Positions 1-64,000 of a DNA stretch of 64,000 nucleotides are shown here, piece after piece. Each line of letters begins with the position of its first letter. Position 1 is the stretch's first letter. A program made the translations under genes and the position numbers. The DNA comes from an uncultured Saprospiraceae bacterium. GTDB lineage: Bacteria > Bacteroidota > Bacteroidia > Chitinophagales > Saprospiraceae. The notes under the pieces are model-generated. The model searched no databases. It worked only from the letters and a program-made list of their open reading frames with translations, and was not told the DNA's origin. The stretch spans positions 1 through 64,000 of the forward strand of contig CALKJD010000094.1 of NCBI GenBank assembly GCA_937995755.1. The letters are read 5' to 3'.

Positions 1-190
1 TATAAACGACCTAGCTTCATTCACATAGAATCTTAAATAATACAATTGGCTAATCAGCCACCATCAAATAAATCTTGCTTTTCTCATTTTCCAATCACAA
101 ATAATCACCAACCATCATTAATATAAGCTTTGATCCATTATATATTTTCCTATATTACATACTTAATGTAAAATCAACAATAAGTACCCC

Positions 191-1852
191 ATGATAGGAA
201 TAATCTCATTTATAGCATTTACTGCAATCGTAGCCATTTTTGCTTATGTATCCACAAGAGGTACGGACGAAACCACTTCTGATGGTTATTTTCTCGGTGG
301 TCGTAGTCTAGGAGCGATAACTATCGCGGGTTCATTATTACTTACTAATCTATCTACCGAGCAAATCGTTGGACTCAATGGTGCTGCATATAAGCATGGT
401 ATATTAGTAATGGCTTGGGAAACCTTTGCCGCAGTCGCTATGATTGTCACAGCCATATGGTTATTACCTAAGTACTTAAAAGGCGGAATTGCCACCGTGC
501 CTACTTTTTTGGCGAGGCGATTTGATACCATGACCAAGACGATGGTATCAGCATTATTCCTATCTGGTTACGTAGTGGTATTACTTCCTATCGTGTTGTA
601 TTCAGGAGCTTTGGCTTTCATTACCATGTTTGACCTAGAGACTTTATTGGGATTAGATAAGACTACATGCCTTTGGATATGTGTTTGGGTGATTGGATTG
701 ATCGGATCTATCTATGCGATATTTGGTGGATTGAAAGCCGTAGCCGTTTCGGATCTTGTCAATGCAGTAGGTCTTATGATTGGTGGTCTATTAATCCCTG
801 TATTTGGTTTGATGGCAATAGGTGATGGTAGTATGATGGCAGGGCTAGATGTATTGACATCTACTAATCCGGAGATGTTTAATGCTATAGGTAGTCCGAC
901 ATCTGAGATTCCATTTTCTACGATATTTACAGGTATGATGTTAGTGCAGTTGTTTTACTGGGGTACCAATCAAGCGATCATACAAAGAGCATTAGGAGCG
1001 AGTAGTTTACAAGAAGGGCAGAAGGGATTAGTATTTGCGAGTTTCGTGAAGATACTAGGGCCACTGATTGTCGTGCTTCCTGGATTGATCGCTTTTCATA
1101 TGTTTCAAGGTGGATTATCTAACGGAGATGAAGCTTATCCAGCATTAGTCAAAGAAGTATTGCCTGCGCCTTTATTAGGCTTCTTTGCAGCCGTAATATT
1201 TGGAGCCATTATGAGTTCATTTAATAGTGCACTCAATAGTTCTGTGACGCTTTTTGGATTAGATATCTATAAGCAACATTTCAATACAGATGCTACAGAG
1301 AAGCAAGTCGTAAAAGCAGGGAAAACTTTTGGAATCATACTAGCAGTTTTGGCGATGTTTATAGCACCATTTATTGCGAATGCACCAGATGGATTATTCG
1401 GATATTTACAAGAAGTGAATGGTTGTTATTCTATCCCCATTTTAACGATAATCGTAGTAGGGTTTGCAACGAAGTATGTACCAGCTATAGCTGCTAAAAT
1501 AGCGCTTTGGTCAGGAGTAGTATTGTACAGTATCAGTCAGTTTATCCTCAAGCCGAATATGCAAGCCAGAGCCGTAGAGGCTTTAGATACTACAGGTATG
1601 ACAGAGGAAGCAGCAGCGGCGGCCATTGGATTAGCAGAAAAAACAGCGTACCCACACTTCTTACACGTGATGGCAATCTTGTTTGTACTTAACGTAGTGA
1701 TCATGCTAATCATAGGTAAATTAAAACCTAGAGAAACAGCTTATGAGCAGAAGTATACAGAAGATGTAGATATCACACCATGGAAATTAGTAAAGCCAAT
1801 CGGAGCCGTGATATGTATTATAGTTGTAGGCGTATACATGTACTTCTCTTAA
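191..1852 (+). CDS. Solute:sodium symporter, YidK-like (SSS/SLC5 family)
   Basis: Inner-membrane Na+-coupled symporter of 553 residues with about 13-14 hydrophobic segments across its whole length. The N-terminal region has the family signatures GYFLGGRSL and NLSTEQIVGLNG (residues about 32-65), which closely match E. coli YidK as I remember it, and so do the later LPIVLYSGALA and NQAIIQRALGA stretches. The substrate is not deducible; sugars or sugar acids are typical for this branch. A clear hairpin terminator follows at 1904-1938. The gene is alone on its strand, convergent with yggS. No strict TAnnTTTG box was seen upstream in the 190 bases available. Family assignment is firm, substrate unknown. 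Confidence 0.9.
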   Translation: MIGIISFIAFTAIVAIFAYVSTRGTDETTSDGYFLGGRSLGAITIAGSLLLTNLSTEQIVGLNGAAYKHGILVMAWETFAAVAMIVTAIWLLPKYLKGGIATVPTFLARRFDTMTKTMVSALFLSGYVVVLLPIVLYSGALAFITMFDLETLLGLDKTTCLWICVWVIGLIGSIYAIFGGLKAVAVSDLVNAVGLMIGGLLIPVFGLMAIGDGSMMAGLDVLTSTNPEMFNAIGSPTSEIPFSTIFTGMMLVQLFYWGTNQAIIQRALGASSLQEGQKGLVFASFVKILGPLIVVLPGLIAFHMFQGGLSNGDEAYPALVKEVLPAPLLGFFAAVIFGAIMSSFNSALNSSVTLFGLDIYKQHFNTDATEKQVVKAGKTFGIILAVLAMFIAPFIANAPDGLFGYLQEVNGCYSIPILTIIVVGFATKYVPAIAAKIALWSGVVLYSISQFILKPNMQARAVEALDTTGMTEEAAAAAIGLAEKTAYPHFLHVMAILFVLNVVIMLIIGKLKPRETAYEQKYTEDVDITPWKLVKPIGAVICIIVVGVYMYFS

Positions 1853-1903
1853 TAAAGTGTACCATATTGCTAACAAGAAATTGAAAATAAATAAATGAGA
1901 AAG

Positions 1904-1938
1904 AAGACTCACTGCATGTATTGTAGTGGGTCTTTTTG
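1904..1938 (+). terminator. Rho-independent terminator after the YidK-like symporter
   Basis: A 10-bp stem (AAGACTCACT pairing with AGTGGGTCTT, one G-T wobble) with an 11-nt loop is followed by a run of T. It lies between two convergent genes and may also slow transcription arriving from yggS, although the T-run on that side is poorer. Confidence 0.8.
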
Positions 1939-1957
1939 TTAGCTAATGTTTGTCTAA

Positions 1958-2599
1958 CTATTTGAAAAGTAAGCTACCAATCCTTACCATTGTAGCACCT
2001 TCTTCGATGGCTAATTCGTAATCACCAGACATACCCATGCTAAGTTCGCAGAAGTTGTCATCAGTGGAGAAATATGTCGACTTGCAATAATCAAAAATCG
2101 ATTTCAATTCTGCAAATTCTGATCGTACCTGATCTTGATCATCTACGAAACTAGCCATACCCATAAGCCCCTTGACCTGTACGAGAGGTGATGAAGATTG
2201 ATGCTTTAGTATAATGGCTTCAAGTGCCTCTTTATCAAGACCATACTTGGCTTCTTCTTCTCCGATTTTGTATTGTAATAATACGGAGATAGGTTTCTTG
2301 ATTTTCTCAGCTTCACGAACTATAACATCATAAAGTTTCTCTGAATCAACAGAGTGAATCATGTCCACTATAGGCAAGACGGTTTTTACTTTCTTACTTT
2401 GAAGGTGACCGATCATATGCCACTCTACATCTTCAGGGAAATAATCACTTTTACGTTCAAGTTCGCTGACTCGATTTTCACCAAATATACGTTGACCTTG
2501 ATCGTAGATTGCCATGACTTGATCATCTGGTCGCGTCTTAGAGACTGCGACTAGAGTTACATTCTTATCCTTGAGGGATTTTACTAATGCTGTATACAT
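1958..2599 (-). CDS. yggS: YggS/PLPBP family pyridoxal phosphate homeostasis protein
   Basis: Single-domain, TIM-barrel PLP-binding protein of 213 residues that buffers cellular vitamin B6; no catalytic activity is established for the family. The PLP-lysine motif VAVSKTRP lies at about residues 17-24, followed by FGENRVSE and WHMIGHLQSKK, and the C-terminal SMGMSGDYELAIEEGATMVRIGS signature is complete (family glycine-rich phosphate-binding end). It is slightly shorter at the N-terminus than most homologs. It lies 12 bases after the deoxynucleoside kinase gene on the same strand, so the two are probably cotranscribed. Confidence 0.93.
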   Translation of the reverse strand: MYTALVKSLKDKNVTLVAVSKTRPDDQVMAIYDQGQRIFGENRVSELERKSDYFPEDVEWHMIGHLQSKKVKTVLPIVDMIHSVDSEKLYDVIVREAEKIKKPISVLLQYKIGEEEAKYGLDKEALEAIILKHQSSSPLVQVKGLMGMASFVDDQDQVRSEFAELKSIFDYCKSTYFSTDDNFCELSMGMSGDYELAIEEGATMVRIGSLLFK

Positions 2600-2611
2600 A
2601 CTATCACAAAC

Positions 2612-3247
2612 CTAGAATAGGCCGTAAAGTTCTTTATCTACCTTATCAATAATGAAACCGAGATCTTCTTTTCTATTCTTAAAGTCGAGATCATCCACGT
2701 CTATGATTAATAACTTACCTTCTGTATAACCTTTGATCCATTCTTCATAACGCTCATTGAGACGCTTAAGATAATCAAGGCTCATATTACCTTCGTAATC
2801 GCGTCCACGTGTATGTATATGATTGACTAGGGTAGGTATATTCGATCTGAGATATATCAATAGATCTGGCGCTTCCACCTGAGAAGACATCGTCTTGAAG
2901 AGATCAAAGTAGTTAGCGAAGTCACGCTCGCTCATCAGCCCCATATCATGTAGGTTAGGTGCGAAGATGTACGCATCTTCATAGATGGTTCTATCTTGGA
3001 TCACTGTAGCATCGCCCTGACGAATACCCAATATCTGCTGATATCTGCTATTCAAGAAGTAAATCTGTAGGTTGAAAGACCAACGGTGCATATCATTATA
3101 GAAGTCGCTCAAGTACGGATTAGTACTAGTGTCTTCATAGAGTACATCCCAGCCATAATGGTTAGAGAGTAGTTCTGATAGCGTCGTTTTGCCTGCACCG
3201 ATGTTTCCAGCTACGGCTATGTGCTTTATTTTCTTAGGTTCTGTCAT
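2612..3247 (-). CDS. Deoxynucleoside kinase (dNK/dCK family)
   Basis: Cytosolic kinase of 211 residues that phosphorylates deoxynucleosides for nucleotide salvage. The P-loop GNIGAGKTTLSE is at residues 15-26, the substrate-site glutamate/aspartate region YEDTSTNPYL follows, then the QDRTIYEDAYIFA motif (DRS-like) and a basic lid segment HTRGRDYEG. Length is normal for the bacterial family. It is the first gene of a probable two-gene unit with yggS. Whether it prefers deoxyadenosine, deoxyguanosine or a pyrimidine cannot be read from the sequence. Confidence 0.92.
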   Translation of the reverse strand: MTEPKKIKHIAVAGNIGAGKTTLSELLSNHYGWDVLYEDTSTNPYLSDFYNDMHRWSFNLQIYFLNSRYQQILGIRQGDATVIQDRTIYEDAYIFAPNLHDMGLMSERDFANYFDLFKTMSSQVEAPDLLIYLRSNIPTLVNHIHTRGRDYEGNMSLDYLKRLNERYEEWIKGYTEGKLLIIDVDDLDFKNRKEDLGFIIDKVDKELYGLF

Positions 3248-3686
3248 GATATATTCGCCTTAGGAGCTCATAATAAAGTTGGGTAAATAGGCTTGGGGTT
3301 GCAATATTACGAATACATAGTGCGGTATGATAATTACGGTTCAAGATTTTGGAAGAATGTGGATAAATAATTTTGAATCCGAGGATTATAGGTCTTTCAG
3401 TAAGATATTATGATTCCAATTGCTATAATATTGTAATAGTGTATATGTGAAAGAGAACATTCAGATCGATTGAAGCTCTTGATTGGAATCATGTAGTATG
3501 CTTGTGATTCATACGTATTTCAATAAAAATATGATACTTAGCCCTTATAAAGTGTTACTTGTCTATATTTTACGAGTATTTATAAGCGTTACATTACTTT
3601 TAGAAAAGTAAATTGACACATCAAACAATAGAGTATTAGCATCTTATTAAGAAATGATCCTAATCTAAAACCATACCTTAGCCAAC
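3248..3686. other. Divergent intergenic region, no gene seen
   Basis: About 440 AT-rich bases separate the divergent kinase and ABC ATPase genes. They must hold both promoters. A TAccTTAG sequence just ahead of the ABC gene resembles the Bacteroidota -7 box with one mismatch. I see no convincing small gene or hairpin. Confidence 0.4.
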
Positions 3687-4430
3687 ATGGAAAAAATGAT
3701 ATCTGTAAAAGACCTGAAGAAAACCTATGTAATGGGAACAGAGCAGGTACATGCCCTAAAGAACGTTTCAGTCGATATTCTGAAAAATGAATACGTAGCA
3801 CTTATGGGGCCTTCTGGTTCTGGTAAGTCTACACTTATGAATCTATTAGGTTGTCTAGATACACCTACTAGCGGAACATACATGCTCAATGGTATCAATG
3901 TATCTGAAATGACTGACAGTGAGCTAGCGACGGTGCGTAACAGAGAGATTGGGTTTGTATTCCAAACTTTCAATTTATTGCCACGACTATCAGCGCTCGA
4001 TAATGTTGCATTACCTCTAGTATACTCAGGGATGAGTAGAGTCAAAAGAGAAGAAAGAGCTGCCCATGTACTCGATATAGTAGGGTTAGCTGATCGTATG
4101 ATGCACAAGCCCAACGAACTATCTGGGGGACAGCGCCAGAGAGTTGCCATAGCAAGAGCATTAGTCAATGATCCAGCTATTATCCTTGCCGATGAGCCTA
4201 CAGGTAACCTCGATACCAAGACATCTATTGAGATCATGGAGATTTTCGAATCTATACAAGATAACGGTAATACTGTCATACTAGTCACTCACGAACCAGA
4301 TATCGCAGAGCACGCTCACCGAATTATCAGATTGAGAGATGGACTGGTAGAGTCAGATGTACTCAATGAAAATATCATCAAAGCATCCGATCCTACCCAT
4401 AGATATAATGTAGCAGAGAGAGAAAGGTAA
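3687..4430 (+). CDS. ABC transporter ATP-binding protein, LolD/MacB type
   Basis: ATPase subunit of 247 residues. Walker A is GPSGSGKST (about residues 41-49), the Q-loop lies in [13 protein letters not shown], the ABC signature is LSGGQRQR, Walker B is [12 protein letters not shown] and the switch histidine is in VTHEPD. The [19 protein letters not shown] stretch is typical of the LolD/MacB/YtrE group, which powers lipoprotein release or mechanotransmission rather than classical import. No FtsX/MacB-type permease is adjacent, so the partner must be encoded elsewhere. Function beyond the family is therefore open. Confidence 0.9.
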
Positions 4431-4752
4431 GTAATCTGTCTGACTATCTTTAATTGTGAAATCTAGGATTTCTAATTTGGTTAATCATCTCTGTAGTCTC
4501 TTCAAAGAGACACAAACTAGATGTGGCTAGCGCAGGCTGAAATATGCGTAACTAGTTATCATACAGCTACGCTCGAGTCCTGTTATATACGTATCCTTAG
4601 GAGGGATGATGAGCTTAATCTCAATTCGAAGAATTGTCATCTATTTTCTAAGGGCAGTCCAGTCTTCCGTGTTTTACTTTTTAATCAATTGGTATTCCCA
4701 CAACTCAATTCGCTGGTATTTGTTTTCTTTGTAATACAAAGAGATCAAGATT
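4431..4752. other. Long leader ahead of the adenosyltransferase gene, with nested hairpin
   Basis: This stretch of 322 bases lies between two same-strand genes. It contains a nested palindromic structure: CCTTAG (4595-4600) with CTAAGG (4648-4653), GATGA (4605-4609) with TCATC (4637-4641), and an inner CAATTC-GAA-GAATTG hairpin (4622-4636). I looked for a cobalamin riboswitch because of the downstream gene and found no B12 box. Function unknown; it may be a leader or an inactive remnant. Confidence 0.3.
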
Positions 4753-5304
4753 ATGAAAATATATACGAAGACAGGAGACAAAGGTACAACAGGCCTATTT
4801 GGTGGAGCTAGAGTATCTAAAGATGATATTAGGATAGAAGCTTATGGTACTTTAGATGAGTTAAACTCTTTCATAGGTACATTGCTGGCTTCTATGGATG
4901 TCAAAGGTCAAAACGAGATCTTAACGGATGTCCAAAATAGACTTTTTACTATAGGCTCTAATCTAGCTTCGGATCCTAGTAAGGATATGATCACACCTGA
5001 CCTTACAGAGGCAGATATTAAGATCTTAGAAGATGCCATGGATAATATGAATGAGCATCTAGCACCACTGAGAGCATTTATACTTCCTGGAGGATCGGTT
5101 GCTGTGGGTATAGCACACCAATGTCGTACAATATGTCGTAGAGCAGAGCGTAGAGTTGTGTCGCTTAGTAATGTATCCACAGTCGATGAGCATATCGGTA
5201 GATACCTCAATAGATTGTCTGACTACCTGTTTGTACTAGGTAGAATGATAGCTAAAGAACAAGGTGTCGCAGAAGTAAACTGGGAACCAAGAAAAGTTAA
5301 ATAG
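4753..5304 (+). CDS. Cob(I)yrinic acid a,c-diamide adenosyltransferase, PduO type
   Basis: Transfers the adenosyl group of ATP to cob(I)alamin to make coenzyme B12. The protein has 183 residues, normal for the single-domain PduO family, and an almost complete signature set: MKIYTKTGDKGTTGLFGG at the N-terminus (ATP binding), DELNSFIG, and CRRAERRVVSL near residues 130-140. The ATG start is supported by the conserved N-terminus beginning exactly there. It is convergent with the DUF6580 gene, the two stops being about 10 bases apart. The cell therefore uses adenosylcobalamin, probably for methylmalonyl-CoA mutase or ribonucleotide reductase encoded elsewhere (inference). Confidence 0.94.
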   Translation: MKIYTKTGDKGTTGLFGGARVSKDDIRIEAYGTLDELNSFIGTLLASMDVKGQNEILTDVQNRLFTIGSNLASDPSKDMITPDLTEADIKILEDAMDNMNEHLAPLRAFILPGGSVAVGIAHQCRTICRRAERRVVSLSNVSTVDEHIGRYLNRLSDYLFVLGRMIAKEQGVAEVNWEPRKVK

Positions 5305-5314
5305 GGTCTACACA

Positions 5315-5887
5315 CTAAGCTAATTGTGCCTTGCGCTCATAAGCGTAAAAATGTACTAACTCGTAACTTCCGAAGAGTACAGCCGTAAATGCAAGATTGC
5401 TGATAAGTGAAGTCTTAAGGAATGGAAGTGCTGCTGTATAACAAGCTGCAAGTCCAGCGGCATTCATAGGGTAGAGTGTGCCACTCATCCATGTACCGAA
5501 GTTAGATATAATAAAAAATACCAATGAAGCACCTAATGCTGTAAGAGCTAGCTTAGCAGGATTCCATTTCTTCAATACTTTAGCACCAACGAATATCATG
5601 AGAATAGCAGAAATATATACAGTTGGCATATAATCAGCGTACCATACGATACCATCTACATCAGGATACCACACACGGCTTACTGTGTTATTAATGACTA
5701 GATCAGATAGGTACCAAGTAATAATTGGAGTTAAAGCGGCTAATGCTTTCCATCCGAGATATGTCCCAGCGAAGAGTGCGAGACTCTCCATAGCAGTAAA
5801 GTTAGGCATGTGTGGGATCAACCTACTAGCTACTGCTGCGATGATAAATCCTATTGCTAATTTACTTCCTTTCTTCTCTGTATTCAT
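5315..5887 (-). CDS. DUF6580 family integral membrane protein, putative transporter
   Basis: Hydrophobic 190-residue protein with about five or six membrane segments and an N-terminal MNTEKKGSKLAIGFIIAAVASRL start. The pattern (R-x-x-P-H-M-P-N-F and A-L-F-A-G-T-Y-L-G) is what I recognise as DUF6580, a family annotated only as putative transport proteins and resembling the S-components of energy-coupling-factor importers. It is convergent with the cobalamin adenosyltransferase gene, which hints at but does not show a vitamin-related substrate. A strict -7 box lies about 25 bases upstream. Confidence 0.7.
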   Translation of the reverse strand: MNTEKKGSKLAIGFIIAAVASRLIPHMPNFTAMESLALFAGTYLGWKALAALTPIITWYLSDLVINNTVSRVWYPDVDGIVWYADYMPTVYISAILMIFVGAKVLKKWNPAKLALTALGASLVFFIISNFGTWMSGTLYPMNAAGLAACYTAALPFLKTSLISNLAFTAVLFGSYELVHFYAYERKAQLA

Positions 5888-5911
5888 CTTAATGGTATTT
5901 TTAAACAGTCA

Positions 5912-5919
5912 CAAAGATA
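5912..5919 (-). promoter_or_regulatory. Candidate -7 promoter box (TATCTTTG) for the DUF6580 gene
   Basis: An exact match to the Bacteroidota TAnnTTTG box on the minus strand, 25 bases upstream of the start codon. No good TTG -33 element at the usual spacing was found, so this is a moderate call. Confidence 0.45.
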
Positions 5920-6081
5920 TGCAATAGATAGTAATATGACACGGAATTGAGCATAAATGAAAGCGATAGGTTCATACTTAGTGATTAATGTAGATGCAGA
6001 TCGGTAATTACTTGGTGAGATATCATTTTCGAATGGATATCCAGAGGTGATACTTCGACATGAACTCGTATATTTACACAC

Positions 6082-7014
6082 ATGTATTTTAAGCAAGTAA
6101 AAGATGGAGAGAACGAGTGGTGGATGTATATAGTCACAATGTTTCTACTCTCATTAGGCTATGGCGTCGGTCAGTACCCATTGGTTTGGGCACAGTCTAG
6201 TGCTATCGATAAGCATCCAGATATAGGAACGGCGCAGCTCGAAGAATTTGGACGAAGGATGGACTTCAGTATCTTACATATGGATAGTAATGTAGGGCTA
6301 CTATTGCTTTTTACGATTTTTATTGTAGCCATGGCATTCTTTTTATTTGGAATCCGATATGTCCATCATAAGTCTATTAAAGGCTTAATTACACCTAGAT
6401 CGAGAATCAATTGGCCTAAAGTGTTATTTGGTCTAGTCGTATGGCTATTACTGCTAGCCATTTTTGAAGGAGTCAGTTACTTTCTTAATCCTGATGATTA
6501 TTTCATCAATGTGCAATGGAGTAAAGTGTTTTGGCTGCTCTTGATTTGTTTAGCGATTTTGCCCATACAGACTACCTTGGAAGAGCTAGTCTTTAGGTCT
6601 TATTTGATGAAGGGGTTTGGCTTAGTATCTGCGTATAAGTGGATTCCTCTAGTGCTTACATCTCTGCTCTTTGGTCTAGTACATGGTACTAATCCAGAGG
6701 TTGCTAAATATGGTGTTATGCCTATGCAATTGTATTATGTATCTGCGGGTTTATTACTAGGGATCATGACGATCATGGATGATGGTCTAGAGCTTGCAAT
6801 AGGTGTGCATGCAGCGACCAATATTTATGGCGCATTATTTATGAGTTATGAAGGAAGTGTACTGCAGACCGATAGTATATGGCGAATGACCGAAGTCAAC
6901 GCTTGGCTTATGGCAATATTTCTAATAATATCAGGAGTGATATTTTTGTTATTGTCTAAAAAGATGTTTGATTGGGGCTCCTGGAGTAAATTAACAGAAA
7001 GGATTGAATTATAA
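6082..7014 (+). CDS. CPBP family intramembrane metalloprotease (CAAX protease/bacteriocin-processing type)
   Basis: Polytopic membrane protease of 310 residues with about eight hydrophobic segments. All catalytic motifs of the Abi/CPBP family are present: EELVFR (residues 167-172, the EExxxR motif), FGLVHG with the second-motif His near residue 204, and HAATN near residue 241 (HxxxN). Members remove C-terminal tripeptides or act in bacteriocin self-protection and signalling; the substrate here is unknown. TATATTTA sits just before the start codon, one mismatch from the -7 box, suggesting a very short leader. The 184-residue orphan follows 8 bases downstream. Confidence 0.88.
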   Translation: MYFKQVKDGENEWWMYIVTMFLLSLGYGVGQYPLVWAQSSAIDKHPDIGTAQLEEFGRRMDFSILHMDSNVGLLLLFTIFIVAMAFFLFGIRYVHHKSIKGLITPRSRINWPKVLFGLVVWLLLLAIFEGVSYFLNPDDYFINVQWSKVFWLLLICLAILPIQTTLEELVFRSYLMKGFGLVSAYKWIPLVLTSLLFGLVHGTNPEVAKYGVMPMQLYYVSAGLLLGIMTIMDDGLELAIGVHAATNIYGALFMSYEGSVLQTDSIWRMTEVNAWLMAIFLIISGVIFLLLSKKMFDWGSWSKLTERIEL

Positions 7015-7022
7015 ATTTAAAT

Positions 7023-7577
7023 ATGAGAATTATGAAAAGTAAAGCAATTACTAAGAAACTCAAGAAGTATAAAGAGGAAGGAAAGTTTTTCAGTCTTCTT
7101 TCAAAGTATGATGATAACTATACGTCTGCGATTGTATTGGATGTGAATAGTGAATTTGTTGTTTTACAGGAGTTTTTTGAATTTAAGAAGATTACCAAAT
7201 CTGTATTTCCGATATCATCGATAGAGGCATTGAGAAGAAATCAGAATGATAAGTACCATGAAACGATCTTACGTGGAGAAGGCTTAATGAAAAAGTCGAA
7301 GCAGAAGTATAAGGTGGATATTAGTTCGTGGAAATCTATATCCAAGTCATTGAAAGATACTGGCCTAACAGTCATCATAGATTGCGAAAGAGTGAAAGAT
7401 GATTATTTCGGTATCGGTGAGATCAAAAAAGTAAATAAAGATTCATTGGAGATTAGATATTTTGATGCACAAGGTGTGTTAGATGAGACTAATACAAGAT
7501 TTCCTTATGACATCATTACGAAGCTTAGTTACGATAGCCAATACGCTAATATCTTCGCTAAATACACTCGCAAATAA
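7023..7577 (+). CDS. Hypothetical protein with an internal duplication
   Basis: Lysine-rich, soluble protein of 184 residues with no signal peptide; I do not recognise the family. The first half (about residues 35-85, SAIVLDVNSEFVVLQEFF...ISSIEAL) and the second half (about 127-180, GIGEIKKVNKDSLEIRYFD...YDIITKL) have the same pattern: a short beta-strand pair, then a strand ending in a conserved 'I..I..L' and a Tyr/Asn-rich tail. This suggests two small beta-barrel (Sm/SH3-like) domains. An ATG three codons in is an equally possible start. It sits between the CPBP protease and the M1 peptidase, but a 66-base gap with promoter-like sequence separates it from the latter. Confidence 0.75.
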   Translation: MRIMKSKAITKKLKKYKEEGKFFSLLSKYDDNYTSAIVLDVNSEFVVLQEFFEFKKITKSVFPISSIEALRRNQNDKYHETILRGEGLMKKSKQKYKVDISSWKSISKSLKDTGLTVIIDCERVKDDYFGIGEIKKVNKDSLEIRYFDAQGVLDETNTRFPYDIITKLSYDSQYANIFAKYTRK

Positions 7578-7643
7578 GAATTCTATTAAGGAACGTTCCT
7601 TTGAGTTTTGCCATTCCTTTAATTGAAACATATAAAATCAAAT

Positions 7644-9515
7644 ATGAAATTAGCATTACCATTATTCATAGCGATGCTTACGCTTAGCATCAGTTCTACT
7701 ATATCTGCTCAAGCTGATCGCTGGCAACAATCTATCAAGTATAAGATGGATATTGATATGGATGTGAAAAAGAATCGATATAAAGGAAAGCAGTACATTC
7801 AGTATGTCAATAACTCGCCTGATGCTTTGGACAAAGTGTTTTATCATATGTACTTCAATGCTTTTCAACCTAATAGCATGATGGATATGAGATCACGAAC
7901 CATATCAGATCCAGATAGGAGAGTGGGCAGTCGAATAGCTTCTCTTAAAGAAGACGAAATAGGATATATCAAAGTTAAAACTCTGAAGCATCAAGGTAAG
8001 AAGGTGAAATATGAGATGGTAGGTACGATCTTAGAAGTGACGCTCAATGAACCTATAGAACCAGGAAGCAGTACATTGTTTGAGATGGACTACGAAGCTC
8101 AGGTGCCCTTACAAGTACGCAGGTCTGGACGTGATAGTGCAGAAGGCGTAAGATTTTCTATGTCGCAATGGTATCCTAAGATGGCCAATTACGATTACCA
8201 AGGATGGCATGCTAACCCATATGTAGGTAGAGAGTTTTACGGTATATGGGGAGATTTCGATGTCACTATTCATATAGATAAGAAGTATGTGGTAGGAGCT
8301 ACTGGTCAACTTCAAAATATGGATGAAATTGGGTATGGCTATGGCTCAGGTAAGTCGAAGAGTAAGAATGGAAAAATCACGTATAAATTCTTAGCGGAAA
8401 ACGTACATGATTTCGCATGGGGAGCCGATCCTGATTATACTCATGAAACATACCAAGTGATGGATGGTCCATTGCTACACTTTCTTTATCAGCCAGGAGA
8501 AAACACAACTGAGAACTGGCAAAATCTGCCCAAGGCAATGGCTAGAGCTTATAAGTGGATGAGCGCAAGATATGGTAAGTATCCTTATGATAATTACTAC
8601 TTTGTACAAGGTGGAGATGGTGGAATGGAATACCCACAGCTTACACTTATTACAGGTGAGCGTAGCTATGGAAGTCTAGTAGGTGTGTCTATACATGAGT
8701 GGATGCACAGTTGGTACCAGATGGTGCTTGCGACTAATGAAGCGCTCTATCCTTGGATGGATGAAGGCTTTACATCATTCGGAAGTACCGAGACAATGGA
8801 TTACCTTAAGAAAGAAGGACTGGTGCCAGGTGAAGTAGCAGACAACCCTTTTCTAGGAACATTCAACGGACAAGCTAATATTGCACTTAGTGGAATGGAG
8901 GAGCCGCTCTCAACACACGCAGATCATTATACTACTAACAGAGCTTATGGTGTAGGATCTTATGTCAAAGGACAAGTTTTTCTCAAGCAACTAGAATATG
9001 TAATCGGTAAAGAAGCTTTCGATAAAGCGCTCTTAGACTATTACGAAACTTGGAAATTTAAACATCCTAATCCCAATGATTTTATCAGAGTATTTGAGAA
9101 GAATAGTGGCTTAGAGCTGGATTGGTATAAAGAATATATGGTCAATACTACGCACTATGTGGACTATGCAATAGATACTATTATTTATGATGGAGACGCA
9201 GAAGTAGTGCTTTCAAAAATAGGTGTAATGCCTATGCCATTAGATGTATTGGTGGAAGGTGAAAATGGATCAAAAATGATGTTTAATATTCCGTTACAAA
9301 TTATGCGTGGTGCTAAACCTAATGATAGTGGTATGGAAAAATATCAGGTGCTTGAGGATTGGCCATGGACTCACCCTACATACTCACTAATATTACCTAA
9401 GAAATTTGGAAAAATTAAGCAAGTGACTATCGATCCAAATTATGGAATGGTAGACGTAGATCGTAATAATAACTTATGGCCGAGACAAGAGGTGATGAGT
9501 GAAGGCGAAAAGTAA
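7644..9515 (+). CDS. Secreted M1 family zinc aminopeptidase-like metallopeptidase
   Basis: Exported zinc peptidase of 623 residues. I place the start at ATG 7644, because the N-terminus MKLALPLFIAMLTLSISSTISAQA is then a clean signal peptide; a TTG start seven codons upstream is less likely. The zinc site HEWMH followed by Glu after exactly 18 residues (HEXXH-X18-E, in WMDEGFTSF) is intact, and GGMEYPQ replaces the classical GAMEN exopeptidase motif, as is usual in the Bacteroidota branch. The N-terminal part is the M1 beta-sandwich; a tail of about 100 residues follows the helical domain. No T9SS sorting domain is seen, so a periplasmic location is likely. A terminator follows. Confidence 0.92.
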   Translation: MKLALPLFIAMLTLSISSTISAQADRWQQSIKYKMDIDMDVKKNRYKGKQYIQYVNNSPDALDKVFYHMYFNAFQPNSMMDMRSRTISDPDRRVGSRIASLKEDEIGYIKVKTLKHQGKKVKYEMVGTILEVTLNEPIEPGSSTLFEMDYEAQVPLQVRRSGRDSAEGVRFSMSQWYPKMANYDYQGWHANPYVGREFYGIWGDFDVTIHIDKKYVVGATGQLQNMDEIGYGYGSGKSKSKNGKITYKFLAENVHDFAWGADPDYTHETYQVMDGPLLHFLYQPGENTTENWQNLPKAMARAYKWMSARYGKYPYDNYYFVQGGDGGMEYPQLTLITGERSYGSLVGVSIHEWMHSWYQMVLATNEALYPWMDEGFTSFGSTETMDYLKKEGLVPGEVADNPFLGTFNGQANIALSGMEEPLSTHADHYTTNRAYGVGSYVKGQVFLKQLEYVIGKEAFDKALLDYYETWKFKHPNPNDFIRVFEKNSGLELDWYKEYMVNTTHYVDYAIDTIIYDGDAEVVLSKIGVMPMPLDVLVEGENGSKMMFNIPLQIMRGAKPNDSGMEKYQVLEDWPWTHPTYSLILPKKFGKIKQVTIDPNYGMVDVDRNNNLWPRQEVMSEGEK

Positions 9516-9546
9516 TTATTCGCTACAATAAATAATATTTTAGGAG

Positions 9547-9607
9547 AAGCCTAGATGTATTGCTTTACTGTTGATTCAGTAGGTGTTACTTCTAGGCTTT
9601 TATTTTT
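9547..9607 (+). terminator. Terminator after the M1 peptidase gene
   Basis: A 9-bp perfect stem (AAGCCTAGA with TCTAGGCTT) encloses about 35 nt that can form a small inner ACTG/CAGT hairpin, followed by a T-rich tract. The same stem sequence is reused in the terminator at 10621. Confidence 0.75.
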
Positions 9608-9687
9608 TATTGAATGATTTTTCACTTTAGAATAAGCATGCTTGAAGTGAGAGTTTTTGATAGAGTGAGCCGAATCACTACACTCAA

Positions 9688-9894
9688 TTAGTTATAAGAT
9701 ATTTCTGAATCAATATAGATAGGTTTCTTAGATCTAACTTTTCTCTTTTTAGAAATAGTAGTTTTGGGGTGTATGTTTTTTTTCTTCTTCCAAGGTAGTT
9801 TTCCTCTCATGATCATGGCAAAACCGATCAAGAAATGTATGGGCATAGTAAGCAGAATAGCTATGATAAGAGTCGCACTAAATTCTTTCTTCAT
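9688..9894 (-). CDS. Small single-pass membrane protein, hypothetical
   Basis: A 68-residue protein with one N-terminal hydrophobic segment (about residues 9-30) followed by a strongly basic tail with many Lys and Arg; I do not recognise a family. The case for a real gene rests on its promoter: an exact TAAATTTG box with a TTG element 23 bases further upstream, the same spacing as ahead of rimO. The ORF lies alone between two plus-strand genes. Inferred topology is a membrane anchor with a positively charged cytoplasmic tail. Confidence 0.55.
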   Translation of the reverse strand: MKKEFSATLIIAILLTMPIHFLIGFAMIMRGKLPWKKKKNIHPKTTISKKRKVRSKKPIYIDSEISYN

Positions 9895-10224
9895 GATGTT
9901 GATGTTTACACTTTTCTAATACTTCAAATTTATATTAGCATTGTAATCTGGGTGTCAATACTGAATTAAGTATGTGTGAAATGAGGTGGACTAATGTTAA
10001 ATAATTCGCTTTTCAATTTTCTTTCAGCATTAGATCATACTGCGTAGATTATACATTATTGAACTATGCTTATTTCTTAGCTCATCTTAGTGAGTCGATA
10101 TATTGTAATGCTCTATGATTTAGATCTAGATAATGAAAACACGTACAAACACTCTGCTTTAGTTGAGTCTGCCATTGTATTATTGTGTAAGAAATTTTTT
10201 GACAATTAAAACAACCCAATAATT
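9895..10224. other. Intergenic region between two small orphans
   Basis: The 330 bases hold the minus-strand promoter described separately and the upstream region of the 116-residue gene. No strict plus-strand -7 box and no further gene were found. Confidence 0.4.
9925..9958 (-). promoter_or_regulatory. Bacteroidota-type promoter (TTG-N23-TAAATTTG) for the small membrane protein
   Basis: On the minus strand TTG at 9958-9956 is followed after 23 bases by TAAATTTG (9932-9925), about 30 bases ahead of the start codon. This matches the phylum's -33/-7 consensus. Confidence 0.55.
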
Positions 10225-10575
10225 ATGAGCCATGTAATCTACAATGGAACACCTACACTTCCACACACATTTAATTATACACCGCACGGAGATGAACCCG
10301 TACTTCTTAGTTTTTCGGGTACAGCTTGGACGGGTATTACTAACTCTAAGATAGGATTAGAGCTTGTAGTCAATGGAACGGTAGTAAGTACAGCTGCAAT
10401 ATGGAGTAATGGTCCTGGAACGCATAGAGCGTTACAAACTGCTCTGACAACATTTACTTTTCCCTTTGTAGTAGATGTATCTAATGGTGTGATATCTCCA
10501 GTGTCGATTACTATTCGTGCCATTGCTGGGACTAATTTTGATCGGAATGATTATGTGACATTGGCTCACGTATAG
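10225..10575 (+). CDS. Hypothetical beta-rich protein
   Basis: A 116-residue protein without signal peptide or membrane segment; I do not recognise it. The composition (many Thr, Val, Ile, Gly and Asn in alternating hydrophobic strands, such as KIGLELVVNGTVVSTAAIW and SPVSITIRAIAG) points to a single beta-sandwich of the kind found in lectin-like or structural phage-tail-like proteins, but no motif decides this. It has its own strong terminator, which argues that it is an independently expressed gene. It has higher GC than its flanks. Confidence 0.65.
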   Translation: MSHVIYNGTPTLPHTFNYTPHGDEPVLLSFSGTAWTGITNSKIGLELVVNGTVVSTAAIWSNGPGTHRALQTALTTFTFPFVVDVSNGVISPVSITIRAIAGTNFDRNDYVTLAHV

Positions 10576-10620
10576 TTTATAGAATGTTGCTGACAATTGA
10601 ATAATATGTTAGCATTAATG

Positions 10621-10687
10621 AAGCCTAGATGTGGACTGTTATAGTATTTAAAATGCTGTAACGATTTTCATCTAGGCTTTAATTTTT
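10621..10687 (+). terminator. Terminator after the 116-residue hypothetical gene
   Basis: Perfect 11-bp stem (AAGCCTAGATG with CATCTAGGCTT) and a T-rich tail. The stem is the same sequence as that of the terminator at 9547, two bases longer. Confidence 0.8.
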
Positions 10688-10824
10688 GAATAATTAGTCC
10701 TTATGATTTTCTGAGTATTATTTATTCCTGATTTGATTTCATTTAGGTTCCTCTTTTAGAGACGTAAATCATATTGTTTCTAAAGGATTACATTAATAGA
10801 AATGAAAATGGAAGGTACTATAAA

Positions 10825-10859
10825 CAAAAAAGCAGCAAACCCAATTAAGGATTTACTGC
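10825..10859 (-). terminator. Terminator after the desaturase gene
   Basis: On the minus strand GCAGTAAATCC pairs with GGGTTTGCTGC (11 bp, two wobbles) around a 6-nt loop and is followed by a run of T (A-run at 10826-10831 on the plus strand). Confidence 0.8.
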
Positions 10860-10915
10860 AATTATATTGTGTGTTCATAATATGTACTTGAGCAGTACAC
10901 ATTTGTTTAATTGTG

Positions 10916-12016
10916 TTAGGCTGCCATTCCCATCTGTTCCATCATTCTGAACTCTTTGAATGTAATCATGCGATTGCTTTTTTCATCCCATAGTTTATGA
11001 GAGGCTAGCTTTAGACTTTCCCAAAATCCCATTACAGTGGTGTATTTATTAAGCCATGGATTCTCATTGATACATTGCTTAAGATTGTAATTCGGTATAG
11101 CTGGATTAAGGTGGTGAACATGATGGATTCCAATGTTACCAGTCAACCAGTTGAATACTCTAGGTACTTTATAGTATGAGCTACCTCTAAGGGCAGAAGT
11201 TACATAGTCCCATTTGTCTTTCCATGCTTTATACGCTTCTTCATGCTGATGCTGTACGTAGAAGAACCAGATAGCTATGATCGCAAAAGGAACCATAACA
11301 GCTGCATGTGTTACGAAGAATTTCCACCAGTTTAGAGTAAGCGCTAATACTACGAATATAGCAATGAGTGCTAAGTTATTCCAGATCAATGTCTTCTTCA
11401 CCTTTTTGAATTGTACCAAATCAATTAATGGTAATCTATTGTGTATAAGGATATAGTACAATGGACCGATTACAAACATGACTAAAGGAGATCTGTATAC
11501 TTTATATTTAAATCTTCCCCATTTGGATAATGCCGTATATTCCGCAACCGTCAAGGTATTGATATCTCCAATATCTCTAAGCTCTAGCATACCATTGTTA
11601 GCATGATGTACATGGTGTGATTTAGCCCAATACTTATAAGGTATCATACTGACCATACTACAACAAAAGCCAATGATGTTTCTTGCTTTATTGTTTTTGA
11701 GGAAAGATCTATGTCCACAATCGTGCTGTATGATAAAGATACGCACTAGAAAAAATGCATTGATCATACCCAAGCCAAACGTAATGAATACGCTATAATC
11801 ATAAGAGATATACATCAATATCCATAATGCTACGAAAGGTAAGAATGAGTTAAACATCTGCCTTATAGCTACCCCTGTCTTAGGTTTAGTATACTTAGAT
11901 AGTGATCTTACTAATTTATTAGGTATGTCTACATTGATAGACAGATCTTCTACAGTATTAGGATTAACGACTTCTATCGCTTCCTCTGTTTTTTTCTGTT
12001 CAATTATAGTGTTCAT
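10916..12016 (-). CDS. Membrane fatty acid desaturase
   Basis: Integral di-iron desaturase of 366 residues that introduces a double bond into membrane acyl chains. The three histidine boxes are HDCGH (residues 98-102), HHVHH (near 135) and HHVHH (near 310), with an additional QHQHEEAY segment between them; about four to six membrane segments lie around the boxes. This is the pattern of the DesA/FADS family in Bacteroidota. A terminator lies downstream and a long leader of about 400 bases lies upstream, in which an exact -7 box is found 137 bases before the start. Regiospecificity cannot be told. Confidence 0.92.
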   Translation of the reverse strand: MNTIIEQKKTEEAIEVVNPNTVEDLSINVDIPNKLVRSLSKYTKPKTGVAIRQMFNSFLPFVALWILMYISYDYSVFITFGLGMINAFFLVRIFIIQHDCGHRSFLKNNKARNIIGFCCSMVSMIPYKYWAKSHHVHHANNGMLELRDIGDINTLTVAEYTALSKWGRFKYKVYRSPLVMFVIGPLYYILIHNRLPLIDLVQFKKVKKTLIWNNLALIAIFVVLALTLNWWKFFVTHAAVMVPFAIIAIWFFYVQHQHEEAYKAWKDKWDYVTSALRGSSYYKVPRVFNWLTGNIGIHHVHHLNPAIPNYNLKQCINENPWLNKYTTVMGFWESLKLASHKLWDEKSNRMITFKEFRMMEQMGMAA

Positions 12017-12152
12017 TTGTATGCTTGTTTGCTTGTAACTTAATTAATACTCCTCAATTGAAAATGCAATTTCATGTAAATCACATTGCAAAAAAATAAG
12101 TATTGAACCTATACATATAACATTAATCAATATTATTGGTTCCGTTGATGCT

Positions 12153-12160
12153 CAAATATA
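12153..12160 (-). promoter_or_regulatory. Candidate -7 box (TATATTTG) for the desaturase gene
   Basis: An exact TAnnTTTG match on the minus strand, implying an untranslated leader of about 130 bases. No good -33 element was found. Confidence 0.35.
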
Positions 12161-12359
12161 GATATTGGTATGTATACTTTGAGTTTAATTAATGTCATAA
12201 TACATTTAAAAAATGCGAATATGACAATCAAAAGTAAAAATAGAGACTTTTTGGGTTCACTTTTACCATAATTCTGGCGCGTTGACCCCTGAGAATTAAT
12301 TAGTTAAAGAGAGATTTAATTAAACTTGCTCTCAGACTTAGACTTTTACTTAAATCCTC

Positions 12360-12367
12360 TAACTTTG
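12360..12367 (+). promoter_or_regulatory. Candidate -7 box (TAACTTTG) for pyrG
   Basis: An exact TAnnTTTG match 48 bases upstream of the pyrG start, leaving a leader of about 40 bases. No TTG at the right spacing. Confidence 0.45.
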
Positions 12368-12393
12368 TCATCCGTAATGAAATTTCCATCTAA

Positions 12394-14025
<1,632 letters not shown>

Positions 14026-14037
14026 GGAAGTAAGATT

Positions 14038-14568
14038 TTGAGAAAACTAAAATTACAAGAGCTCAATAGATTGGATGTGGAAGGGTATAAAGCCTCGACC
14101 AAGATTCCAGTAGTAGTAATCCTTGATAACATTAGATCTGCAATGAATGTAGGATCTGTGTTTCGTACATCTGATGCATTTGCCATAGAGCGGATGGTAT
14201 TGGTAGGGATTACCGCTACACCACCATCTAGAGAAATTACTAAGACGGCAATCGGAGCTACATCTTCTGTAGATTGGATTCATGTAGATGATGTTCAAGA
14301 TACACTTTTGGAGCTGAAGAAAGATGGTTATACCATAGCTTCGATAGAGCAAACTGATAGTTCACAATCCTTATTAGATTGGGATATTTCTACAGAGAGT
14401 AAGATTGCTATCGTAATGGGGAACGAAGTCGATGGCGTGTCTGATGAAGCTTTATCACTATCTGACCTAGCTATCGAAATACCACAATATGGTACAAAGC
14501 ATTCATTGAATGTATCTGTGTGCACCGGAGTGGTGTTATGGGAAGTGAGTCGTAAGATGAGAGGGTAG
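14038..14568 (+). CDS. SpoU/TrmH family RNA 2'-O-methyltransferase
   Basis: SPOUT-fold methyltransferase of 176 residues that uses S-adenosylmethionine to methylate a ribose 2'-OH in tRNA or rRNA. The three conserved motifs are visible: LDNIRSAMNVGSVFRT (motif 1, with the catalytic Arg), MGNEVDGVS (motif 2) and IPQYGTKHSLNVSVCTGVVLWE (motif 3). The start is TTG, with an AAGGAAG purine tract seven bases upstream; MRKLKLQELNR is the usual N-terminus in this phylum, which supports it over internal starts. It follows pyrG closely. The exact target nucleotide is not inferable. Confidence 0.88.
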   Translation: MRKLKLQELNRLDVEGYKASTKIPVVVILDNIRSAMNVGSVFRTSDAFAIERMVLVGITATPPSREITKTAIGATSSVDWIHVDDVQDTLLELKKDGYTIASIEQTDSSQSLLDWDISTESKIAIVMGNEVDGVSDEALSLSDLAIEIPQYGTKHSLNVSVCTGVVLWEVSRKMRG

Positions 14569-14647
14569 TCTAATAAAAAAAACGCTTCAGGCCATTGTTC
14601 TTATAGGTACTTCATCTCTGTTTCTATAGAATGAATGACTCCATTAT

Positions 14648-15079
14648 TTATTGAAAACTGTGTAATGTGAGTAGTATAGTGATCTCATTTTCATCATATG
14701 TACCAAAACATAACGGAAGTGAATCGTCAGAGCCATTATAGATATATGTGAAATCGGTTATCGCCACATCTTCGAATGCATTTCCATAAGGTGTGTTTTT
14801 AGAGGAGCCTACAAACACTTCCTTTTCATTACCGTTTAAATCTGTTGTCTTGATTAGTATGTCTAATTGACCCTCCCAGACGCATAAGGCGAGACATGGA
14901 CAGAATGAGTCAGTGGCAGATAAAAGTTCTATAGTCCTACCATCAGGCAAACATGCGGTAGAGCCCACAGTCATAAAGAAAGCCGCGTCAAATTGTACCT
15001 GTTCGCAAGAGACAGAGTCAGAAGATTTGCTGCAAGCTGCAAATGTTGCGATGGTAAAAAGAAGTACTAAAGTTCTCAT
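14648..15079 (-). CDS. Small Cys-containing lipoprotein, hypothetical
   Basis: Predicted lipoprotein of 143 residues. I choose the ATG at 15079 because MRTLVLLFTIATFAACSKSS is then a standard lipoprotein signal with the lipid-modified Cys at position 16; the longer ORF adds 14 polar residues before it. The mature part has several further cysteines (DSFCPCLALCVWEGQ), possibly disulfide-bonded, and a beta-strand pattern. The CxCxxxCxWxG cluster resembles a small domain frequent in Bacteroidota lipoproteins, but I cannot name it. It is convergent with the methyltransferase gene. Confidence 0.75.
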   Translation of the reverse strand: MRTLVLLFTIATFAACSKSSDSVSCEQVQFDAAFFMTVGSTACLPDGRTIELLSATDSFCPCLALCVWEGQLDILIKTTDLNGNEKEVFVGSSKNTPYGNAFEDVAITDFTYIYNGSDDSLPLCFGTYDENEITILLTLHSFQ

Positions 15080-15312
15080 GGTCTTATTAGTTGATCTATT
15101 GTTATAGACGTAAGGGGTCAATAGAAGGTTGGAGAATTACAAACTCTAATATCAGATTTTTAATTTTTGTAAGTTTCGCTTAGATATCAGTTTATGTTTA
15201 CCGGTGATTTTTGACGGTGAACGGTCTGTCAATTATGATCTTGATAAACCTATTATCTATGATCAATTCCCTATTTTCGTCGCCCTTTAGAAATTTTAAT
15301 TTGATATAGCGA

Positions 15313-18246
15313 GTGGAGAGAGTAATAGGACATACAATAGCATATGATTTGGAGTATCATGATCCTCTAGATCGTTATATTCCCCTGCCTAAGGTGGTGC
15401 AAGTGTACGAGTCCAATGATCTCGGAGTAGTACGTGCGGCAGCGATAGAGGATAATCTAGAAAGCTATGGTATAGAAATATCAGAGCATATCTCTAAAGC
15501 ATTGAAAATAATTAGTGATATACAACCTGATGCATTAGCCGAAAGATACAATAGAGGAAAGAAAAGAAAGTACCCAATAGATCACTTCCTAAAAGATAAA
15601 GAAGTAAAAATAGCGGTGCTGAGTACGGTCGATCGATTATTGGATCGATTCTATACATTGGTAGTAGAGCACAATATGCACCTCATCGAAGGAATAGAAC
15701 GTAAGGTGAGATTAGAGCAACTTCGGATAGATGTAAAGCCTTGTATTATTACTCCTAAATTGCATTTTGACAGAACACAATTAGGTATTAAGTATTCAAT
15801 GCAGATACAGCCTTTAGGAGAAAGAGCGATCAAGCCATTTCTAAGAGATATCAAAGTCTTATCTAATGATCAACCATGGCTTCTGATTAATTTTAAGTTG
15901 TATCGACTTACAGGTATCAATGGCAATAAACTGAAACCATTTATAGATAAAGAACACATCTTCGTTAAGAACGAAATAGCGATCGATTATTTCAAGAAAT
16001 TTATCGTGCCTATTGCGAGTAAGTTAGATGTAGTTACGACGGGTTTTGACGTGATCAAGCAATCAGATATTGAGCAAGTGAAGCTGCTTTCTACCTATGA
16101 TATATTCGCTGAGCAAATGGTAATGAGTGTCGAATTTGACTATGGTGCTAAGAAATTTTATCACCATGATAGTATAGATAAAGTATCAAGATTACACATC
16201 AGTGATGACCAGCAGATAAGTATCTATCAGACGATCAGAGATATGCAAGCGGAAAGTAGGTTTATGGATCGATTAGCTGGCTTGGGTTTGGTCACGAATG
16301 CCAATAAGAGATTAACCTTGTTGGATGAAGAAGATGGCTATGGCTTGATTCAGTTTTTGATAAAGAATAAAAAAGAAATTGCAGCGACTGGATGTCAATT
16401 AGAAACTCCTAAAGTAGATGGTAAAACGATATCTCTAGATCCATCAGAAATCTCAATTTATAAGTCAGCCAATAATGATTGGTTTGATGTAATGGGAGTA
16501 ATAGAGGTGGGAGATCAAAGTATCTCCATCGCACATCTATTACAGCACATCAAGGATGAAAATAGGTTTTATGAATTAGAAGATGGAAGCTACTTTATGA
16601 TTCCTCAAACTTGGATGACGAGATACAAAGAGTTGGCAAAATTTGGCGTAGGAGATGGCGATCAAGTAAGAGTGCGAAAAGCACAATATATGATTGTGGA
16701 CGAGATCGAAAATGAAGGGAGTGGAATGACCATGTCTACCGCTGATATAGTAGATCATACGGAGATAGAATATATACCTTCTGATAATCTTAAAGCCACA
16801 CTTCGACCGTACCAAACTGAAGGAGTGAAATGGCTCATAGGGCATCAACAAAATGGATTAGGAGCCTTGCTAGGTGACGATATGGGATTAGGAAAAACAT
16901 TGCAAACTATCGCGGTACTTAGTCATACAAAAGATCATTTAAAACGCAGTTCTAATACTGCAGCAAGTCAGCAAATGAGTTTGTTTGGCGAAGAGATACA
17001 AAATGAAATAAGTCCATTGAGGGCTTTGATCATATTGCCGGCAGCCTTAGTGTTTAACTGGTATAGTGAGATCAAGAAATTTAATCCTACGCTTCATACT
17101 ACTAGACACATCGGTTCTAAAAGATCTAAGAAAGCAAATGATATTGCGAACTTCGATATAGTACTCACGACTTATCAGACAGCTTTACGAGATATCAAGA
17201 TATTTGAGAAAGTGGATTGGGAATATATCGTGCTTGATGAAAGTCAGATGATCAAGAATAAAAACTCAAAACTATTCCAAGCGATCAATACACTTACAGC
17301 AATCAATAAAATTTCGCTTTCTGGTACTCCGATTGAAAATTCATTGTCAGACCTTTGGGCGCAGATGCAATTTATCAATGATGGAATGCTGGGGACGTTT
17401 AAGTTTTTTAAAGATAATTACCTCACTCCAATAGAGAAGCACAGAGACGAATCTGCGAGTGATGAATTGGCAAAATTAGTGCAGCCATATATCCTTAGAC
17501 GTACAAAAGAAGAAGTAGCCAAAGACTTGCCTGCGCTTACTGAAAAGATAGAATATATAGATCTCGAAAAGGATCAAAGTAAGATCTATGAAAAGGTAAA
17601 AAGTGGAACAAGGAACTACTTGCTTGGACTGGATGAAAGTGATAGTTCATACAGGTTTCATGTATTCGCAGCTTTGACCAAGTTGCGCCAGATTGCCAAC
17701 CATCCTATATTAGTGGATGAAGATTATGAAGGGGATCATGCCAAGTTAGATGTCATTACTAATCAGATGGATAGTTTAGTAAGAGCAGGTCATAAAGTAT
17801 TGATTTTTAGTTCGTTTACATCTATCCTCGATATATATAAGTCAGAGTGTGATAAGAACGATTGGAAGTACACATCTCTTACGGGTAGTGACAGCCAAAA
17901 GGCAAGAGAACAATCTGTCAGATCTTTTCAAGAAGATGCTGCGGTGTCGTTCTTTTTTATCTCCCTCAAAGCTGGTGGAGTAGGACTCAATCTTACTGCG
18001 GCTGATTATGTATTTATCCTAGATCCGTGGTGGAATCCATTCGCAGAAAAGCAAGCTATTGCTAGAGCGCATAGAATAGGTCAAGAAAAGCCGATTACGG
18101 TCATTCGTTATATTGCCAGAGATACGATCGAAGAAAAAATTCTAAAGCTTCAAGAGCAGAAGCAATCTCTCTCAGATGATATTTTAAAGTTTGAAACTGG
18201 AGATAAAAAACTAAGTGGTAATGATCTAGTTGGATTGTTGGATTAA
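15313..18246 (+). CDS. SNF2-family DEAD/DEAH-box helicase-like ATPase
   Basis: Large protein (977 residues) with an unassigned N-terminal half and a complete SNF2 motor in the second half. Motif I is GDDMGLGKT (about residues 520-528), motif II is LDESQMIKN (DESQ instead of DEAQ/DEAH), motif III is SLSGTPIENSLSDLW, and motifs V-VI are SLKAGGVGLNLTAADYVFILDPWWNPFAEKQAIARAHRIGQ in separate stretches. Such proteins translocate on double-stranded DNA and remodel DNA-protein complexes, including stalled RNA polymerase in the RapA branch. The start is GTG; an in-frame stop two codons upstream excludes an earlier start. No nuclease or methylase is adjacent, so a defence role is not indicated. Confidence 0.9.
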   Translation: MERVIGHTIAYDLEYHDPLDRYIPLPKVVQVYESNDLGVVRAAAIEDNLESYGIEISEHISKALKIISDIQPDALAERYNRGKKRKYPIDHFLKDKEVKIAVLSTVDRLLDRFYTLVVEHNMHLIEGIERKVRLEQLRIDVKPCIITPKLHFDRTQLGIKYSMQIQPLGERAIKPFLRDIKVLSNDQPWLLINFKLYRLTGINGNKLKPFIDKEHIFVKNEIAIDYFKKFIVPIASKLDVVTTGFDVIKQSDIEQVKLLSTYDIFAEQMVMSVEFDYGAKKFYHHDSIDKVSRLHISDDQQISIYQTIRDMQAESRFMDRLAGLGLVTNANKRLTLLDEEDGYGLIQFLIKNKKEIAATGCQLETPKVDGKTISLDPSEISIYKSANNDWFDVMGVIEVGDQSISIAHLLQHIKDENRFYELEDGSYFMIPQTWMTRYKELAKFGVGDGDQVRVRKAQYMIVDEIENEGSGMTMSTADIVDHTEIEYIPSDNLKATLRPYQTEGVKWLIGHQQNGLGALLGDDMGLGKTLQTIAVLSHTKDHLKRSSNTAASQQMSLFGEEIQNEISPLRALIILPAALVFNWYSEIKKFNPTLHTTRHIGSKRSKKANDIANFDIVLTTYQTALRDIKIFEKVDWEYIVLDESQMIKNKNSKLFQAINTLTAINKISLSGTPIENSLSDLWAQMQFINDGMLGTFKFFKDNYLTPIEKHRDESASDELAKLVQPYILRRTKEEVAKDLPALTEKIEYIDLEKDQSKIYEKVKSGTRNYLLGLDESDSSYRFHVFAALTKLRQIANHPILVDEDYEGDHAKLDVITNQMDSLVRAGHKVLIFSSFTSILDIYKSECDKNDWKYTSLTGSDSQKAREQSVRSFQEDAAVSFFFISLKAGGVGLNLTAADYVFILDPWWNPFAEKQAIARAHRIGQEKPITVIRYIARDTIEEKILKLQEQKQSLSDDILKFETGDKKLSGNDLVGLLD

Positions 18247-18252
18247 TGAGAG

Positions 18253-18987
18253 TTAATAATTTTTAGCATCAAATCTGAATGCAAAACGTAGACCTAGCTC
18301 AACTTGACTCATATTGCTTCCTTGTATATCCACTAATATGTTAGGATTAAGCCTAATTACGGAATTTGCATATTCTCTACCAAAATGATAGTTGTACATA
18401 GCATACGGATTGATCGTCAATAAGTTGCTAACACCAATATCTAATCCTACGGCTAATCCAATTTTATAAGAGATCGCATCTTCGCTAGCGGTAATAGTTT
18501 CTCCTTCTGGATTAATAACTGTGGGCAATGATGTATCGTAATGTGAAGTATAATAGCCCACTCCTGGAGACAATTCGAAGTAAAAACCTTTCTTAATCAA
18601 AGTGCTCTGATTAGAGAATGTAGGACAGTCACAGTCGCCTTCAAAATCCATAGGGTAGATTCGAGTATTCAGATTGAAGTAAATATGATTGTAGTCTATA
18701 CTTGCTTTTCCAGCCACTGCTTCTAAGTCAGTCTGACTATAGTTAAATCCCAATTCTGGTAAGAACTCAATTCTTGTAGTTTTAAGTCTAAACCAATAGT
18801 CTACTCCTAGTCCATATCCAGTGCTCAAGGCATCATCTATAAAACCTAGTTCAGATATAAGCTTAGCTTGATCATTGTCAATTCCGTTTTTGAGATACTT
18901 GGCTCTTATTCCGATTTGAGCAGTAGCAGAATGACCTATAAATATGAGGCCAATAAAGAAAATTATGGTTTGAAGGTATTGACGCAT
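18253..18987 (-). CDS. Outer-membrane beta-barrel protein (porin-family-like)
   Basis: Protein of 244 residues with a signal peptide (MRQYLQTIIFFIGLIFIGHSATAQIG) and alternating amphipathic strands ending in an aromatic-rich LGLRFAFRFDAKNY, typical of 8-10-stranded outer-membrane barrels. A CDCP loop near residue 118 may bind metal or form a disulfide. Its function is unknown. It converges on the helicase gene with only six bases between the stops. An exact TAAGTTTG box lies about 32 bases upstream. Confidence 0.8.
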   Translation of the reverse strand: MRQYLQTIIFFIGLIFIGHSATAQIGIRAKYLKNGIDNDQAKLISELGFIDDALSTGYGLGVDYWFRLKTTRIEFLPELGFNYSQTDLEAVAGKASIDYNHIYFNLNTRIYPMDFEGDCDCPTFSNQSTLIKKGFYFELSPGVGYYTSHYDTSLPTVINPEGETITASEDAISYKIGLAVGLDIGVSNLLTINPYAMYNYHFGREYANSVIRLNPNILVDIQGSNMSQVELGLRFAFRFDAKNY

Positions 18988-19018
18988 ATGGCTGTTGATT
19001 ATTATACTTAATGTAACC

Positions 19019-19026
19019 CAAACTTA
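19019..19026 (-). promoter_or_regulatory. Candidate -7 box (TAAGTTTG) for the barrel protein gene
   Basis: An exact TAnnTTTG match on the minus strand at normal distance from the start codon; no matching -33 element. Confidence 0.45.
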
Positions 19027-19083
19027 AGGCAAATATTGCATTTAAGGTAAAAATTACTTTCTATAGTCATTATCCATTATCAA

Positions 19084-19117
19084 TTGACCATAGTCAGTGC
19101 ATTATAACTTATCTTTG
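19084..19117 (+). promoter_or_regulatory. Bacteroidota-type promoter (TTG-N23-TATCTTTG) for rimO
   Basis: TTG at 19084-19086 and TATCTTTG at 19110-19117 form the clearest promoter of the window. Transcription should start only a few bases before ATG 19124, so the upstream in-frame ATG at 19097 would not be transcribed. This decides the rimO start and implies a nearly leaderless mRNA. Confidence 0.6.
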
Positions 19118-19123
19118 CGCGCT

Positions 19124-20437
19124 ATGAAAGTACGTACACTCAGAAAGGATAAAGTCAATGTAATCACGCTAGGATGTTCTAAAAACCTAGTGGATAGTGA
19201 AGATCTGATCACACAGCTCCAAGCTAACGACTACGAAGTCAACCATGATAGTAATGAAGACGCTAACATTGTAATCGTAAATACATGTGGATTTATCGAT
19301 CTAGCTAAGGAAGAATCAGTGAATACGATCCTTCAATATGCAGATGTGAAGAGAGAAGGAGGCATTGATAAATTGTATGTAACTGGATGTCTATCACAGC
19401 GTTATAAGGATGATCTGGAGAAAGAAATACCTGAAGTAGATGCCTATTTTGGTACGATGGAGCTTCCTGCTTTATTGGAAAAGTTAGATGCAGATTATCA
19501 ACATGAGTTATTAGGGGAGAGAGCGATTACGACTCCGATGCACTATGCATACCTCAAGATATCTGAGGGATGTAATCGTACCTGCTCATTCTGTGCAATA
19601 CCACTAATGAGAGGAAAGCATATAAGCAAATCTATAGAGGATCTTGTGACACAGGCCAAAAGTCTGGCTTCGAGAGGTGTGAAAGAGTTGATGCTTATCG
19701 CTCAAGAGTTGACGTACTATGGATTAGACCTATATAAAGAGAGAGCTTTGCCAAAGCTATTAGATGCATTATGTGAGGTTGAAGGTATCGAATGGATTAG
19801 ATTGCATTATGCATATCCAAGTAAGTTTCCAGAAGAGATTTTCGAAGTAATGGCGAGACAGCCAAAAGTTTGTAATTATCTTGATATGCCTTTACAGCAC
19901 GCGGATGATGATGTATTGATGCGTATGCGTCGTCAGATCACTAACAAAGAGCAGAGAGACTTAATAGAGAAAGCGAGAGAAGTAGTACCTAATATAGCTA
20001 TTCGTACGACGATGCTAGTCGGTTATCCTGGAGAGACAGAGGAGGAGTTTGAGCGTCTATGTGATTTTGTACGAGATATGAGATTTGAAAGATTGGGTGT
20101 ATTCCAATATAGCCATGAAGAAGACACCATAGCTCATGGAGTAGAGGATGATGTAGATCCAGAAGTGAAGGCTGATAGAGCTAATAGACTGATGGAAGTT
20201 CAGCAATCTATCTCAGCTGAACGCAACGAAGAGAAAGTAGGGCAGACCCTCAAAGTACTATTTGATCGTAAAGAAGGAGGCTACTTTATTGGACGTACAG
20301 AATATGATAGTCCAGAAGTAGATAACGAAGTGCTTGTAGATGCCAAGGAATATTTTGTAAGATTAGGAGACTTTGCGCAAGTACATATCACAGGCGCCGA
20401 AGACTACGATCTTTATGGTGAAGTGCTTTCTTCGTAG
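19124..20437 (+). CDS. rimO: Ribosomal protein S12 methylthiotransferase
   Basis: Radical-SAM enzyme that methylthiolates the conserved aspartate of ribosomal protein S12. It has the three-part layout of the family: N-terminal UPF0004 domain with cluster cysteines in TLGCSKN, NTCGF and TGCLSQ; radical SAM core with CNRTCSFC (CxxxCxxC); and C-terminal TRAM domain. The TLGCSKNLVDSE sequence is diagnostic of RimO rather than MiaB. With the start at 19124 the protein has 437 residues, normal for the family. A perfect 11-bp hairpin straddles the stop codon. Confidence 0.96.
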   Translation: MKVRTLRKDKVNVITLGCSKNLVDSEDLITQLQANDYEVNHDSNEDANIVIVNTCGFIDLAKEESVNTILQYADVKREGGIDKLYVTGCLSQRYKDDLEKEIPEVDAYFGTMELPALLEKLDADYQHELLGERAITTPMHYAYLKISEGCNRTCSFCAIPLMRGKHISKSIEDLVTQAKSLASRGVKELMLIAQELTYYGLDLYKERALPKLLDALCEVEGIEWIRLHYAYPSKFPEEIFEVMARQPKVCNYLDMPLQHADDDVLMRMRRQITNKEQRDLIEKAREVVPNIAIRTTMLVGYPGETEEEFERLCDFVRDMRFERLGVFQYSHEEDTIAHGVEDDVDPEVKADRANRLMEVQQSISAERNEEKVGQTLKVLFDRKEGGYFIGRTEYDSPEVDNEVLVDAKEYFVRLGDFAQVHITGAEDYDLYGEVLSS

Positions 20438-20640
20438 AAGAAAGCACGTACCGCGTAGTCAGACAGCGTTTTAGTATAAAACGCGTGGACTATGCCACGA
20501 CAAAACCCATAAGAAAGCAAGTACCGCATAGATAGATATTATTTTCTTCAAAGAAGAAAACATAAATGCTTAGCCAGCCAGTGTTTTGGCATATCACACG
20601 TTGACTACATCACGATAAAGTCGATAAAATAAAAGGGTAT
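20423..20640. repeat. Duplicated ~115-nt hairpin-rich element between rimO and cutA
   Basis: Two diverged copies are offset by about 115 bases. Each begins with a TTTCTTC-nnn-GAAGAAA hairpin (copy 1: perfect 11-bp stem at 20423-20447 across the rimO stop; copy 2: 8-bp stem at 20542-20560) and continues into a shared stretch, CAG-x-CAG-x-GTTTT...GTATA/CATA...CGT-x-GACTA...CACGA, about 70 percent identical over 50 bases. In copy 1 this second part folds as GCGTTTT/AAAACGC and CGTGG/CCACG. An extra partial motif (AGAAAGCA-x-GTACCGC-x-TAG) recurs at about 20511. Origin and function unknown. Confidence 0.6.
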
Positions 20641-20679
20641 TGTTAAGGACGATATAATTAAAACGAGTACTTTATACTA

Positions 20680-20991
20680 TCACCTCAAGACACTCTTGAA
20701 TATCCACTTCTCATATTCTACATTAGCGGTAGCATCCCAGTAGGTAATACAGGGGACGTCATAAGAATGCATAGATTTCACTAATCTTTCCACTCGTTCA
20801 ATATTGTCGTAGCTCGTTTTACAGAGGCTTACCCATTCTGATTCTTTTTCAATGTTACCATTCCAGTGGTATTCGCTTCCTACAGGATAGATATTTGCGC
20901 AGGCCACGTATCTTTCTTTGATTAATGCACTAGCGATTTCCTTAGCTTGTTCTTCGCTTGGGTGAGTGATATAGAATACGACGATGCCCAT
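20680..20991 (-). CDS. cutA: Divalent-cation tolerance protein CutA
   Basis: Small trimeric protein of 103 residues with ferredoxin-like fold. The family core is complete: VACANIYPVGSEYHWNGNIEKESEW (two adjacent segments) and the C-terminal YDVPCITYWDATANVEYEKWI. Its physiological role is uncertain despite the copper-tolerance name. It lies 23 bases after pfkA as the last gene of a likely three-gene operon with the nagK-like kinase. Confidence 0.92.
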   Translation of the reverse strand: MGIVVFYITHPSEEQAKEIASALIKERYVACANIYPVGSEYHWNGNIEKESEWVSLCKTSYDNIERVERLVKSMHSYDVPCITYWDATANVEYEKWIFKSVLR

Positions 20992-21014
20992 AATGATATA
21001 TTTATAAGGTTAGA

Positions 21015-21995
21015 CTACTGCGCTAGTATCTCAGCCATACGTATCAGCTCTTTATTGAGTACTTTGGCTTTATTGATCGCATCGTCAAAACTAGTGAAAT
21101 TTACCTTGCCATCTGTCAATCCAAGAGCGACATTATTTTTGCCTTCTAATAAGGCTTCTACAGCAGAGTGTCCCAATCTAGTAGCTAGTACACGATCTTG
21201 ACAACTTGGAGCGCCACCTCTTTGAAGGTGTCCTATAATCGTAACTTTTGTATCGAAGTCAGGCAATTCTTTTTTTACCTCCTCGGCAATCTCCATGGCA
21301 TTACCATTCTTGTTGCCTTCGGCCACTATGACTAAGTTGAAGAGTTTTTTTCTTCTTTTGCTCTGCTTGAGCATAGAGATTAGATCATCTACCGCGTTAT
21401 CTTCTTCTGGTAGAAATATAGTAGCAGCACCACTACCGATACCGGTGTATAATGCTATATAGCCACAATGGCGACCCATTACTTCAATAAAGAATAGTCT
21501 ATTGTGAGAATCTGCAGTATCTCTAATACGATCGACAGCTTCTACTGCAGTATTGATAGCCGTGTCGAATCCAATCGTGTATTCCGTGCCATATATATCG
21601 TTGTCTATAGTACCAGGAATGCCAACAACAGGAATATTATATTCTTCGCTAAATATTTTGGCGCCAGCATATGTTCCATTTCCACCGATAGCAACTAAGG
21701 CGTCGATATCGAATGCTTGAAGATTTTCGTATGCGATCTGACGGCCTTCTGGAGTTCTAAACTCTTCACTTCTAGCCGTTCTGAGTACGGTACCTCCTTT
21801 CTGCAAAATATTAGCCACATCAGCTCTACCTAGACGCATGATGTTTCCTTTGATCATACCGTCGTAGCCTCTTTCGATACCATATATGTGTAGGTCATGA
21901 TACTCTGCGGTACGTACTACAGCTCTTACTGCGGCATTCATGCCTGGAGCATCTCCACCTGAAGTAAACACTGCTATTCTTTTGATATTAGACAT
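21015..21995 (-). CDS. pfkA: 6-phosphofructokinase
   Basis: Glycolytic enzyme that phosphorylates fructose 6-phosphate at C1. The protein has 326 residues with TSGGDAPGMNAAVRAVVR at the N-terminus, the catalytic PGTIDND motif, the FDTAINTAVEAVDRIRDTA helix and EVMGRHCGYIAL. One departure is notable: the nucleotide/Mg motif GGDGS reads GGNGT (Asn106 at the place of E. coli Asp103). The Gly after it indicates the ATP-dependent rather than the PPi-dependent type. It is in an operon with the upstream nagK-like gene (12 bases) and downstream cutA. Confidence 0.95.
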   Translation of the reverse strand: MSNIKRIAVFTSGGDAPGMNAAVRAVVRTAEYHDLHIYGIERGYDGMIKGNIMRLGRADVANILQKGGTVLRTARSEEFRTPEGRQIAYENLQAFDIDALVAIGGNGTYAGAKIFSEEYNIPVVGIPGTIDNDIYGTEYTIGFDTAINTAVEAVDRIRDTADSHNRLFFIEVMGRHCGYIALYTGIGSGAATIFLPEEDNAVDDLISMLKQSKRRKKLFNLVIVAEGNKNGNAMEIAEEVKKELPDFDTKVTIIGHLQRGGAPSCQDRVLATRLGHSAVEALLEGKNNVALGLTDGKVNFTSFDDAINKAKVLNKELIRMAEILAQ

Positions 21996-22007
21996 ATTGA
22001 TTGATTC

Positions 22008-22847
22008 TTAGTCGAGTAAAGTTAAGTGATATTCCATAAGTGGTTCTAATGGTTTATGGATTATTTTTCCAAGTGTGATATTGAATTCTTCGCAAAGCTC
22101 TGCCATGATATGCTTATGATAATGTGCTATAGATCCTACAAAGCTTAGAGTCAATTGACGTTCGTCGTAATAGGGTAAAACTCTTACTTCTAAATATTTA
22201 CGCATACATGTCATAACTAGATTGTCAGTCCAGTCCGTTTGTATATCCGTAAGCAGACTCGCGTAAGAAGCCAAAAATCTGTTCGGTTCTCCACCGCGGT
22301 AGAGTTTATATAGTATTTCCGTTTTATCGGTCAGGTATTTATCTTCAAACATAAGCCTAACATCTTCTGGCATGTAGCCATAAAAGTAAGCCCTCAACAG
22401 TTCCTTTCCTAGATAAGTACCTCCACCTTCATCGCTGATGATAAAGCCCAAAGTCGGCACAAGATTAAATACCTGTGAACCATCGTAGTAGCTACTATTG
22501 CTTCCAGTACCTAGAATTCCTACAATGCCTTCATCATTTCCAAAGCAAGCTCGAGCAGCAGCGAGACAATCCTCGGCTACATGTACTTCATTGGTCTTAG
22601 GGCATTTGCTTTTAAGCCAAGCTTTAATTCTTTCTACAGCTTGCATCGAATTGATTCCTGCACCATAGAAGTGGACTTTATCTACTTCTGCAAGTTTTTT
22701 GGTGAGATCTGTAGGTAAGTCAATGACATTAAGATCTGCTAGAGTAGTAGGGTTAATACCATGCGTAGAGAATGTTTGAGCATCTTCTCGCGATGAGAAT
22801 ATTACCCAATCTGCTTTTGTGGAACCACTTTCAATGATGAGCTGCAT
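22008..22847 (-). CDS. BadF/BadG/BcrA/BcrD-type ATPase, N-acetylglucosamine kinase-like
   Basis: Actin-fold sugar kinase of about 280 residues. The start is set at ATG 22847 because MQLIIESGSTKADWVIF is the typical N-terminus (phosphate-1 loop ESGSTKADW); the open frame continues upstream through a hydrophobic stretch that is not part of the family. ILGTGSNSSYYDG (adenosine/phosphate loop) and FIISDEGGGTYLGKELLRAY are clear NagK/BadF features. Probable role: phosphorylation of N-acetylglucosamine from wall or chitin turnover, feeding glycolysis next to pfkA (inference). A 21-bp palindrome lies 48 bases upstream. Confidence 0.85.
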   Translation of the reverse strand: MQLIIESGSTKADWVIFSSREDAQTFSTHGINPTTLADLNVIDLPTDLTKKLAEVDKVHFYGAGINSMQAVERIKAWLKSKCPKTNEVHVAEDCLAAARACFGNDEGIVGILGTGSNSSYYDGSQVFNLVPTLGFIISDEGGGTYLGKELLRAYFYGYMPEDVRLMFEDKYLTDKTEILYKLYRGGEPNRFLASYASLLTDIQTDWTDNLVMTCMRKYLEVRVLPYYDERQLTLSFVGSIAHYHKHIMAELCEEFNITLGKIIHKPLEPLMEYHLTLLD

Positions 22848-22894
22848 GATATTATGTTGATTATTTCTCCACGAATGTATTAAAATCAATAGAA

Positions 22895-22915
22895 TTAGTG
22901 TAATTATTACACTAA
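22895..22915. promoter_or_regulatory. 21-bp palindrome, candidate operator
   Basis: TTAGTGTAAT and ATTACACTAA are perfect inverted repeats around one central T. The site lies in the divergent region between the nagK-like operon and the 3-hydroxybutyryl-CoA dehydrogenase gene, where a dimeric repressor could control either or both. A perfect 10-bp arm with a 1-base centre is not expected by chance in a window this size (about 0.06 occurrences in random sequence). Confidence 0.5.
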
Positions 22916-23029
22916 GATAAATTATTGATAGACTTTTAATCAAGTTAAAATCAACACCATTTGGCTGCTCATAGGAATTAAAATATTGCTAATTTCGAGC
23001 TAATTATATAAATATCAACAATAGAAAAC

Positions 23030-23929
23030 ATGACAAGTAGTATATCGAATGTAACTGTAATCGGAGCTGGAACAATGGGAAATGGTATTGCTCACGTATT
23101 TGCGATGAAAGACTATGCTGTAGTACTCTGTGATATATCAGAAGCAGCTTTAGAGAAAGCTGTAGCCACTATCAGTAAGAATCTGGATAGGATGGTAGCT
23201 AAAGAAAAGATCACTGAAGATCAAAAGGCTAAGACTTTATCAAACATAACGACAAATACAGATCTAGCATCTGCAGTATCAGAATGTGACTTAGTAGTAG
23301 AGGCGGCTACAGAGAATGTAGAGCTTAAGCTTAATATATTTCGTCAAATGGATGAGCATGCACCTGATGATGCCATCCTAGCGACTAATACCTCTTCTAT
23401 ATCAATCACTAAGATCGCAGCGGTAACTAAGAGACCTGCACAAGTAATCGGTATGCACTTTATGAATCCTGTACCTGTGATGAAGTTGGTAGAAGTAATA
23501 CGTGGTTACAGTACGTCAGATGTAACCTTAGATATGATCATGGAGGCATCTCAAGATCTAGGGAAGATACCTACAGAGGTAAACGATTATCCGGGTTTTG
23601 TGGCCAATCGTATACTTATGCCTATGATTAATGAAGCGATCATTTCATTGCATGAAGGTGTGGCCGGTGTAGAAGAAATCGATACAGTGATGAAGTTAGG
23701 TATGGCACATCCTATGGGACCTTTGCAACTAGCGGACTTTATCGGATTAGATGTATGTCTAAGTATCATGAATGTACTCTATGATGGATTTGGTAACCCT
23801 AAGTATGCTCCTTGTCCATTGCTAGTGAATATGGTAACAGCAGGAAAGTTAGGTAGAAAGTCTGGAGAAGGATTTTACAAATATGAGAAGGGTAGTAAAG
23901 ATGTAGTCGTAAGCGAAAGCTTCAAATAA
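23030..23929 (+). CDS. 3-hydroxybutyryl-CoA dehydrogenase
   Basis: NAD(P)-dependent dehydrogenase of 299 residues interconverting 3-hydroxybutyryl-CoA and acetoacetyl-CoA. The Rossmann motif GAGTMGNGIAHVFA is at residues 12-25; the catalytic-His segment MHFMNPVPVMKLVEVI and the NDYPGFVANRILMPMINEA segment follow, with the standard helical C-terminal domain (HPMGPLQLADFIGLDVCL). It is a stand-alone enzyme, not fused to a hydratase, so it belongs to the Hbd/PaaH group. A strong bidirectional terminator follows. Pathway (butyryl-CoA, phenylacetate or PHB-related) is not fixed by neighbours. Confidence 0.93.
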   Translation: MTSSISNVTVIGAGTMGNGIAHVFAMKDYAVVLCDISEAALEKAVATISKNLDRMVAKEKITEDQKAKTLSNITTNTDLASAVSECDLVVEAATENVELKLNIFRQMDEHAPDDAILATNTSSISITKIAAVTKRPAQVIGMHFMNPVPVMKLVEVIRGYSTSDVTLDMIMEASQDLGKIPTEVNDYPGFVANRILMPMINEAIISLHEGVAGVEEIDTVMKLGMAHPMGPLQLADFIGLDVCLSIMNVLYDGFGNPKYAPCPLLVNMVTAGKLGRKSGEGFYKYEKGSKDVVVSESFK

Positions 23930-23954
23930 TATTAGCTTTATTGATATGAAAATA

Positions 23955-23992
23955 AAATGGCTAGAGCATGATATCGCTCTAGCCATTTTTTT
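23955..23992. terminator. Bidirectional terminator between hydroxybutyryl-CoA dehydrogenase and OmpA genes
   Basis: A perfect 13-bp stem (AAATGGCTAGAGC with GCTCTAGCCATTT) and 8-nt loop, with T-rich tails on both strands, sits between two convergent genes and can serve both. Confidence 0.9.
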
Positions 23993-24051
23993 ATGTCAAT
24001 TGAATACTGTCAATCCATTGCCTTATTTAGCACAGACACATACAATAGTAT

Positions 24052-25926
24052 TTATTTCTTCTCGTCAAGTAATCTTTTTTCAGCAGCTTTTCTTTTGATG
24101 GCTTCATAGTCTTCACGATCTTCTTTTTTCTCTATCTCTATGTTCTTATCAAATACACAAAGCTCAACTCTTCTATTAAGTGCTTTACCTTCTTCAGTAG
24201 CCTCATTATAATCCTGTAAGAAATATTCACCATAACCTACTGAAAGCAACTTAGCTGATGATATTCCCTTAGCTTGGAACATTCTTGCAACTTCATTAGC
24301 TCGATTTTTAGAAAGGTCGATATTAGATTGAGTTTCTCCATCCGTATCAGTATGCCCTCCAACTACTAAAATGTAATCATCGTTTTCTTTAAGTTTATTG
24401 AGAATATACTCAACTTGTGCATTTACAGTTTCCGATTTTAAGCTGGTTGTAAATTCTGTATTAGATGAACCAGAAGGGAAATATATCTTTTCGCAATGAG
24501 CGGCTCTCTCACTATTGATAAAACGACCATCGTATTTTAATGAAGGATAATTTTCATTGCAACCATGAAATGCATCCGAGCCTTTAACTCTTGGACAAGC
24601 ATCTTCGTTATCTGGAATATTATCGCCGTCTGTATCAGGACATCCATCAAAAATACTTACGCCAAATATATTAGGACAAATATCTTTTTCATCTGTTACA
24701 CCATCTCCATCACTATCAGGACATCCTCTTCCAGCTAACGAGCCAGGTAATTCTGGGCATACATCTAGAAGATCTTGTATTCCATCTCCATCAGTATCAG
24801 GACAACCTGCAAATTTTCTGAGGCCTTTAATTTCTGGGCAAGCATCTACTTCATCAGATATTCCATCTCCATCTCTATCTGGGCATCCATCTAATTCTTT
24901 GACACCTGGAATGTCTGGACATATGTCATCATCATCATCTACACCATCAAAATCTCTATCTTCTTTGATTCCCATTCTATATCCAAATCTCAATGTAGCA
25001 AACTGGTATGTGTCACCGTGGTTTCTAGAATCATCAAAATTTGTAGTGTTCTTCATACCATCCAAAAGGTCAGTCGTTTCAAAGACGCCTCTTAATTCTC
25101 CATCGATAAAGAATCGTTCTGATACATCATAGCGTAGACCAACAGTAACTGGGAAATGAATATACATACTTCCTTGCTCCATAGAATCTAATGCTACAAG
25201 TGAAGCGTTAGGTATAATACCTTCTTCGCCAGCAGTAGGATAGATAGGGTTAGGATTGACAAAAGTCATCGCAGCTCCCAACCCAATATATGGGCTCAGT
25301 TTTCTTTTGAACCTTCTGATCTGATGAAAGTTATACACTTCTCCATCTTCATCATAGTATGTTCCATACGCTAGATTGAGATCATCTTCATCAACCTTTT
25401 CTCCTTTTACATCATAGTATTCTATTTCTGGATATCTTTTTTTACCTAATATATCCCATTCAAAACTCAGTGATAATTCATGTAATGGAGACTCAAATCT
25501 CCAAGCTCGATCTCTGTGACAACCTACCTCAACATTATCTACGTCATCACCATCACTACAAGGTCCGTCTATTTCTCTATCGTCTCCTGTGATTTTTGTT
25601 CCAAAATAATCTGCTCGAAGTGAGAAGTTTTGATTCAGTAAATATTTAACATTAAGTCCATAGGCAAGATTGGTTTGTCCAAATATGCCACCTCCATGTC
25701 GACCAATACTATGAGTGTCTGTATCTGATTGAGATAATCCTAAGTGAAAACCAACGGCCCATTTAGCTCCGTTTGTTGATTTGTATTGGTAGTTATTTTT
25801 AATGTCAACGGTGTCAGTAGCCGCTTCTAAGCGATTGTTCGCATTATTCAAAGCGTGGTTCTCTGTTTGAGCGACTAACCCTGTAAACGACGAAAACAGA
25901 CAAAGAATTAATAATAAGTTCTTCAT
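24052..25926 (-). CDS. OmpA-family outer-membrane protein with thrombospondin type-3 repeats
   Basis: Protein of 624 residues. A signal peptide (MKNLLLILCLFSSFTGLVAQ) is followed by an N-terminal beta-barrel region of about 300 residues, then five tandem DxDxDGxxDxxDxCP-type calcium-binding repeats (about residues 325-465, e.g. DRDGDGISDEVDACPEI), and a C-terminal OmpA peptidoglycan-binding domain (VVGGHTDTDGETQSNIDLSKNRANEV, then YGEYFLQDYN). It anchors the outer membrane to peptidoglycan, with a calcium-stiffened linker. The tail is unusually charged (Lys/Glu-rich coiled-coil-like). This architecture is widespread in Bacteroidota. Confidence 0.93.
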   Translation of the reverse strand: MKNLLLILCLFSSFTGLVAQTENHALNNANNRLEAATDTVDIKNNYQYKSTNGAKWAVGFHLGLSQSDTDTHSIGRHGGGIFGQTNLAYGLNVKYLLNQNFSLRADYFGTKITGDDREIDGPCSDGDDVDNVEVGCHRDRAWRFESPLHELSLSFEWDILGKKRYPEIEYYDVKGEKVDEDDLNLAYGTYYDEDGEVYNFHQIRRFKRKLSPYIGLGAAMTFVNPNPIYPTAGEEGIIPNASLVALDSMEQGSMYIHFPVTVGLRYDVSERFFIDGELRGVFETTDLLDGMKNTTNFDDSRNHGDTYQFATLRFGYRMGIKEDRDFDGVDDDDDICPDIPGVKELDGCPDRDGDGISDEVDACPEIKGLRKFAGCPDTDGDGIQDLLDVCPELPGSLAGRGCPDSDGDGVTDEKDICPNIFGVSIFDGCPDTDGDNIPDNEDACPRVKGSDAFHGCNENYPSLKYDGRFINSERAAHCEKIYFPSGSSNTEFTTSLKSETVNAQVEYILNKLKENDDYILVVGGHTDTDGETQSNIDLSKNRANEVARMFQAKGISSAKLLSVGYGEYFLQDYNEATEEGKALNRRVELCVFDKNIEIEKKEDREDYEAIKRKAAEKRLLDEKK

Positions 25927-26290
25927 TTCAAAAAAGTGTTTTTAAATATTATGAGTTAAGTTTGGTTCAGTCGGTGGGTTATGACTTGCTCTAGGTAATG
26001 GACAAGTAGTTATCAATTTCCCCCTAGTAATTACGTACAAAAGTGACGAACGACATAGGGGGCGTGTATAATTACAAGCAGTGAGTAACTCTTAAGATTT
26101 GAAGTTGATTAGTGGTGGATTATGGGCTAGGCAAATTTTGTATGTAGATGTGTGTTAATTCTAATGCATTCTATTGTGGAAGATTTGTGTGAGCATATCA
26201 CGTTTTATTTAATCGGCATCTAATTACTATGTGTGGAACATATTCATATAACCTGTATCTTACAGGCTTAAACTATAGAAGAAAAATTAA
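25927..26290. other. Divergent intergenic region between OmpA and mqo genes
   Basis: 364 bases without a gene. A CCTGTA-TCT-TACAGG inverted repeat (26252-26266) lies 25 bases before mqo and could be an operator or chance. No strict -7 box was found on either strand. Confidence 0.35.
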
Positions 26291-27772
26291 ATGAGTCAAA
26301 TCAAAGACTTTACCCTCATAGGTGCAGGGATCATGAGTGCTACACTTGCAGTATTAATCAAGGAATTAATGCCTGATGCACAGATTACGATATACGAAAG
26401 GCTAGATAAAGTAGCTGCTGAAAGTTCTGATGCGTGGAATAATGCAGGAACTGGTCATTCTGCCTTTTGTGAACTGAATTATACTCCGATGCGTGAAGAT
26501 GGATCTGTGGATATCAGCAAAGCATTGAAGATCAGTGAGCAATTTGAAGTATCTAAGCAATTGTGGGCCTACCTCCGAAAGAATAATAAAGTAGAGACTT
26601 CAGCTCCTTTTATCAATGATATAGATCACATGAGTTTTGTTTGGGGGGATGACAACATTCATTTTCTCAAGAAGAGATATGAAGCGTTGACTCAGTATGC
26701 AATGTTTGACGATATGAGATATTCTGAAGATCACGATGAAGTGAGTGAATGGATTCCATTGATGATGAAGGGGAGAGATGCAACAGAAGAAATAGGTGTC
26801 ACAAGGATGGCTATTGGTACAGATGTCAACTTTGGAGCGATTACTAGAGGAATGATCAGATACTTAGAATCTCTAGATGGTGTAGATGTGCTTTGCGGAA
26901 TGCATGTTCACGATATAGATAAGACTAAAGAAGGGTATTGGCATATAGAAGTAGAAGAGTTAAGTACAGGGAAGGAGTCAGAAGTCAATTCCAATTTTGT
27001 ATTCATTGGCGCGGGTGGTGGAGCACTGAAGCTACTGGAGAAATCTGATGTGCCAGAGGGTAGAGGGTATGGTGGATTTCCGGTAAGTGGTCAATTTCTA
27101 AAGTGTAATAATCCTGAAGTGATCGCACAACATGAGGCGAAGGTGTACGGTAAAGCTGCTACAGGATCTCCGCCGATGTCAGTGCCCCATCTCGATACGC
27201 GAATGTTAGATGGGGAGAGATCTCTACTATTTGGTCCTTATGCCGGATTCAGTACTAAGTTTTTGAAAAATGGGTCATATTTCGATTTGCCGTTAAGTAT
27301 AGAAATACACAATGTATGGCCGATGCTATCTGCAGGAATGCAAAATATTGATTTGACTAAGTATTTGATAGAGCAAGTGTTTCAGTCGCCAGAAGATCGA
27401 TTTGAATTTTTAAAACTATATTATCCTGAAGCTCGATTTGAAGATTGGGAATTGATCTCAGCTGGACAGCGTGTACAGATCATCAAGAAAGATGAGAAGG
27501 ATGGAGGGAAATTACAGTTCGGTACTGAGATCGTATCTAATGAAGATAATACTTTATTAGCTTTGTTAGGTGCTTCTCCTGGAGCCTCTACTGCCGTATC
27601 TATTATGCTCAAGTTGCTCAATATTTGTCATCCAGAAAAGATGAATGGCGAATGGAATAAGAAGTTAAAAGAGATCTTTCCAAGTTATGGACAGTCATTG
27701 ATTAAGGATGGTATATTATTGGACAAAATAAGAGATTACACCACTGAGATCCTTAAGTTAGAAGAAGTATAA
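26291..27772 (+). CDS. mqo: Malate:quinone oxidoreductase
   Basis: FAD-dependent, membrane-associated enzyme that oxidises malate to oxaloacetate and passes electrons to quinone, replacing or backing up malate dehydrogenase in the TCA cycle. It has 493 residues; the dinucleotide motif is LIGAGIMSATLAVLIKE at residues 9-25, followed by the diagnostic NNAGTGHSAFCELNYTP (residues 51-67) and the C-terminal LLGASPGASTAVSIML. The short ArsC-like gene follows after about 27 bases. Confidence 0.96.
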   Translation: MSQIKDFTLIGAGIMSATLAVLIKELMPDAQITIYERLDKVAAESSDAWNNAGTGHSAFCELNYTPMREDGSVDISKALKISEQFEVSKQLWAYLRKNNKVETSAPFINDIDHMSFVWGDDNIHFLKKRYEALTQYAMFDDMRYSEDHDEVSEWIPLMMKGRDATEEIGVTRMAIGTDVNFGAITRGMIRYLESLDGVDVLCGMHVHDIDKTKEGYWHIEVEELSTGKESEVNSNFVFIGAGGGALKLLEKSDVPEGRGYGGFPVSGQFLKCNNPEVIAQHEAKVYGKAATGSPPMSVPHLDTRMLDGERSLLFGPYAGFSTKFLKNGSYFDLPLSIEIHNVWPMLSAGMQNIDLTKYLIEQVFQSPEDRFEFLKLYYPEARFEDWELISAGQRVQIIKKDEKDGGKLQFGTEIVSNEDNTLLALLGASPGASTAVSIMLKLLNICHPEKMNGEWNKKLKEIFPSYGQSLIKDGILLDKIRDYTTEILKLEEV

Positions 27773-27799
27773 TTGAATCATCAAAGAAGGAAAAAAAAC

Positions 27800-28138
27800 A
27801 TGAAAATATATCATAATCCAAGGTGTACTAAGAGTCGTCAAGCATTAGCATTATTAGAAGAGAATGGCGTCAAACCAGAGATCATTCTATATCTAGATAA
27901 GCCACCTACGAAGACTGCACTTAAGAAAATCCTGAAAATGCTGGGAATCAAACCAGAGCAATTGCTTCGAAAAGGAGAAGCGATTTACAAAGAAAATTAT
28001 AAAGGTAAAGAACTTACGGATGCTGAATGGATAGATGCGATGATAGCACACCCTAAGCTTATAGAAAGACCTATAATCGTGAATGGTGATAAAGCAGTAA
28101 TCGGAAGACCTACAGAAAATGTGTTAGATCTTTTATAG
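27800..28138 (+). CDS. ArsC/Spx-family reductase (arsenate reductase, glutaredoxin type)
   Basis: Thioredoxin-fold protein of about 112 residues. The start is ATG 27800, giving MKIYHNPRCTKSRQALALLEENG, preceded by an AAGAAGGA ribosome-binding tract; the frame is open further upstream but not conserved. The catalytic Cys in NPRCTKSRQ and the anion-binding arginines in ERPIIV and GRPTENVLDLL match the glutaredoxin-dependent arsenate reductase type rather than Spx. No other ars genes are nearby, and many such proteins serve general redox roles, so arsenate detoxification is only the default guess. Confidence 0.87.
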   Translation: MKIYHNPRCTKSRQALALLEENGVKPEIILYLDKPPTKTALKKILKMLGIKPEQLLRKGEAIYKENYKGKELTDAEWIDAMIAHPKLIERPIIVNGDKAVIGRPTENVLDLL

Positions 28139-28163
28139 TGGGCTTTCACAAGATGGCAAGAGG

Positions 28164-28589
28164 CTATGGCTTTGCTTGTGTGATGGTAAAAGCGTCAAAG
28201 TAATTCCCATTTTGAAAATAAATTTTAAGAATCCGATCTTCCGTGGTTTGGTTTTGACTCAAATTTATTTTTAACTGCCTTGGACCTAACCTAGTAATAG
28301 TTACATCATTGCTTATTGCTTCGAATTGATCAGATGTAGTATCTATGGATTGAATAGATGTAATGAAATTATCGTTTATCGTTACGTTATTAATCCACCA
28401 TCCAGTTTCTTTAGTAGAAATAGTAATAGAATCTGCTGACGCTTCCAACTTAGCCGATTTTTGAAAGAGACCAATGTTATCATCCCAAATTTGGTCTTCA
28501 CATGATATAAATGATAGAACGGCAATAGCGATGGCAGTAAATAATATTAAACTTTTACTCCTAGTAATATTCATTGTCGCAGATTTCAT
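28164..28589 (-). CDS. Lipoprotein with BACON-like beta-sandwich domain
   Basis: Protein of 141 residues with a lipoprotein signal (SLILFTAIAIAVLSFISC) and a mature domain rich in beta-strands. The pattern SADSITISTKETGWWINNVTIN...LKINLSQNQTTEDRILKIYFQNGNYFDAFTITQ (quoted in parts) resembles a BACON/Ig-like carbohydrate- or protein-binding domain; this is inference. An ATG five codons downstream is an alternative start. It lies 25 bases after the ASST-type gene and is probably its cotranscribed partner on the cell surface or periplasm. Confidence 0.7.
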   Translation of the reverse strand: MKSATMNITRSKSLILFTAIAIAVLSFISCEDQIWDDNIGLFQKSAKLEASADSITISTKETGWWINNVTINDNFITSIQSIDTTSDQFEAISNDVTITRLGPRQLKINLSQNQTTEDRILKIYFQNGNYFDAFTITQAKP

Positions 28590-28614
28590 TTAATTAGAAT
28601 GTTGAAAATTGGCG

Positions 28615-30297
28615 CTATTCGAAGTAGATTTTTCGACTTGTGACACTTCCGTTGTTCATGATGATGCTAGCTATATATATCCCTTTTAACTCAGTTAGAA
28701 TTGGGAAATTATACTTTGATTCTATTTCATTTATATGGTGAGAAGCTATTTGTTGACCCATAAGGTTATGTATAGCTATTTGGCGAATATCTAGATGGTC
28801 TTCATTTTCTAGAACAAGAATGTTATTGTCAAGATTTGCAAATAAATTGATATTGAGTAGGGCGATATCATTAGCGCTCATAAGTGGATTATCACAGAAT
28901 GTACCTTGCTCGCCTTCGAGTAGATATTGAGGAGAAAGATCTCTGCCTACAAATGCTGGGTGGTCCAAAGGATATTTGTATGCTCTAAATGAGCTATTGC
29001 CATTGGGTGGCTCTTCGCCTTGCTGGGCATTTCCAAAATAAGTAACTGGGTTGGTATATTGCCACACGATTTCTTTGTCTGCGTTGATTTCAAAGTATCT
29101 ACCGCTTCCACCTTCATTGATAAATACATTTCCATTCTCTAGTTGTCTAGCATTAGATAAGTAAGTAGATCTAAAATCGAAAGGGTCCGGAGCTTTATAG
29201 ACCAACTCGGACTGTGTAGGTAGATATCTGCCATTGTTATCTAGAGGATAGTTGCCGTCGGCGTCAGGTGCGAGATCGATCATTTCTATAGTGGAATAAT
29301 AACCTTCAGGTCGATCATCACCATTATTGAAGTACATGATTTTTCCAGCATTAGATAACCCATCCTCTATCCAGTAATGGCCGTGCGATCCATACATTTT
29401 TAGATTAGATGAAGCGCCTTTGTCGTATGCCTCAGGGTTACCCCAACGAAATATAAGATCGCCACCATGTCCACTTCTTCCACCAGTATCACTTGCCGCC
29501 TCAGCAGTAGTTGTACTATGATCAATAATCCAAGTTTCGTTATTGTTTCTTGAATTGAGGACTATTTGATCTAGGTCTTCATTGTAATCTATAGCATTAC
29601 AATGCCACCAATCTTCATCATTATTGTTTTGATTCCATGCGCCTGGGCCTTTGTAATTGACATCTACGCGTCCTATGTTTTCTGAGATATTTCCAAAATT
29701 GGCTTTGCTATCATCAAAGTCCTGGATAAAGTGATCTTTTAAATGCCACTCCCATACCAATTCAATTTCATTATTGCCAATAGGCTTTATTTCATAAATA
29801 AACTCTCCCCACAAATCTGGAAATGATAGGTTGCTACTTTTTCTTCCGTACTCCAATTGTTGAGTGGGTGTGATGCGTTCCCAGCCAGGAACTAATATAT
29901 TGCCATTAGGCATCATGCTAATATCATGATGTTGTATGTACTGCTGGGTGTTAAATTCATAAGACCACACGGTATTATTATCCCAATCTACCAATTCTAC
30001 TTGACCTCCAGTACTCGCTTGGTTGAAAAATGAATCAAAAACCTTATTGGCTCTAAGCATTAGACCATTATCTAGTAAATAAGCGCTAAATCCAGGACGA
30101 TTACCTCTAATGTATTCATTGACTACATATCCGCAATTGTCTACTATATATGCCTTGTTAGATGAGTTGGGTGTAAAGAAGGTATAGCCTTCCATAGCTT
30201 GTTCTTCATCAAATATACTTACACCTAAAGTTTGGTCTTGAGCGTATCCTACTTGAGTTAGAAGGACGAAAGCGAGTAGTGTTATTAGTTTATTCAT
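28615..30297 (-). CDS. Secreted aryl-sulfate sulfotransferase-like protein with T9SS sorting domain
   Basis: Exported protein of about 560 residues. The start at 30297 gives the signal peptide MNKLITLLAFVLLTQVGYAQ; the longer frame adds 13 residues. The beta-propeller body has ASST-family signatures: QHHDISMMPNGNILV, WWHCNAIDYN, and MYGSHGHYWIEDG with candidate catalytic His residues. The last 80 residues (NINLFANLDNNILVL...GIYIASIIMNNGSVTSRKIYF, in parts) are a type A T9SS C-terminal sorting domain, so the protein is exported across the outer membrane and probably anchored there. PLP or cofactor motifs are absent. True sulfotransferase activity is not certain; many relatives are uncharacterised. 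Confidence 0.83.
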   Translation of the reverse strand: MNKLITLLAFVLLTQVGYAQDQTLGVSIFDEEQAMEGYTFFTPNSSNKAYIVDNCGYVVNEYIRGNRPGFSAYLLDNGLMLRANKVFDSFFNQASTGGQVELVDWDNNTVWSYEFNTQQYIQHHDISMMPNGNILVPGWERITPTQQLEYGRKSSNLSFPDLWGEFIYEIKPIGNNEIELVWEWHLKDHFIQDFDDSKANFGNISENIGRVDVNYKGPGAWNQNNNDEDWWHCNAIDYNEDLDQIVLNSRNNNETWIIDHSTTTAEAASDTGGRSGHGGDLIFRWGNPEAYDKGASSNLKMYGSHGHYWIEDGLSNAGKIMYFNNGDDRPEGYYSTIEMIDLAPDADGNYPLDNNGRYLPTQSELVYKAPDPFDFRSTYLSNARQLENGNVFINEGGSGRYFEINADKEIVWQYTNPVTYFGNAQQGEEPPNGNSSFRAYKYPLDHPAFVGRDLSPQYLLEGEQGTFCDNPLMSANDIALLNINLFANLDNNILVLENEDHLDIRQIAIHNLMGQQIASHHINEIESKYNFPILTELKGIYIASIIMNNGSVTSRKIYFE

Positions 30298-30438
30298 ACT
30301 ATCAATTGAGTATTGAAGGAGCAGTTTAAGCTCCAATGGATCACATTCTTAAAAGTACAAAATACCAATAATTTTAATAGTTAAGGGACTTCAATTAAAA
30401 GATAAGTCTTGGAGAACACCTAATGAGTCAATAAATAA

Positions 30439-31161
30439 TTAAGCCTGTTTTTCGATTTCTGACTCAAAAAACTCAACTACATCACTAAATTCTTTTTTGA
30501 TTTCGGACATATCTACATCGAAAGTATACTTGGCCCTTGCGATTTTGTGGAACCAGCCATAGTGATTATCTCTCATGATGACTCCAGCATTTTTAGGCGC
30601 ACCTAATTTGACAAGTTGCGCAGGAGATGCTTCTATTTCCTTCTGCAAAAGGCAGTAAATATGAATGGCGGATTCGCGATATGCAGAAACAATTTTTCCT
30701 TGTTTGCCACCTGTATTATATTCTCCGGTGCGTTTTTCTAATTCTTTGAGTACCCGTTTTTTCTTACGTGGATTTTTTCTCGTAGTCACTGGTTTCGCGG
30801 GTATTCGTAATTCGACAAGACTGCTCCTAGAATAGAGGCTAATGAGTATCAAGCCAATTCCTAGTCTACGTAAAAGGGTTTCCGCTTTCTGAAGATTTTT
30901 GTTTTTGATTTTAGATTTAGAAGGCGCTGCGATGGCCGCATACACGTAGTTGCCAATTTTCTGACGCTCCATGCATTGGTAGACTAGCTTAAGATTAAAT
31001 GACTTTTTGAGTTCGATAATCGTCATCTCCTCATCTTTGATAGCGACTACATCACAGGATTGAACCTCAGCCTGTACTTCGTAGCCGTTATTGACGAGCC
31101 ACTTCCGCAAAGGATCGTACAAATCTTCCTCTTTGAATATTTTAATTTTCCGTAAAGCCAT
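30439..31161 (-). CDS. DUF2161 family protein, putative PD-(D/E)XK phosphodiesterase
   Basis: Basic, soluble protein of 240 residues. The N-terminal part has a nuclease-like arrangement: EEDLYDPLRKWLVNNGYEV, then Asp in CDVVAIKDEE and TIIELKKSF (the D...ExK core), matching DUF2161, which has been predicted to be a PD-(D/E)XK enzyme. A lysine/arginine-rich linker (about residues 125-142) precedes a C-terminal winged-helix-like part. Third gene of a tight operon after the GNAT and hslR-like genes, with a 3-base gap. No substrate is known. Confidence 0.75.
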   Translation of the reverse strand: MALRKIKIFKEEDLYDPLRKWLVNNGYEVQAEVQSCDVVAIKDEEMTIIELKKSFNLKLVYQCMERQKIGNYVYAAIAAPSKSKIKNKNLQKAETLLRRLGIGLILISLYSRSSLVELRIPAKPVTTRKNPRKKKRVLKELEKRTGEYNTGGKQGKIVSAYRESAIHIYCLLQKEIEASPAQLVKLGAPKNAGVIMRDNHYGWFHKIARAKYTFDVDMSEIKKEFSDVVEFFESEIEKQA

Positions 31162-31164
31162 ATA

Positions 31165-31593
31165 CTAATCTAAATCGTCTTCATCAAAATCAAATTCGAA
31201 ATAGGTTTCATCTTTATAATCGTCTATCTCTCTACGTTCACGTTTGGTAGGTCGGCCTTCGCCTTTTCCTCTCATCTCTGCGGAGGCTTTACCTATATAC
31301 CAATCTTTGTATTTGTTCTTCTCAGAATCTGGGGTAAGGTCTTCGTAACATGGTGCAGCTAGTGTAGCTGAGACCCTTTTTTTAATTATGTCCTTGACTA
31401 AAAATGTAAGTAGGAAACCATTTTTTCTAACATGTAGCGTTTGGTCTACTGTCAGTAAAAACGAAGGCTTTACCGTTTTTTCTCCTACTTTGACTTTTCC
31501 TGACTTTACGGCATTGTTAGAAAGTGTCCGTGATTTGAATATACGCACTGCCCACAACCATTTATCTATTCTTACTTTATCTTCTACGCCCAT
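31165..31593 (-). CDS. hslR: S4-domain RNA-binding protein, Hsp15 type
   Basis: Protein of 142 residues beginning with an S4 RNA-binding domain (RIDKWLWAVRIFKSRTLSNNAVKSGKVKVGEKTVKPSFLL, in parts), the hallmark of Hsp15, which binds free 50S subunits carrying nascent chains after heat shock. The C-terminus is charged and very acidic at the end (FEFDFDEDDLD). The KWLWAVR motif is diagnostic of the family. It lies between the GNAT and DUF2161 genes with 14- and 3-base spacings. Confidence 0.87.
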   Translation of the reverse strand: MGVEDKVRIDKWLWAVRIFKSRTLSNNAVKSGKVKVGEKTVKPSFLLTVDQTLHVRKNGFLLTFLVKDIIKKRVSATLAAPCYEDLTPDSEKNKYKDWYIGKASAEMRGKGEGRPTKRERREIDDYKDETYFEFDFDEDDLD

Positions 31594-31607
31594 TTGTTTT
31601 TATCATT

Positions 31608-32156
31608 TCAATATATAACTACCTCCACATCATCATTAGGTAATAGCATATAACCATATTTATCCACTCTATGTTGTTGGCATAAGCTTCCATGGTCTTC
31701 AAAGTCTTGTTCGTACTCTAATCCAAGCTTATTCATCACCTTGATAGAAGCTACATTTTCCTTTACGGCTCTAGCGATTACACTATCGAGGCCCAATCTA
31801 CGAAATCCATATTGTAATGCTAAATGAGATGCCTCTGTTGCATATCCTTTGCCCCAATGTTTCTTGAAGAGTCGGTAGCCCAAATCATTTTCTCCGTTGT
31901 CTGGATGATATTTGAGACCACACCATCCTAAGACTTCATTGCTTTCTCGATCCACTACAGCCCAGCGTCCACGATTGTACTTCTCAAAATGATCATAGTC
32001 TGCTAGAAACTGAGTAGCTGCGTCCACAGATTCGAAAGGTGGATCACCAGTATATTTGATTACCTCAGGATCGTTATTGAGGTCATACATCACTTGTCCG
32101 TCGTCTGTAGTCGTCTCTCTGAGCATTAAACGACTTGTGTGGCCTATGATTTTCAT
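31608..32156 (-). CDS. GNAT family N-acetyltransferase, RimJ/RimL-like
   Basis: Acetyl-CoA-dependent transferase of 182 residues. It begins TSRLMLRETTTDDGQVMYDLNNDPEVIKYTG, typical of the Acetyltransf_3 group, with the CoA-binding RLFKKHWGKGYATEASHLALQYGF segment (GKGYATE) and a VNVASIKVMNKLGLEY-type C-terminal motif (here ENVASIKVMNKLG). The target may be a ribosomal protein or a small molecule. It opens a three-gene operon with hslR and the DUF2161 gene. Confidence 0.87.
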   Translation of the reverse strand: MKIIGHTSRLMLRETTTDDGQVMYDLNNDPEVIKYTGDPPFESVDAATQFLADYDHFEKYNRGRWAVVDRESNEVLGWCGLKYHPDNGENDLGYRLFKKHWGKGYATEASHLALQYGFRRLGLDSVIARAVKENVASIKVMNKLGLEYEQDFEDHGSLCQQHRVDKYGYMLLPNDDVEVVIY

Positions 32157-32207
32157 TTAGTCTATCTTGATATGATTCGGTAAGTTCGGATATCTATTGT
32201 GGGTTTA

Positions 32208-32215
32208 CAAATTTA
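32208..32215 (-). promoter_or_regulatory. Candidate -7 box (TAAATTTG) for the GNAT operon
   Basis: An exact TAnnTTTG match on the minus strand, about 50 bases upstream of the first start codon; no clear -33 element. Confidence 0.4.
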
Positions 32216-32337
32216 TAGTGTATTGATTGAATGGTGCTGCTGACCATTGATATTGCTAATTATACAGCTCACAGTTATTTATCCCTAACTTCTTGATAAA
32301 ACGGCGGAGAATCTCTTATTCCCTCATTTCGAATCAT

Positions 32338-32345
32338 TACTTTTG
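32338..32345 (+). promoter_or_regulatory. Candidate -7 box (TACTTTTG) for folD
   Basis: An exact TAnnTTTG match about 30 bases upstream of the folD start; it would drive folD and the overlapping beta-lactamase gene. Confidence 0.45.
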
Positions 32346-32375
32346 TTACCTAATCTATAACTCACAAAAAGCACC

Positions 32376-33257
32376 ATGGAAATCATAGACGGTAAGAAAC
32401 TCTCTCAGTCCATTAAAGATGAAATCAAAGAGTCTGTAGCACAACTCAAAGCGGAAGGGAAAAATATTCCTCATTTGGCTGCGATATTGATCGGTAGTGA
32501 CCCTGCGAGTGAATCATATGTTCGTAGCAAAGTGCGATCTTGTGACTATGTAGGTTTCGAATCTACGCTCATTCGCAAAGATGATAGTATTACAGAAGCA
32601 GAATTACTGGACATAGTAAGAGAGTTGAATGAAAATGATGATGTCGATGGTTTTATTGTTCAGTTGCCTTTGCCCAAGCATATCGATGAAGTGAAAGTAA
32701 CGCTGGCCATAGACCCTAAAAAAGATGTGGATGGATTCCATCCAGTAAATTTTGGACGTATGGCTCAAGGGCTACCATGTTACTTGCCAGCGACACCATA
32801 TGGTATATTGCAAATGCTCGATAGATATAATATTGAGACGAGTGGTAAGCATGTAGTGGTAGTAGGTAGATCCAATATAGTTGGTACTCCGATGAGTATC
32901 TTACTCTCACGTAAAGCTAAAGTAGGTAACGCCACAGTCACATTGACTCATAGTCGAACTAAAGATCTAACTGCTGAGCTTTTACGTGCAGATATCGTAA
33001 TAGCTGCAATTGGCATTCCTGAGTTTATTTCTGGAGATCAGATTAAGGAAGGCGCAGTAATCATAGATGTAGGTATCAATCGTGTAGAGGATGAGTCTCG
33101 AAAAGCAGGGTATAGACTTGTAGGTGATGTAGAGTGGGATAGCGTATCGCCTAAGGCATCATACATTACGCCTGTTCCTGGCGGAGTAGGACCTATGACA
33201 GTTACTTCTCTTTTGATGAATACGCTTAAAGCATCAGCGAAAGAAATATATGGCTAA
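32376..33257 (+). CDS. folD: Bifunctional methylenetetrahydrofolate dehydrogenase/cyclohydrolase
   Basis: Converts 5,10-methylene-THF to 10-formyl-THF for purine synthesis and formylation. It has 293 residues with the ordered family motifs [15 protein letters not shown] (catalytic Lys), [37 protein letters not shown] (NADP site) and the C-terminal [19 protein letters not shown]. Its last eight bases overlap the start of the metallo-beta-lactamase gene, so the two are translationally coupled. Confidence 0.97.
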
Positions 33258-33990
33258 ATATCTGATATTCATATTTGTAGTATTTGCGCTCAGTTGCTCA
33301 AGATCTAGTAGTCGATATTTACTGGAAACTTCTACACTTAAGATTGAGAAGATTGGTGAGCATACGTATCAGCATATTTCCTATATCGACTATAAGGGGA
33401 ATGCGGTAGGTTGTAATGGTGTCTTTGCTGTATTTGGTGATGAAGCCATTATCATAGACAGTCCGACGGATGATGCTGCTACGATAGAGTTGTTGGAGTA
33501 TATCAAATCCAATTTTCAACCTACGAGGATTGTAGCGATTCCTAATCATTTTCATTCAGACTGTACGGGTGGATTTAAAGCGATGCTAGACTTTGGAGTA
33601 GTGATATATGCGTATTCGGAGACGATTAAATTAATGGAAGATCAAGAGATCGTTTCAAAGGTAAATCCATTTTACCCTCACCTTGATATGCAATTAGGTA
33701 ATGGAGAAGGAGTTGTTTTTAATCGATATTTTGGTCCAGCGCATACTCAAGATAATATAGCGAGTTATATACTTCCTGATAGTATTTTGTTTGGAGGATG
33801 TATGGTAAAATCTATAGGCGCAAGTAAAGGAAATCTTGCGGATGCTAATACATCGCAATGGTCCAAGACTATTAGTAATATGAAGCAGGGCATGTTTGGA
33901 AATGCGAAGTTAGTCGTTCCTGGGCATGGTAAAGTTGGTGGAGTTGAATTGTTGGATTACACTCAAAAATTATTTGAACAAGAAAAATAG
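33250..33990 (+). CDS. Subclass B1 metallo-beta-lactamase, lipoprotein-type signal
   Basis: Zinc hydrolase of 246 residues with the complete subclass B1 ligand set: His100/His102/Asp104 in NHFHSD, His165 in GPAHTQDN, Cys184 and Lys187 in GGCMVKS, the GNLADAN loop, and His226 in VPGHG. The Cys in the second zinc site separates B1 from B3 and glyoxalase II relatives, and the C-terminal third reads like CcrA/BlaB of other Bacteroidota. The N-terminus ([18 protein letters not shown]) looks like a lipoprotein signal, implying an anchored periplasmic enzyme. It overlaps folD by 8 bases and prmA follows 3 bases after, with no mobile element in sight; it appears to be a resident chromosomal gene. Confidence 0.9.
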
Positions 33991-33993
33991 AAA

Positions 33994-34812
33994 ATGCAGA
34001 ATTATACAAAATATACTTTCAATTCTACCAATGAGATTTTAGTCGCAAAGCTATTTGACTTAGGATTCGATTCTTTTCAAGAATTAGATAACAGCAGCGA
34101 AGGGTACATCTTGGACGATATGATTACCAATGAGCTTAATGCATCTGTGAAAGTAATAGCTGAAGAGTTTGATGCAGTATATACGGTTGAGAAACTTGAA
34201 AATAAAAACTGGAATGAAATATGGGAAGCCAATTTTGAGCCAGTGAGCGTAGGTGTTTTTTGTACTGTAAGGGCAGATTTTCATGATGCAGATAGTTCGG
34301 TTACCCATGATCTGATTATCAATCCTAAGATGGCATTTGGTACAGGGCATCATGAGACTACTTATATGATGATCGATACGATGTCTGATTTGGATTTTAC
34401 GGGTAAGTCGGTTTTCGATTTTGGTTGTGGTACAGCAGTTTTAGCTATACTCGCAAAGCGATTGGGTAGCGATCGTACGCTAGCCATAGATATAGAAGAA
34501 GAGTCTGCAAGCAATAGTGTGGAAAATGCAGAAGTAAATCACGTAGAAGGTATCGATATTAGACAAGCCGTGATTCAAGATATAGAGCCTGAAAAATTTG
34601 ATATTATACTTGCTAATATAAATAGACAAGTGTTATTAGATACAGCAGATTTGATAGCAAGTCACCAGGAGCAAGGAGGTGTTTTACTCGTGTCTGGTGT
34701 AATGGTTCAAGATGAACAAATCGTAGAAACTAGATTCAACGAGGCTGGCTATCAGCGTCATAGTATCAAGAATAGGGGAGAGTGGCTCTGTATACGATAT
34801 ACTCTTAATTAA
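33994..34812 (+). CDS. prmA: Ribosomal protein L11 methyltransferase
   Basis: SAM-dependent methyltransferase of 272 residues that trimethylates ribosomal protein L11. NPKMAFGTGHHETT and the SAM motif VFDFGCGTAVLAILAKRLG are diagnostic, followed by ILANINRQVLLD (the NPPF-like NxNxxVL site) and VSGVMVQDEQIV. The N-terminal domain of about 110 residues for L11 recognition is present. It follows the beta-lactamase gene by 3 bases, so folD, the lactamase and prmA probably form one transcript. Confidence 0.94.
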   Translation: MQNYTKYTFNSTNEILVAKLFDLGFDSFQELDNSSEGYILDDMITNELNASVKVIAEEFDAVYTVEKLENKNWNEIWEANFEPVSVGVFCTVRADFHDADSSVTHDLIINPKMAFGTGHHETTYMMIDTMSDLDFTGKSVFDFGCGTAVLAILAKRLGSDRTLAIDIEEESASNSVENAEVNHVEGIDIRQAVIQDIEPEKFDIILANINRQVLLDTADLIASHQEQGGVLLVSGVMVQDEQIVETRFNEAGYQRHSIKNRGEWLCIRYTLN

Positions 34813-34855
34813 ATCTATTTTTAAGTTAGGTTGATCACAAATTCGCAGAAGTAAA

Positions 34856-35320
34856 ATGAAACTAACGACAGACATCAAAAAATATATCAACCAAAGTGTT
34901 TTATGTTGGCTATCGACAGTGTCTGACGATGGTATGCCTAATGTGTCACCCAAAGAAATATTTGCTTGTCATAACGAATCGATTATCATTGCTAATATTG
35001 CGTCTCCTAATACCGTAAAAAATATACAGTCGAATCACAAAGTGTGTATCAGCTTCGTGGATGTCTTAGTGCAAAAAGGATATCAACTTAAGGGAACTGC
35101 TCAGGTAATTAAAGAGCTAGATCCAGAATTTGAAGAACTGAAGATGCCCCTTTTGGAAATGACAGCAGGTCTATTTCCATTTAATTCTATCACGGTAATC
35201 ACTGTGGAGCAATCAAAGCCTATCCTAGCACCAAGATATTTGCTATATCCAGATACCAAAGAGCAAGATCAAATCAAAAGCGCTATAAAGGCTTATGGCC
35301 TTAATCGAAATCGCTCATAA
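34856..35320 (+). CDS. PPOX-class FMN-binding flavoprotein, first copy
   Basis: Pyridoxamine 5'-phosphate oxidase-like split-barrel protein of 154 residues. The fold is shown by LCWLSTVSDDGMPNVSPKEIF (FMN-phosphate segment), IIIANIASPNTVKNIQSNHKVCISFVD and GTAQVIKE. Members of this broad class bind FMN, F420 or haem and reduce or sense diverse substrates, so a specific reaction cannot be assigned. A second, longer PPOX protein follows 25 bases downstream. Confidence 0.83.
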   Translation: MKLTTDIKKYINQSVLCWLSTVSDDGMPNVSPKEIFACHNESIIIANIASPNTVKNIQSNHKVCISFVDVLVQKGYQLKGTAQVIKELDPEFEELKMPLLEMTAGLFPFNSITVITVEQSKPILAPRYLLYPDTKEQDQIKSAIKAYGLNRNRS

Positions 35321-35345
35321 TATTCAAATCGCACAATCATATATC

Positions 35346-35951
35346 ATGAAAATTACCACTGAATCGCAATTAAGAGAATTATATGGATTTCCAAGTGGTA
35401 GAGCAGCTAAGAAATCTTTATTAAAGCTTGAGCAGCACGCTAAAAACTTTATTTCTAAATCACCATTTGTAGTGATGGCTACTGTCAGTGGAAACGGATT
35501 AATGGATAACAGTCCAAGAGGTGGGAAGCCTGGATTTGTCCATGTTCTAGATGATTCTCATGTCGTGATTCCAGATTCTAAAGGAAATAATAGATTAGAT
35601 AGTTTGGTCAATATAGTCGAGAATGGATGTGTAGGTTTGTTTTTTTTGTTGCCAGGAATTGACGAAACATTACGAATCAATGGAACGGCAGAGATTCGTT
35701 GTGATCAAGCATTGTTAGATAGATTTAAAGATGAAAAAAATCTTCCGAAAACTTGTTTGGTGATACGAGTAGAAGAAGTATTTCTACATTGTGCCAAGGC
35801 TCTTATGCGTTCTAAGTTATGGTTGAAAGAATCGCAGGTGGGGCGTGTTGATTTTCCCACCATGGGACAAATGCTTAAAGATCAATTGAATGGCCCTGAA
35901 GCGGTGGAGAGTCATCAAGATATGGTAAAGAGGTATCTAAAGGACCTATAA
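35346..35951 (+). CDS. PPOX-class FMN flavoprotein, MSMEG_1061-like
   Basis: Protein of 201 residues; the start at ATG 35346 gives MKITTESQLRELYGFPSGRA, the usual N-terminus of this family, whereas the frame open upstream overlaps the preceding gene. Motifs: KSPFVVMATVSGNGLMDNSPRGGKPGFV (in parts), VVIPDSKGNNRLDSL and FLLPGIDETLRINGTAEI, then LHCAKALMRSKLW. This matches the MSMEG_1061 family of FMN-dependent flavoproteins. Function unknown. It is convergent with the GntR regulator gene. Confidence 0.85.
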   Translation: MKITTESQLRELYGFPSGRAAKKSLLKLEQHAKNFISKSPFVVMATVSGNGLMDNSPRGGKPGFVHVLDDSHVVIPDSKGNNRLDSLVNIVENGCVGLFFLLPGIDETLRINGTAEIRCDQALLDRFKDEKNLPKTCLVIRVEEVFLHCAKALMRSKLWLKESQVGRVDFPTMGQMLKDQLNGPEAVESHQDMVKRYLKDL

Positions 35952-35967
35952 ATACGCTTCTCGTAAA

Positions 35968-36672
35968 TTAGTCTGCATAGAAGAGACTCGATCCAGAATT
36001 GTTTCTTAGGTGATTCCGCATTGCTCTGCTAGCTCCTTTTGCATTCTGAGCAATGATTTGTTGCACTATTTCACGATGCTCATTTAGTATGGCAAGTTTT
36101 CGGCCTTCTGTTGAAGTGTGTGGTTTTGTATAGTTTTTGAGTATGTCAGGAGTAATAATGCGTAGCAGTAGATTGAGTACAGAGTTGCCACTAACTTTAG
36201 CTATTGCAAAGTGTAAAAGATAATCTTCTTCTTGCGCAGGAAGATCAGCTAGTACTTTGGCTTCATAAGCGTCTAATGTATTCTGGATTTCGATGATATC
36301 TTCTTCAGTTCTGCGCGTAGCTGCTTTTCCAGCGGATGCGATCTCTAGTAATATTCTGGTATCCACCAGTGATTCAAAATCAGTCTCTCCTATATGGAGC
36401 ACATCTGATAGTAGACCTTCTAAGGCTACAGCTCCCATACCTTTTACTTTGGTGCCAGATTGGGGTTGTGTCTTTACGATTCCATAAAATTCTAATCTTT
36501 TGATCGCGTCTCTGATCATCAGTCTTCCGACTCCAAGTTTTTCAGCAAGCTTTCTTTCAGGTGGGAGCATACTACCTGGACTCAGTTCTCCATTCATGAT
36601 TAAATCTCTCAGTTGCTGAGTGACTTTATCTAATGTAGATTCATCTTTTCTTTTGCTTATGGTGTCGCTCAT
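35968..36672 (-). CDS. GntR family transcriptional regulator, FadR subfamily (FCD domain)
   Basis: DNA-binding regulator of 234 residues. The N-terminal winged helix reads LRDLIMNGELSPGSMLPPERKLAEKLGVGRLMIRDAIKRLEFYGIV (in parts), and the rest is an all-helical FCD ligand domain with the metal/ligand pattern typical of regulators responding to carboxylic acids. The upstream region carries two inverted repeats that could be its operator. It stands beside the fabG-like gene and the carboxylate uptake cluster, so it is a plausible regulator of them (inference). Confidence 0.9.
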   Translation of the reverse strand: MSDTISKRKDESTLDKVTQQLRDLIMNGELSPGSMLPPERKLAEKLGVGRLMIRDAIKRLEFYGIVKTQPQSGTKVKGMGAVALEGLLSDVLHIGETDFESLVDTRILLEIASAGKAATRRTEEDIIEIQNTLDAYEAKVLADLPAQEEDYLLHFAIAKVSGNSVLNLLLRIITPDILKNYTKPHTSTEGRKLAILNEHREIVQQIIAQNAKGASRAMRNHLRNNSGSSLFYAD

Positions 36673-37215
36673 AGTATTTGTGACAGTTTATTATATTCAG
36701 TATAATGGGTATATGGCTTTTTTCAAGACAGGTATCTAGTTTGAAAAGGCTGTGGGATTAGGACTTTTGCTTTCTTTAGCTTTAATGAACTCAATATATA
36801 TTGAATTACAACAAACTAACTTAAGTACTAATTGTGTATTACTTACATCATTTCTAATAACTACAAAGTTACAGTGTATGATTGGGATTTATTAAACTAG
36901 TTGTAATTATTTTGTTATCTAAAAGTGTAATTAATTTAAGTTAAGTTGTTGATAGTTAGATTGTTGGAGTTGGTGTTTTTGTTATAGCTTAATGATATAT
37001 GATCTGTAAGTGTGATCAAAATAGTTTGAAATCATTTATTGGATCAATGGAGGTCGCGTAAGATGTAGAGTAGAATCTCATCGTGGGGTAGGTGAGGCTA
37101 ACCTGTTTGCACTATCTGATTATGTGAATAACGAAGTAGATTTCTAGCTTTGAAGCTGAGTGCAGAAATATTGAACTTAATTAGAGTCGGTCCTATAGAT
37201 CAAAGCTATAGTTGA
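36673..37215. other. Long AT-rich intergenic region with two inverted repeats near the GntR gene
   Basis: 543 bases without a recognisable gene. Near the regulator lie ATTATA-ttcag-TATAAT (36690-36706) and the perfect 14-bp palindrome TCAATATATATTGA (36791-36804), both candidate operator sites. The part toward 37215 shows nothing convincing; a CTATAG-N7-CTATAG repeat at about 37190-37208 lacks a T-run. Confidence 0.4.
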
Positions 37216-38568
37216 TTAGTATTTTTTTGAATCGATATTTTCAATAACACCAGGGAGTTGAAATTTTTCTAATTTGCTGATGACATCCTTTTTTGTCAAA
37301 TGGTCGCAATAGTACATAGCTAAGTAATACATAGCTTCAATTGATCGGTGAAGTGCTTGTGTTTTTATCTTTCGTTCCTGCTCAAGTGGAATTAGTTTGT
37401 ATCTGTTGACGAGGCGTATGATTTTTAAATACTCTTGGTTGGCTAGTAGAGCTTCTATATAAGCTGATAGGAATCTGTGCCAACGATATTCCATTATTCT
37501 AGCTTTACGATCTTCCCAAAATACTTTAGCCTTATTTAGCGCATGACTTAGGTGATCTGTTTTCAACAAACAACGTATATGGTAAGAAACATAACCTACC
37601 ACGGAGTAGAAATCTTTAAATTCGGATATTTTAAATGCAGTAGCTTGTATTAGGGATAGGGCAGCGTCGTACTTTCCTTGTTTCATCATGATATTGATGA
37701 AGTTATTAAAGTATAGCAATTGATCTGGGCCTGTTCCTTTAATAGAGAGCATACCGTAATAATAGGCTTTTGGATAATCTTTTTTCCTGTCGTATAGTAC
37801 AAGTGAGTTAGTGTAGAAGTTAAATAAAAGTCTCCTCGAGTAATAGTGGCCATTTTCAAATAGAGATTGCACATTTTTGTACGTTTCTTCTAGTTTATCT
37901 AGTTTGTTTTCATTGAGGTAATGATAAGATAATCTGATGAAAGCCATATATCTATTCAGGCCATCTAGATGTTCATTCATGAAGGTGTCTTTCAGCCACT
38001 TCTCCCACTTCGAACTATCATTAATGGACTTGGTGCCAAAGCCCATTATTTCTTTAGTGGCTTGATCCATTTGTCTGTTGATCAATAATGATCGTTGATA
38101 GTCGTACGTATATTCATTTAGGTAAGTATCTACTTTCTTGTATGCAGCGTAGCGCTTTCGGATGAGTAAATATTGCCTTAGCTCTATAAGCATTACAAAA
38201 TGCTTGGAAAAATAATAAGAGGTATTGGTAAATGAATTTAGTGATTTTAGTATTGCGGCTTCATCTTCAGAAGAAATTCTATCAAGTGAAATATCTTGTT
38301 GCATGGTATTGATCCAAAGATATTTTTTGTCGACATCAATCTTGTCAAGCTCATTTTTTATCCATTTTTGAATATAGCTATACTTGCGTTTGTCTATAGT
38401 TTCGTCATAGATTCCTACTTGTGAAATCGTCTCAGCTTCTACTACAAGATTTTCTATGATCTGTAGTTTTTCAGGATCTTGGAATCTTTGTATAGACAAT
38501 AAGTACCTTAGCTCATGTGGCAGTAAGATTTGTGCAAATGACTTGAATTTTTTTAATTTCTCCTTCAA
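37216..38568 (-). CDS. Hypothetical helical-repeat protein
   Basis: Soluble, predominantly alpha-helical protein of 450 residues, rich in Tyr, Lys and Leu, without signal peptide. Pairs of amphipathic helices such as YYGMLSIKGTGPDQLLYFNNFINIMM and KYDAALSLIQATAF (quoted in parts) resemble tetratricopeptide-type repeats, but I find no clear TPR consensus. I do not recognise a named family. The start lies 10 bases after the stop of the fabG-like gene, so it is translated from the same message and may be a scaffold or adaptor. Confidence 0.8.
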   Translation of the reverse strand: MKEKLKKFKSFAQILLPHELRYLLSIQRFQDPEKLQIIENLVVEAETISQVGIYDETIDKRKYSYIQKWIKNELDKIDVDKKYLWINTMQQDISLDRISSEDEAAILKSLNSFTNTSYYFSKHFVMLIELRQYLLIRKRYAAYKKVDTYLNEYTYDYQRSLLINRQMDQATKEIMGFGTKSINDSSKWEKWLKDTFMNEHLDGLNRYMAFIRLSYHYLNENKLDKLEETYKNVQSLFENGHYYSRRLLFNFYTNSLVLYDRKKDYPKAYYYGMLSIKGTGPDQLLYFNNFINIMMKQGKYDAALSLIQATAFKISEFKDFYSVVGYVSYHIRCLLKTDHLSHALNKAKVFWEDRKARIMEYRWHRFLSAYIEALLANQEYLKIIRLVNRYKLIPLEQERKIKTQALHRSIEAMYYLAMYYCDHLTKKDVISKLEKFQLPGVIENIDSKKY

Positions 38569-38578
38569 TGTTTACTTT

Positions 38579-39322
38579 TTAAACGACTAGGCCTCCATCC
38601 ACATTTAATGTTGTGCCAGTGATGTATGCTGCTTCGTCTGAGCATAAGAAGGCATATGCATTAGCGATATCTTCTACTTCTCCGAGTCTATGTAATGGTG
38701 TCTTTGATAATAGTCCATCTAAGTATTCTTTAGGTACAGTCTTCATCATTTCAGTGTTGATAAATCCAGGAGCAATGGCATTTACAGTTATTCCTTTTCT
38801 TCCAAATTCTCTTGCCCATACTTTAGTCATTCCTATGACTCCTGCTTTAGTAGCGACATAATTCGTTTGACCAAAGTTGCCATAATGCGCAACTACAGAA
38901 GAAGCACTTATGATTCGCCCCCAACCAGTTTCAGACATATATTTAGAAGCAGCCTTAGTGCAGTTGTATACTCCAGTAAGATTGACGTCGATAACTTGTT
39001 GCCATTGATCGATTGTCATTTTCTTCATTGAGGCATCTCTAGTAATCCCAGCGTTATTAATAAGAATATGTATGTTGCCAAATGTGTTTTTTACATTCTC
39101 TACAGCAGCTTCGACTTCGACTTCTTTAGCTGTGTTTACTTTGTAGATTTCGCATTTCGTTCCGTTTTCGACGAGCGACTTCTGAACTTCTTTTGCTGCA
39201 TCCATATCTAAGTCAAATATGGCGATGTCTGCACCACAACTTGCTAATTTGAGAACGGTTGCTTTGCCTATTCCGTTACTACCTCCAGTTACTATTGCTA
39301 CTTTGCCCTTAAGATCATACAT
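38579..39322 (-). CDS. SDR-family 3-oxoacyl reductase (FabG/PhaB-like)
   Basis: Short-chain dehydrogenase of 247 residues. It has the NADP motif TGGSNGIGKATVL, NNAG, and the catalytic Ser-Tyr-Lys in SASSVVAHYGNFGQTNYVATKAG (in parts), plus APGFINTEMM and the C-terminal GTTLNVDGGLVV. This places it with 3-oxoacyl-ACP/acetoacetyl-CoA reductases. A fatty-acid-synthesis copy would usually lie next to acpP or fabF; here it sits opposite the KASIII/ligase operon and next to a GntR regulator, suggesting a dedicated CoA-linked or pathway-specific role (inference). Confidence 0.88.
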   Translation of the reverse strand: MYDLKGKVAIVTGGSNGIGKATVLKLASCGADIAIFDLDMDAAKEVQKSLVENGTKCEIYKVNTAKEVEVEAAVENVKNTFGNIHILINNAGITRDASMKKMTIDQWQQVIDVNLTGVYNCTKAASKYMSETGWGRIISASSVVAHYGNFGQTNYVATKAGVIGMTKVWAREFGRKGITVNAIAPGFINTEMMKTVPKEYLDGLLSKTPLHRLGEVEDIANAYAFLCSDEAAYITGTTLNVDGGLVV

Positions 39323-39837
39323 ATTAGTTTAATTTTTAGTGTTTTCTAAATTAATGAATCTAAAGATATAGTCTAAAAGTCATTGCGAAAACGGAATGTC
39401 TATAAGATTATGGTATGACTATAGGTGTAATATTAGTAATTATTTAATTAATTGTCTATAAATCAATGTAGTGTAGATCTATTTTGGGTGTAGACTTTTA
39501 TTTATTTGCTTTCATTTTCTTGTCCTTTTTCGTTGGTTGCGATATAGATTAAGAACGTAAGTCTTGATAAACATACTATTTGTTCATTCTTGATTTGATT
39601 TTTTCTATCCTAGCTTGGATTGTCTCAGTTTATTTTTGTGGCAGTAAATTTTAAAGTCGCAGCATTATTATTATTATTTAAAATGCTGTAAATCAACTAT
39701 TAGTGTTGTGTAGTGCTAGTAATAATATGTAATAGTCACATCATTTCATTCTCAAAAACGATATACATGCTAATCCATTGTTTACTTACATTCGACAATA
39801 ATATTTCAATACGATCACTTACTAAAATTAAATATTT
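39323..39837. other. Divergent intergenic region between the SDR gene and the carboxylate cluster
   Basis: 515 bases, very AT-rich. TATCTTTA on the minus strand at about 39361 is one mismatch from a -7 box for the SDR gene; TATTTTTG at 39631-39638 is an exact plus-strand match but about 200 bases before the next gene. A hairpin with AGCATT/AATGCT arms flanks an (ATT)n tract near 39660-39690. No gene seen. Confidence 0.35.
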
Positions 39838-40461
39838 ATGAAAACAATAACTTCGATTTTTTACGTTTGCATTATGGCCTTCAGTGTAATTATGTTCACA
39901 GGTTGTAGTGATGATGAGACTTGCTCAGATGGAATACAGAATCAAGATGAAACAGGTGTAGATTGTGGAGGAGAATGTACAGCATGTGCATCATGTACAG
40001 ATGGCATTCAGAATGGAAATGAAACAGGTGTAGATTGTGGAGGTGCCGATTGTGATGTATGTATGGTAGGCGTTCACGGAAGCTGGGAGTCAACAGGAGA
40101 TAATATTGCAGTGATTCTTGTTCCTTTTGCAAGTAAAATAGTTGCTAATTTTAATGTAGATGGGACTTATTCTGTAGTACAAACTGATCCAATGGGAGCT
40201 GAAATTACATTATCAGGTACATTCGCTCAATCAGAGTCAGGTGTAGATGGTATTTGGGATATTACGCTCAATCAATCATCACCAACACAGTTAACTGCTG
40301 AGGGTATATTTACTATAGAAGGTAATGTGCTAAAGTATGAAGTAGCGCAAGTTGATCCAGCAATCACAGGAGTAACAGCACCAACTGCCGAAGGAGGAAT
40401 CGGAAGTACAAGTGGTGGAGCATTCGGAACTAGTAATGTTCAAACTTATATTGCATTATAA
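39838..40461 (+). CDS. Cys-rich repeat lipoprotein with lipocalin-like C-terminal domain
   Basis: Lipoprotein of 207 residues (signal FYVCIMAFSVIMFTGCSDDE). Directly after the lipid Cys come two tandem copies of a C-x-DGIQN-x-x-ETGVDCGG-x-C-x-x-C module (residues about 29-75), a short disulfide-rich repeat common as a linker in surface proteins. The remaining 130 residues form an antiparallel beta pattern ending in a Gly/Ser-rich tail, similar to the lipocalin-like domains of Bacteroidota lipoproteins (GSWESTGDN...YSVVQTD). It has its own terminator, so it is separate from the following operon. Confidence 0.78.
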   Translation: MKTITSIFYVCIMAFSVIMFTGCSDDETCSDGIQNQDETGVDCGGECTACASCTDGIQNGNETGVDCGGADCDVCMVGVHGSWESTGDNIAVILVPFASKIVANFNVDGTYSVVQTDPMGAEITLSGTFAQSESGVDGIWDITLNQSSPTQLTAEGIFTIEGNVLKYEVAQVDPAITGVTAPTAEGGIGSTSGGAFGTSNVQTYIAL

Positions 40462-40781
40462 CCGTTTTTATTAAAAGGAATCCCCTAGATGTTTTTGTGT
40501 CAAAGGAATATCTTTGGGATTCTTTTTATTCTTTTTCTTGGGCACACTTTCTGTTAGTGCCGTAGTTTACCATATTTTTTACGATATTAATATTTCTAGT
40601 TCAATACTGCATTTGCAATATTGGCTACTGACCATGTACACAGTATTTGGAAAGTATCACCATACGATATGTTGGTGTTAGCCGGCTTGCTGTATACTTA
40701 TTTAATATCCCTCTATAGGATATATGTGCAGTATATATACATATCAATTTTGAGTTTCATTGATCTACTAAAACAGTAATT
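40462..40781. other. Intergenic region upstream of the five-gene operon
   Basis: Besides the terminator it contains an ATATCC-N7-GGATAT inverted repeat (40705-40723) about 60 bases before the first gene, a candidate operator. No strict -7 box was found. Confidence 0.35.
40475..40530 (+). terminator. Terminator after the Cys-rich lipoprotein gene
   Basis: A 10-bp stem (AAGGAATCCC with GGGATTCTTT, one wobble) followed by a long T-rich tract. Its loop begins CCTAGATGT, a 9-mer also found in the terminators at 9547 and 10621. Confidence 0.7.
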
Positions 40782-42347
40782 ATGTTACGTTATCTTACTT
40801 TCTTGATCTTTATGGTTCTCTGCTCTAGTATGCAAGCGCAAGCTCCTGCGGTGTACAAAGACTTAAATGAGAAAACTAAAGATGAGGCTAATAAGGAATT
40901 TCGCTTTTTGGCCTATTTCTATAATCATATGGTGAATACTAATGTATATCCAACCAGTGATTTTCTAAAAGGCCAAGTAGTGGGTCGTCTTTATGGTCCA
41001 AATACAAGTACTACTTCTGATGAAAATAGACCTGTATATTTTGAGCAAAGAATTCTTCCTTTTTTCCTGTATAGCCCCAAACTGTTTGATGGAAAAGCAA
41101 CCCTTAGAGCTTCCTTCGAAATAGATTTTACATGGGGAGATGGCTCATATGGTAGTGGCGGTAACGCTGGTTCTGCAATTAGTGCAGATCAAGTCAATCT
41201 ACAAACGCAGAACATTGAAATCGAATTGAAGCCAGCTAAGTATTGGACTATCAATTTGGGGTTACAACGAATGTATGATACGCCATACGATACCTACGGT
41301 ACTTTTTTCGATAAAATGCTGAATACTGGAGGTCGACTCAATCTATGGGGAACAGATGGTGTTGGTATTACAGTGAGAAGACAAGCTGATTATAGCATTT
41401 TCAAAGCAAGCTATTTTCAATTGTATGAAAATGAAATACAGACTAACGATGATGTTCAATTATTTGAGCTCCAATATTTACGTCGTGTCAGTCATAAGCT
41501 AAACATAGGTAGTTCAATTCATTATGTTAGAGATAGAGGTAATGGCCAAGGAGGTCCTTCTATTTTAGGGCAAGGACTCAATAGTAGTTTGGCTTCTTTC
41601 AATGGAGCATATAGATTTCCTTTTAGTGCTGTGCCTTATAAATCAGATATAGCTTGGTTAGGTCTTTCTGCAGGATATAATGAAGATTATATGATGGACA
41701 GAATATTTGGAACTGCATATGTAAAATATAATTTAGGTTCGGTCTCACTGCAAGAGGGTGATGACTGGAAAGAAGGACCGTCAATCTCAGGATTGGCAGC
41801 CAACTTACGAGCAGGGTATAGACATGGTCAGACGATTAATGATTTGATCTGGTTAGATGCAATGTATACTACCGGTGATCAAAATGGAGTCGTAGATAAT
41901 AACTATAGCGGAGTGATGACAGGAAATACTTGGGGAACTCCAGGTGCACTACATGTAAGTCACGGAGGATACTTATTGTTTCCTCATGCTAATGTTGTCA
42001 ACAGATATATTGCTGCAGTTACAGATATATCTAATATGGGTTATGGAATATCATCCCTTCATGTGAATGCATCTAAAGATATAATTCCTAATAAATTCAA
42101 TGCGAAAATAGGATTTGCTAGTGCTTTGAGTAATGCGACTCCCAATGGTGGAGGTACATACATCGGTACTGAAGCCAATGTGAAGTTAGCATATCAACTT
42201 GGTGTTTTTATGTCAGTTGAATTTCATGCTGCTAATCTATGGCTTGGTGATTTCTATGATAGTAGAATTGTAAATGGTGGGGAGACTGGCGTACGTCCTG
42301 TTAATCCTTATACTGCTTTTGTTTCATTCAAATGGCTAATGTTTTAA
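40782..42347 (+). CDS. Outer-membrane beta-barrel protein (porin-like), first gene of the carboxylate operon
   Basis: Exported protein of 521 residues: signal peptide MLRYLTFLIFMVLCSSMQAQAP, then a long series of amphipathic strands ending in a C-terminal aromatic strand (PYTAFVSFKWLMF), as in 16-18-stranded porins. Segments such as TINLGLQRMYDTPYDTYG and NLWGTDGVGITVRRQADYSIFKASYF recall alginate-export/OprD-type barrels, but the family is not certain. The next gene begins 2 bases after the stop, so it probably supplies the outer-membrane pore for that pathway. Confidence 0.82.
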   Translation: MLRYLTFLIFMVLCSSMQAQAPAVYKDLNEKTKDEANKEFRFLAYFYNHMVNTNVYPTSDFLKGQVVGRLYGPNTSTTSDENRPVYFEQRILPFFLYSPKLFDGKATLRASFEIDFTWGDGSYGSGGNAGSAISADQVNLQTQNIEIELKPAKYWTINLGLQRMYDTPYDTYGTFFDKMLNTGGRLNLWGTDGVGITVRRQADYSIFKASYFQLYENEIQTNDDVQLFELQYLRRVSHKLNIGSSIHYVRDRGNGQGGPSILGQGLNSSLASFNGAYRFPFSAVPYKSDIAWLGLSAGYNEDYMMDRIFGTAYVKYNLGSVSLQEGDDWKEGPSISGLAANLRAGYRHGQTINDLIWLDAMYTTGDQNGVVDNNYSGVMTGNTWGTPGALHVSHGGYLLFPHANVVNRYIAAVTDISNMGYGISSLHVNASKDIIPNKFNAKIGFASALSNATPNGGGTYIGTEANVKLAYQLGVFMSVEFHAANLWLGDFYDSRIVNGGETGVRPVNPYTAFVSFKWLMF

Positions 42348-42349
42348 AG

Positions 42350-43288
42350 ATGAAGAACCTAACTATATTACTCATTGGAATACTATTTATAAGTTCTTGT
42401 GCAATGCAAAGATCGATACCACAACTGTCCTCGTTTGATGACTTGGATTATCCATATGAGACGAAAAAAATCGAATTAGAAGATAACTTAATAATTGCCT
42501 ATATGGATGAAGGTGTTGGTGACCCTATCATCTTTATTCATGGTTTAGGTAGTTATGCTCCAGCATGGAAAAAGACAATAGCAGGACTGACTGATACGCA
42601 TAGATGTATCGCTATAGATTTGCCAGGCTATGGAAAATCTAGCAAGGGTAACTATGAGGGATCCATGTCTTATTATGCAGATGTTGTAAAGGCATTGGCC
42701 GACAAACTTAATCTTAAAAAGGTGACGCTTGCAGGTCATTCTATGGGTGGGCAAATATCCATTTTGGCTTCTGTAGCATATCCTGATTTGGTAGATGAAC
42801 TCCTGTTGTTTTCTCCAGCGGGTTTTGAGACCTTCACGCCTGGACAAAAAGAATGGTTCAGAGATGTATTGAGTCCTCGAGGGGTAGCGCTTACGCCAGT
42901 AGATGCATTGATCAGTAACGTCGGATATAACTTTTATGATTTTCCGAAAGATGCACAATTTATGATTGACGACAGAATAGCGATGAGGACAGCAGAAGGT
43001 TTTGACCTGTACTGCCACCAAATTGTGAAAAGTATCAATGGAATGGTAGACGAGCCAGTATTTGATTATCTCAAAGATGTAAAAGCGAAAACTTTAGTTG
43101 TTTTTGGCGCTCAAGATAATCTTATCCCCAATAGATTTCTCAATCCAGGAAAGACTGTTGAAGTAGCGCAGAAAGGTGCAGATCAGATTCCTAATTGTAG
43201 ACTTGAAATGATAGATAAAGCAGGACACTTCGCTCACTTCGAAAGAGCTGAAGAAGTGAATGCTATCGTCAAAAACTTCCTTAAATAA
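42350..43288 (+). CDS. Alpha/beta-hydrolase lipoprotein
   Basis: Serine hydrolase of 312 residues. I use ATG 42350, which gives the lipoprotein signal MKNLTILLIGILFISSCAMQ; the frame also opens 18 bases earlier inside the preceding gene. The hydrolase fold is complete: oxyanion motif FIHGLGSYAPAW, nucleophile GHSMGG, acid in VFGAQDNLIP and catalytic His in KAGHFAHFE. The closest-looking groups are C-C-bond hydrolases and esterases of the MhpC type. As a lipoprotein it acts in the periplasm or on the cell surface, outside the cytoplasmic enzymes of the same operon, so ester cleavage before import is likely (inference). Confidence 0.88.
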   Translation: MKNLTILLIGILFISSCAMQRSIPQLSSFDDLDYPYETKKIELEDNLIIAYMDEGVGDPIIFIHGLGSYAPAWKKTIAGLTDTHRCIAIDLPGYGKSSKGNYEGSMSYYADVVKALADKLNLKKVTLAGHSMGGQISILASVAYPDLVDELLLFSPAGFETFTPGQKEWFRDVLSPRGVALTPVDALISNVGYNFYDFPKDAQFMIDDRIAMRTAEGFDLYCHQIVKSINGMVDEPVFDYLKDVKAKTLVVFGAQDNLIPNRFLNPGKTVEVAQKGADQIPNCRLEMIDKAGHFAHFERAEEVNAIVKNFLK

Positions 43289-43294
43289 GATTAT

Positions 43295-44779
43295 ATGTGG
43301 TTAGCATGGTCATTATTCGCAATCTATCTTGTTGGTACCTTATACCTAGGTTTTTTAGGTCTAAAGAAAACCAAAGACTTTAGCAGCTTTGCTATAGGCG
43401 ATGGTGCTATGTCACCGTGGATAGTGGGTGTGACGCTAGCAGCAAGCACTGCCTCGGCAGCCACATTTATTATAAATCCTGGCTTCGTGTATGTTCATGG
43501 ACTTGCGGCATTTATGCATCTTGGTGTTGCATGTTTTGCAGGTATCTTGTTTATGCTTTTTATTATGTCGTATAAGTTTCGACGTATAGGATCGGAAAAT
43601 AAATCTGTGACAATTCCAGGTTGGCTTGGACATAGGTATAAGTCTAAATCTTTTGCGATTTACTTTTCTATAATCAACCTATTATCCTTCGCATTTCTAG
43701 TTTTGCTAGTCGGAGGCATATCTATAGTATTACAAAATCTATTGGGTATAACTAATATAGTCGCCTTACTCATCACTTTGGTGTTTGTAACTTCTTATGT
43801 AATCTTGGGTGGTACCTATGCACATGTATTTACTAATGTGTTACAAGGTTCATTAATGGTTGTCGTGAGTTTGATCGTTATAGCTACAGGAGTCAAACTC
43901 ATGATAGATAATCCTGATTTTTGGTCTGTAGTTTCTGCAAAAGGAGTAGAGTTGACCACATTGACCAATCCCAAAAGTAATCTGTATAATGATTTCTTTT
44001 CTGTGTATGTTTCAGGATTCTTGATTGGTGCAGCATTAGTTTGTCAGCCACATATAATGACGAAAGCACTTTATGTTAAATCGGATAAAGATGTTACTAA
44101 GTACCTTTTGATATTTACCGTAGTATTTATGATCTTCTCATTGTTACTACTAGCAGGTTTTTGGGCTATTTATTCTGTGCCTTCTGAAGCATTATTAGAT
44201 CCATCTACTGGAGTGTTTCGCCAAGATTTGGTGATGACTAAGTATCTTCAGTTAGCCTTTCCAGATTGGTTATTCACCATCATTAGTGTAGTGCTTATTG
44301 CAGCAGCTATGTCTACGTTAGATGGTTTGATGGTAGGCTTGTCTACAATTACAGCCAATGATTTCTATCTGAATCTCTTTGGAAAGAAAACACTCAATCA
44401 GGAAGATAAATATAAGGCGGCGCATAGAGTGAGTCACGTAGTCTTAGTGATATTAGCCATTCTAACATTTATAGTAACGCTTAATCCACCTAAGTTATTA
44501 GGAATATTCGGACAGTTCGGAGTATATGCTTTAGTACTGACTTCTTTACCGCCATTATTAAATGGCATATTTTATAAAAAATTATCATTACCAACAGTTT
44601 GGACTTTCAGCATACTTGCTATTGTAATCGATATAGTATTGTATGTGTATGGTCCGGCTTGGTTTGCGGATAGCAATCTCGCTTTTGCTAATCCTGCAGT
44701 GCCTGCGGCTATAGCTATTCTATTGACTTCAATACCAGCATTAGTCATAGGTTATTTTCAAAATCGTAATATCAATTAA
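43295..44779 (+). CDS. Sodium:solute symporter (PanF/monocarboxylate-like SSS)
   Basis: Inner-membrane symporter of 494 residues with about 13 membrane segments. TLAASTASAATFIINPGFVYVHG is the Na+-site region typical of the pantothenate/monocarboxylate branch of SSS, different in sequence from the YidK-like symporter at the window start. It lies 6 bases after the hydrolase gene and 3 bases before the KASIII-like gene. A carboxylic acid substrate released by the hydrolase and used by the ligase fits the context, but is inference. Confidence 0.9.
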   Translation: MWLAWSLFAIYLVGTLYLGFLGLKKTKDFSSFAIGDGAMSPWIVGVTLAASTASAATFIINPGFVYVHGLAAFMHLGVACFAGILFMLFIMSYKFRRIGSENKSVTIPGWLGHRYKSKSFAIYFSIINLLSFAFLVLLVGGISIVLQNLLGITNIVALLITLVFVTSYVILGGTYAHVFTNVLQGSLMVVVSLIVIATGVKLMIDNPDFWSVVSAKGVELTTLTNPKSNLYNDFFSVYVSGFLIGAALVCQPHIMTKALYVKSDKDVTKYLLIFTVVFMIFSLLLLAGFWAIYSVPSEALLDPSTGVFRQDLVMTKYLQLAFPDWLFTIISVVLIAAAMSTLDGLMVGLSTITANDFYLNLFGKKTLNQEDKYKAAHRVSHVVLVILAILTFIVTLNPPKLLGIFGQFGVYALVLTSLPPLLNGIFYKKLSLPTVWTFSILAIVIDIVLYVYGPAWFADSNLAFANPAVPAAIAILLTSIPALVIGYFQNRNIN

Positions 44780-44782
44780 AAA

Positions 44783-45772
44783 ATGAGACGAGCGCAAATT
44801 ATATCTTCTGGATCATATGCACCAGATAATGTTATACCCAATTCTTACTTTGATAAATCTTTAGGTATCAATGTATCTGACTGGTTAGAAGAAGTAGTAA
44901 AAATAAAAGAGAGAAGGTGGACATCTGACGACCAAGCAACTTCAGACCTTTGTGTCGAAGCTGCTAAGAAATGCCTGAGTAGGGTAGATATATCCATTAA
45001 AGATATTGATCTAATAATAGTAGCAACAGATACACCTGATTTCATATCTCCTTCTACAGCTTCTGTAGTTCAATATAAGTTAGGCGCAGATAATGCGGGT
45101 ACCTTCGATGTCAATACAGCATGTGCAGGATTTGTAACTGCATTAGATATGGGATCAAAGTATATTGCGTCAGATACGGCCTATAAGAATATTCTAGTGT
45201 TTGGTGCGTATGCTATGAGTAAGTACTTAGATAAGACGGATAAGAAAACGGTTACACTTTTTGCAGATGGTGCAGGTTGTGTTTTATTACAAGCAATAGA
45301 GTCTGAAGATGAAGGCTTTTTAGCTAGTGAATTAAAATCGATGGGTAAGTATAATAGCTATATGGGAATATATGGTGGCGGTACGGCGCATCCTATTAAT
45401 GACGAAACCATAGCGAATAACGATCATAAACTTAAGTTTGTACATAAGTTTCCGCCAGAACTCAATCCAGAGGTTTGGTCTGAAATGACAAGAAATATGA
45501 ACGCCAAAATTGGAAAAGAAAGTTCAGATGTAGATATGTATTTTGTCACGCAGATTAATATTAATAGTATCTGGGAGACAATGGATTTACTCAATGTACC
45601 TAGAGAAAAAGCGCATACCATTATGCACCATTATGGTTACACAGGTTCGGCTTGTATTCCTATGGCATTTGATGATGCTATAGATAAAGGTTTGATAGGC
45701 AAAGGTGATTTAGTCTATTTTATTGGTTCAGGAGGTGGATTAGCTTTTGCGAGTGCAGCCTTCCGATTATAA
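44783..45772 (+). CDS. KASIII-like (FabH-family) thiolase-fold enzyme with altered active site
   Basis: Thiolase-superfamily protein of 329 residues, aligned over its full length with 3-oxoacyl-ACP synthase III. The nucleophile Cys114 lies in DVNTACAGF and the FADGAGCVLL and C-terminal GSGGGLAFASAAF motifs are present. Against E. coli FabH, however, the HQAN histidine position reads Thr256 (in VTQIN; Gln257 if the alignment shifts by one) and the GNTSAA asparagine reads Tyr286 (in YGYTGSA). I recall homologs with these same substitutions in Bacteroidota, so it seems a stable subfamily rather than a damaged gene. It may be an acyltransferase or a non-decarboxylating enzyme. Tightly coupled to its neighbours. 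Confidence 0.85.
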   Translation: MRRAQIISSGSYAPDNVIPNSYFDKSLGINVSDWLEEVVKIKERRWTSDDQATSDLCVEAAKKCLSRVDISIKDIDLIIVATDTPDFISPSTASVVQYKLGADNAGTFDVNTACAGFVTALDMGSKYIASDTAYKNILVFGAYAMSKYLDKTDKKTVTLFADGAGCVLLQAIESEDEGFLASELKSMGKYNSYMGIYGGGTAHPINDETIANNDHKLKFVHKFPPELNPEVWSEMTRNMNAKIGKESSDVDMYFVTQININSIWETMDLLNVPREKAHTIMHHYGYTGSACIPMAFDDAIDKGLIGKGDLVYFIGSGGGLAFASAAFRL

Positions 45773-45780
45773 AGATTGAT

Positions 45781-47235
45781 ATGAATAACATTAATTTGGA
45801 TTGGTTTTCATTTTGGTCAGGTATCGTACCAGACAATAAGGCGGTATCTCTTCTTGATGGCGATCGCACTTACACGTATGGCAATATTAATAGTAATGGT
45901 GAAAATATAGCTTCTTATCTCTATCATATTCGAGGTATTCGAAAAGGAGATAGAATCGGTATACTTTCGAAAAACTGTATAGAGAATATTTATCTCTTTG
46001 CTGCTGCACAAAAATTGGGCGCCATACTCGTACCTCTAAATTATAGATTAACAACCTATGAGCTTTCTCAATTAATTGAAGATGCAGATTTGTCCTTGTT
46101 ATTTTATAATAAAGAATTTGGAGTTGAGGAGCTAGATTGTACGTCCATCCTTTTAGATGATATACATACATTCGATCATCTTGAATCAATCCCACAAATT
46201 AGAATTTCTAGTCAAGATCCAATATTTATATTATACACTTCAGGATCGACAGGTATTCCAAAAGGTGTGGTGTATAGCCATAGAATGTTATATTGGAATA
46301 GTTTGAATACCTCTGTAAGTTTGGGTATCAATTCTGATAGTTGTGCATTGGTATGTATGCCGCCGTTTCATACTGGTGGTTGGAATGTACTACTTACGCC
46401 TGTCCTTCATCATGGAGGGCATGTGATCTTGACTGAAAAATTTGATTCTGGTGAAATTCTAATTGCTCTAGATAAGTTTGGCTGTAATCAATTTATGGCG
46501 GTTCCTACCATGCTTAGAATGATGGCGTCCGAGCCTACGTTTAATAATTTACAACTTAAACATCTGCCATATATCATAGTAGGAGGAGAAGCTATGTCGA
46601 TTGATTTGATCAAGGTCTACGAATCTAAGAATATCTCTATACGGCAAGGATTTGGCATGACAGAAGCAGGCCCCAATCTCACATCATTACATCATAACCA
46701 ATCGATGAAAAAGATTGGCTCTATTGGTAAGCCTAATATGTATGTGAATGTCAAATTAATAGATGAAATAGGCAATGAAGTTAAGCAAGGGGAGTTAGGC
46801 GAGTTATGTTTTTCTGGACCTATTGTAATGCCTGCGTATTGGAAGAATGAGGAAGCGACCACAGAAGCATTGGTAGATGGATGGCTACTCTCTGGAGATA
46901 TAGCCTTGATCGATGAGGAGGGCTACTTGTACATCAAAGATAGAAAAAAGAATATGTTCATATCGGGTGGTGAAAATGTATACCCAGCTGAGATAGAAAA
47001 AGAATTACTTAAGCATGCAGCTATTACAGAAATAGTAGTGGTAGGAGTGCCTAACGAAAAGTGGGGTGAAGTAGGAAAGGCCTATGTAGTGGCAAGTCAG
47101 CCGATCACAGAAGTTGAGCTTAAAGAATATTGTAAAGGGAAATTGTCAAAATTTAAGATCCCAAAACATTTCGAATTCATAGACAAGATGCCTGTTAGTT
47201 CTACAGGAAAAGTAGATCGAAAAAGTTTGAACTAA
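45781..47235 (+). CDS. AMP-forming acyl-CoA synthetase/ligase
   Basis: ANL-superfamily ligase of 484 residues that activates a carboxylate with ATP and CoA. Motifs in order: the phosphate loop ILYTSGSTGIPKGVVYSHR (around residue 155), FHTGGWNVL, QGFGMTEAGP, the hinge/ATP segment GWLLSGDIALIDEEGYLYIKDRKKNMFISGGENVYPAEIE (in parts) and the C-terminal catalytic lysine in STGKVDRKSL. It is slightly short, like short- and medium-chain acyl or aryl CoA ligases. Last gene of the five-gene operon, 8 bases after the KASIII-like gene. Substrate unknown. Confidence 0.9.
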   Translation: MNNINLDWFSFWSGIVPDNKAVSLLDGDRTYTYGNINSNGENIASYLYHIRGIRKGDRIGILSKNCIENIYLFAAAQKLGAILVPLNYRLTTYELSQLIEDADLSLLFYNKEFGVEELDCTSILLDDIHTFDHLESIPQIRISSQDPIFILYTSGSTGIPKGVVYSHRMLYWNSLNTSVSLGINSDSCALVCMPPFHTGGWNVLLTPVLHHGGHVILTEKFDSGEILIALDKFGCNQFMAVPTMLRMMASEPTFNNLQLKHLPYIIVGGEAMSIDLIKVYESKNISIRQGFGMTEAGPNLTSLHHNQSMKKIGSIGKPNMYVNVKLIDEIGNEVKQGELGELCFSGPIVMPAYWKNEEATTEALVDGWLLSGDIALIDEEGYLYIKDRKKNMFISGGENVYPAEIEKELLKHAAITEIVVVGVPNEKWGEVGKAYVVASQPITEVELKEYCKGKLSKFKIPKHFEFIDKMPVSSTGKVDRKSLN

Positions 47236-47478
47236 TTGGAGCGCCATAATTGGCCTCAGTCTATTGCCAAGTAATCCTTGATTCGATTCATTATTATTTG
47301 TCTTACGTAGATTTCATTTGTGTTCCCTTCTTATCTTTCTTCCTCAAGGATCTTAGTAAGGGCTTGATTTGTTTTCTTGTAATGCCTTTACTAGTATAAA
47401 AAGGATAGCCGCATTATTAAGTATAAGTCTCTTAAAGGATTTCTTGTTGAGTAGGATCACATCCATTTCAATATCGGC
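47236..47478. other. Convergent intergenic region
   Basis: About 240 bases after the ligase gene, before the apparent frameshifted tail of the LamG gene that reads on the other strand from 47479. No terminator hairpin with a T-run and no gene seen. Confidence 0.35.
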
Positions 47479-47622
47479 TTAAATAGTATGGGTAACTAGT
47501 ATTTGCTTTTCGTTATCGTCATTGATATATACAGAGCTAGCTCCAGATACTATTATATAGAGTGAGTCGCCTTTATTGTTTCTTACGGTTACTAATTTTG
47601 TCCCATTTCTATCTTGCTTCTT
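47479..47622 (-). pseudogene. Out-of-frame continuation of the LamG protein C-terminus
   Basis: On the minus strand, the frame shifted by one base relative to the end of the upstream ORF encodes a plausible beta-rich tail (RNGTKLVTVRNNKGDSLY, then IIVSGASSVYIND) and ends with TAA at 47479-47481. Removing one A from the GCAAAAG run just before the current stop would join both parts. Whether this is a real mutation, a slippage site or a base-calling error cannot be told. Confidence 0.5.
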
Positions 47623-49429
47623 TTGCGTCGGTCCATCGATACATTCCGTATCCCATAATATTAATATATTCTTTGTGATCTATATCTGTAGCAGTTATAA
47701 AGTCTTGGTACCATTTTTCGAAACCCGCTCGAAAATCATGATTGCTATTGTCGACTGAGTAATAGGACCAAATGTTAGGTGCTGGAGAATCTTGCCTTAC
47801 ATTAAATAGAATCACGATATTAACTTTCTGTCCAATATTTTTTCCGGCTTTGGCCAATAAGGAAAGTTTATTTCTAATTGAATTCTCGGATGAAGATGTT
47901 GACAGATCGTAAGCATTGGAGTGGTAATTAGTAAGAAATATTTCATCATGATGAGTCACAAGATCTTCTGCTATTTCAATACTAGGTACGTCTCCTGGAT
48001 TCTTTATTTTTCCGATATAGAACCTTCGTTGTATTAGTGGATTCAAAGCAGATGAGTCACCTAATATTGGAATGTATTTTAAACTGTCTAGTCTCGCCAG
48101 CCATGGAGCATAATCTATATCGTAATTTCCAGATCCATTCCAAAATTCTATTTCACTAACCATGCCTTGAGGTAGATGATTGTAGTCTTTGTGATAGTCT
48201 ATGATATTGTCAAATGATGTTCCATATCCAGCAGATACGAAAGTGATATGGATTGATTGGTTGTTGCTTTTGTGTATAAAGCTATCTAATTCCATTTGCA
48301 TACCACTACTTAATGCCGTACCGATATTATAAAGGTAGATATTGTTGAAGTCTTGTTGTATACACCAGGTAAGTAATGAGTCTTCCTTGAGTGCATCTCC
48401 GAGTATATCATCGGTTACAAAATTGTTGATATAGATTCCTCGATGATTGACATGCTGATCATGAACAGATTCAGTATGTTTGCAGCCTGGCATAGCCCAT
48501 AGATAGGTTTTCGAAATGGGAGATATAAGACTACTATCTTGTATAAATACTACTGGAGTAATTAAATTAAGAGTACAAGCAGTATCTATGGAAAGTGTAT
48601 CTATCTGTATGGATACATCTGCATAGATTATTGTATCAGATTGTATATGTATTTTTTCAAAGGTGAGAGTGTCAGGACAATACTCTTGATATAGTTCAGT
48701 TATTTTTTCTTCACTTAGCTTACGATTATATATTCTTACCTCATCAACCTTTCCATTAAATCCTTGGCCACCAATAAAATTGGGCATGCCTATAATTAAT
48801 GAATCTGAGAGGGATGGACTACTTGCAAGGAGATATTCTAATGAGAAAGCCCACTCTCCATTTATGTGTACATCCACTACTTTTTCTATAGCATCATACA
48901 TCATGACGATATGGTGCCATTGATTATTATCTAGAAAGGAGTGATATTCATGAACACTGTGACTTGTGGGTAATGATTGACCTACTAATAAAGAACCTTT
49001 ATTCCAAATGCCATAGATGCCAGTCGATTGATCTATTCCTCCTGAACTTATAAAATATTGATTCTGTGAGGTATCTATAGTGAAAGTATCCGTAGGCGTA
49101 CAATCATCAAAGGGATATATCCAAATACTAATACTTAACGAATCATAAGCATCCGTATAATCGACATTTAGATTTAAGTGTTCTTCTTCGCCATCAAATC
49201 TAAATGCACTTAATGTAGAAGAAAACCTGTCGGTGGTAAATTCAGCACCTCTTATAGTTCCATGATGTTCTCCGATATCGTCACTCACATCACCATTAAA
49301 ACGATAATAAGCTATTAGGCTATCTTCTATAATTGAGACGTTTTTTTTGGATGGATAGAAACTGGCTTTGCTACTTTCAATTTGGATGAAACTTAAATAA
49401 ACTAAGACTATAGAAATTCTTATTAACAT
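47609..49429 (-). CDS. Secreted LamG-domain protein, C-terminus probably frameshifted
   Basis: Exported protein of 606 residues (signal MLIRISIVLVYLSFIQIESSKAS). Residues about 38-250 form a LamG/concanavalin-like jelly-roll (IAYYRFNGDVSDDIGEHHGTI, WHHIVMMYD, GKVDEVRIYNRKLSEEKI), usually a glycan- or matrix-binding module. The C-terminal half looks like an alpha/beta domain, perhaps glycosidase-barrel-like (FNNIYLYNIG, YINIMGYGMYRWTD), which I cannot assign. Reading in the +1 frame past the stop continues coding-like sequence for about 45 residues to a stop at 47479, so the frame seems interrupted in the GCAAAAG run near 47622. No T9SS domain is visible. Confidence 0.78.
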   Translation of the reverse strand: MLIRISIVLVYLSFIQIESSKASFYPSKKNVSIIEDSLIAYYRFNGDVSDDIGEHHGTIRGAEFTTDRFSSTLSAFRFDGEEEHLNLNVDYTDAYDSLSISIWIYPFDDCTPTDTFTIDTSQNQYFISSGGIDQSTGIYGIWNKGSLLVGQSLPTSHSVHEYHSFLDNNQWHHIVMMYDAIEKVVDVHINGEWAFSLEYLLASSPSLSDSLIIGMPNFIGGQGFNGKVDEVRIYNRKLSEEKITELYQEYCPDTLTFEKIHIQSDTIIYADVSIQIDTLSIDTACTLNLITPVVFIQDSSLISPISKTYLWAMPGCKHTESVHDQHVNHRGIYINNFVTDDILGDALKEDSLLTWCIQQDFNNIYLYNIGTALSSGMQMELDSFIHKSNNQSIHITFVSAGYGTSFDNIIDYHKDYNHLPQGMVSEIEFWNGSGNYDIDYAPWLARLDSLKYIPILGDSSALNPLIQRRFYIGKIKNPGDVPSIEIAEDLVTHHDEIFLTNYHSNAYDLSTSSSENSIRNKLSLLAKAGKNIGQKVNIVILFNVRQDSPAPNIWSYYSVDNSNHDFRAGFEKWYQDFITATDIDHKEYINIMGYGMYRWTDAKEAR

Positions 49430-49634
49430 AATCGCCTTTAAGTTTAGGTGTTGTTTAATATAAGCTTATTTTGAATCGTAAATGTTGAAACAGTTTTGTC
49501 TGCTTACTAGACTAAGATAGTAAATTTGGAAAGATTAGAAATATTTCAACAGGGCTGAGACGTCTATCTGTAGAAGTGAATTACATTTTATTCTGATTAG
49601 ATATGTGTAAAACTTCGGTATGGATTGGAAGTAG

Positions 49635-51128
49635 TTAGACTTTTCGAGATAGTGATATATGAGTTTTTCTTCCTTCTCTGACCACAGTTTCCATTATTTC
49701 TTCGATGTCTTTCTCGGTAGTTCTAAAGTTAACAATACAAGCTCTAAGGCAATATTGATCATTGATTACTGCATTAGATAAGAATACCTCTCCTCCAGCT
49801 TGCAGAGTATTTAAAAGTGTTTCATTAAGCTCGTTTAGATATAGATCGTGGCTTTCTAATTCATTGGATAGTTCAATAGGAATGTATCTGAATGTTGCTA
49901 TACTTAAGTTTTGTGTAATAGCTTCTAGCTCACTATGTTTTTGTGCCAATGCAAACATTGATTTAGACAAGTCTATATCTTCTGAGATTAATTTTTCGTA
50001 GCCACTTCTTCCTATATGTTGTAATGTCATCCAAACTTTTAAAGCTCTAAACCCTCTTGAATTTTGCAATCCAAATTCATAATAATTTTGAGTATTCTCA
50101 CCTTCAGGATTGCTAAAGTTATAATACTCAGGATGAGAGCTAAATGTATCAATAAGATGCTGTGGATTTTTCACCAAAGTGCAGCCTGCTTCTAATGGAC
50201 TATATAACCATTTGTGAGGGTCTAGTGCAATAGAATCAGCTTCTGCCATTCCATGGAAGATGTCTTTTAATGCAGGTATTACTGCTGCAGGTATTCCATA
50301 AGCACCGTCAATATGAAACCATAAATCATGCTTTTTACAGATGGTAGATAAACTCTTTAAATTATCTACTACGCCAGTAGATACATCACCGGCTGTGCCG
50401 ATAACCATTAAAGGGGTATGGCCGCTCTCTATGTCGTTCTTAATTGTTTCTTCTAATATTTTCTCGTTTAATTTATTGTCTTGAGTTGTGGCAATCCATC
50501 TAATCGAATTGGTTCCTAATCCAAATAGAATTACAGCTTTTTCGATCCATGTGTGGGTAGCCTTGGAACAGTATACTGTCATTGAATGTGAAGTATTAGT
50601 GATCCCTAACTCTTTAATGCTTTTAGGTGCCTTAGCGGTTCTAGCGGCCAAGAAGGCGGTGAAGTTTGCCATGTTTCCACCGCTAACTAATAAACCTCCA
50701 AAGTGTGAAGGAACGCCTATGAATTCCCCCAACCACTTGATCGTTTGCTTTTCGATTTCTGTAGCTATTGGACTTAGTATTTGAGCTCCAACGTTAGGAT
50801 TGACAGCTGCAGCTAGTAAGTCGGCAAGTGCTCCTAAGGGTGCAGCTGAAGAGGTAATGTATCCCATAAATTTCGGATGACCATTGAACAAAGAATTATC
50901 GAATAATAACTCCGAAGTCTTAGATAGCAATTCTTTTGGAGAACTACCTTTTTCTGGTAATGGATCATTCCCTAATGTACTTTGTAGTTGACTAGGAGAT
51001 TTGGTTGTGGTTACTGATCGAGTATTAATAGAGTCAATGAAATCTGAAATTTTATCAATTAGTTCATATCCCAGTTTTTGAAATTCCTTTCCACTGATGT
51101 CTATCTCATTTTTTCGATTACGATTCAT
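49635..51128 (-). CDS. PLP-dependent group II amino acid decarboxylase (aromatic/glutamate type)
   Basis: Decarboxylase of 497 residues. The PLP lysine is in SIALDPHKWLYSPLEAGC (about residue 306), the cofactor-aspartate motif is WFHIDGAYG, and the N-terminal NGHPKFMGYITSSAAPLGALADLLAAAVNPN (in parts) is the substrate-loop region typical of the aromatic-L-amino-acid/tyrosine/histidine decarboxylase family. The substrate is likely a bulky or aromatic amino acid but cannot be fixed. The adjacent APC permease (113 bases upstream, same strand) probably imports the amino acid or exchanges it for the amine. Confidence 0.9.
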   Translation of the reverse strand: MNRNRKNEIDISGKEFQKLGYELIDKISDFIDSINTRSVTTTKSPSQLQSTLGNDPLPEKGSSPKELLSKTSELLFDNSLFNGHPKFMGYITSSAAPLGALADLLAAAVNPNVGAQILSPIATEIEKQTIKWLGEFIGVPSHFGGLLVSGGNMANFTAFLAARTAKAPKSIKELGITNTSHSMTVYCSKATHTWIEKAVILFGLGTNSIRWIATTQDNKLNEKILEETIKNDIESGHTPLMVIGTAGDVSTGVVDNLKSLSTICKKHDLWFHIDGAYGIPAAVIPALKDIFHGMAEADSIALDPHKWLYSPLEAGCTLVKNPQHLIDTFSSHPEYYNFSNPEGENTQNYYEFGLQNSRGFRALKVWMTLQHIGRSGYEKLISEDIDLSKSMFALAQKHSELEAITQNLSIATFRYIPIELSNELESHDLYLNELNETLLNTLQAGGEVFLSNAVINDQYCLRACIVNFRTTEKDIEEIMETVVREGRKTHISLSRKV

Positions 51129-51240
51129 GATATTGGTTTTTTGGCTTTTAAATCGACAAAGACAACAAAATAATAAACGTCTTTTTGTAACGCTGACTTT
51201 CCTACTTTTTACATGCTTAATTAGTCCTTCGAATTTATGA

Positions 51241-52566
51241 TTATGAATTTATCGTGTTATTTTTTTCATTCTTGTTAGAGTATGTCCAAGCAAATAGTCC
51301 TAAGATAATGTAAATCACGATGATAGCAATCATTTGTTCCCATTTAGTCGTGAATTCATAATAGAGGATAAGTAATCCGCCAAAGCCCAATCCAAGAATA
51401 GATAATCCAGTAAGCAATGTAGAGGAGTTAGTTTTGTCTCTGATTTTAAAGTTTGCTACGGCCATTAATAATGAAACTAAAAGGAAGGTGATGCTACCAA
51501 ATTCAAGTATTAATTCAAGACCTCCTACAAGTATTAATGAACTTGCCATGGAAGACATTCCTATAATGGCATTTTTAGGACTGCCATTGCTTCTTACAGC
51601 TAACCATTTTGGAAAATAGCCATCCTTTGCAATTACTGACATCTGCCTTGAAGAACCAAACAGAGTTCCGCTAATAGCACTACTACTGGCTAATATAGCA
51701 CCAAGTATCACTAGGTTAGTTCCTAGCTTACCTAAAACATTTCCGGCTCCTGCGGCTAAAGCATATTCTTTATTTTGTATGATCTCTTCTGTTGGAATGG
51801 CAAACAATGCTCCAAGTGATATGACAACATAAATTAGAATGGCTAAGGAAATGGCGGAATAAATTGCCCTCGGTATATTTTTTTCTGGATGAGTCATTTC
51901 ATTAACAGCGTTAATTACTAATTGGAAACCTTCAAAGGCAACGAATGTCAATGATGCAACAATTAATATAGAGAAGAAACTTGTGGTCTCTGCATCTAGA
52001 GCCATATTGCTTACAAATGTTCCAAAGTCAGTGGTGCCATGAGACATTAGTACAATTGAAATAATAGATAGTACAACCAGTTTGGTATATACCATTAGAT
52101 CTTCAATTTTACCCATACCGTTGACACTCCAAATATTAATCACAGTAAACAAGCCAATTACAGCAATCGCTACACTCTTTCTTATCCAGAGATTATTTGC
52201 AAAATCGGTACTGCTTATTGCGTAAGCGGAGAAGGTATAAGCATATAATGCTAGTGTGCTTATATAGCCAAAAATAATAAACCATCCTATCGCCGAAGCT
52301 GAGAAGTGCGAGTTAGGATAGGTTCTTTTAAAGAAAGAATATGTGGCACCTTCGTCCTTGTAATACAGTCCAAGCTTGACATAAGAATAGGCCGCTAATG
52401 ATGCAATTAGGCCACCTATAATAATAGCTATAGGGGTTAAGGTGCCTATCATCGAAACAGAAATTCCTAGTATAGTGAAGATGCCACCTCCAACCATGCC
52501 ACCTAGTGCTATCGCTATTAGTTCAGCTAACCCTAGTTGTTTATTTCTTTTTCTATGTTGGGTCAT
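51241..52566 (-). CDS. APC family amino acid permease
   Basis: Inner-membrane transporter of 441 residues with about 12 membrane segments. The first segment has the conserved unwound-helix motif IALGGMVGGGIFTILG and segment 6 has LTFVAFEGFQLVINAVNEM, both typical of amino acid-polyamine-organocation transporters. It shares its strand with the decarboxylase gene directly downstream. As a pair they resemble decarboxylase/antiporter systems that consume protons or supply amines; the transport mode is inference. Confidence 0.9.
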   Translation of the reverse strand: MTQHRKRNKQLGLAELIAIALGGMVGGGIFTILGISVSMIGTLTPIAIIIGGLIASLAAYSYVKLGLYYKDEGATYSFFKRTYPNSHFSASAIGWFIIFGYISTLALYAYTFSAYAISSTDFANNLWIRKSVAIAVIGLFTVINIWSVNGMGKIEDLMVYTKLVVLSIISIVLMSHGTTDFGTFVSNMALDAETTSFFSILIVASLTFVAFEGFQLVINAVNEMTHPEKNIPRAIYSAISLAILIYVVISLGALFAIPTEEIIQNKEYALAAGAGNVLGKLGTNLVILGAILASSSAISGTLFGSSRQMSVIAKDGYFPKWLAVRSNGSPKNAIIGMSSMASSLILVGGLELILEFGSITFLLVSLLMAVANFKIRDKTNSSTLLTGLSILGLGFGGLLILYYEFTTKWEQMIAIIVIYIILGLFAWTYSNKNEKNNTINS

Positions 52567-52677
52567 GTTTTAATATACTTTTAAGATTATATATCCATTA
52601 CGCCACCACATAACTTTGACTTTGTTCTTTTTATGATAAGCGCATTAGTAAACTGATGTTCTTTACCGATAATTCTT

Positions 52678-53262
52678 CTACGCACAAAATTCTTTCAACT
52701 CTTCGTATACTTTCTGCATAGGCATTCCCATTATGTTACTATAGCTTCCATAGATATACTCAACCTTACAGACACCAAGCCAATCTTGAATTCCGTAAGA
52801 GCCAGCCTTATCAAAAGGTTGGCAAGTGTCTATATAGTATTCTATTTCTTCTTGACTCATTTCTGCGATTTTCACTCTAGATACATCGTCAAATACGTAA
52901 GTCTCTGAAGATGACCTTAGGCAGACACCTGTAATTACTGTATGCTCTATTCCAGAGAGGGTAGTAAGTGTCTCTATAGCATCTTGGCTATCCTTTGGTT
53001 TGCCATATATTTTATCATTGCATATTACGATAGTATCTGCAGTGATGTAGACTTCATCATCTGCAATATGATCAAAAGCCATCGCTTTTTCTCTAGCTAG
53101 AAAAGATGCCACTTGAGTCACATCCATTTCTGGACTATATGTTTCGTCTATCTCTTTCACCCTCTTATCATAAGGTGTAATTCCACTAAGTTCTAATAGT
53201 TCTTTTCGACGAGGTGATCCAGATGATAATATCAACTTTTTACCGTTTAGGATTGATTGCAT
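52678..53262 (-). CDS. maf: Maf family nucleoside triphosphate pyrophosphatase
   Basis: House-cleaning pyrophosphatase of 194 residues that removes non-canonical or dTTP/UTP-type nucleotides. LILSSGSPRRKELLELSGI (residues 10-28), FLAREKA, ITADTIV and KAGSYGIQDW complete the YhdE/YceF motif set. The IQDW form is typical of the dTTP/UTP-specific YhdE branch. It lies 35 bases after the UbiA gene, a pairing frequent in Bacteroidota. Confidence 0.94.
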   Translation of the reverse strand: MQSILNGKKLILSSGSPRRKELLELSGITPYDKRVKEIDETYSPEMDVTQVASFLAREKAMAFDHIADDEVYITADTIVICNDKIYGKPKDSQDAIETLTTLSGIEHTVITGVCLRSSSETYVFDDVSRVKIAEMSQEEIEYYIDTCQPFDKAGSYGIQDWLGVCKVEYIYGSYSNIMGMPMQKVYEELKEFCA

Positions 53263-53297
53263 AGTTTGTTTGTAATAGTATTAGGTGTAAGTATATC

Positions 53298-54194
53298 TTA
53301 CTTTACGGGTAAGATTAGATAGATTAAGCCAGCTAGCATAGCATACTTAATGATTTTTGATGCTTTGCTATATTGTATTCTTTGATAAGCACGCCATAAC
53401 ACTTGAAGGCTCCAAAGTATTAATATAACAAGTGCAGAAAAAGGTATTGCTTTTGGAAGAGCAGTGGACCAATGATAGCTTGCATATATTATTATACTGA
53501 TGAGTAACAACACACCTGAGAATATCGATAATGCTCTGGCTCTACTTTCTCCATACACGACTGGTAAGGTAAGATAGCCTGCAGCCTTGTCGCCTTCTGC
53601 ATCTTCAAGATCTTTGACTTGCTCACGATACATCGAACTGAGAAATGAGAATAATACAAACATCCACAGCAGCTCTCTATATTGTTGCCAACCAGTAGGG
53701 TCAATACCTTTCCATTGGGTAATCATATTACGCTCTGCTAGGAATAGAATACCCGGAACCAAGGCACAAAACAATGAAACGATGAAGTTGCCCATGAGCG
53801 GTGTCCCTTTGAGTAGTCTACTATATAGATAGAGTACTAATACTGCTAAAGGATATATCCAGAGCAAACCAAGACTTTGAGTTTTGTAAGCTACATATAC
53901 GGAGAGTACCAGTCCGACTCCATTAAATAACCAGTAGGTCAGTAACGTCTTTCTTTTATCCTTTACACGTTCTATACCATTATGCTTATCCGCTTCAAGA
54001 TCATATACATCATTAATAAGATATGCACCTATGGCAAGCATCGTAGTGACTATACCTAATAGGATAATGTCAATGTAACTCATCGAAGTAGGTACTTGAA
54101 CGAGTTCACTATTCCTATCAAATATCATATACCATACGGCCCATTGAGTGAGTAGAATGATAATTAGATTTTTAATTCGAAAAGCTCTATGCAT
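53298..54194 (-). CDS. UbiA family prenyltransferase, likely geranylgeranylglycerol-phosphate type
   Basis: Polytopic prenyltransferase of 298 residues with eight or nine membrane segments. The two Asp-rich motifs that bind the diphosphate-Mg are NDVYDLEADKHNG (about residues 62-74) and REQVKDLEDAEGD (about 190). The pairing with maf and the nearby kdsC is the arrangement I associate with Bacteroidota proteins annotated as geranylgeranylglycerol-phosphate geranylgeranyltransferase. The role could be an ether-lipid-like or quinone product; substrate is inference. Confidence 0.87.
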   Translation of the reverse strand: MHRAFRIKNLIIILLTQWAVWYMIFDRNSELVQVPTSMSYIDIILLGIVTTMLAIGAYLINDVYDLEADKHNGIERVKDKRKTLLTYWLFNGVGLVLSVYVAYKTQSLGLLWIYPLAVLVLYLYSRLLKGTPLMGNFIVSLFCALVPGILFLAERNMITQWKGIDPTGWQQYRELLWMFVLFSFLSSMYREQVKDLEDAEGDKAAGYLTLPVVYGESRARALSIFSGVLLLISIIIYASYHWSTALPKAIPFSALVILILWSLQVLWRAYQRIQYSKASKIIKYAMLAGLIYLILPVK

Positions 54195-54532
54195 TTTATT
54201 TGTAATGTGTTGTCAAGTATTGTAATAGGCTATATAATAGCTTATTATCGTTATATGAATAATATACAGTATTGACAAAAGAATATGATAGGCTAATGTA
54301 ACTAAAAAGTATTTATAGGTTTCAGTATATAAGAATAATGATTTGAAGAATTAATGTATAGGTCTACTAAACCATACTCCTATTAGAATATTAGATAGAT
54401 AACCATAAGAAGCTAATCTTAAGGCAACGATTCACTTTCTGCAATTCAATATAAGTAAGTGTTTAATAGAATAGTATAGAGACGGTTTTACGACAATCAA
54501 TTATACTATAGTATGAAAACTATTGGGTTGCA
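54195..54532. other. AT-rich intergenic region between the UbiA and DNRLRE genes
   Basis: 338 bases, very AT-rich, with only a small GCTAT-ata-ATAGC repeat near 54232. No promoter box, terminator or gene that I can support. Confidence 0.35.
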
Positions 54533-55204
54533 TTAATCTTCTAAAGAGTAGTAGATGTCAAGTTTTGGATGTACGCTGGAGTTCGTATTGTCGCTAGATC
54601 CGAATAGCATAACTCTTTTAGTTTCTTCAGTCTCAAGTTTCAGAACGCAACCGAAATTATTGTCTGAATCTAAGATCATGTCTTTAAATAAATCTGTAAC
54701 ATCGATGTTTAAATAATCTTGAATTTCATTTTCTGATTCCGCTAAAATAACTTGATCAATTTCGCTTGATGCAGGTTGATTATTCCAAGTGACTTGATCT
54801 TCTTCCCATGAAGATGTTAATCTTTGTAGAACACATGAATTAGAGCCATCATCTGAAAAATGTGAACCGTTTGAAGGTGAATCGTATGAATATAGTGATA
54901 ATTGGATACTATCAATAATTGCATTCTGCGGTAATACTGTGAAATCAAATTTTAATAAAGCTCGTACTACTAATGCCTGTCCGCTATTGGTTGACGCGAT
55001 TGCAGTAAGGTCAGGGTGAGTTCCTAAGTTTCTGTCAGGTTCATAGTCGTAAATAAAAGCATCCATTCCTTCAGTAGCGCCAGGTCTTAATGATTCGGTG
55101 AATTGAGTGTATGTAGGTTCTGAGGATGTGATTACATCTTCCTTACATCCAAATAAGCAAAAAATAAACCCTGTAAGAAAAATGGCAATTATCGATGTTT
55201 TCAT
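54533..55204 (-). CDS. DNRLRE-domain lipoprotein
   Basis: Lipoprotein of 223 residues (signal TSIIAIFLTGFIFCLFGCKED). The mature protein is one DNRLRE domain: EGMDAFIYDYEPDRNLGTHPDL, LLKFDFTVLPQNAIIDSIQLSLYSYDSP (in parts), WEEDQVTWNNQP and the C-terminal HPKLDIYY, a surface beta-sandwich of about 160 residues found in filamentous adhesins and wall-associated proteins. It separates kdsC from ubiA-maf, with more than 300 bases of non-coding DNA on each side, which suggests insertion of an accessory gene. Confidence 0.82.
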   Translation of the reverse strand: MKTSIIAIFLTGFIFCLFGCKEDVITSSEPTYTQFTESLRPGATEGMDAFIYDYEPDRNLGTHPDLTAIASTNSGQALVVRALLKFDFTVLPQNAIIDSIQLSLYSYDSPSNGSHFSDDGSNSCVLQRLTSSWEEDQVTWNNQPASSEIDQVILAESENEIQDYLNIDVTDLFKDMILDSDNNFGCVLKLETEETKRVMLFGSSDNTNSSVHPKLDIYYSLED

Positions 55205-55515
55205 GGTTTTGTGTTTTGTTGTGTTATGATTGATAGGTAAGGAAACACTAGAGTTATCTAAGTGATGCCATACACATTAGTGTATAGATAAAATAGATGA
55301 CAGAAGTATTTACGTGCTAATATTGGATTTTCATTCTAATATAGATTCCAAATGCAATGCGAATATATGTATAATTATAATAATGGAAATTCCTTACCAA
55401 GGGTAGGGGAGTTACTATAACTTAAGAAGAAAATCTAGATAGATAGAAAAGTGATTTCGTTGCTCTTCACAAAGTAGCACGAAAAGTGATAGAAGTATTT
55501 GGAGTCAGAAACTGT
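55205..55515. other. Intergenic region between the DNRLRE lipoprotein and kdsC genes
   Basis: 311 bases, AT-rich. I see no terminator, promoter box or credible small gene. Confidence 0.35.
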
Positions 55516-56013
55516 CTAATTCGGCCATTTACCTTGACAACGTAACACTCGCTCAATGACTTCACGAACAGCACCATGACCGCCTCGCTCTGAACTAATA
55601 TAAGTAGACATAGCCAATACGTCTCGGCTTGCATCGTAAGGACAACAAGATAATCCCACTTGCTTGAGCAAAGGAATGTCAGGAAGGTCATCTCCCATAT
55701 ATAATATATCTTCTTTCTTAAGACTGTATTTGGCAACAAGCTCATCAAATGCTGCTTGTTTCGTCTCCAGCTTTTCGTATATATCTGTGATTCCTAGTCC
55801 TTGTAATCGGCTCTTTACTCCTTGGCTTCCACCTTTGGTGATAATGGCTACATGAAATCCAGCATCCAATGCAAACTTGATCGCTTGACCATCCCTCGTA
55901 GACATGCTACGTAATAATTGACCATCTTCAGTAATAAGTATTTGGCTATTAGTCAATACACCATCTACATCAAATATGAATGTGGTGATTTGATCAAATA
56001 ATCTGTAATCCAT
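55516..56013 (-). CDS. KdsC-type HAD phosphatase (3-deoxy-D-manno-octulosonate 8-phosphate phosphatase)
   Basis: HAD-superfamily phosphatase of 165 residues without a cap domain. Motif I is FDVDGVLT (about residues 14-21), motif II lies in AIITKGGS, and motif III/IV in ILYMGDDLPDIPLLKQVGLSCCPYDA. Length and GGHGAVREVIERVL are typical of KdsC tetramers, which dephosphorylate KDO-8-phosphate for lipopolysaccharide core synthesis. It has the same strand as ubiA and maf but is now separated by the DNRLRE gene. Confidence 0.9.
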   Translation of the reverse strand: MDYRLFDQITTFIFDVDGVLTNSQILITEDGQLLRSMSTRDGQAIKFALDAGFHVAIITKGGSQGVKSRLQGLGITDIYEKLETKQAAFDELVAKYSLKKEDILYMGDDLPDIPLLKQVGLSCCPYDASRDVLAMSTYISSERGGHGAVREVIERVLRCQGKWPN

Positions 56014-56167
56014 AACAGTTAAATTTTATAAGAAGGAGATTATACATTACAAATCGAATCGCGATAATAAAAATGATGTCGATAACCAAGATTTAGACCC
56101 TATCGCTTTCGAATTTGATTGTACCACTAATTTAAGAATTGTCGTGATCGAAGCGCGATATTCCAAT

Positions 56168-56413
56168 TTACTGATTGTCTCTCCATTCGTATACCCATTT
56201 AGCTTGTATTTGTTCTAAATGATTTTCGTTACACTCTTCTTTGGTGCCAGTGAAGTTGGGTAGACTCATTACCCATTCTAGTAATTCTGTAAATCGGATT
56301 CTATATATCTTACCTTCAACGAAGTCATCGCCAAATTTGTCGTATAATCCAATTGCTATATCCTCGTGATCTGCCCAAGTAATTGGTAAATCTGTTAACT
56401 CTTCAAAACCCAT
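56168..56413 (-). CDS. iscX: Fe-S assembly protein IscX (YfhJ)
   Basis: Small acidic protein of 81 residues. PITWADHEDIAIGLYDKFGDDF and IRFTELLEWVMSLPNFTGT are nearly complete IscX signatures, and the C-terminal LEQIQAKWVYEW fits. IscX modulates IscS/frataxin in iron-sulfur cluster assembly. It follows the ferredoxin gene by about 50 bases on the same strand, as in the isc operon of other bacteria, although no other isc gene is here. Confidence 0.92.
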   Translation of the reverse strand: MGFEELTDLPITWADHEDIAIGLYDKFGDDFVEGKIYRIRFTELLEWVMSLPNFTGTKEECNENHLEQIQAKWVYEWRDNQ

Positions 56414-56463
56414 TGTATATTGTCTTATGATAATGTTTGTAATAATATGATACTAACTATCCG

Positions 56464-56805
56464 CTAGTGCTCGTGACCTATAATGCCACTTTGATCAGGA
56501 ATGATCACTTCAAATTCAGCATCATCGTCTAATATGACACATTGACAACCTAATCTAGATTCGATCCTTGGGTCAATGGCTCTATCGATGAAGTCTTCCT
56601 CTCTATCCGAAATCTCTTGCAAATGTTCGTTGCCTTGCTCAACATATATGTGACAAGTGCTACAAGCACAAACTTCCCCACAATTATGATTGAGGTGGAT
56701 GTCGTGATCCTCTGTCACTTCCAATATGGAAAGACCTTTCGCTTCCTGTTCTACTACTTTTGTTTCGAGCTTTTCGTCCTCGAATCTGAATGTGAATTTT
56801 GCCAT
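56464..56805 (-). CDS. 2Fe-2S adrenodoxin-type ferredoxin
   Basis: Ferredoxin of 113 residues; the start at 56805 gives MAKFTFRFEDEKLETKVVEQ, while the frame open upstream only has a TTG. Cluster cysteines are in CGEVCACSTCHIYVE (C-x5-C-x2-C pattern) with the fourth in LGCQCVILDD, and the DHDIHLNHNC segment is typical of Isc-type ferredoxins that donate electrons to cluster assembly. Its position just ahead of iscX supports this role. Confidence 0.92.
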   Translation of the reverse strand: MAKFTFRFEDEKLETKVVEQEAKGLSILEVTEDHDIHLNHNCGEVCACSTCHIYVEQGNEHLQEISDREEDFIDRAIDPRIESRLGCQCVILDDDAEFEVIIPDQSGIIGHEH

Positions 56806-56999
56806 TAATAGCTTTGATTCAATGATAAATATTAAAGGCAACAAAATTAGCCTATTACACCTTCATAAAGTAATAATAAGGTCCATTAGTTCACAGATAA
56901 TCAAGATACTTACAACAGCTGTCCTACTACCGTCGTTATACCTCTCTTAGTTTAGGACCCAAATGATATATATCTTCAAATCAATAATGGGTTGAATTG

Positions 57000-57007
57000 T
57001 AACTTTG
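57000..57007 (+). promoter_or_regulatory. Candidate -7 box (TAACTTTG) for the tandem AAA gene
   Basis: An exact TAnnTTTG match about 75 bases upstream of the AAA protein start. No -33 element at the expected spacing. Confidence 0.35.
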
Positions 57008-57082
57008 TTTAAATAATTACTACCTTTTGATCAGTTAAGGAAAAAAGTAGAGGATTAGTATCACACCAATGTGAAGAAGACT

Positions 57083-59695
57083 ATGGAAGAAAGTATAAAG
57101 CCAGAGAAAAAATATAAATTCAAAGAATTGAAAGTCTACTCATCCACTGAGTGGCTAGCAGATAATAAGAAGAAGTATAGACAGGTGTTTGATCGCCAGA
57201 GTGTTAGCTATATCTATGCGGAGTTATCTTTCTATAATAAAGATTTTGACGAAGAAGTTTGGGAAGTAGATGTCAATTTTAAATGCTTTCAACTCAAGGG
57301 TAAGAAAAGAGAAATATGCTCACTTAAATTCAATAGGAAAGTAAGTAAGTATGATAATGTAGTATTCATAAGAGAAGGCTGGGGAAACAAGCGTGGAGGC
57401 GTTTTTTGGAAGAAGGGCACGTACCTATGGGAAGCCTATATAGAAGGAGAGAAAGTGGGGTTTAAGTATTTCTATGTTGAGGATAGCGGTAATTTGTTGC
57501 TCAATAAAGACACTCAGTACATGGAGCTGAGCAAATTCAGGCTATATGAAGGACAATATGATGATACGGCATTAGAAGAACGCAATTACCTTAAATCCTT
57601 CTCTGCGGAGGAATCGCGCTACGTCTATGCTGAAATCCAATTGCTTAATAAGTATTCTAAAAACTGGCATTGTGAGACTTTTGTGAAGTTTTATAATGAA
57701 GCTCGTGAACTCAAAGGTCAAATCGCAAGATTGCAAGAAGTTAAAATAGAGGATGAGATCATTCATATCAATGCAGGCTGGGGATCTAATGTGAAAGGTT
57801 CTTGGCGTCCGGGTAACTATACGGTGGAACTGATATTTATGGATAAGTTAGTAGGTGTTTATCCATTTACCGTTGGAGAAGACTTTGAAGAGGGCGTTTC
57901 AGCAATACATACACCAAATTCGGATCAACCCATCGTATTGGGTGATGATCAATTAAGTGATGAGACATTCGAAGAGGTCTTAGCCAAACTCGATAATTTG
58001 ATTGGTCTCACCGAAATCAAGAGTAAAGTGAGAGATCATGCGAGTTATATTAACTTCATGAAGCTTAGAAAAGATAAAGGTTTTGAAGAGAAGGATAGTA
58101 TCAATATACATTCTGTATTTACTGGAAATCCTGGTACTGGTAAGACGACTGTAGCTCAGATGATGGGTAAGCTGTATAAGAAAATGGGGCTATTATCTAA
58201 AGGACATGTAGTAGAGGCAGATAGAGTAGATCTTGTGGGTGAGTATATTGGACAGACCGCACCAAAGGTAAAAGCTGTAATAGAGAAGGCTAGAGGTGGA
58301 GTGCTATTTATAGACGAAGCATATTCATTAGCGAGGGCCAACGATGATAGTAAGGATTTTGGAAGAGAAGTGGTCGAAATATTGGTCAAAGAAATGAGCA
58401 ATGGCCCAGGAGATATGGCAGTAATAGTAGCTGGATATCCTAAAGAGATGAAGTATTTTATTGATTCTAATCCTGGATTAAGATCACGGTTTAAGCATTT
58501 TTTCAAATTCAAAGATTACACTCCAAAGGAATTGATAGAAATCGCTTTGGTAGCCGCAAAAGCTAAAGAAGTAGAGTTAGACAGTAAGTCTTATCACTTA
58601 CTTGATGAAATAATAATTGATGCTTATAGAAATCGTGATCGTAGTTTTGGTAATGCAAGGTTCGTTTATGACCTTGTAGATCAAGCTAAAATTAATATGG
58701 GATTACGCCTTATGGCAAGAGCCAATCCTGAAAAACTATCGGTGAAGGAGCTTTCTCTCATTAAGCACAAAGACGTGTCACAGATTCAAATTAAGGATCA
58801 TAAAGTGTTACCTAATCTACCTGTAGATGAGAAGTTATTGATTTTGGCATTAGCAGAGTTAGATAGTTTAATCGGTATCGATAACATTAAGTTACAGATC
58901 AAAGAATTGGTAGGTATTGTTAGATATTACAAGGAAACAGGAAAGAATGTAATTGCAAATTTCTCTTTACACTCTGTTTTCGTTGGTAATCCTGGCACTG
59001 GTAAGACTACAGTGGCTCGAATCTTAACCAAGATATATAAAGCGCTCGGAATATTGGAGCGTGGACATATGGTAGAGACCGATCGTCAAGGGTTGGTCGC
59101 TGGATTTGTAGGTCAGACAGCAATCAAGACTGCCGAACGTATAGATGAAGCTATGGGAGGAGTACTCTTTATAGACGAGGCTTATGCGCTCACGAGTATG
59201 GGTGGAATGCAAGGAGATTATGGCAATGAAGCTATACAGACGATGCTCAAGCGGATGGAAGATCATCGAGGAGAGTTTTTCATATTCGTAGCTGGATACC
59301 CTGATAATATGGATAAGTTCTTGAAGGCAAATCCTGGTCTTAATAGTAGATTTGATAAGATCTTGAAGTTCGAAGATTATAATGCGGCACAGTTAGCTGA
59401 TATCAGTACCAAAATGTTTGAAGATGATGGGTATAACATCACTGCCAAAGCCAAAGATTATCTTAGAGAGTATTTCGATAAGTTAGTGTTGTATAAAGAT
59501 AAGTACTTCGGTAATGCAAGGACGGTCCGTAAAATCGTATTGGAAGTAATCAAGAATCAGAATCTAAGAATATCTCAGATAGAGGTGTCAGAGCGTAAAC
59601 GTGGCTCTGTAAATAAGATCTCATTTGAAGATGTGACTACAGTTGAAGTAATGATGACCGAGCAGACTTGGGAGAAGAAGGGAATAAGTTTTTAA
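57083..59695 (+). CDS. Tandem CbbX/SpoVK-type AAA+ ATPase with duplicated N-terminal domain
   Basis: Cytosolic protein of about 870 residues (ATG 57083; a GTG four codons earlier is possible). Residues about 10-270 contain two copies of an unnamed beta-rich module of 120 residues, each ending in GWG-x-N...G-x-W...PGNYTVELIF/KGTYLWEAYI-type strands and an acidic YVED/VGED. Then come two full AAA+ domains of the CbbX class: Walker A GNPGTGKTTVAQM (near 347) and GNPGTGKTTVARI (near 634), Walker B GGVLFIDEAYSLA and GGVLFIDEAYALT, and Arg fingers in NPGLRSRF and NPGLNSRF. CbbX remodels Rubisco and EccA serves type VII secretion, but neither system is nearby. Role unknown; it stands alone. Confidence 0.9.
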   Translation: MEESIKPEKKYKFKELKVYSSTEWLADNKKKYRQVFDRQSVSYIYAELSFYNKDFDEEVWEVDVNFKCFQLKGKKREICSLKFNRKVSKYDNVVFIREGWGNKRGGVFWKKGTYLWEAYIEGEKVGFKYFYVEDSGNLLLNKDTQYMELSKFRLYEGQYDDTALEERNYLKSFSAEESRYVYAEIQLLNKYSKNWHCETFVKFYNEARELKGQIARLQEVKIEDEIIHINAGWGSNVKGSWRPGNYTVELIFMDKLVGVYPFTVGEDFEEGVSAIHTPNSDQPIVLGDDQLSDETFEEVLAKLDNLIGLTEIKSKVRDHASYINFMKLRKDKGFEEKDSINIHSVFTGNPGTGKTTVAQMMGKLYKKMGLLSKGHVVEADRVDLVGEYIGQTAPKVKAVIEKARGGVLFIDEAYSLARANDDSKDFGREVVEILVKEMSNGPGDMAVIVAGYPKEMKYFIDSNPGLRSRFKHFFKFKDYTPKELIEIALVAAKAKEVELDSKSYHLLDEIIIDAYRNRDRSFGNARFVYDLVDQAKINMGLRLMARANPEKLSVKELSLIKHKDVSQIQIKDHKVLPNLPVDEKLLILALAELDSLIGIDNIKLQIKELVGIVRYYKETGKNVIANFSLHSVFVGNPGTGKTTVARILTKIYKALGILERGHMVETDRQGLVAGFVGQTAIKTAERIDEAMGGVLFIDEAYALTSMGGMQGDYGNEAIQTMLKRMEDHRGEFFIFVAGYPDNMDKFLKANPGLNSRFDKILKFEDYNAAQLADISTKMFEDDGYNITAKAKDYLREYFDKLVLYKDKYFGNARTVRKIVLEVIKNQNLRISQIEVSERKRGSVNKISFEDVTTVEVMMTEQTWEKKGISF

Positions 59696-59784
59696 TGAGA
59701 GTTTTGGGTAAATGGTCGTAGAGGACGCTATGCTTTTAGATAAGAGTTAGGCGATATTACAAGATAGAGATTTAGTTGAATAAA

Positions 59785-59820
59785 AAATGAGAGACCAAAG
59801 TGATATGGTCTCTCATTTAT
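59785..59820. terminator. Bidirectional terminator between the AAA and barrel protein genes
   Basis: A perfect 13-bp stem (AAATGAGAGACCA with TGGTCTCTCATTT) and 8-nt loop with a strong T-run on the minus strand and a weaker one on the plus strand. Confidence 0.88.
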
Positions 59821-59891
59821 ATTATATCTAGTTGATAATTCTAAAGAGATACTGAGTATGTAGTATTTCTAAGCTTCAGTTATCATACTCA

Positions 59892-60617
59892 TTAAAACAT
59901 GATAAACTTTGGTCTACCACCACACTGAGCAACTGCGAACGCACCGACTCCCCAGTTAAGTTCGAATACTATACCCGCGAAAATAGGGTTAGTTGATTTA
60001 AGCCCATCTGTATATACCGTTGGATTATACACTGGCGCATTTGCTTCCGCTCCTGAGTCAGATACAGCATCGGTAAATCCATATTCAAATCTTAGTCCTA
60101 GGATTCCAGAGAAAGCTCCATCAGTACCCATTACGTTTGCTCCAAAGCCTACTACGCCTGATATGAAGTTGCTGTTATAGTCAGCTTTTACATCTCTTGT
60201 GGCACCTAATTCATCTGTATATTCAACAGAGTTGACGAAAGAGAATTTTGGTCCTATTTCGAAGTACCCAAGATTCTTTGCGTTTCTATATAGTAGGTAT
60301 AAGTCTAACGATTTGTAATCTACTTTAGGGTTACCATTTTCACTATCCATTACATTGTCAAACTCCTGAGTAGCTGTACTTGTCATGATATCTATAGCGA
60401 GACCATTATACCCAAAGTTGATACCTATCTTTCCACCTAGTCCGTAACCCTTGCTGATGATATAATCAACATCTTCTGAATCCGCTATTGCAGAGTTGAA
60501 TAGTCCAGTGGCTCCATATTGAGCTTTTAGTCCTACATCAAACCATACGAGTTGCTTCTGAGCAATCGCAGCTACACTTATCATCATAGCCACTGTAGCG
60601 ATTAATATCTTTTGCAT
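59892..60617 (-). CDS. Outer-membrane beta-barrel protein
   Basis: Protein of 241 residues with signal peptide MQKILIATVAMMISVAAIAQ and alternating strands with Gly/aromatic content (GLGGKIGINFGYNGLAIDIM, LGLRFEYGFTDAV). The pattern fits a small porin-family barrel of 8-10 strands. A single Cys occurs near the C-terminus (AVAQCGGRPKFIMF). No function is assignable. It is convergent with the AAA gene through a shared terminator. Confidence 0.78.
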   Translation of the reverse strand: MQKILIATVAMMISVAAIAQKQLVWFDVGLKAQYGATGLFNSAIADSEDVDYIISKGYGLGGKIGINFGYNGLAIDIMTSTATQEFDNVMDSENGNPKVDYKSLDLYLLYRNAKNLGYFEIGPKFSFVNSVEYTDELGATRDVKADYNSNFISGVVGFGANVMGTDGAFSGILGLRFEYGFTDAVSDSGAEANAPVYNPTVYTDGLKSTNPIFAGIVFELNWGVGAFAVAQCGGRPKFIMF

Positions 60618-60741
60618 AATTGTTAGTATTGTTTTATTGAGTTAATAGTTTTTTAAGCCTCTTATTATGTGTAAGATCACATTAATTGATCTTTTGCTGT
60701 TGCAAGTTAAAAAAGATGATTGAAAAATCTAATAGTATTCT

Positions 60742-61125
60742 CTATTGAGCACTCCATGTATTATATCCACCTTCTAGATTAGTACATCGTTTAAATCCCT
60801 TTTCCTTCATGATAGCAATGGACTTAACACTTCTGTTGCCAGATCTACAGTATATTACATAATGTGTTTCTTTGTCAAGTTCATCTACTTTTGTCTGAAA
60901 GTCGTCTCCAGAGTAATCTATTTCTATTGCTCCAGATATTTTACCCTCAGCAATTTCTTTTGGTGTACGCACATCTATCAGTACTAATTCTTTTTTATTT
61001 GCCAAGAGATTTACCAGTTGGCCGTTATTAATCTCCATAGGGATGGTTTTATCCACGTTAGGCGTAAGTCTAGGTTTGCACGAGGTTACCAATATGAGTG
61101 TTGCTATTAATGCTATAAATTTCAT
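60742..61125 (-). CDS. Rhodanese-domain lipoprotein
   Basis: Lipoprotein of 127 residues (signal MKFIALIATLILVTSCKPR) with one rhodanese domain: VLIDVRTPKEIAEGKISGAIEID (in parts), the active-site loop CRSGNRS with the persulfide-carrying Cys, and the C-terminal NLEGGYNTWSAQ. It is probably a periplasmic sulfurtransferase or redox-related protein. Its substrate is unknown. Stand-alone gene. Confidence 0.9.
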   Translation of the reverse strand: MKFIALIATLILVTSCKPRLTPNVDKTIPMEINNGQLVNLLANKKELVLIDVRTPKEIAEGKISGAIEIDYSGDDFQTKVDELDKETHYVIYCRSGNRSVKSIAIMKEKGFKRCTNLEGGYNTWSAQ

Positions 61126-61577
61126 AAGTGACTGATTAAATTGAATGTAAATATAATGATATATCTATATATGAGATCTCCTACATATTTCCTTAGTAGG
61201 AAGGATTGCGATTTATCAATCTTGTTTTTTTTTATTGCCTTACTGAGTCACTACTTTATGTCAAAGATTAAGTAAGAAAATTAATGAAAAAATATTGATT
61301 TTGATTTCGTCAAGTTCAGATGATCAATTATATTAAAGTGATGAAAAAACTTTTTGAATAATGACGAAGAAAATTCCCCTTGTTCTTCTTTTAATTGCGC
61401 TCCTAATATTAGCAAGCGAAACAATATAGTAGAAGAATACTATTAGATTTTATCAAGTATTAGTTAACTCATGCCATTTATTGCTTATCACAATAACATG
61501 GCATTTTTTATGGTACAAATGCTGCCTTCCGCTACTAGACTATTGGCTTTCGAAAGTACTTATGGTTGAGAGCACCT
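61126..61577. other. Intergenic region with an orphan plus-strand terminator
   Basis: 452 bases without an assigned gene. A plus-strand terminator hairpin lies at 61471-61509 although the genes on both sides read on the minus strand, hinting at a small RNA or very short gene in about 61330-61470. The possible short reading frame from ATG 61360 is not firm enough to annotate. Confidence 0.35.
61471..61509 (+). terminator. Orphan terminator hairpin
   Basis: ATGCCAT and ATGGCAT form a 7-bp stem around a 20-nt loop, directly followed by a run of T on the plus strand only. No upstream plus-strand gene is known. Confidence 0.5.
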
Positions 61578-61832
61578 TTACTTATACTTTATTTTTAGTG
61601 AGAGTATGATTCCAGAAAGAAATAATGTGATCCCATTGGCAATCATAAGAGGGTAATTGGATATGACTATGCCATAGATAAACCAACAGCTCACTCCAAC
61701 AAAGAAAAGTAGATACATTGAAAGCGAAAGCCCTGATGTATCCTTGGTTTTAATAGTTTTTACTGTTTGTGGCAAAAAAGATATTGTTGTGCAAAATGCA
61801 GCAAAGTAACCAAGAACTTCTATCCAGTCCAT
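61578..61832 (-). CDS. SemiSWEET family sugar transporter
   Basis: Membrane protein of 84 residues with three transmembrane helices, the half-size bacterial form of SWEET transporters that dimerises to move sugars by facilitated diffusion. SFLPQTVKTIKTKDTSGLSL contains the diagnostic PQ motif near residue 20, and SCWFIYGIVISNYPLMIANGI (in parts) supplies the conserved Trp/Asn binding-site region. It lies 12 bases after dnaG on the same strand. Confidence 0.93.
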   Translation of the reverse strand: MDWIEVLGYFAAFCTTISFLPQTVKTIKTKDTSGLSLSMYLLFFVGVSCWFIYGIVISNYPLMIANGITLFLSGIILSLKIKYK

Positions 61833-61844
61833 CTTTTTTATTTT

Positions 61845-63854
61845 TTAAAATATTACGGCATTGAGTTCTTTGGCAATAGCACTTCTTTCAATCTTTAGCT
61901 TTTGGAGTACTTTCATGGTAAGCATGAAGTCTTCAGAGGAATTCTGATCTACAGAAAATTCATTAATTCTCTTCTCTACAAGGTCTATCAGTTTTTTAAT
62001 CTTTACTAATCGAAATCTAAGAATAGCTTGATCAGTATCTAATACCTGATTCTCTTCTGGCTTTTTCTGCGTTTGTAGAAATACTCCTTTTTGCTCCCAA
62101 TCTGCATAAGTATAAGGGTCGGCCATTAGCTCTACTGTGATACTACTCATGTCAGCATCTTGTGTGTTGGCGTAAAGCTCTGCAGTCACAGGGTCTCCAC
62201 GATCTATTGCACTGATTGCCATTTCTAGCATCGTCTTGTACAATGGATTATCGATCTTGTCTATATCTGCTCTTACATTGGCAACTATATGTTGGCCTAC
62301 TGAGGTATTGTTCTCCTCATCATAGGGCAGGGCTCCATGATTTACTAATATGCGTATTATATCCCTTTCTTGATATTCATCATCTAGTACCGGCGCAGCA
62401 CTAGGCTGTGAAAATCCTCCAGGTGGTGGCGGCTCACCATCATCCATTGGAAAGAATTCTTCTTCTTCACCTGACCCTGGAATTGCTAATGTTGGTTTAG
62501 GATGATTGTTACTATTGTTACGACTATTTTTTCTTTTGTTATCTATATCCTTTTTCTTCAGATCTTTCTTAATGATCTTAGCTGTCTCAGAGAGCAATAT
62601 AGCTTCATCTACATTTAGCACTCGACTAGTTTCTTGTAGATATACAGCACGCTTAAGTTGGTCAGGGATCTTAGCAATACTGCCAACGATATCCTTCATA
62701 ACTATGGTCTTCTTGATAGGATCGTTTCCTGCATCAGCCATCAAGAGTTCTATCTTGAAGAATAGAAAATCTTTCTCGTTGTCGGCCAAATATTTTCTAA
62801 AGCCGTCGGTACCTTTGGCCTTCATGAAACTATCTGGATCTTCGCCAGTAGGAAGCATTACAATCTTAACATTCATGTCATGCTCGAGCACTAAATCTAC
62901 TCCTCTCAATGCCGCCTTTATTCCTGCAGGATCACCATCGTAGATGATTTTCATATTAGAGGTATAGCGACTTACCAAGTGTATCTGGCCAGATGTCAGA
63001 GATGTACCAGATGATGCAACTACGTTTTCTACATGGTTTTGATGAAGTGTGATTACATCCGTGTAACCTTCCACCATGATACACTCATCCGCCTTACGAA
63101 TAGCTTGTTTCGCAAAATATAATCCATATAAAGACTTCGATTTATTATATATCTCCGACTCTGGAGAGTTCATATATTTTGGAATCTTCTTGTCGCTAGA
63201 TAGTGTACGACCTCCAAACGCGATTACTTTACCACTAAGATTATGGATGGCAAACATAACACGACTACGGAAGAAGTCAATATCGCTTTTCGAAGTCAAT
63301 CCGAGCGTTTTTAAGTGCTCTTTTTTGTAATATTTGGCTATTGCGGCCCTCGTAAAATCATCTCTATCAGCATTAGTATAGCCTAGATTCCATTTCTTTA
63401 TTGTAGACTCTAAGAAACCTCTGTTCTTAAAATAACTAAGGCCTACAGATTTTCCTTCATCAGTGTTGAATAATTGATTGGCGAAATAATCTTTAGCGTA
63501 ATCATTGACAATATATAATGAGTCAGCTACTTGTCTCGCAGCCATTTCTTCTGCAGATACTTCTTTTTCTTGTATCTCTATATTATACTTTTTTGCTAAA
63601 TATCTAAGCGCTTCTGGAAAACTCATATTTTCATGAGTCATCACAAAATTCACAGGAAATCCACCTTCGCCGCATCCAAAGCATTTGTAAATATTTTTAC
63701 TTGGAGACACAGTGAAAGAAGGCGTTTTTTCGTCATGAAAAGGACACCTACCGATCATATTAACACCACGACGCTTAAGGTTGACGAAGTCTTCAACTAC
63801 CTCTTCGACACGTGCTGCTTCTAGGATTTGATCTACTGTTGCTTTATCTATCAA
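61845..63854 (-). CDS. dnaG: DNA primase
   Basis: Synthesises RNA primers for replication. The protein has 669 residues: N-terminal CHC2 zinc-binding domain with CPFHDEKTPSF and CFGCGEGG (about residues 38-65), the RNA polymerase core with LGYTNADRDDF and VIAFGGRTL, the TOPRIM motif ECIMVEGYTDVI and the metal-binding YDGDPAGIKAA, and a C-terminal helicase-interaction region. A Pro/Gly/Asn-rich linker (about residues 435-485) joins the last two parts. It lies between the dapB end (23 bases upstream) and the SemiSWEET gene. Confidence 0.97.
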   Translation of the reverse strand: MIDKATVDQILEAARVEEVVEDFVNLKRRGVNMIGRCPFHDEKTPSFTVSPSKNIYKCFGCGEGGFPVNFVMTHENMSFPEALRYLAKKYNIEIQEKEVSAEEMAARQVADSLYIVNDYAKDYFANQLFNTDEGKSVGLSYFKNRGFLESTIKKWNLGYTNADRDDFTRAAIAKYYKKEHLKTLGLTSKSDIDFFRSRVMFAIHNLSGKVIAFGGRTLSSDKKIPKYMNSPESEIYNKSKSLYGLYFAKQAIRKADECIMVEGYTDVITLHQNHVENVVASSGTSLTSGQIHLVSRYTSNMKIIYDGDPAGIKAALRGVDLVLEHDMNVKIVMLPTGEDPDSFMKAKGTDGFRKYLADNEKDFLFFKIELLMADAGNDPIKKTIVMKDIVGSIAKIPDQLKRAVYLQETSRVLNVDEAILLSETAKIIKKDLKKKDIDNKRKNSRNNSNNHPKPTLAIPGSGEEEEFFPMDDGEPPPPGGFSQPSAAPVLDDEYQERDIIRILVNHGALPYDEENNTSVGQHIVANVRADIDKIDNPLYKTMLEMAISAIDRGDPVTAELYANTQDADMSSITVELMADPYTYADWEQKGVFLQTQKKPEENQVLDTDQAILRFRLVKIKKLIDLVEKRINEFSVDQNSSEDFMLTMKVLQKLKIERSAIAKELNAVIF

Positions 63855-63877
63855 TGGATATAAACTGTCTAGTTAAT

Positions 63878-64000
63878 TTACTTTAGCGCCCAAGATAAGA
63901 CATCTTGCATGGTATGTATGCCTTTTTTGGTATGTAAGTACTCCGCGGCAAGTAAGGCGCCTGCTACAAAGCCATTTCTATTATGTGCTACATGGGATAA
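63878..64000 (-). CDS. dapB: 4-hydroxy-tetrahydrodipicolinate reductase, C-terminal end only
   Basis: The last 40 codons of a minus-strand gene cut by the window edge. The readable sequence (HVAHNRNGFVAGALLAAEYL, then a TKKGIHTMQDVL tail) matches the conserved C-terminus of DapB (A-x-x-R-x-G-F-x-x-G-A-x-x-A-A), the lysine/diaminopimelate pathway reductase. The stop is 23 bases before the dnaG start, so the two genes likely share a transcript. Confidence 0.8.
   Translation of the reverse strand, partial: LSHVAHNRNGFVAGALLAAEYLHTKKGIHTMQDVLSWALK

Follow-up and report, generated by a model that had tools for sequence, protein, structure and literature searches.

A two-ring AAA+ protein of the SpoVK-CbbX-EccA clade with paired Ig-like modules and a conserved C-terminal tripeptide in Saprospiraceae

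The locus and the layout of the encoded protein

The window analyzed here is a stretch of 64,000 nucleotides belonging to a 72 kb contig (CALKJD010000094.1) of the 4.4 Mb draft genome of an uncultured Saprospiraceae bacterium (GCA_937995755.1). An intact open reading frame was found on the forward strand at 57083-59695, the position given in the initial annotation, and the encoded chain is arranged from the N- to the C-terminus as module 1, module 2, a short linker, a first AAA+ ring (D1), a second ring (D2) and a tail. The features are as follows:

57083..59695, + strand: whole gene, 870 aa from ATG
57071, + strand: alternative GTG start, which would yield 874 aa
57107..57490, + strand: Ig-like module 1 (profile match; hhalign to module 2; model pLDDT 90.6)
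57515..57889, + strand: Ig-like module 2 (profile match; hhalign; structure model)
57890..57970, + strand: probably flexible linker joining module 2 to ring 1 (pLDDT <50 at residues 288-292)
57980..58774, + strand: AAA+ ring 1 (D1) and lid (TIGR02881, 273 bits, cut-off 422.95; Walker A/B, GY and NPG.SR motifs)
58124..58147, + strand: D1 Walker A, GNPGTGKT, invariant across 37 aligned homologues
58853..59584, + strand: AAA+ ring 2 (D2) and lid (TIGR02881, 253.6 bits; motifs)
58985..59008, + strand: D2 Walker A, GNPGTGKT, invariant across 37 aligned homologues
59636..59692, + strand: C-terminal tail, probably disordered (pLDDT <50 at residues 859-870)
59684..59692, + strand: tail tripeptide I-S-F, the window variant of the family I-G-F ([IVLM][GS][FY] within the last 50 residues in 138/138 unique two-ring proteins)

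The equivalent ATG start is used by the same-genus orthologue (L032), comparison with which indicated strong purifying selection (dN 0.039, dS saturated); a same-genus relative is 94% identical. No transmembrane segment was detected (highest 19-residue hydropathy 1.33). The full-length structure model (pLDDT 83.1, pTM 0.42) confirmed the order of the domains, their relative arrangement in it not being reliable.

The N-terminal region is predicted to be a tandem of Ig-like modules

A duplicated, beta-rich N-terminal module had been proposed by the initial annotation, and a self-comparison of the repeat had been set beforehand as the test on which this proposal could fail. The repeat was found: modules 1 and 2 were aligned by hhalign, with profiles from 39 homologues, at a probability of 99.0% (E 5.2e-18, 122 columns, 24% identity), and the two copies of the window protein itself scored 94 in a Smith-Waterman alignment, while none of 1000 shuffles exceeded 65. 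The pattern of glycines and aromatic residues seen in the window protein (GWG...G.W..G.Y) proved to be conserved, since the motif E..N...GWG..PG.W..G.Y...F was shared throughout an alignment of 42 modules from all the contexts found, in which G95 and W103 never varied. Modelled by AlphaFold (mean pLDDT 90.6, pTM 0.85), the module pair was nearly all beta, and it is, on this model, a tandem of Ig/FnIII-like sandwiches.

The fold searches were less specific. RbmA was the top match in Foldseek with an E of 3.5e-9, yet with a TM of only 0.32 over both domains. In a second fold comparison many unrelated Ig domains tied with Z values of 10 to 11, including the Ig domains of GH2 enzymes, AlkC and the carbohydrate-binding domain of Wzt (6o14; Z 10.5, rmsd 2.4, 107 aligned), and no partner-specific family stood out. 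The comparisons fix the class of the fold and not the ligand. The module profile gave nothing convincing against Pfam, NCBIfam, PADLOC or PDB sequences, which agrees with its description as a module of unknown family. The weak Pfam matches (DUF3859, Y_Y_Y and DUF6941) touched only a few members of the module, and the Wzt family was absent from them; DUF3859 was found in 1/60 genomes of the order, too few to judge its relation to the module.

The module accompanies rings in several combinations, with one or two modules and one, two or three rings, and is also found alone, in some cases with a start resembling a signal peptide (read by eye). These varied combinations and solo copies are as expected of a binding domain. 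The products of four genes (L189:8526-9362, L190:9475-10311, L191:37-873 and L193:8113-10098) carry the Ig-like module twice, lack an ATPase and are probably secreted.

Both rings fall within the SpoVK-CbbX-EccA clade

Two AAA plus AAA_lid_6 units were found by profile search. Each carries a Walker A, a Walker B, a sensor-1 GY and an invariant FGNAR-type stretch. The GY signature of the clade (G451 Y452 and G738 Y739) was invariant in 37 homologues, as was its second arginine finger, located in the FGNAR-type stretch (R526 and R813); we take R526 and R813 to be the sensor-2 arginines. N463 and N750 were also invariant. The position four residues further on is an arginine only in some D1 rings (lysine in most) and is variable in D2, and the arginine at +6 (R469 and R756) was invariant in the 37 homologues. 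Judging by these motifs, both rings look ATPase-competent.

The best-scoring NCBIfam model for each ring was SpoVK TIGR02881 (273.2 and 253.6 bits), below its cut-off of 422.95; the 512.6 bits of the whole protein are the two rings summed. CbbX TIGR02880 (241.6 and 196.4 bits per ring, 428.1 for the whole protein, cut-off 459.25) and EccA TIGR03922 (216.2 and 218.8 bits, whole protein 423.6, cut-off 466.65) scored lower, each ring again remaining below the cut-off. Hence the two CbbX/SpoVK-type domains of the initial annotation stand as two complete rings, but not as CbbX proper. That the protein might serve as a Rubisco activase like CbbX, the chains of which are the closest solved sequences (PDB 3zuh and 3syk), is extremely improbable in view of these scores, of the separate branch occupied by the rings in the trees described below and of the window itself, in which no Rubisco gene was seen when the translated ORFs were read by eye. 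Type VII secretion and sporulation genes were likewise not seen there, in agreement with the initial annotation.

Elsewhere in the window genome SpoVK-type domains were detected in two places only, with 26.9 and 22.4 bits, and none of them was strong. The order also has double-AAA proteins of another kind (L065:2838-4946 and L066:5112-7085), in which the N-terminal region is different and the first ring has diverged.

A tripeptide is conserved in the C-terminal tail

The follow-up analysis added a feature absent from the initial annotation, a conserved C-terminal tripeptide. The tail that follows D2 is modelled with low confidence, and in most members it ends in a basic patch with the tripeptide. 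In a set of proteins longer than 840 aa (and shorter than 950 aa in one of two sets) and unique in their last 200 residues, all 138 two-ring proteins had [IVLM]-[GS]-[FY] within the last 50 residues: IGF in 110, LGF in 13, VGF and MGF in 5 each, IGY and ISF in 2 each and ISY in 1. The strict form [IVL]GF was present in 128/138 tails, against 96/2940 shuffled tails and 8/2363 stretches of 50 residues elsewhere; as the 138 proteins are related, these figures show conservation and not independent gain. Single-ring forms carry the tripeptide too (L186 IGF, L268 LGF, L291 VGF), and it was missing from the last 25 residues of the three-ring tails inspected by eye. Among 15 outgroup proteins of the clade one, from Lachnospira eligens, had a VIGF end. 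This plasmid-borne member of Lachnospira (Eubacterium) eligens (L217:1301-3328) may represent a separate, independent instance of the motif.

The tripeptide raises the possibility of a protease feeder, a dedicated unfoldase for regulated degradation whose tail would dock ClpP or a similar peptidase. According to the portion of PMC8745299 drawn on here, a tripeptide of the type (L/I/V)-G-(F/L) docks ClpP in the Clp ATPases, and the tail of the two-ring proteins follows the last ring, on the face that would be expected to meet a peptidase. Nevertheless, the motif of the Clp ATPases is placed on a protruding loop and not on a C-terminal tail, and the part of the clade-defining paper used here (PMC10659427) reports no peptidase association in the clade. 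Furthermore, the window protein and its genus-mate read ISF instead of IGF, which weakens the case for ClpP docking by the window protein. We therefore regard this explanation as unlikely. The wider form of the proposal, a double-ring unfoldase of the CbbX clade in which the Ig-like arms would choose the clients and the C-terminal I-G-F tail would dock ClpP or another barrel partner, is rather improbable as well. If true, docking to a protease or complex would link a clade reported without peptidase association to regulated proteolysis.

Distribution and descent

The two-module profile matched 127/248 genomes of the order; among the genomes listed from the same family it matched 57 of 62, and it was missing from all three listed for genus g58. 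The single-module profile matched 78/345 genomes of the class and 45/395 of the phylum. No match of the module was obtained by profile search in plasmid and phage collections, and PADLOC gave no hit for the module, only AAA-domain hits for the rings. On these grounds, together with the near-constant presence in the family, a mobile or defence origin was rejected, and the defence role that the initial annotation had left among its options was not borne out.

Among 39 loci fetched from the class and phylum matches, 33 had two modules and two rings, 2 had two modules and one ring, 1 had two modules only and the remaining 3 had one module with two or three rings. Chains combining TPRs, module and rings, mostly three rings, amounted to 33 loci (3 plus 30 more), the TPRs having been assigned by Pfam in one and by eye in the rest. 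In the three-ring relatives L197, L198 and L200 the second or third rings are without recognisable Walker or arginine-finger motifs and are perhaps regulatory dead rings.

The more careful of two trees, of 75 ring domains and with 8 plasmid-collection proteins and two local double-AAA proteins as outgroups, grouped the D1 of two-ring proteins with the D1 of three-ring proteins (99/99) and D2 with D2 (100/99). Both groups were apart from CbbX, SpoVK and EccA, the deep forks being left open. In a faster tree of 178 domains all 67 D1 came together (0.965), as did all 64 D2 with two single-ring proteins (0.995); the clade with all these rings also included six outgroup domains. Judged by sequence, the rings are a separate lineage within the SpoVK-CbbX-EccA clade, and the sharing of D1 and D2 between the two-ring form and the TPR-module-three-ring form indicates that this lineage is old. 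The single-ring forms presumably descend from two-ring forms by loss of D1.

Gene neighbourhoods of the two-ring and three-ring forms

The neighbourhoods of two-ring genes were surveyed on a set of 112 unique loci, almost all belonging to the order, that was left of 123 targets after removal of those identical over residues 31-150; ORFs shorter than 60 aa and overlapped ORFs were excluded. No conserved co-transcribed partner was found, in keeping with the stand-alone gene of the initial annotation. The downstream gene was codirectional and within 60 bp in 22/100 loci, and no family occurred more than twice among them. On the opposite strand beside the two-ring genes there is a recurrent old housekeeping block (neighbours in 24-27/112 loci). 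In the window a gene with a CBM96/disaggregatase repeat, probably a lipoprotein gene (54533-55204, - strand), interrupts this otherwise conserved block to the left of the two-ring gene.

A divergent Hsp100/Clp-like gene was located within four genes of the two-ring gene in 29/112 loci. In some Saprospiraceae the gene divergent to the two-ring gene (L035:3950-7237 and its relatives) codes for such an AAA+ protein, of about 1,090 aa and with an unknown N-terminal region. The profile of this N-terminal region matched 13/60 relatives, all of them with the two-ring protein. This association would fit a general stress disaggregase analogous to Hsp100. Nevertheless, the gene is missing from the window genome and from most of those relatives, so it is not an obligate partner; the housekeeping neighbours are about equally frequent, the window genome has two further matches to Clp-like proteins, and the members of the clade are described as narrow-acting. 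A disaggregase is accordingly very unlikely.

In 4 loci of other families the two-ring gene is immediately followed by a glycosyltransferase-2 gene (gaps 5, 37, 11 and -4), and in 3 loci it is immediately preceded by a gene for an NDP-sugar epimerase (gaps 1, 1 and 74); these calls were made by Pfam on one of each and by sequence cluster on the others, and each link is limited to one or two families.

The neighbourhoods of the three-ring relatives were different. In 18/33 loci an exporter pair, ABC ATPase and PF16949 permease, is encoded downstream of the TPR-module-three-ring gene, and in 22/33 a divergent DUF2807 lipoprotein gene lies beside it, the models used for counting having been built from members of the same 33 loci. 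Operons of the three-ring AAA+, ABC ATPase and PF16949 permease, most with the divergent DUF2807 gene, are seen in L303, L308, L312, L313, L316, L302, L306, L203, L204 and L315. Three divergent TPR-module-AAA+ members (3/33) follow a SiaC cassette, which wherever it was tested also had SpoIIE or DUF6272 parts. In the SiaABC pathway SiaC acts as the phospho-switch (PMC7647112, in the part drawn on here). In these loci (L293:6941-11369, L294:5393-9845 and L295:6679-10244) SiaC-type genes and a gene for a conserved small protein of 77-85 aa lie directly upstream of the TPR-module-AAA+ gene, the gene of the small protein being 2-9 bp before it. The label "stand-alone" of the initial annotation hence applies to the two-ring lineage and not to the three-ring relatives, among which exporter-type (18/33) or SiaC-type (3/33) operons occur.

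Neither association was seen for the two-ring form in the genomes covered. The ABC exporter was not supported as its partner, with the PF16949 permease found in 0/60 relatives, an empty result of a kind that carries little weight, and with none in the two-ring neighbourhoods (one DUF2807-like gene lies near L274). SiaC was rejected in the 60 relatives, since it was present in 4/60, none of which has this protein.

Proposed mode of action

The combined results make it fairly probable that the protein is a two-ring (type II) AAA+ remodeller of the cytosol with an Ig-like recognition arm, threading of a client and docking of a partner by the tail. On the D1 face the paired Ig-like modules would bind the client, or an adaptor, to which the protein is dedicated; the two rings, assembled presumably as a hexamer, would pull a segment of the client through, and the conserved tripeptide, hanging from D2 at the exit face, would dock the partner. 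Members of the clade are, in the sections of PMC10659427 used here, dedicated chaperones with narrow targets, substrate recruitment being presumed to fall to their varied N-terminal domains. By this precedent the Ig pair would recognise the client and the rings would pull, and the role in substrate recognition that the initial annotation had assigned to the N-terminal modules is plausible.

The best lead on the candidate client is a process of the cell envelope, and it comes from the exporter and DUF2807 genes of the three-ring relatives and from the glycosyltransferase-2 and epimerase couplings. As envelope-related genes recur around the relatives, an outcome of activation, as with SpoVK, is placed somewhat ahead of degradation as with Clp. 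A rival reading built on this lead is an envelope chaperone that, like SpoVK on MurG, would activate or assemble a single cytosolic enzyme of glycans or of the envelope, or a single exporter; the tail would dock that complex, with no degradation. The couplings named above favour it, as do the precedents of SpoVK with MurG and of EccA1 with mycolic acid enzymes (PMC10659427, same sections) and the resemblance of the module fold to, among others, the Wzt domain. Against it, the Wzt match is tied with those of many unrelated Ig domains, the exporter is absent from the search of 60 relatives and the window gene has no conserved neighbour of such a kind. We consider it possible, if somewhat doubtful.

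The remodeller proposed here is near-universal in a large environmental family of bacteria, the Saprospiraceae, and spread through the phylum. Since the known members of the clade each serve one client or context, identifying this client could bring to light a process that is essential or linked to the envelope, and the tail motif offers a direct handle for a binding test.

Comparison with known systems

No description of an Ig-module two-ring family was found in the open-access literature searched. The clade-defining paper (PMC10659427) names, in the part used here, fusions to TPR, beta-helix, beta-prism and helicase domains, and its main text contains no mention of "Ig-like", "bacteroid" or "tandem". 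SpoVK, the chaperone of MurG in the sporulation of Bacillota, belongs to the same AAA+ clade, but it has a single ring and a short N-terminal domain (PMC10659427, in part), in place of the two Ig modules, two rings and motif tail found here. EccA, the ATPase of type VII secretion, shares an N-terminal interaction region and the AAA+ of the clade. TPRs are reported for EccA (same part of PMC10659427) and are also present in the three-ring relatives; the EccA fetched (L212) nevertheless has one ring and adjacent type VII genes, and an Ig module is not reported there. The usual IGF-type tripeptide of the family resembles the (L/I/V)-G-(F/L) one of ClpX, ClpA and ClpC (PMC8745299, in part), but these belong to another AAA+ branch and bear it on the protruding loop. 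CbbX, the activase of red-type Rubisco, shares the AAA+ family and the lid, whereas the two CbbX fetched are single-ring proteins encoded beside Rubisco and without the IGF tail. Finally, two-ring AAA+ proteins of the p97/Cdc48 type consist of an N-domain, D1 and D2. The window protein has this layout in common with them, but the sequence relation is only distant, and here an Ig-like arm is combined with rings of the SpoVK-CbbX-EccA clade.
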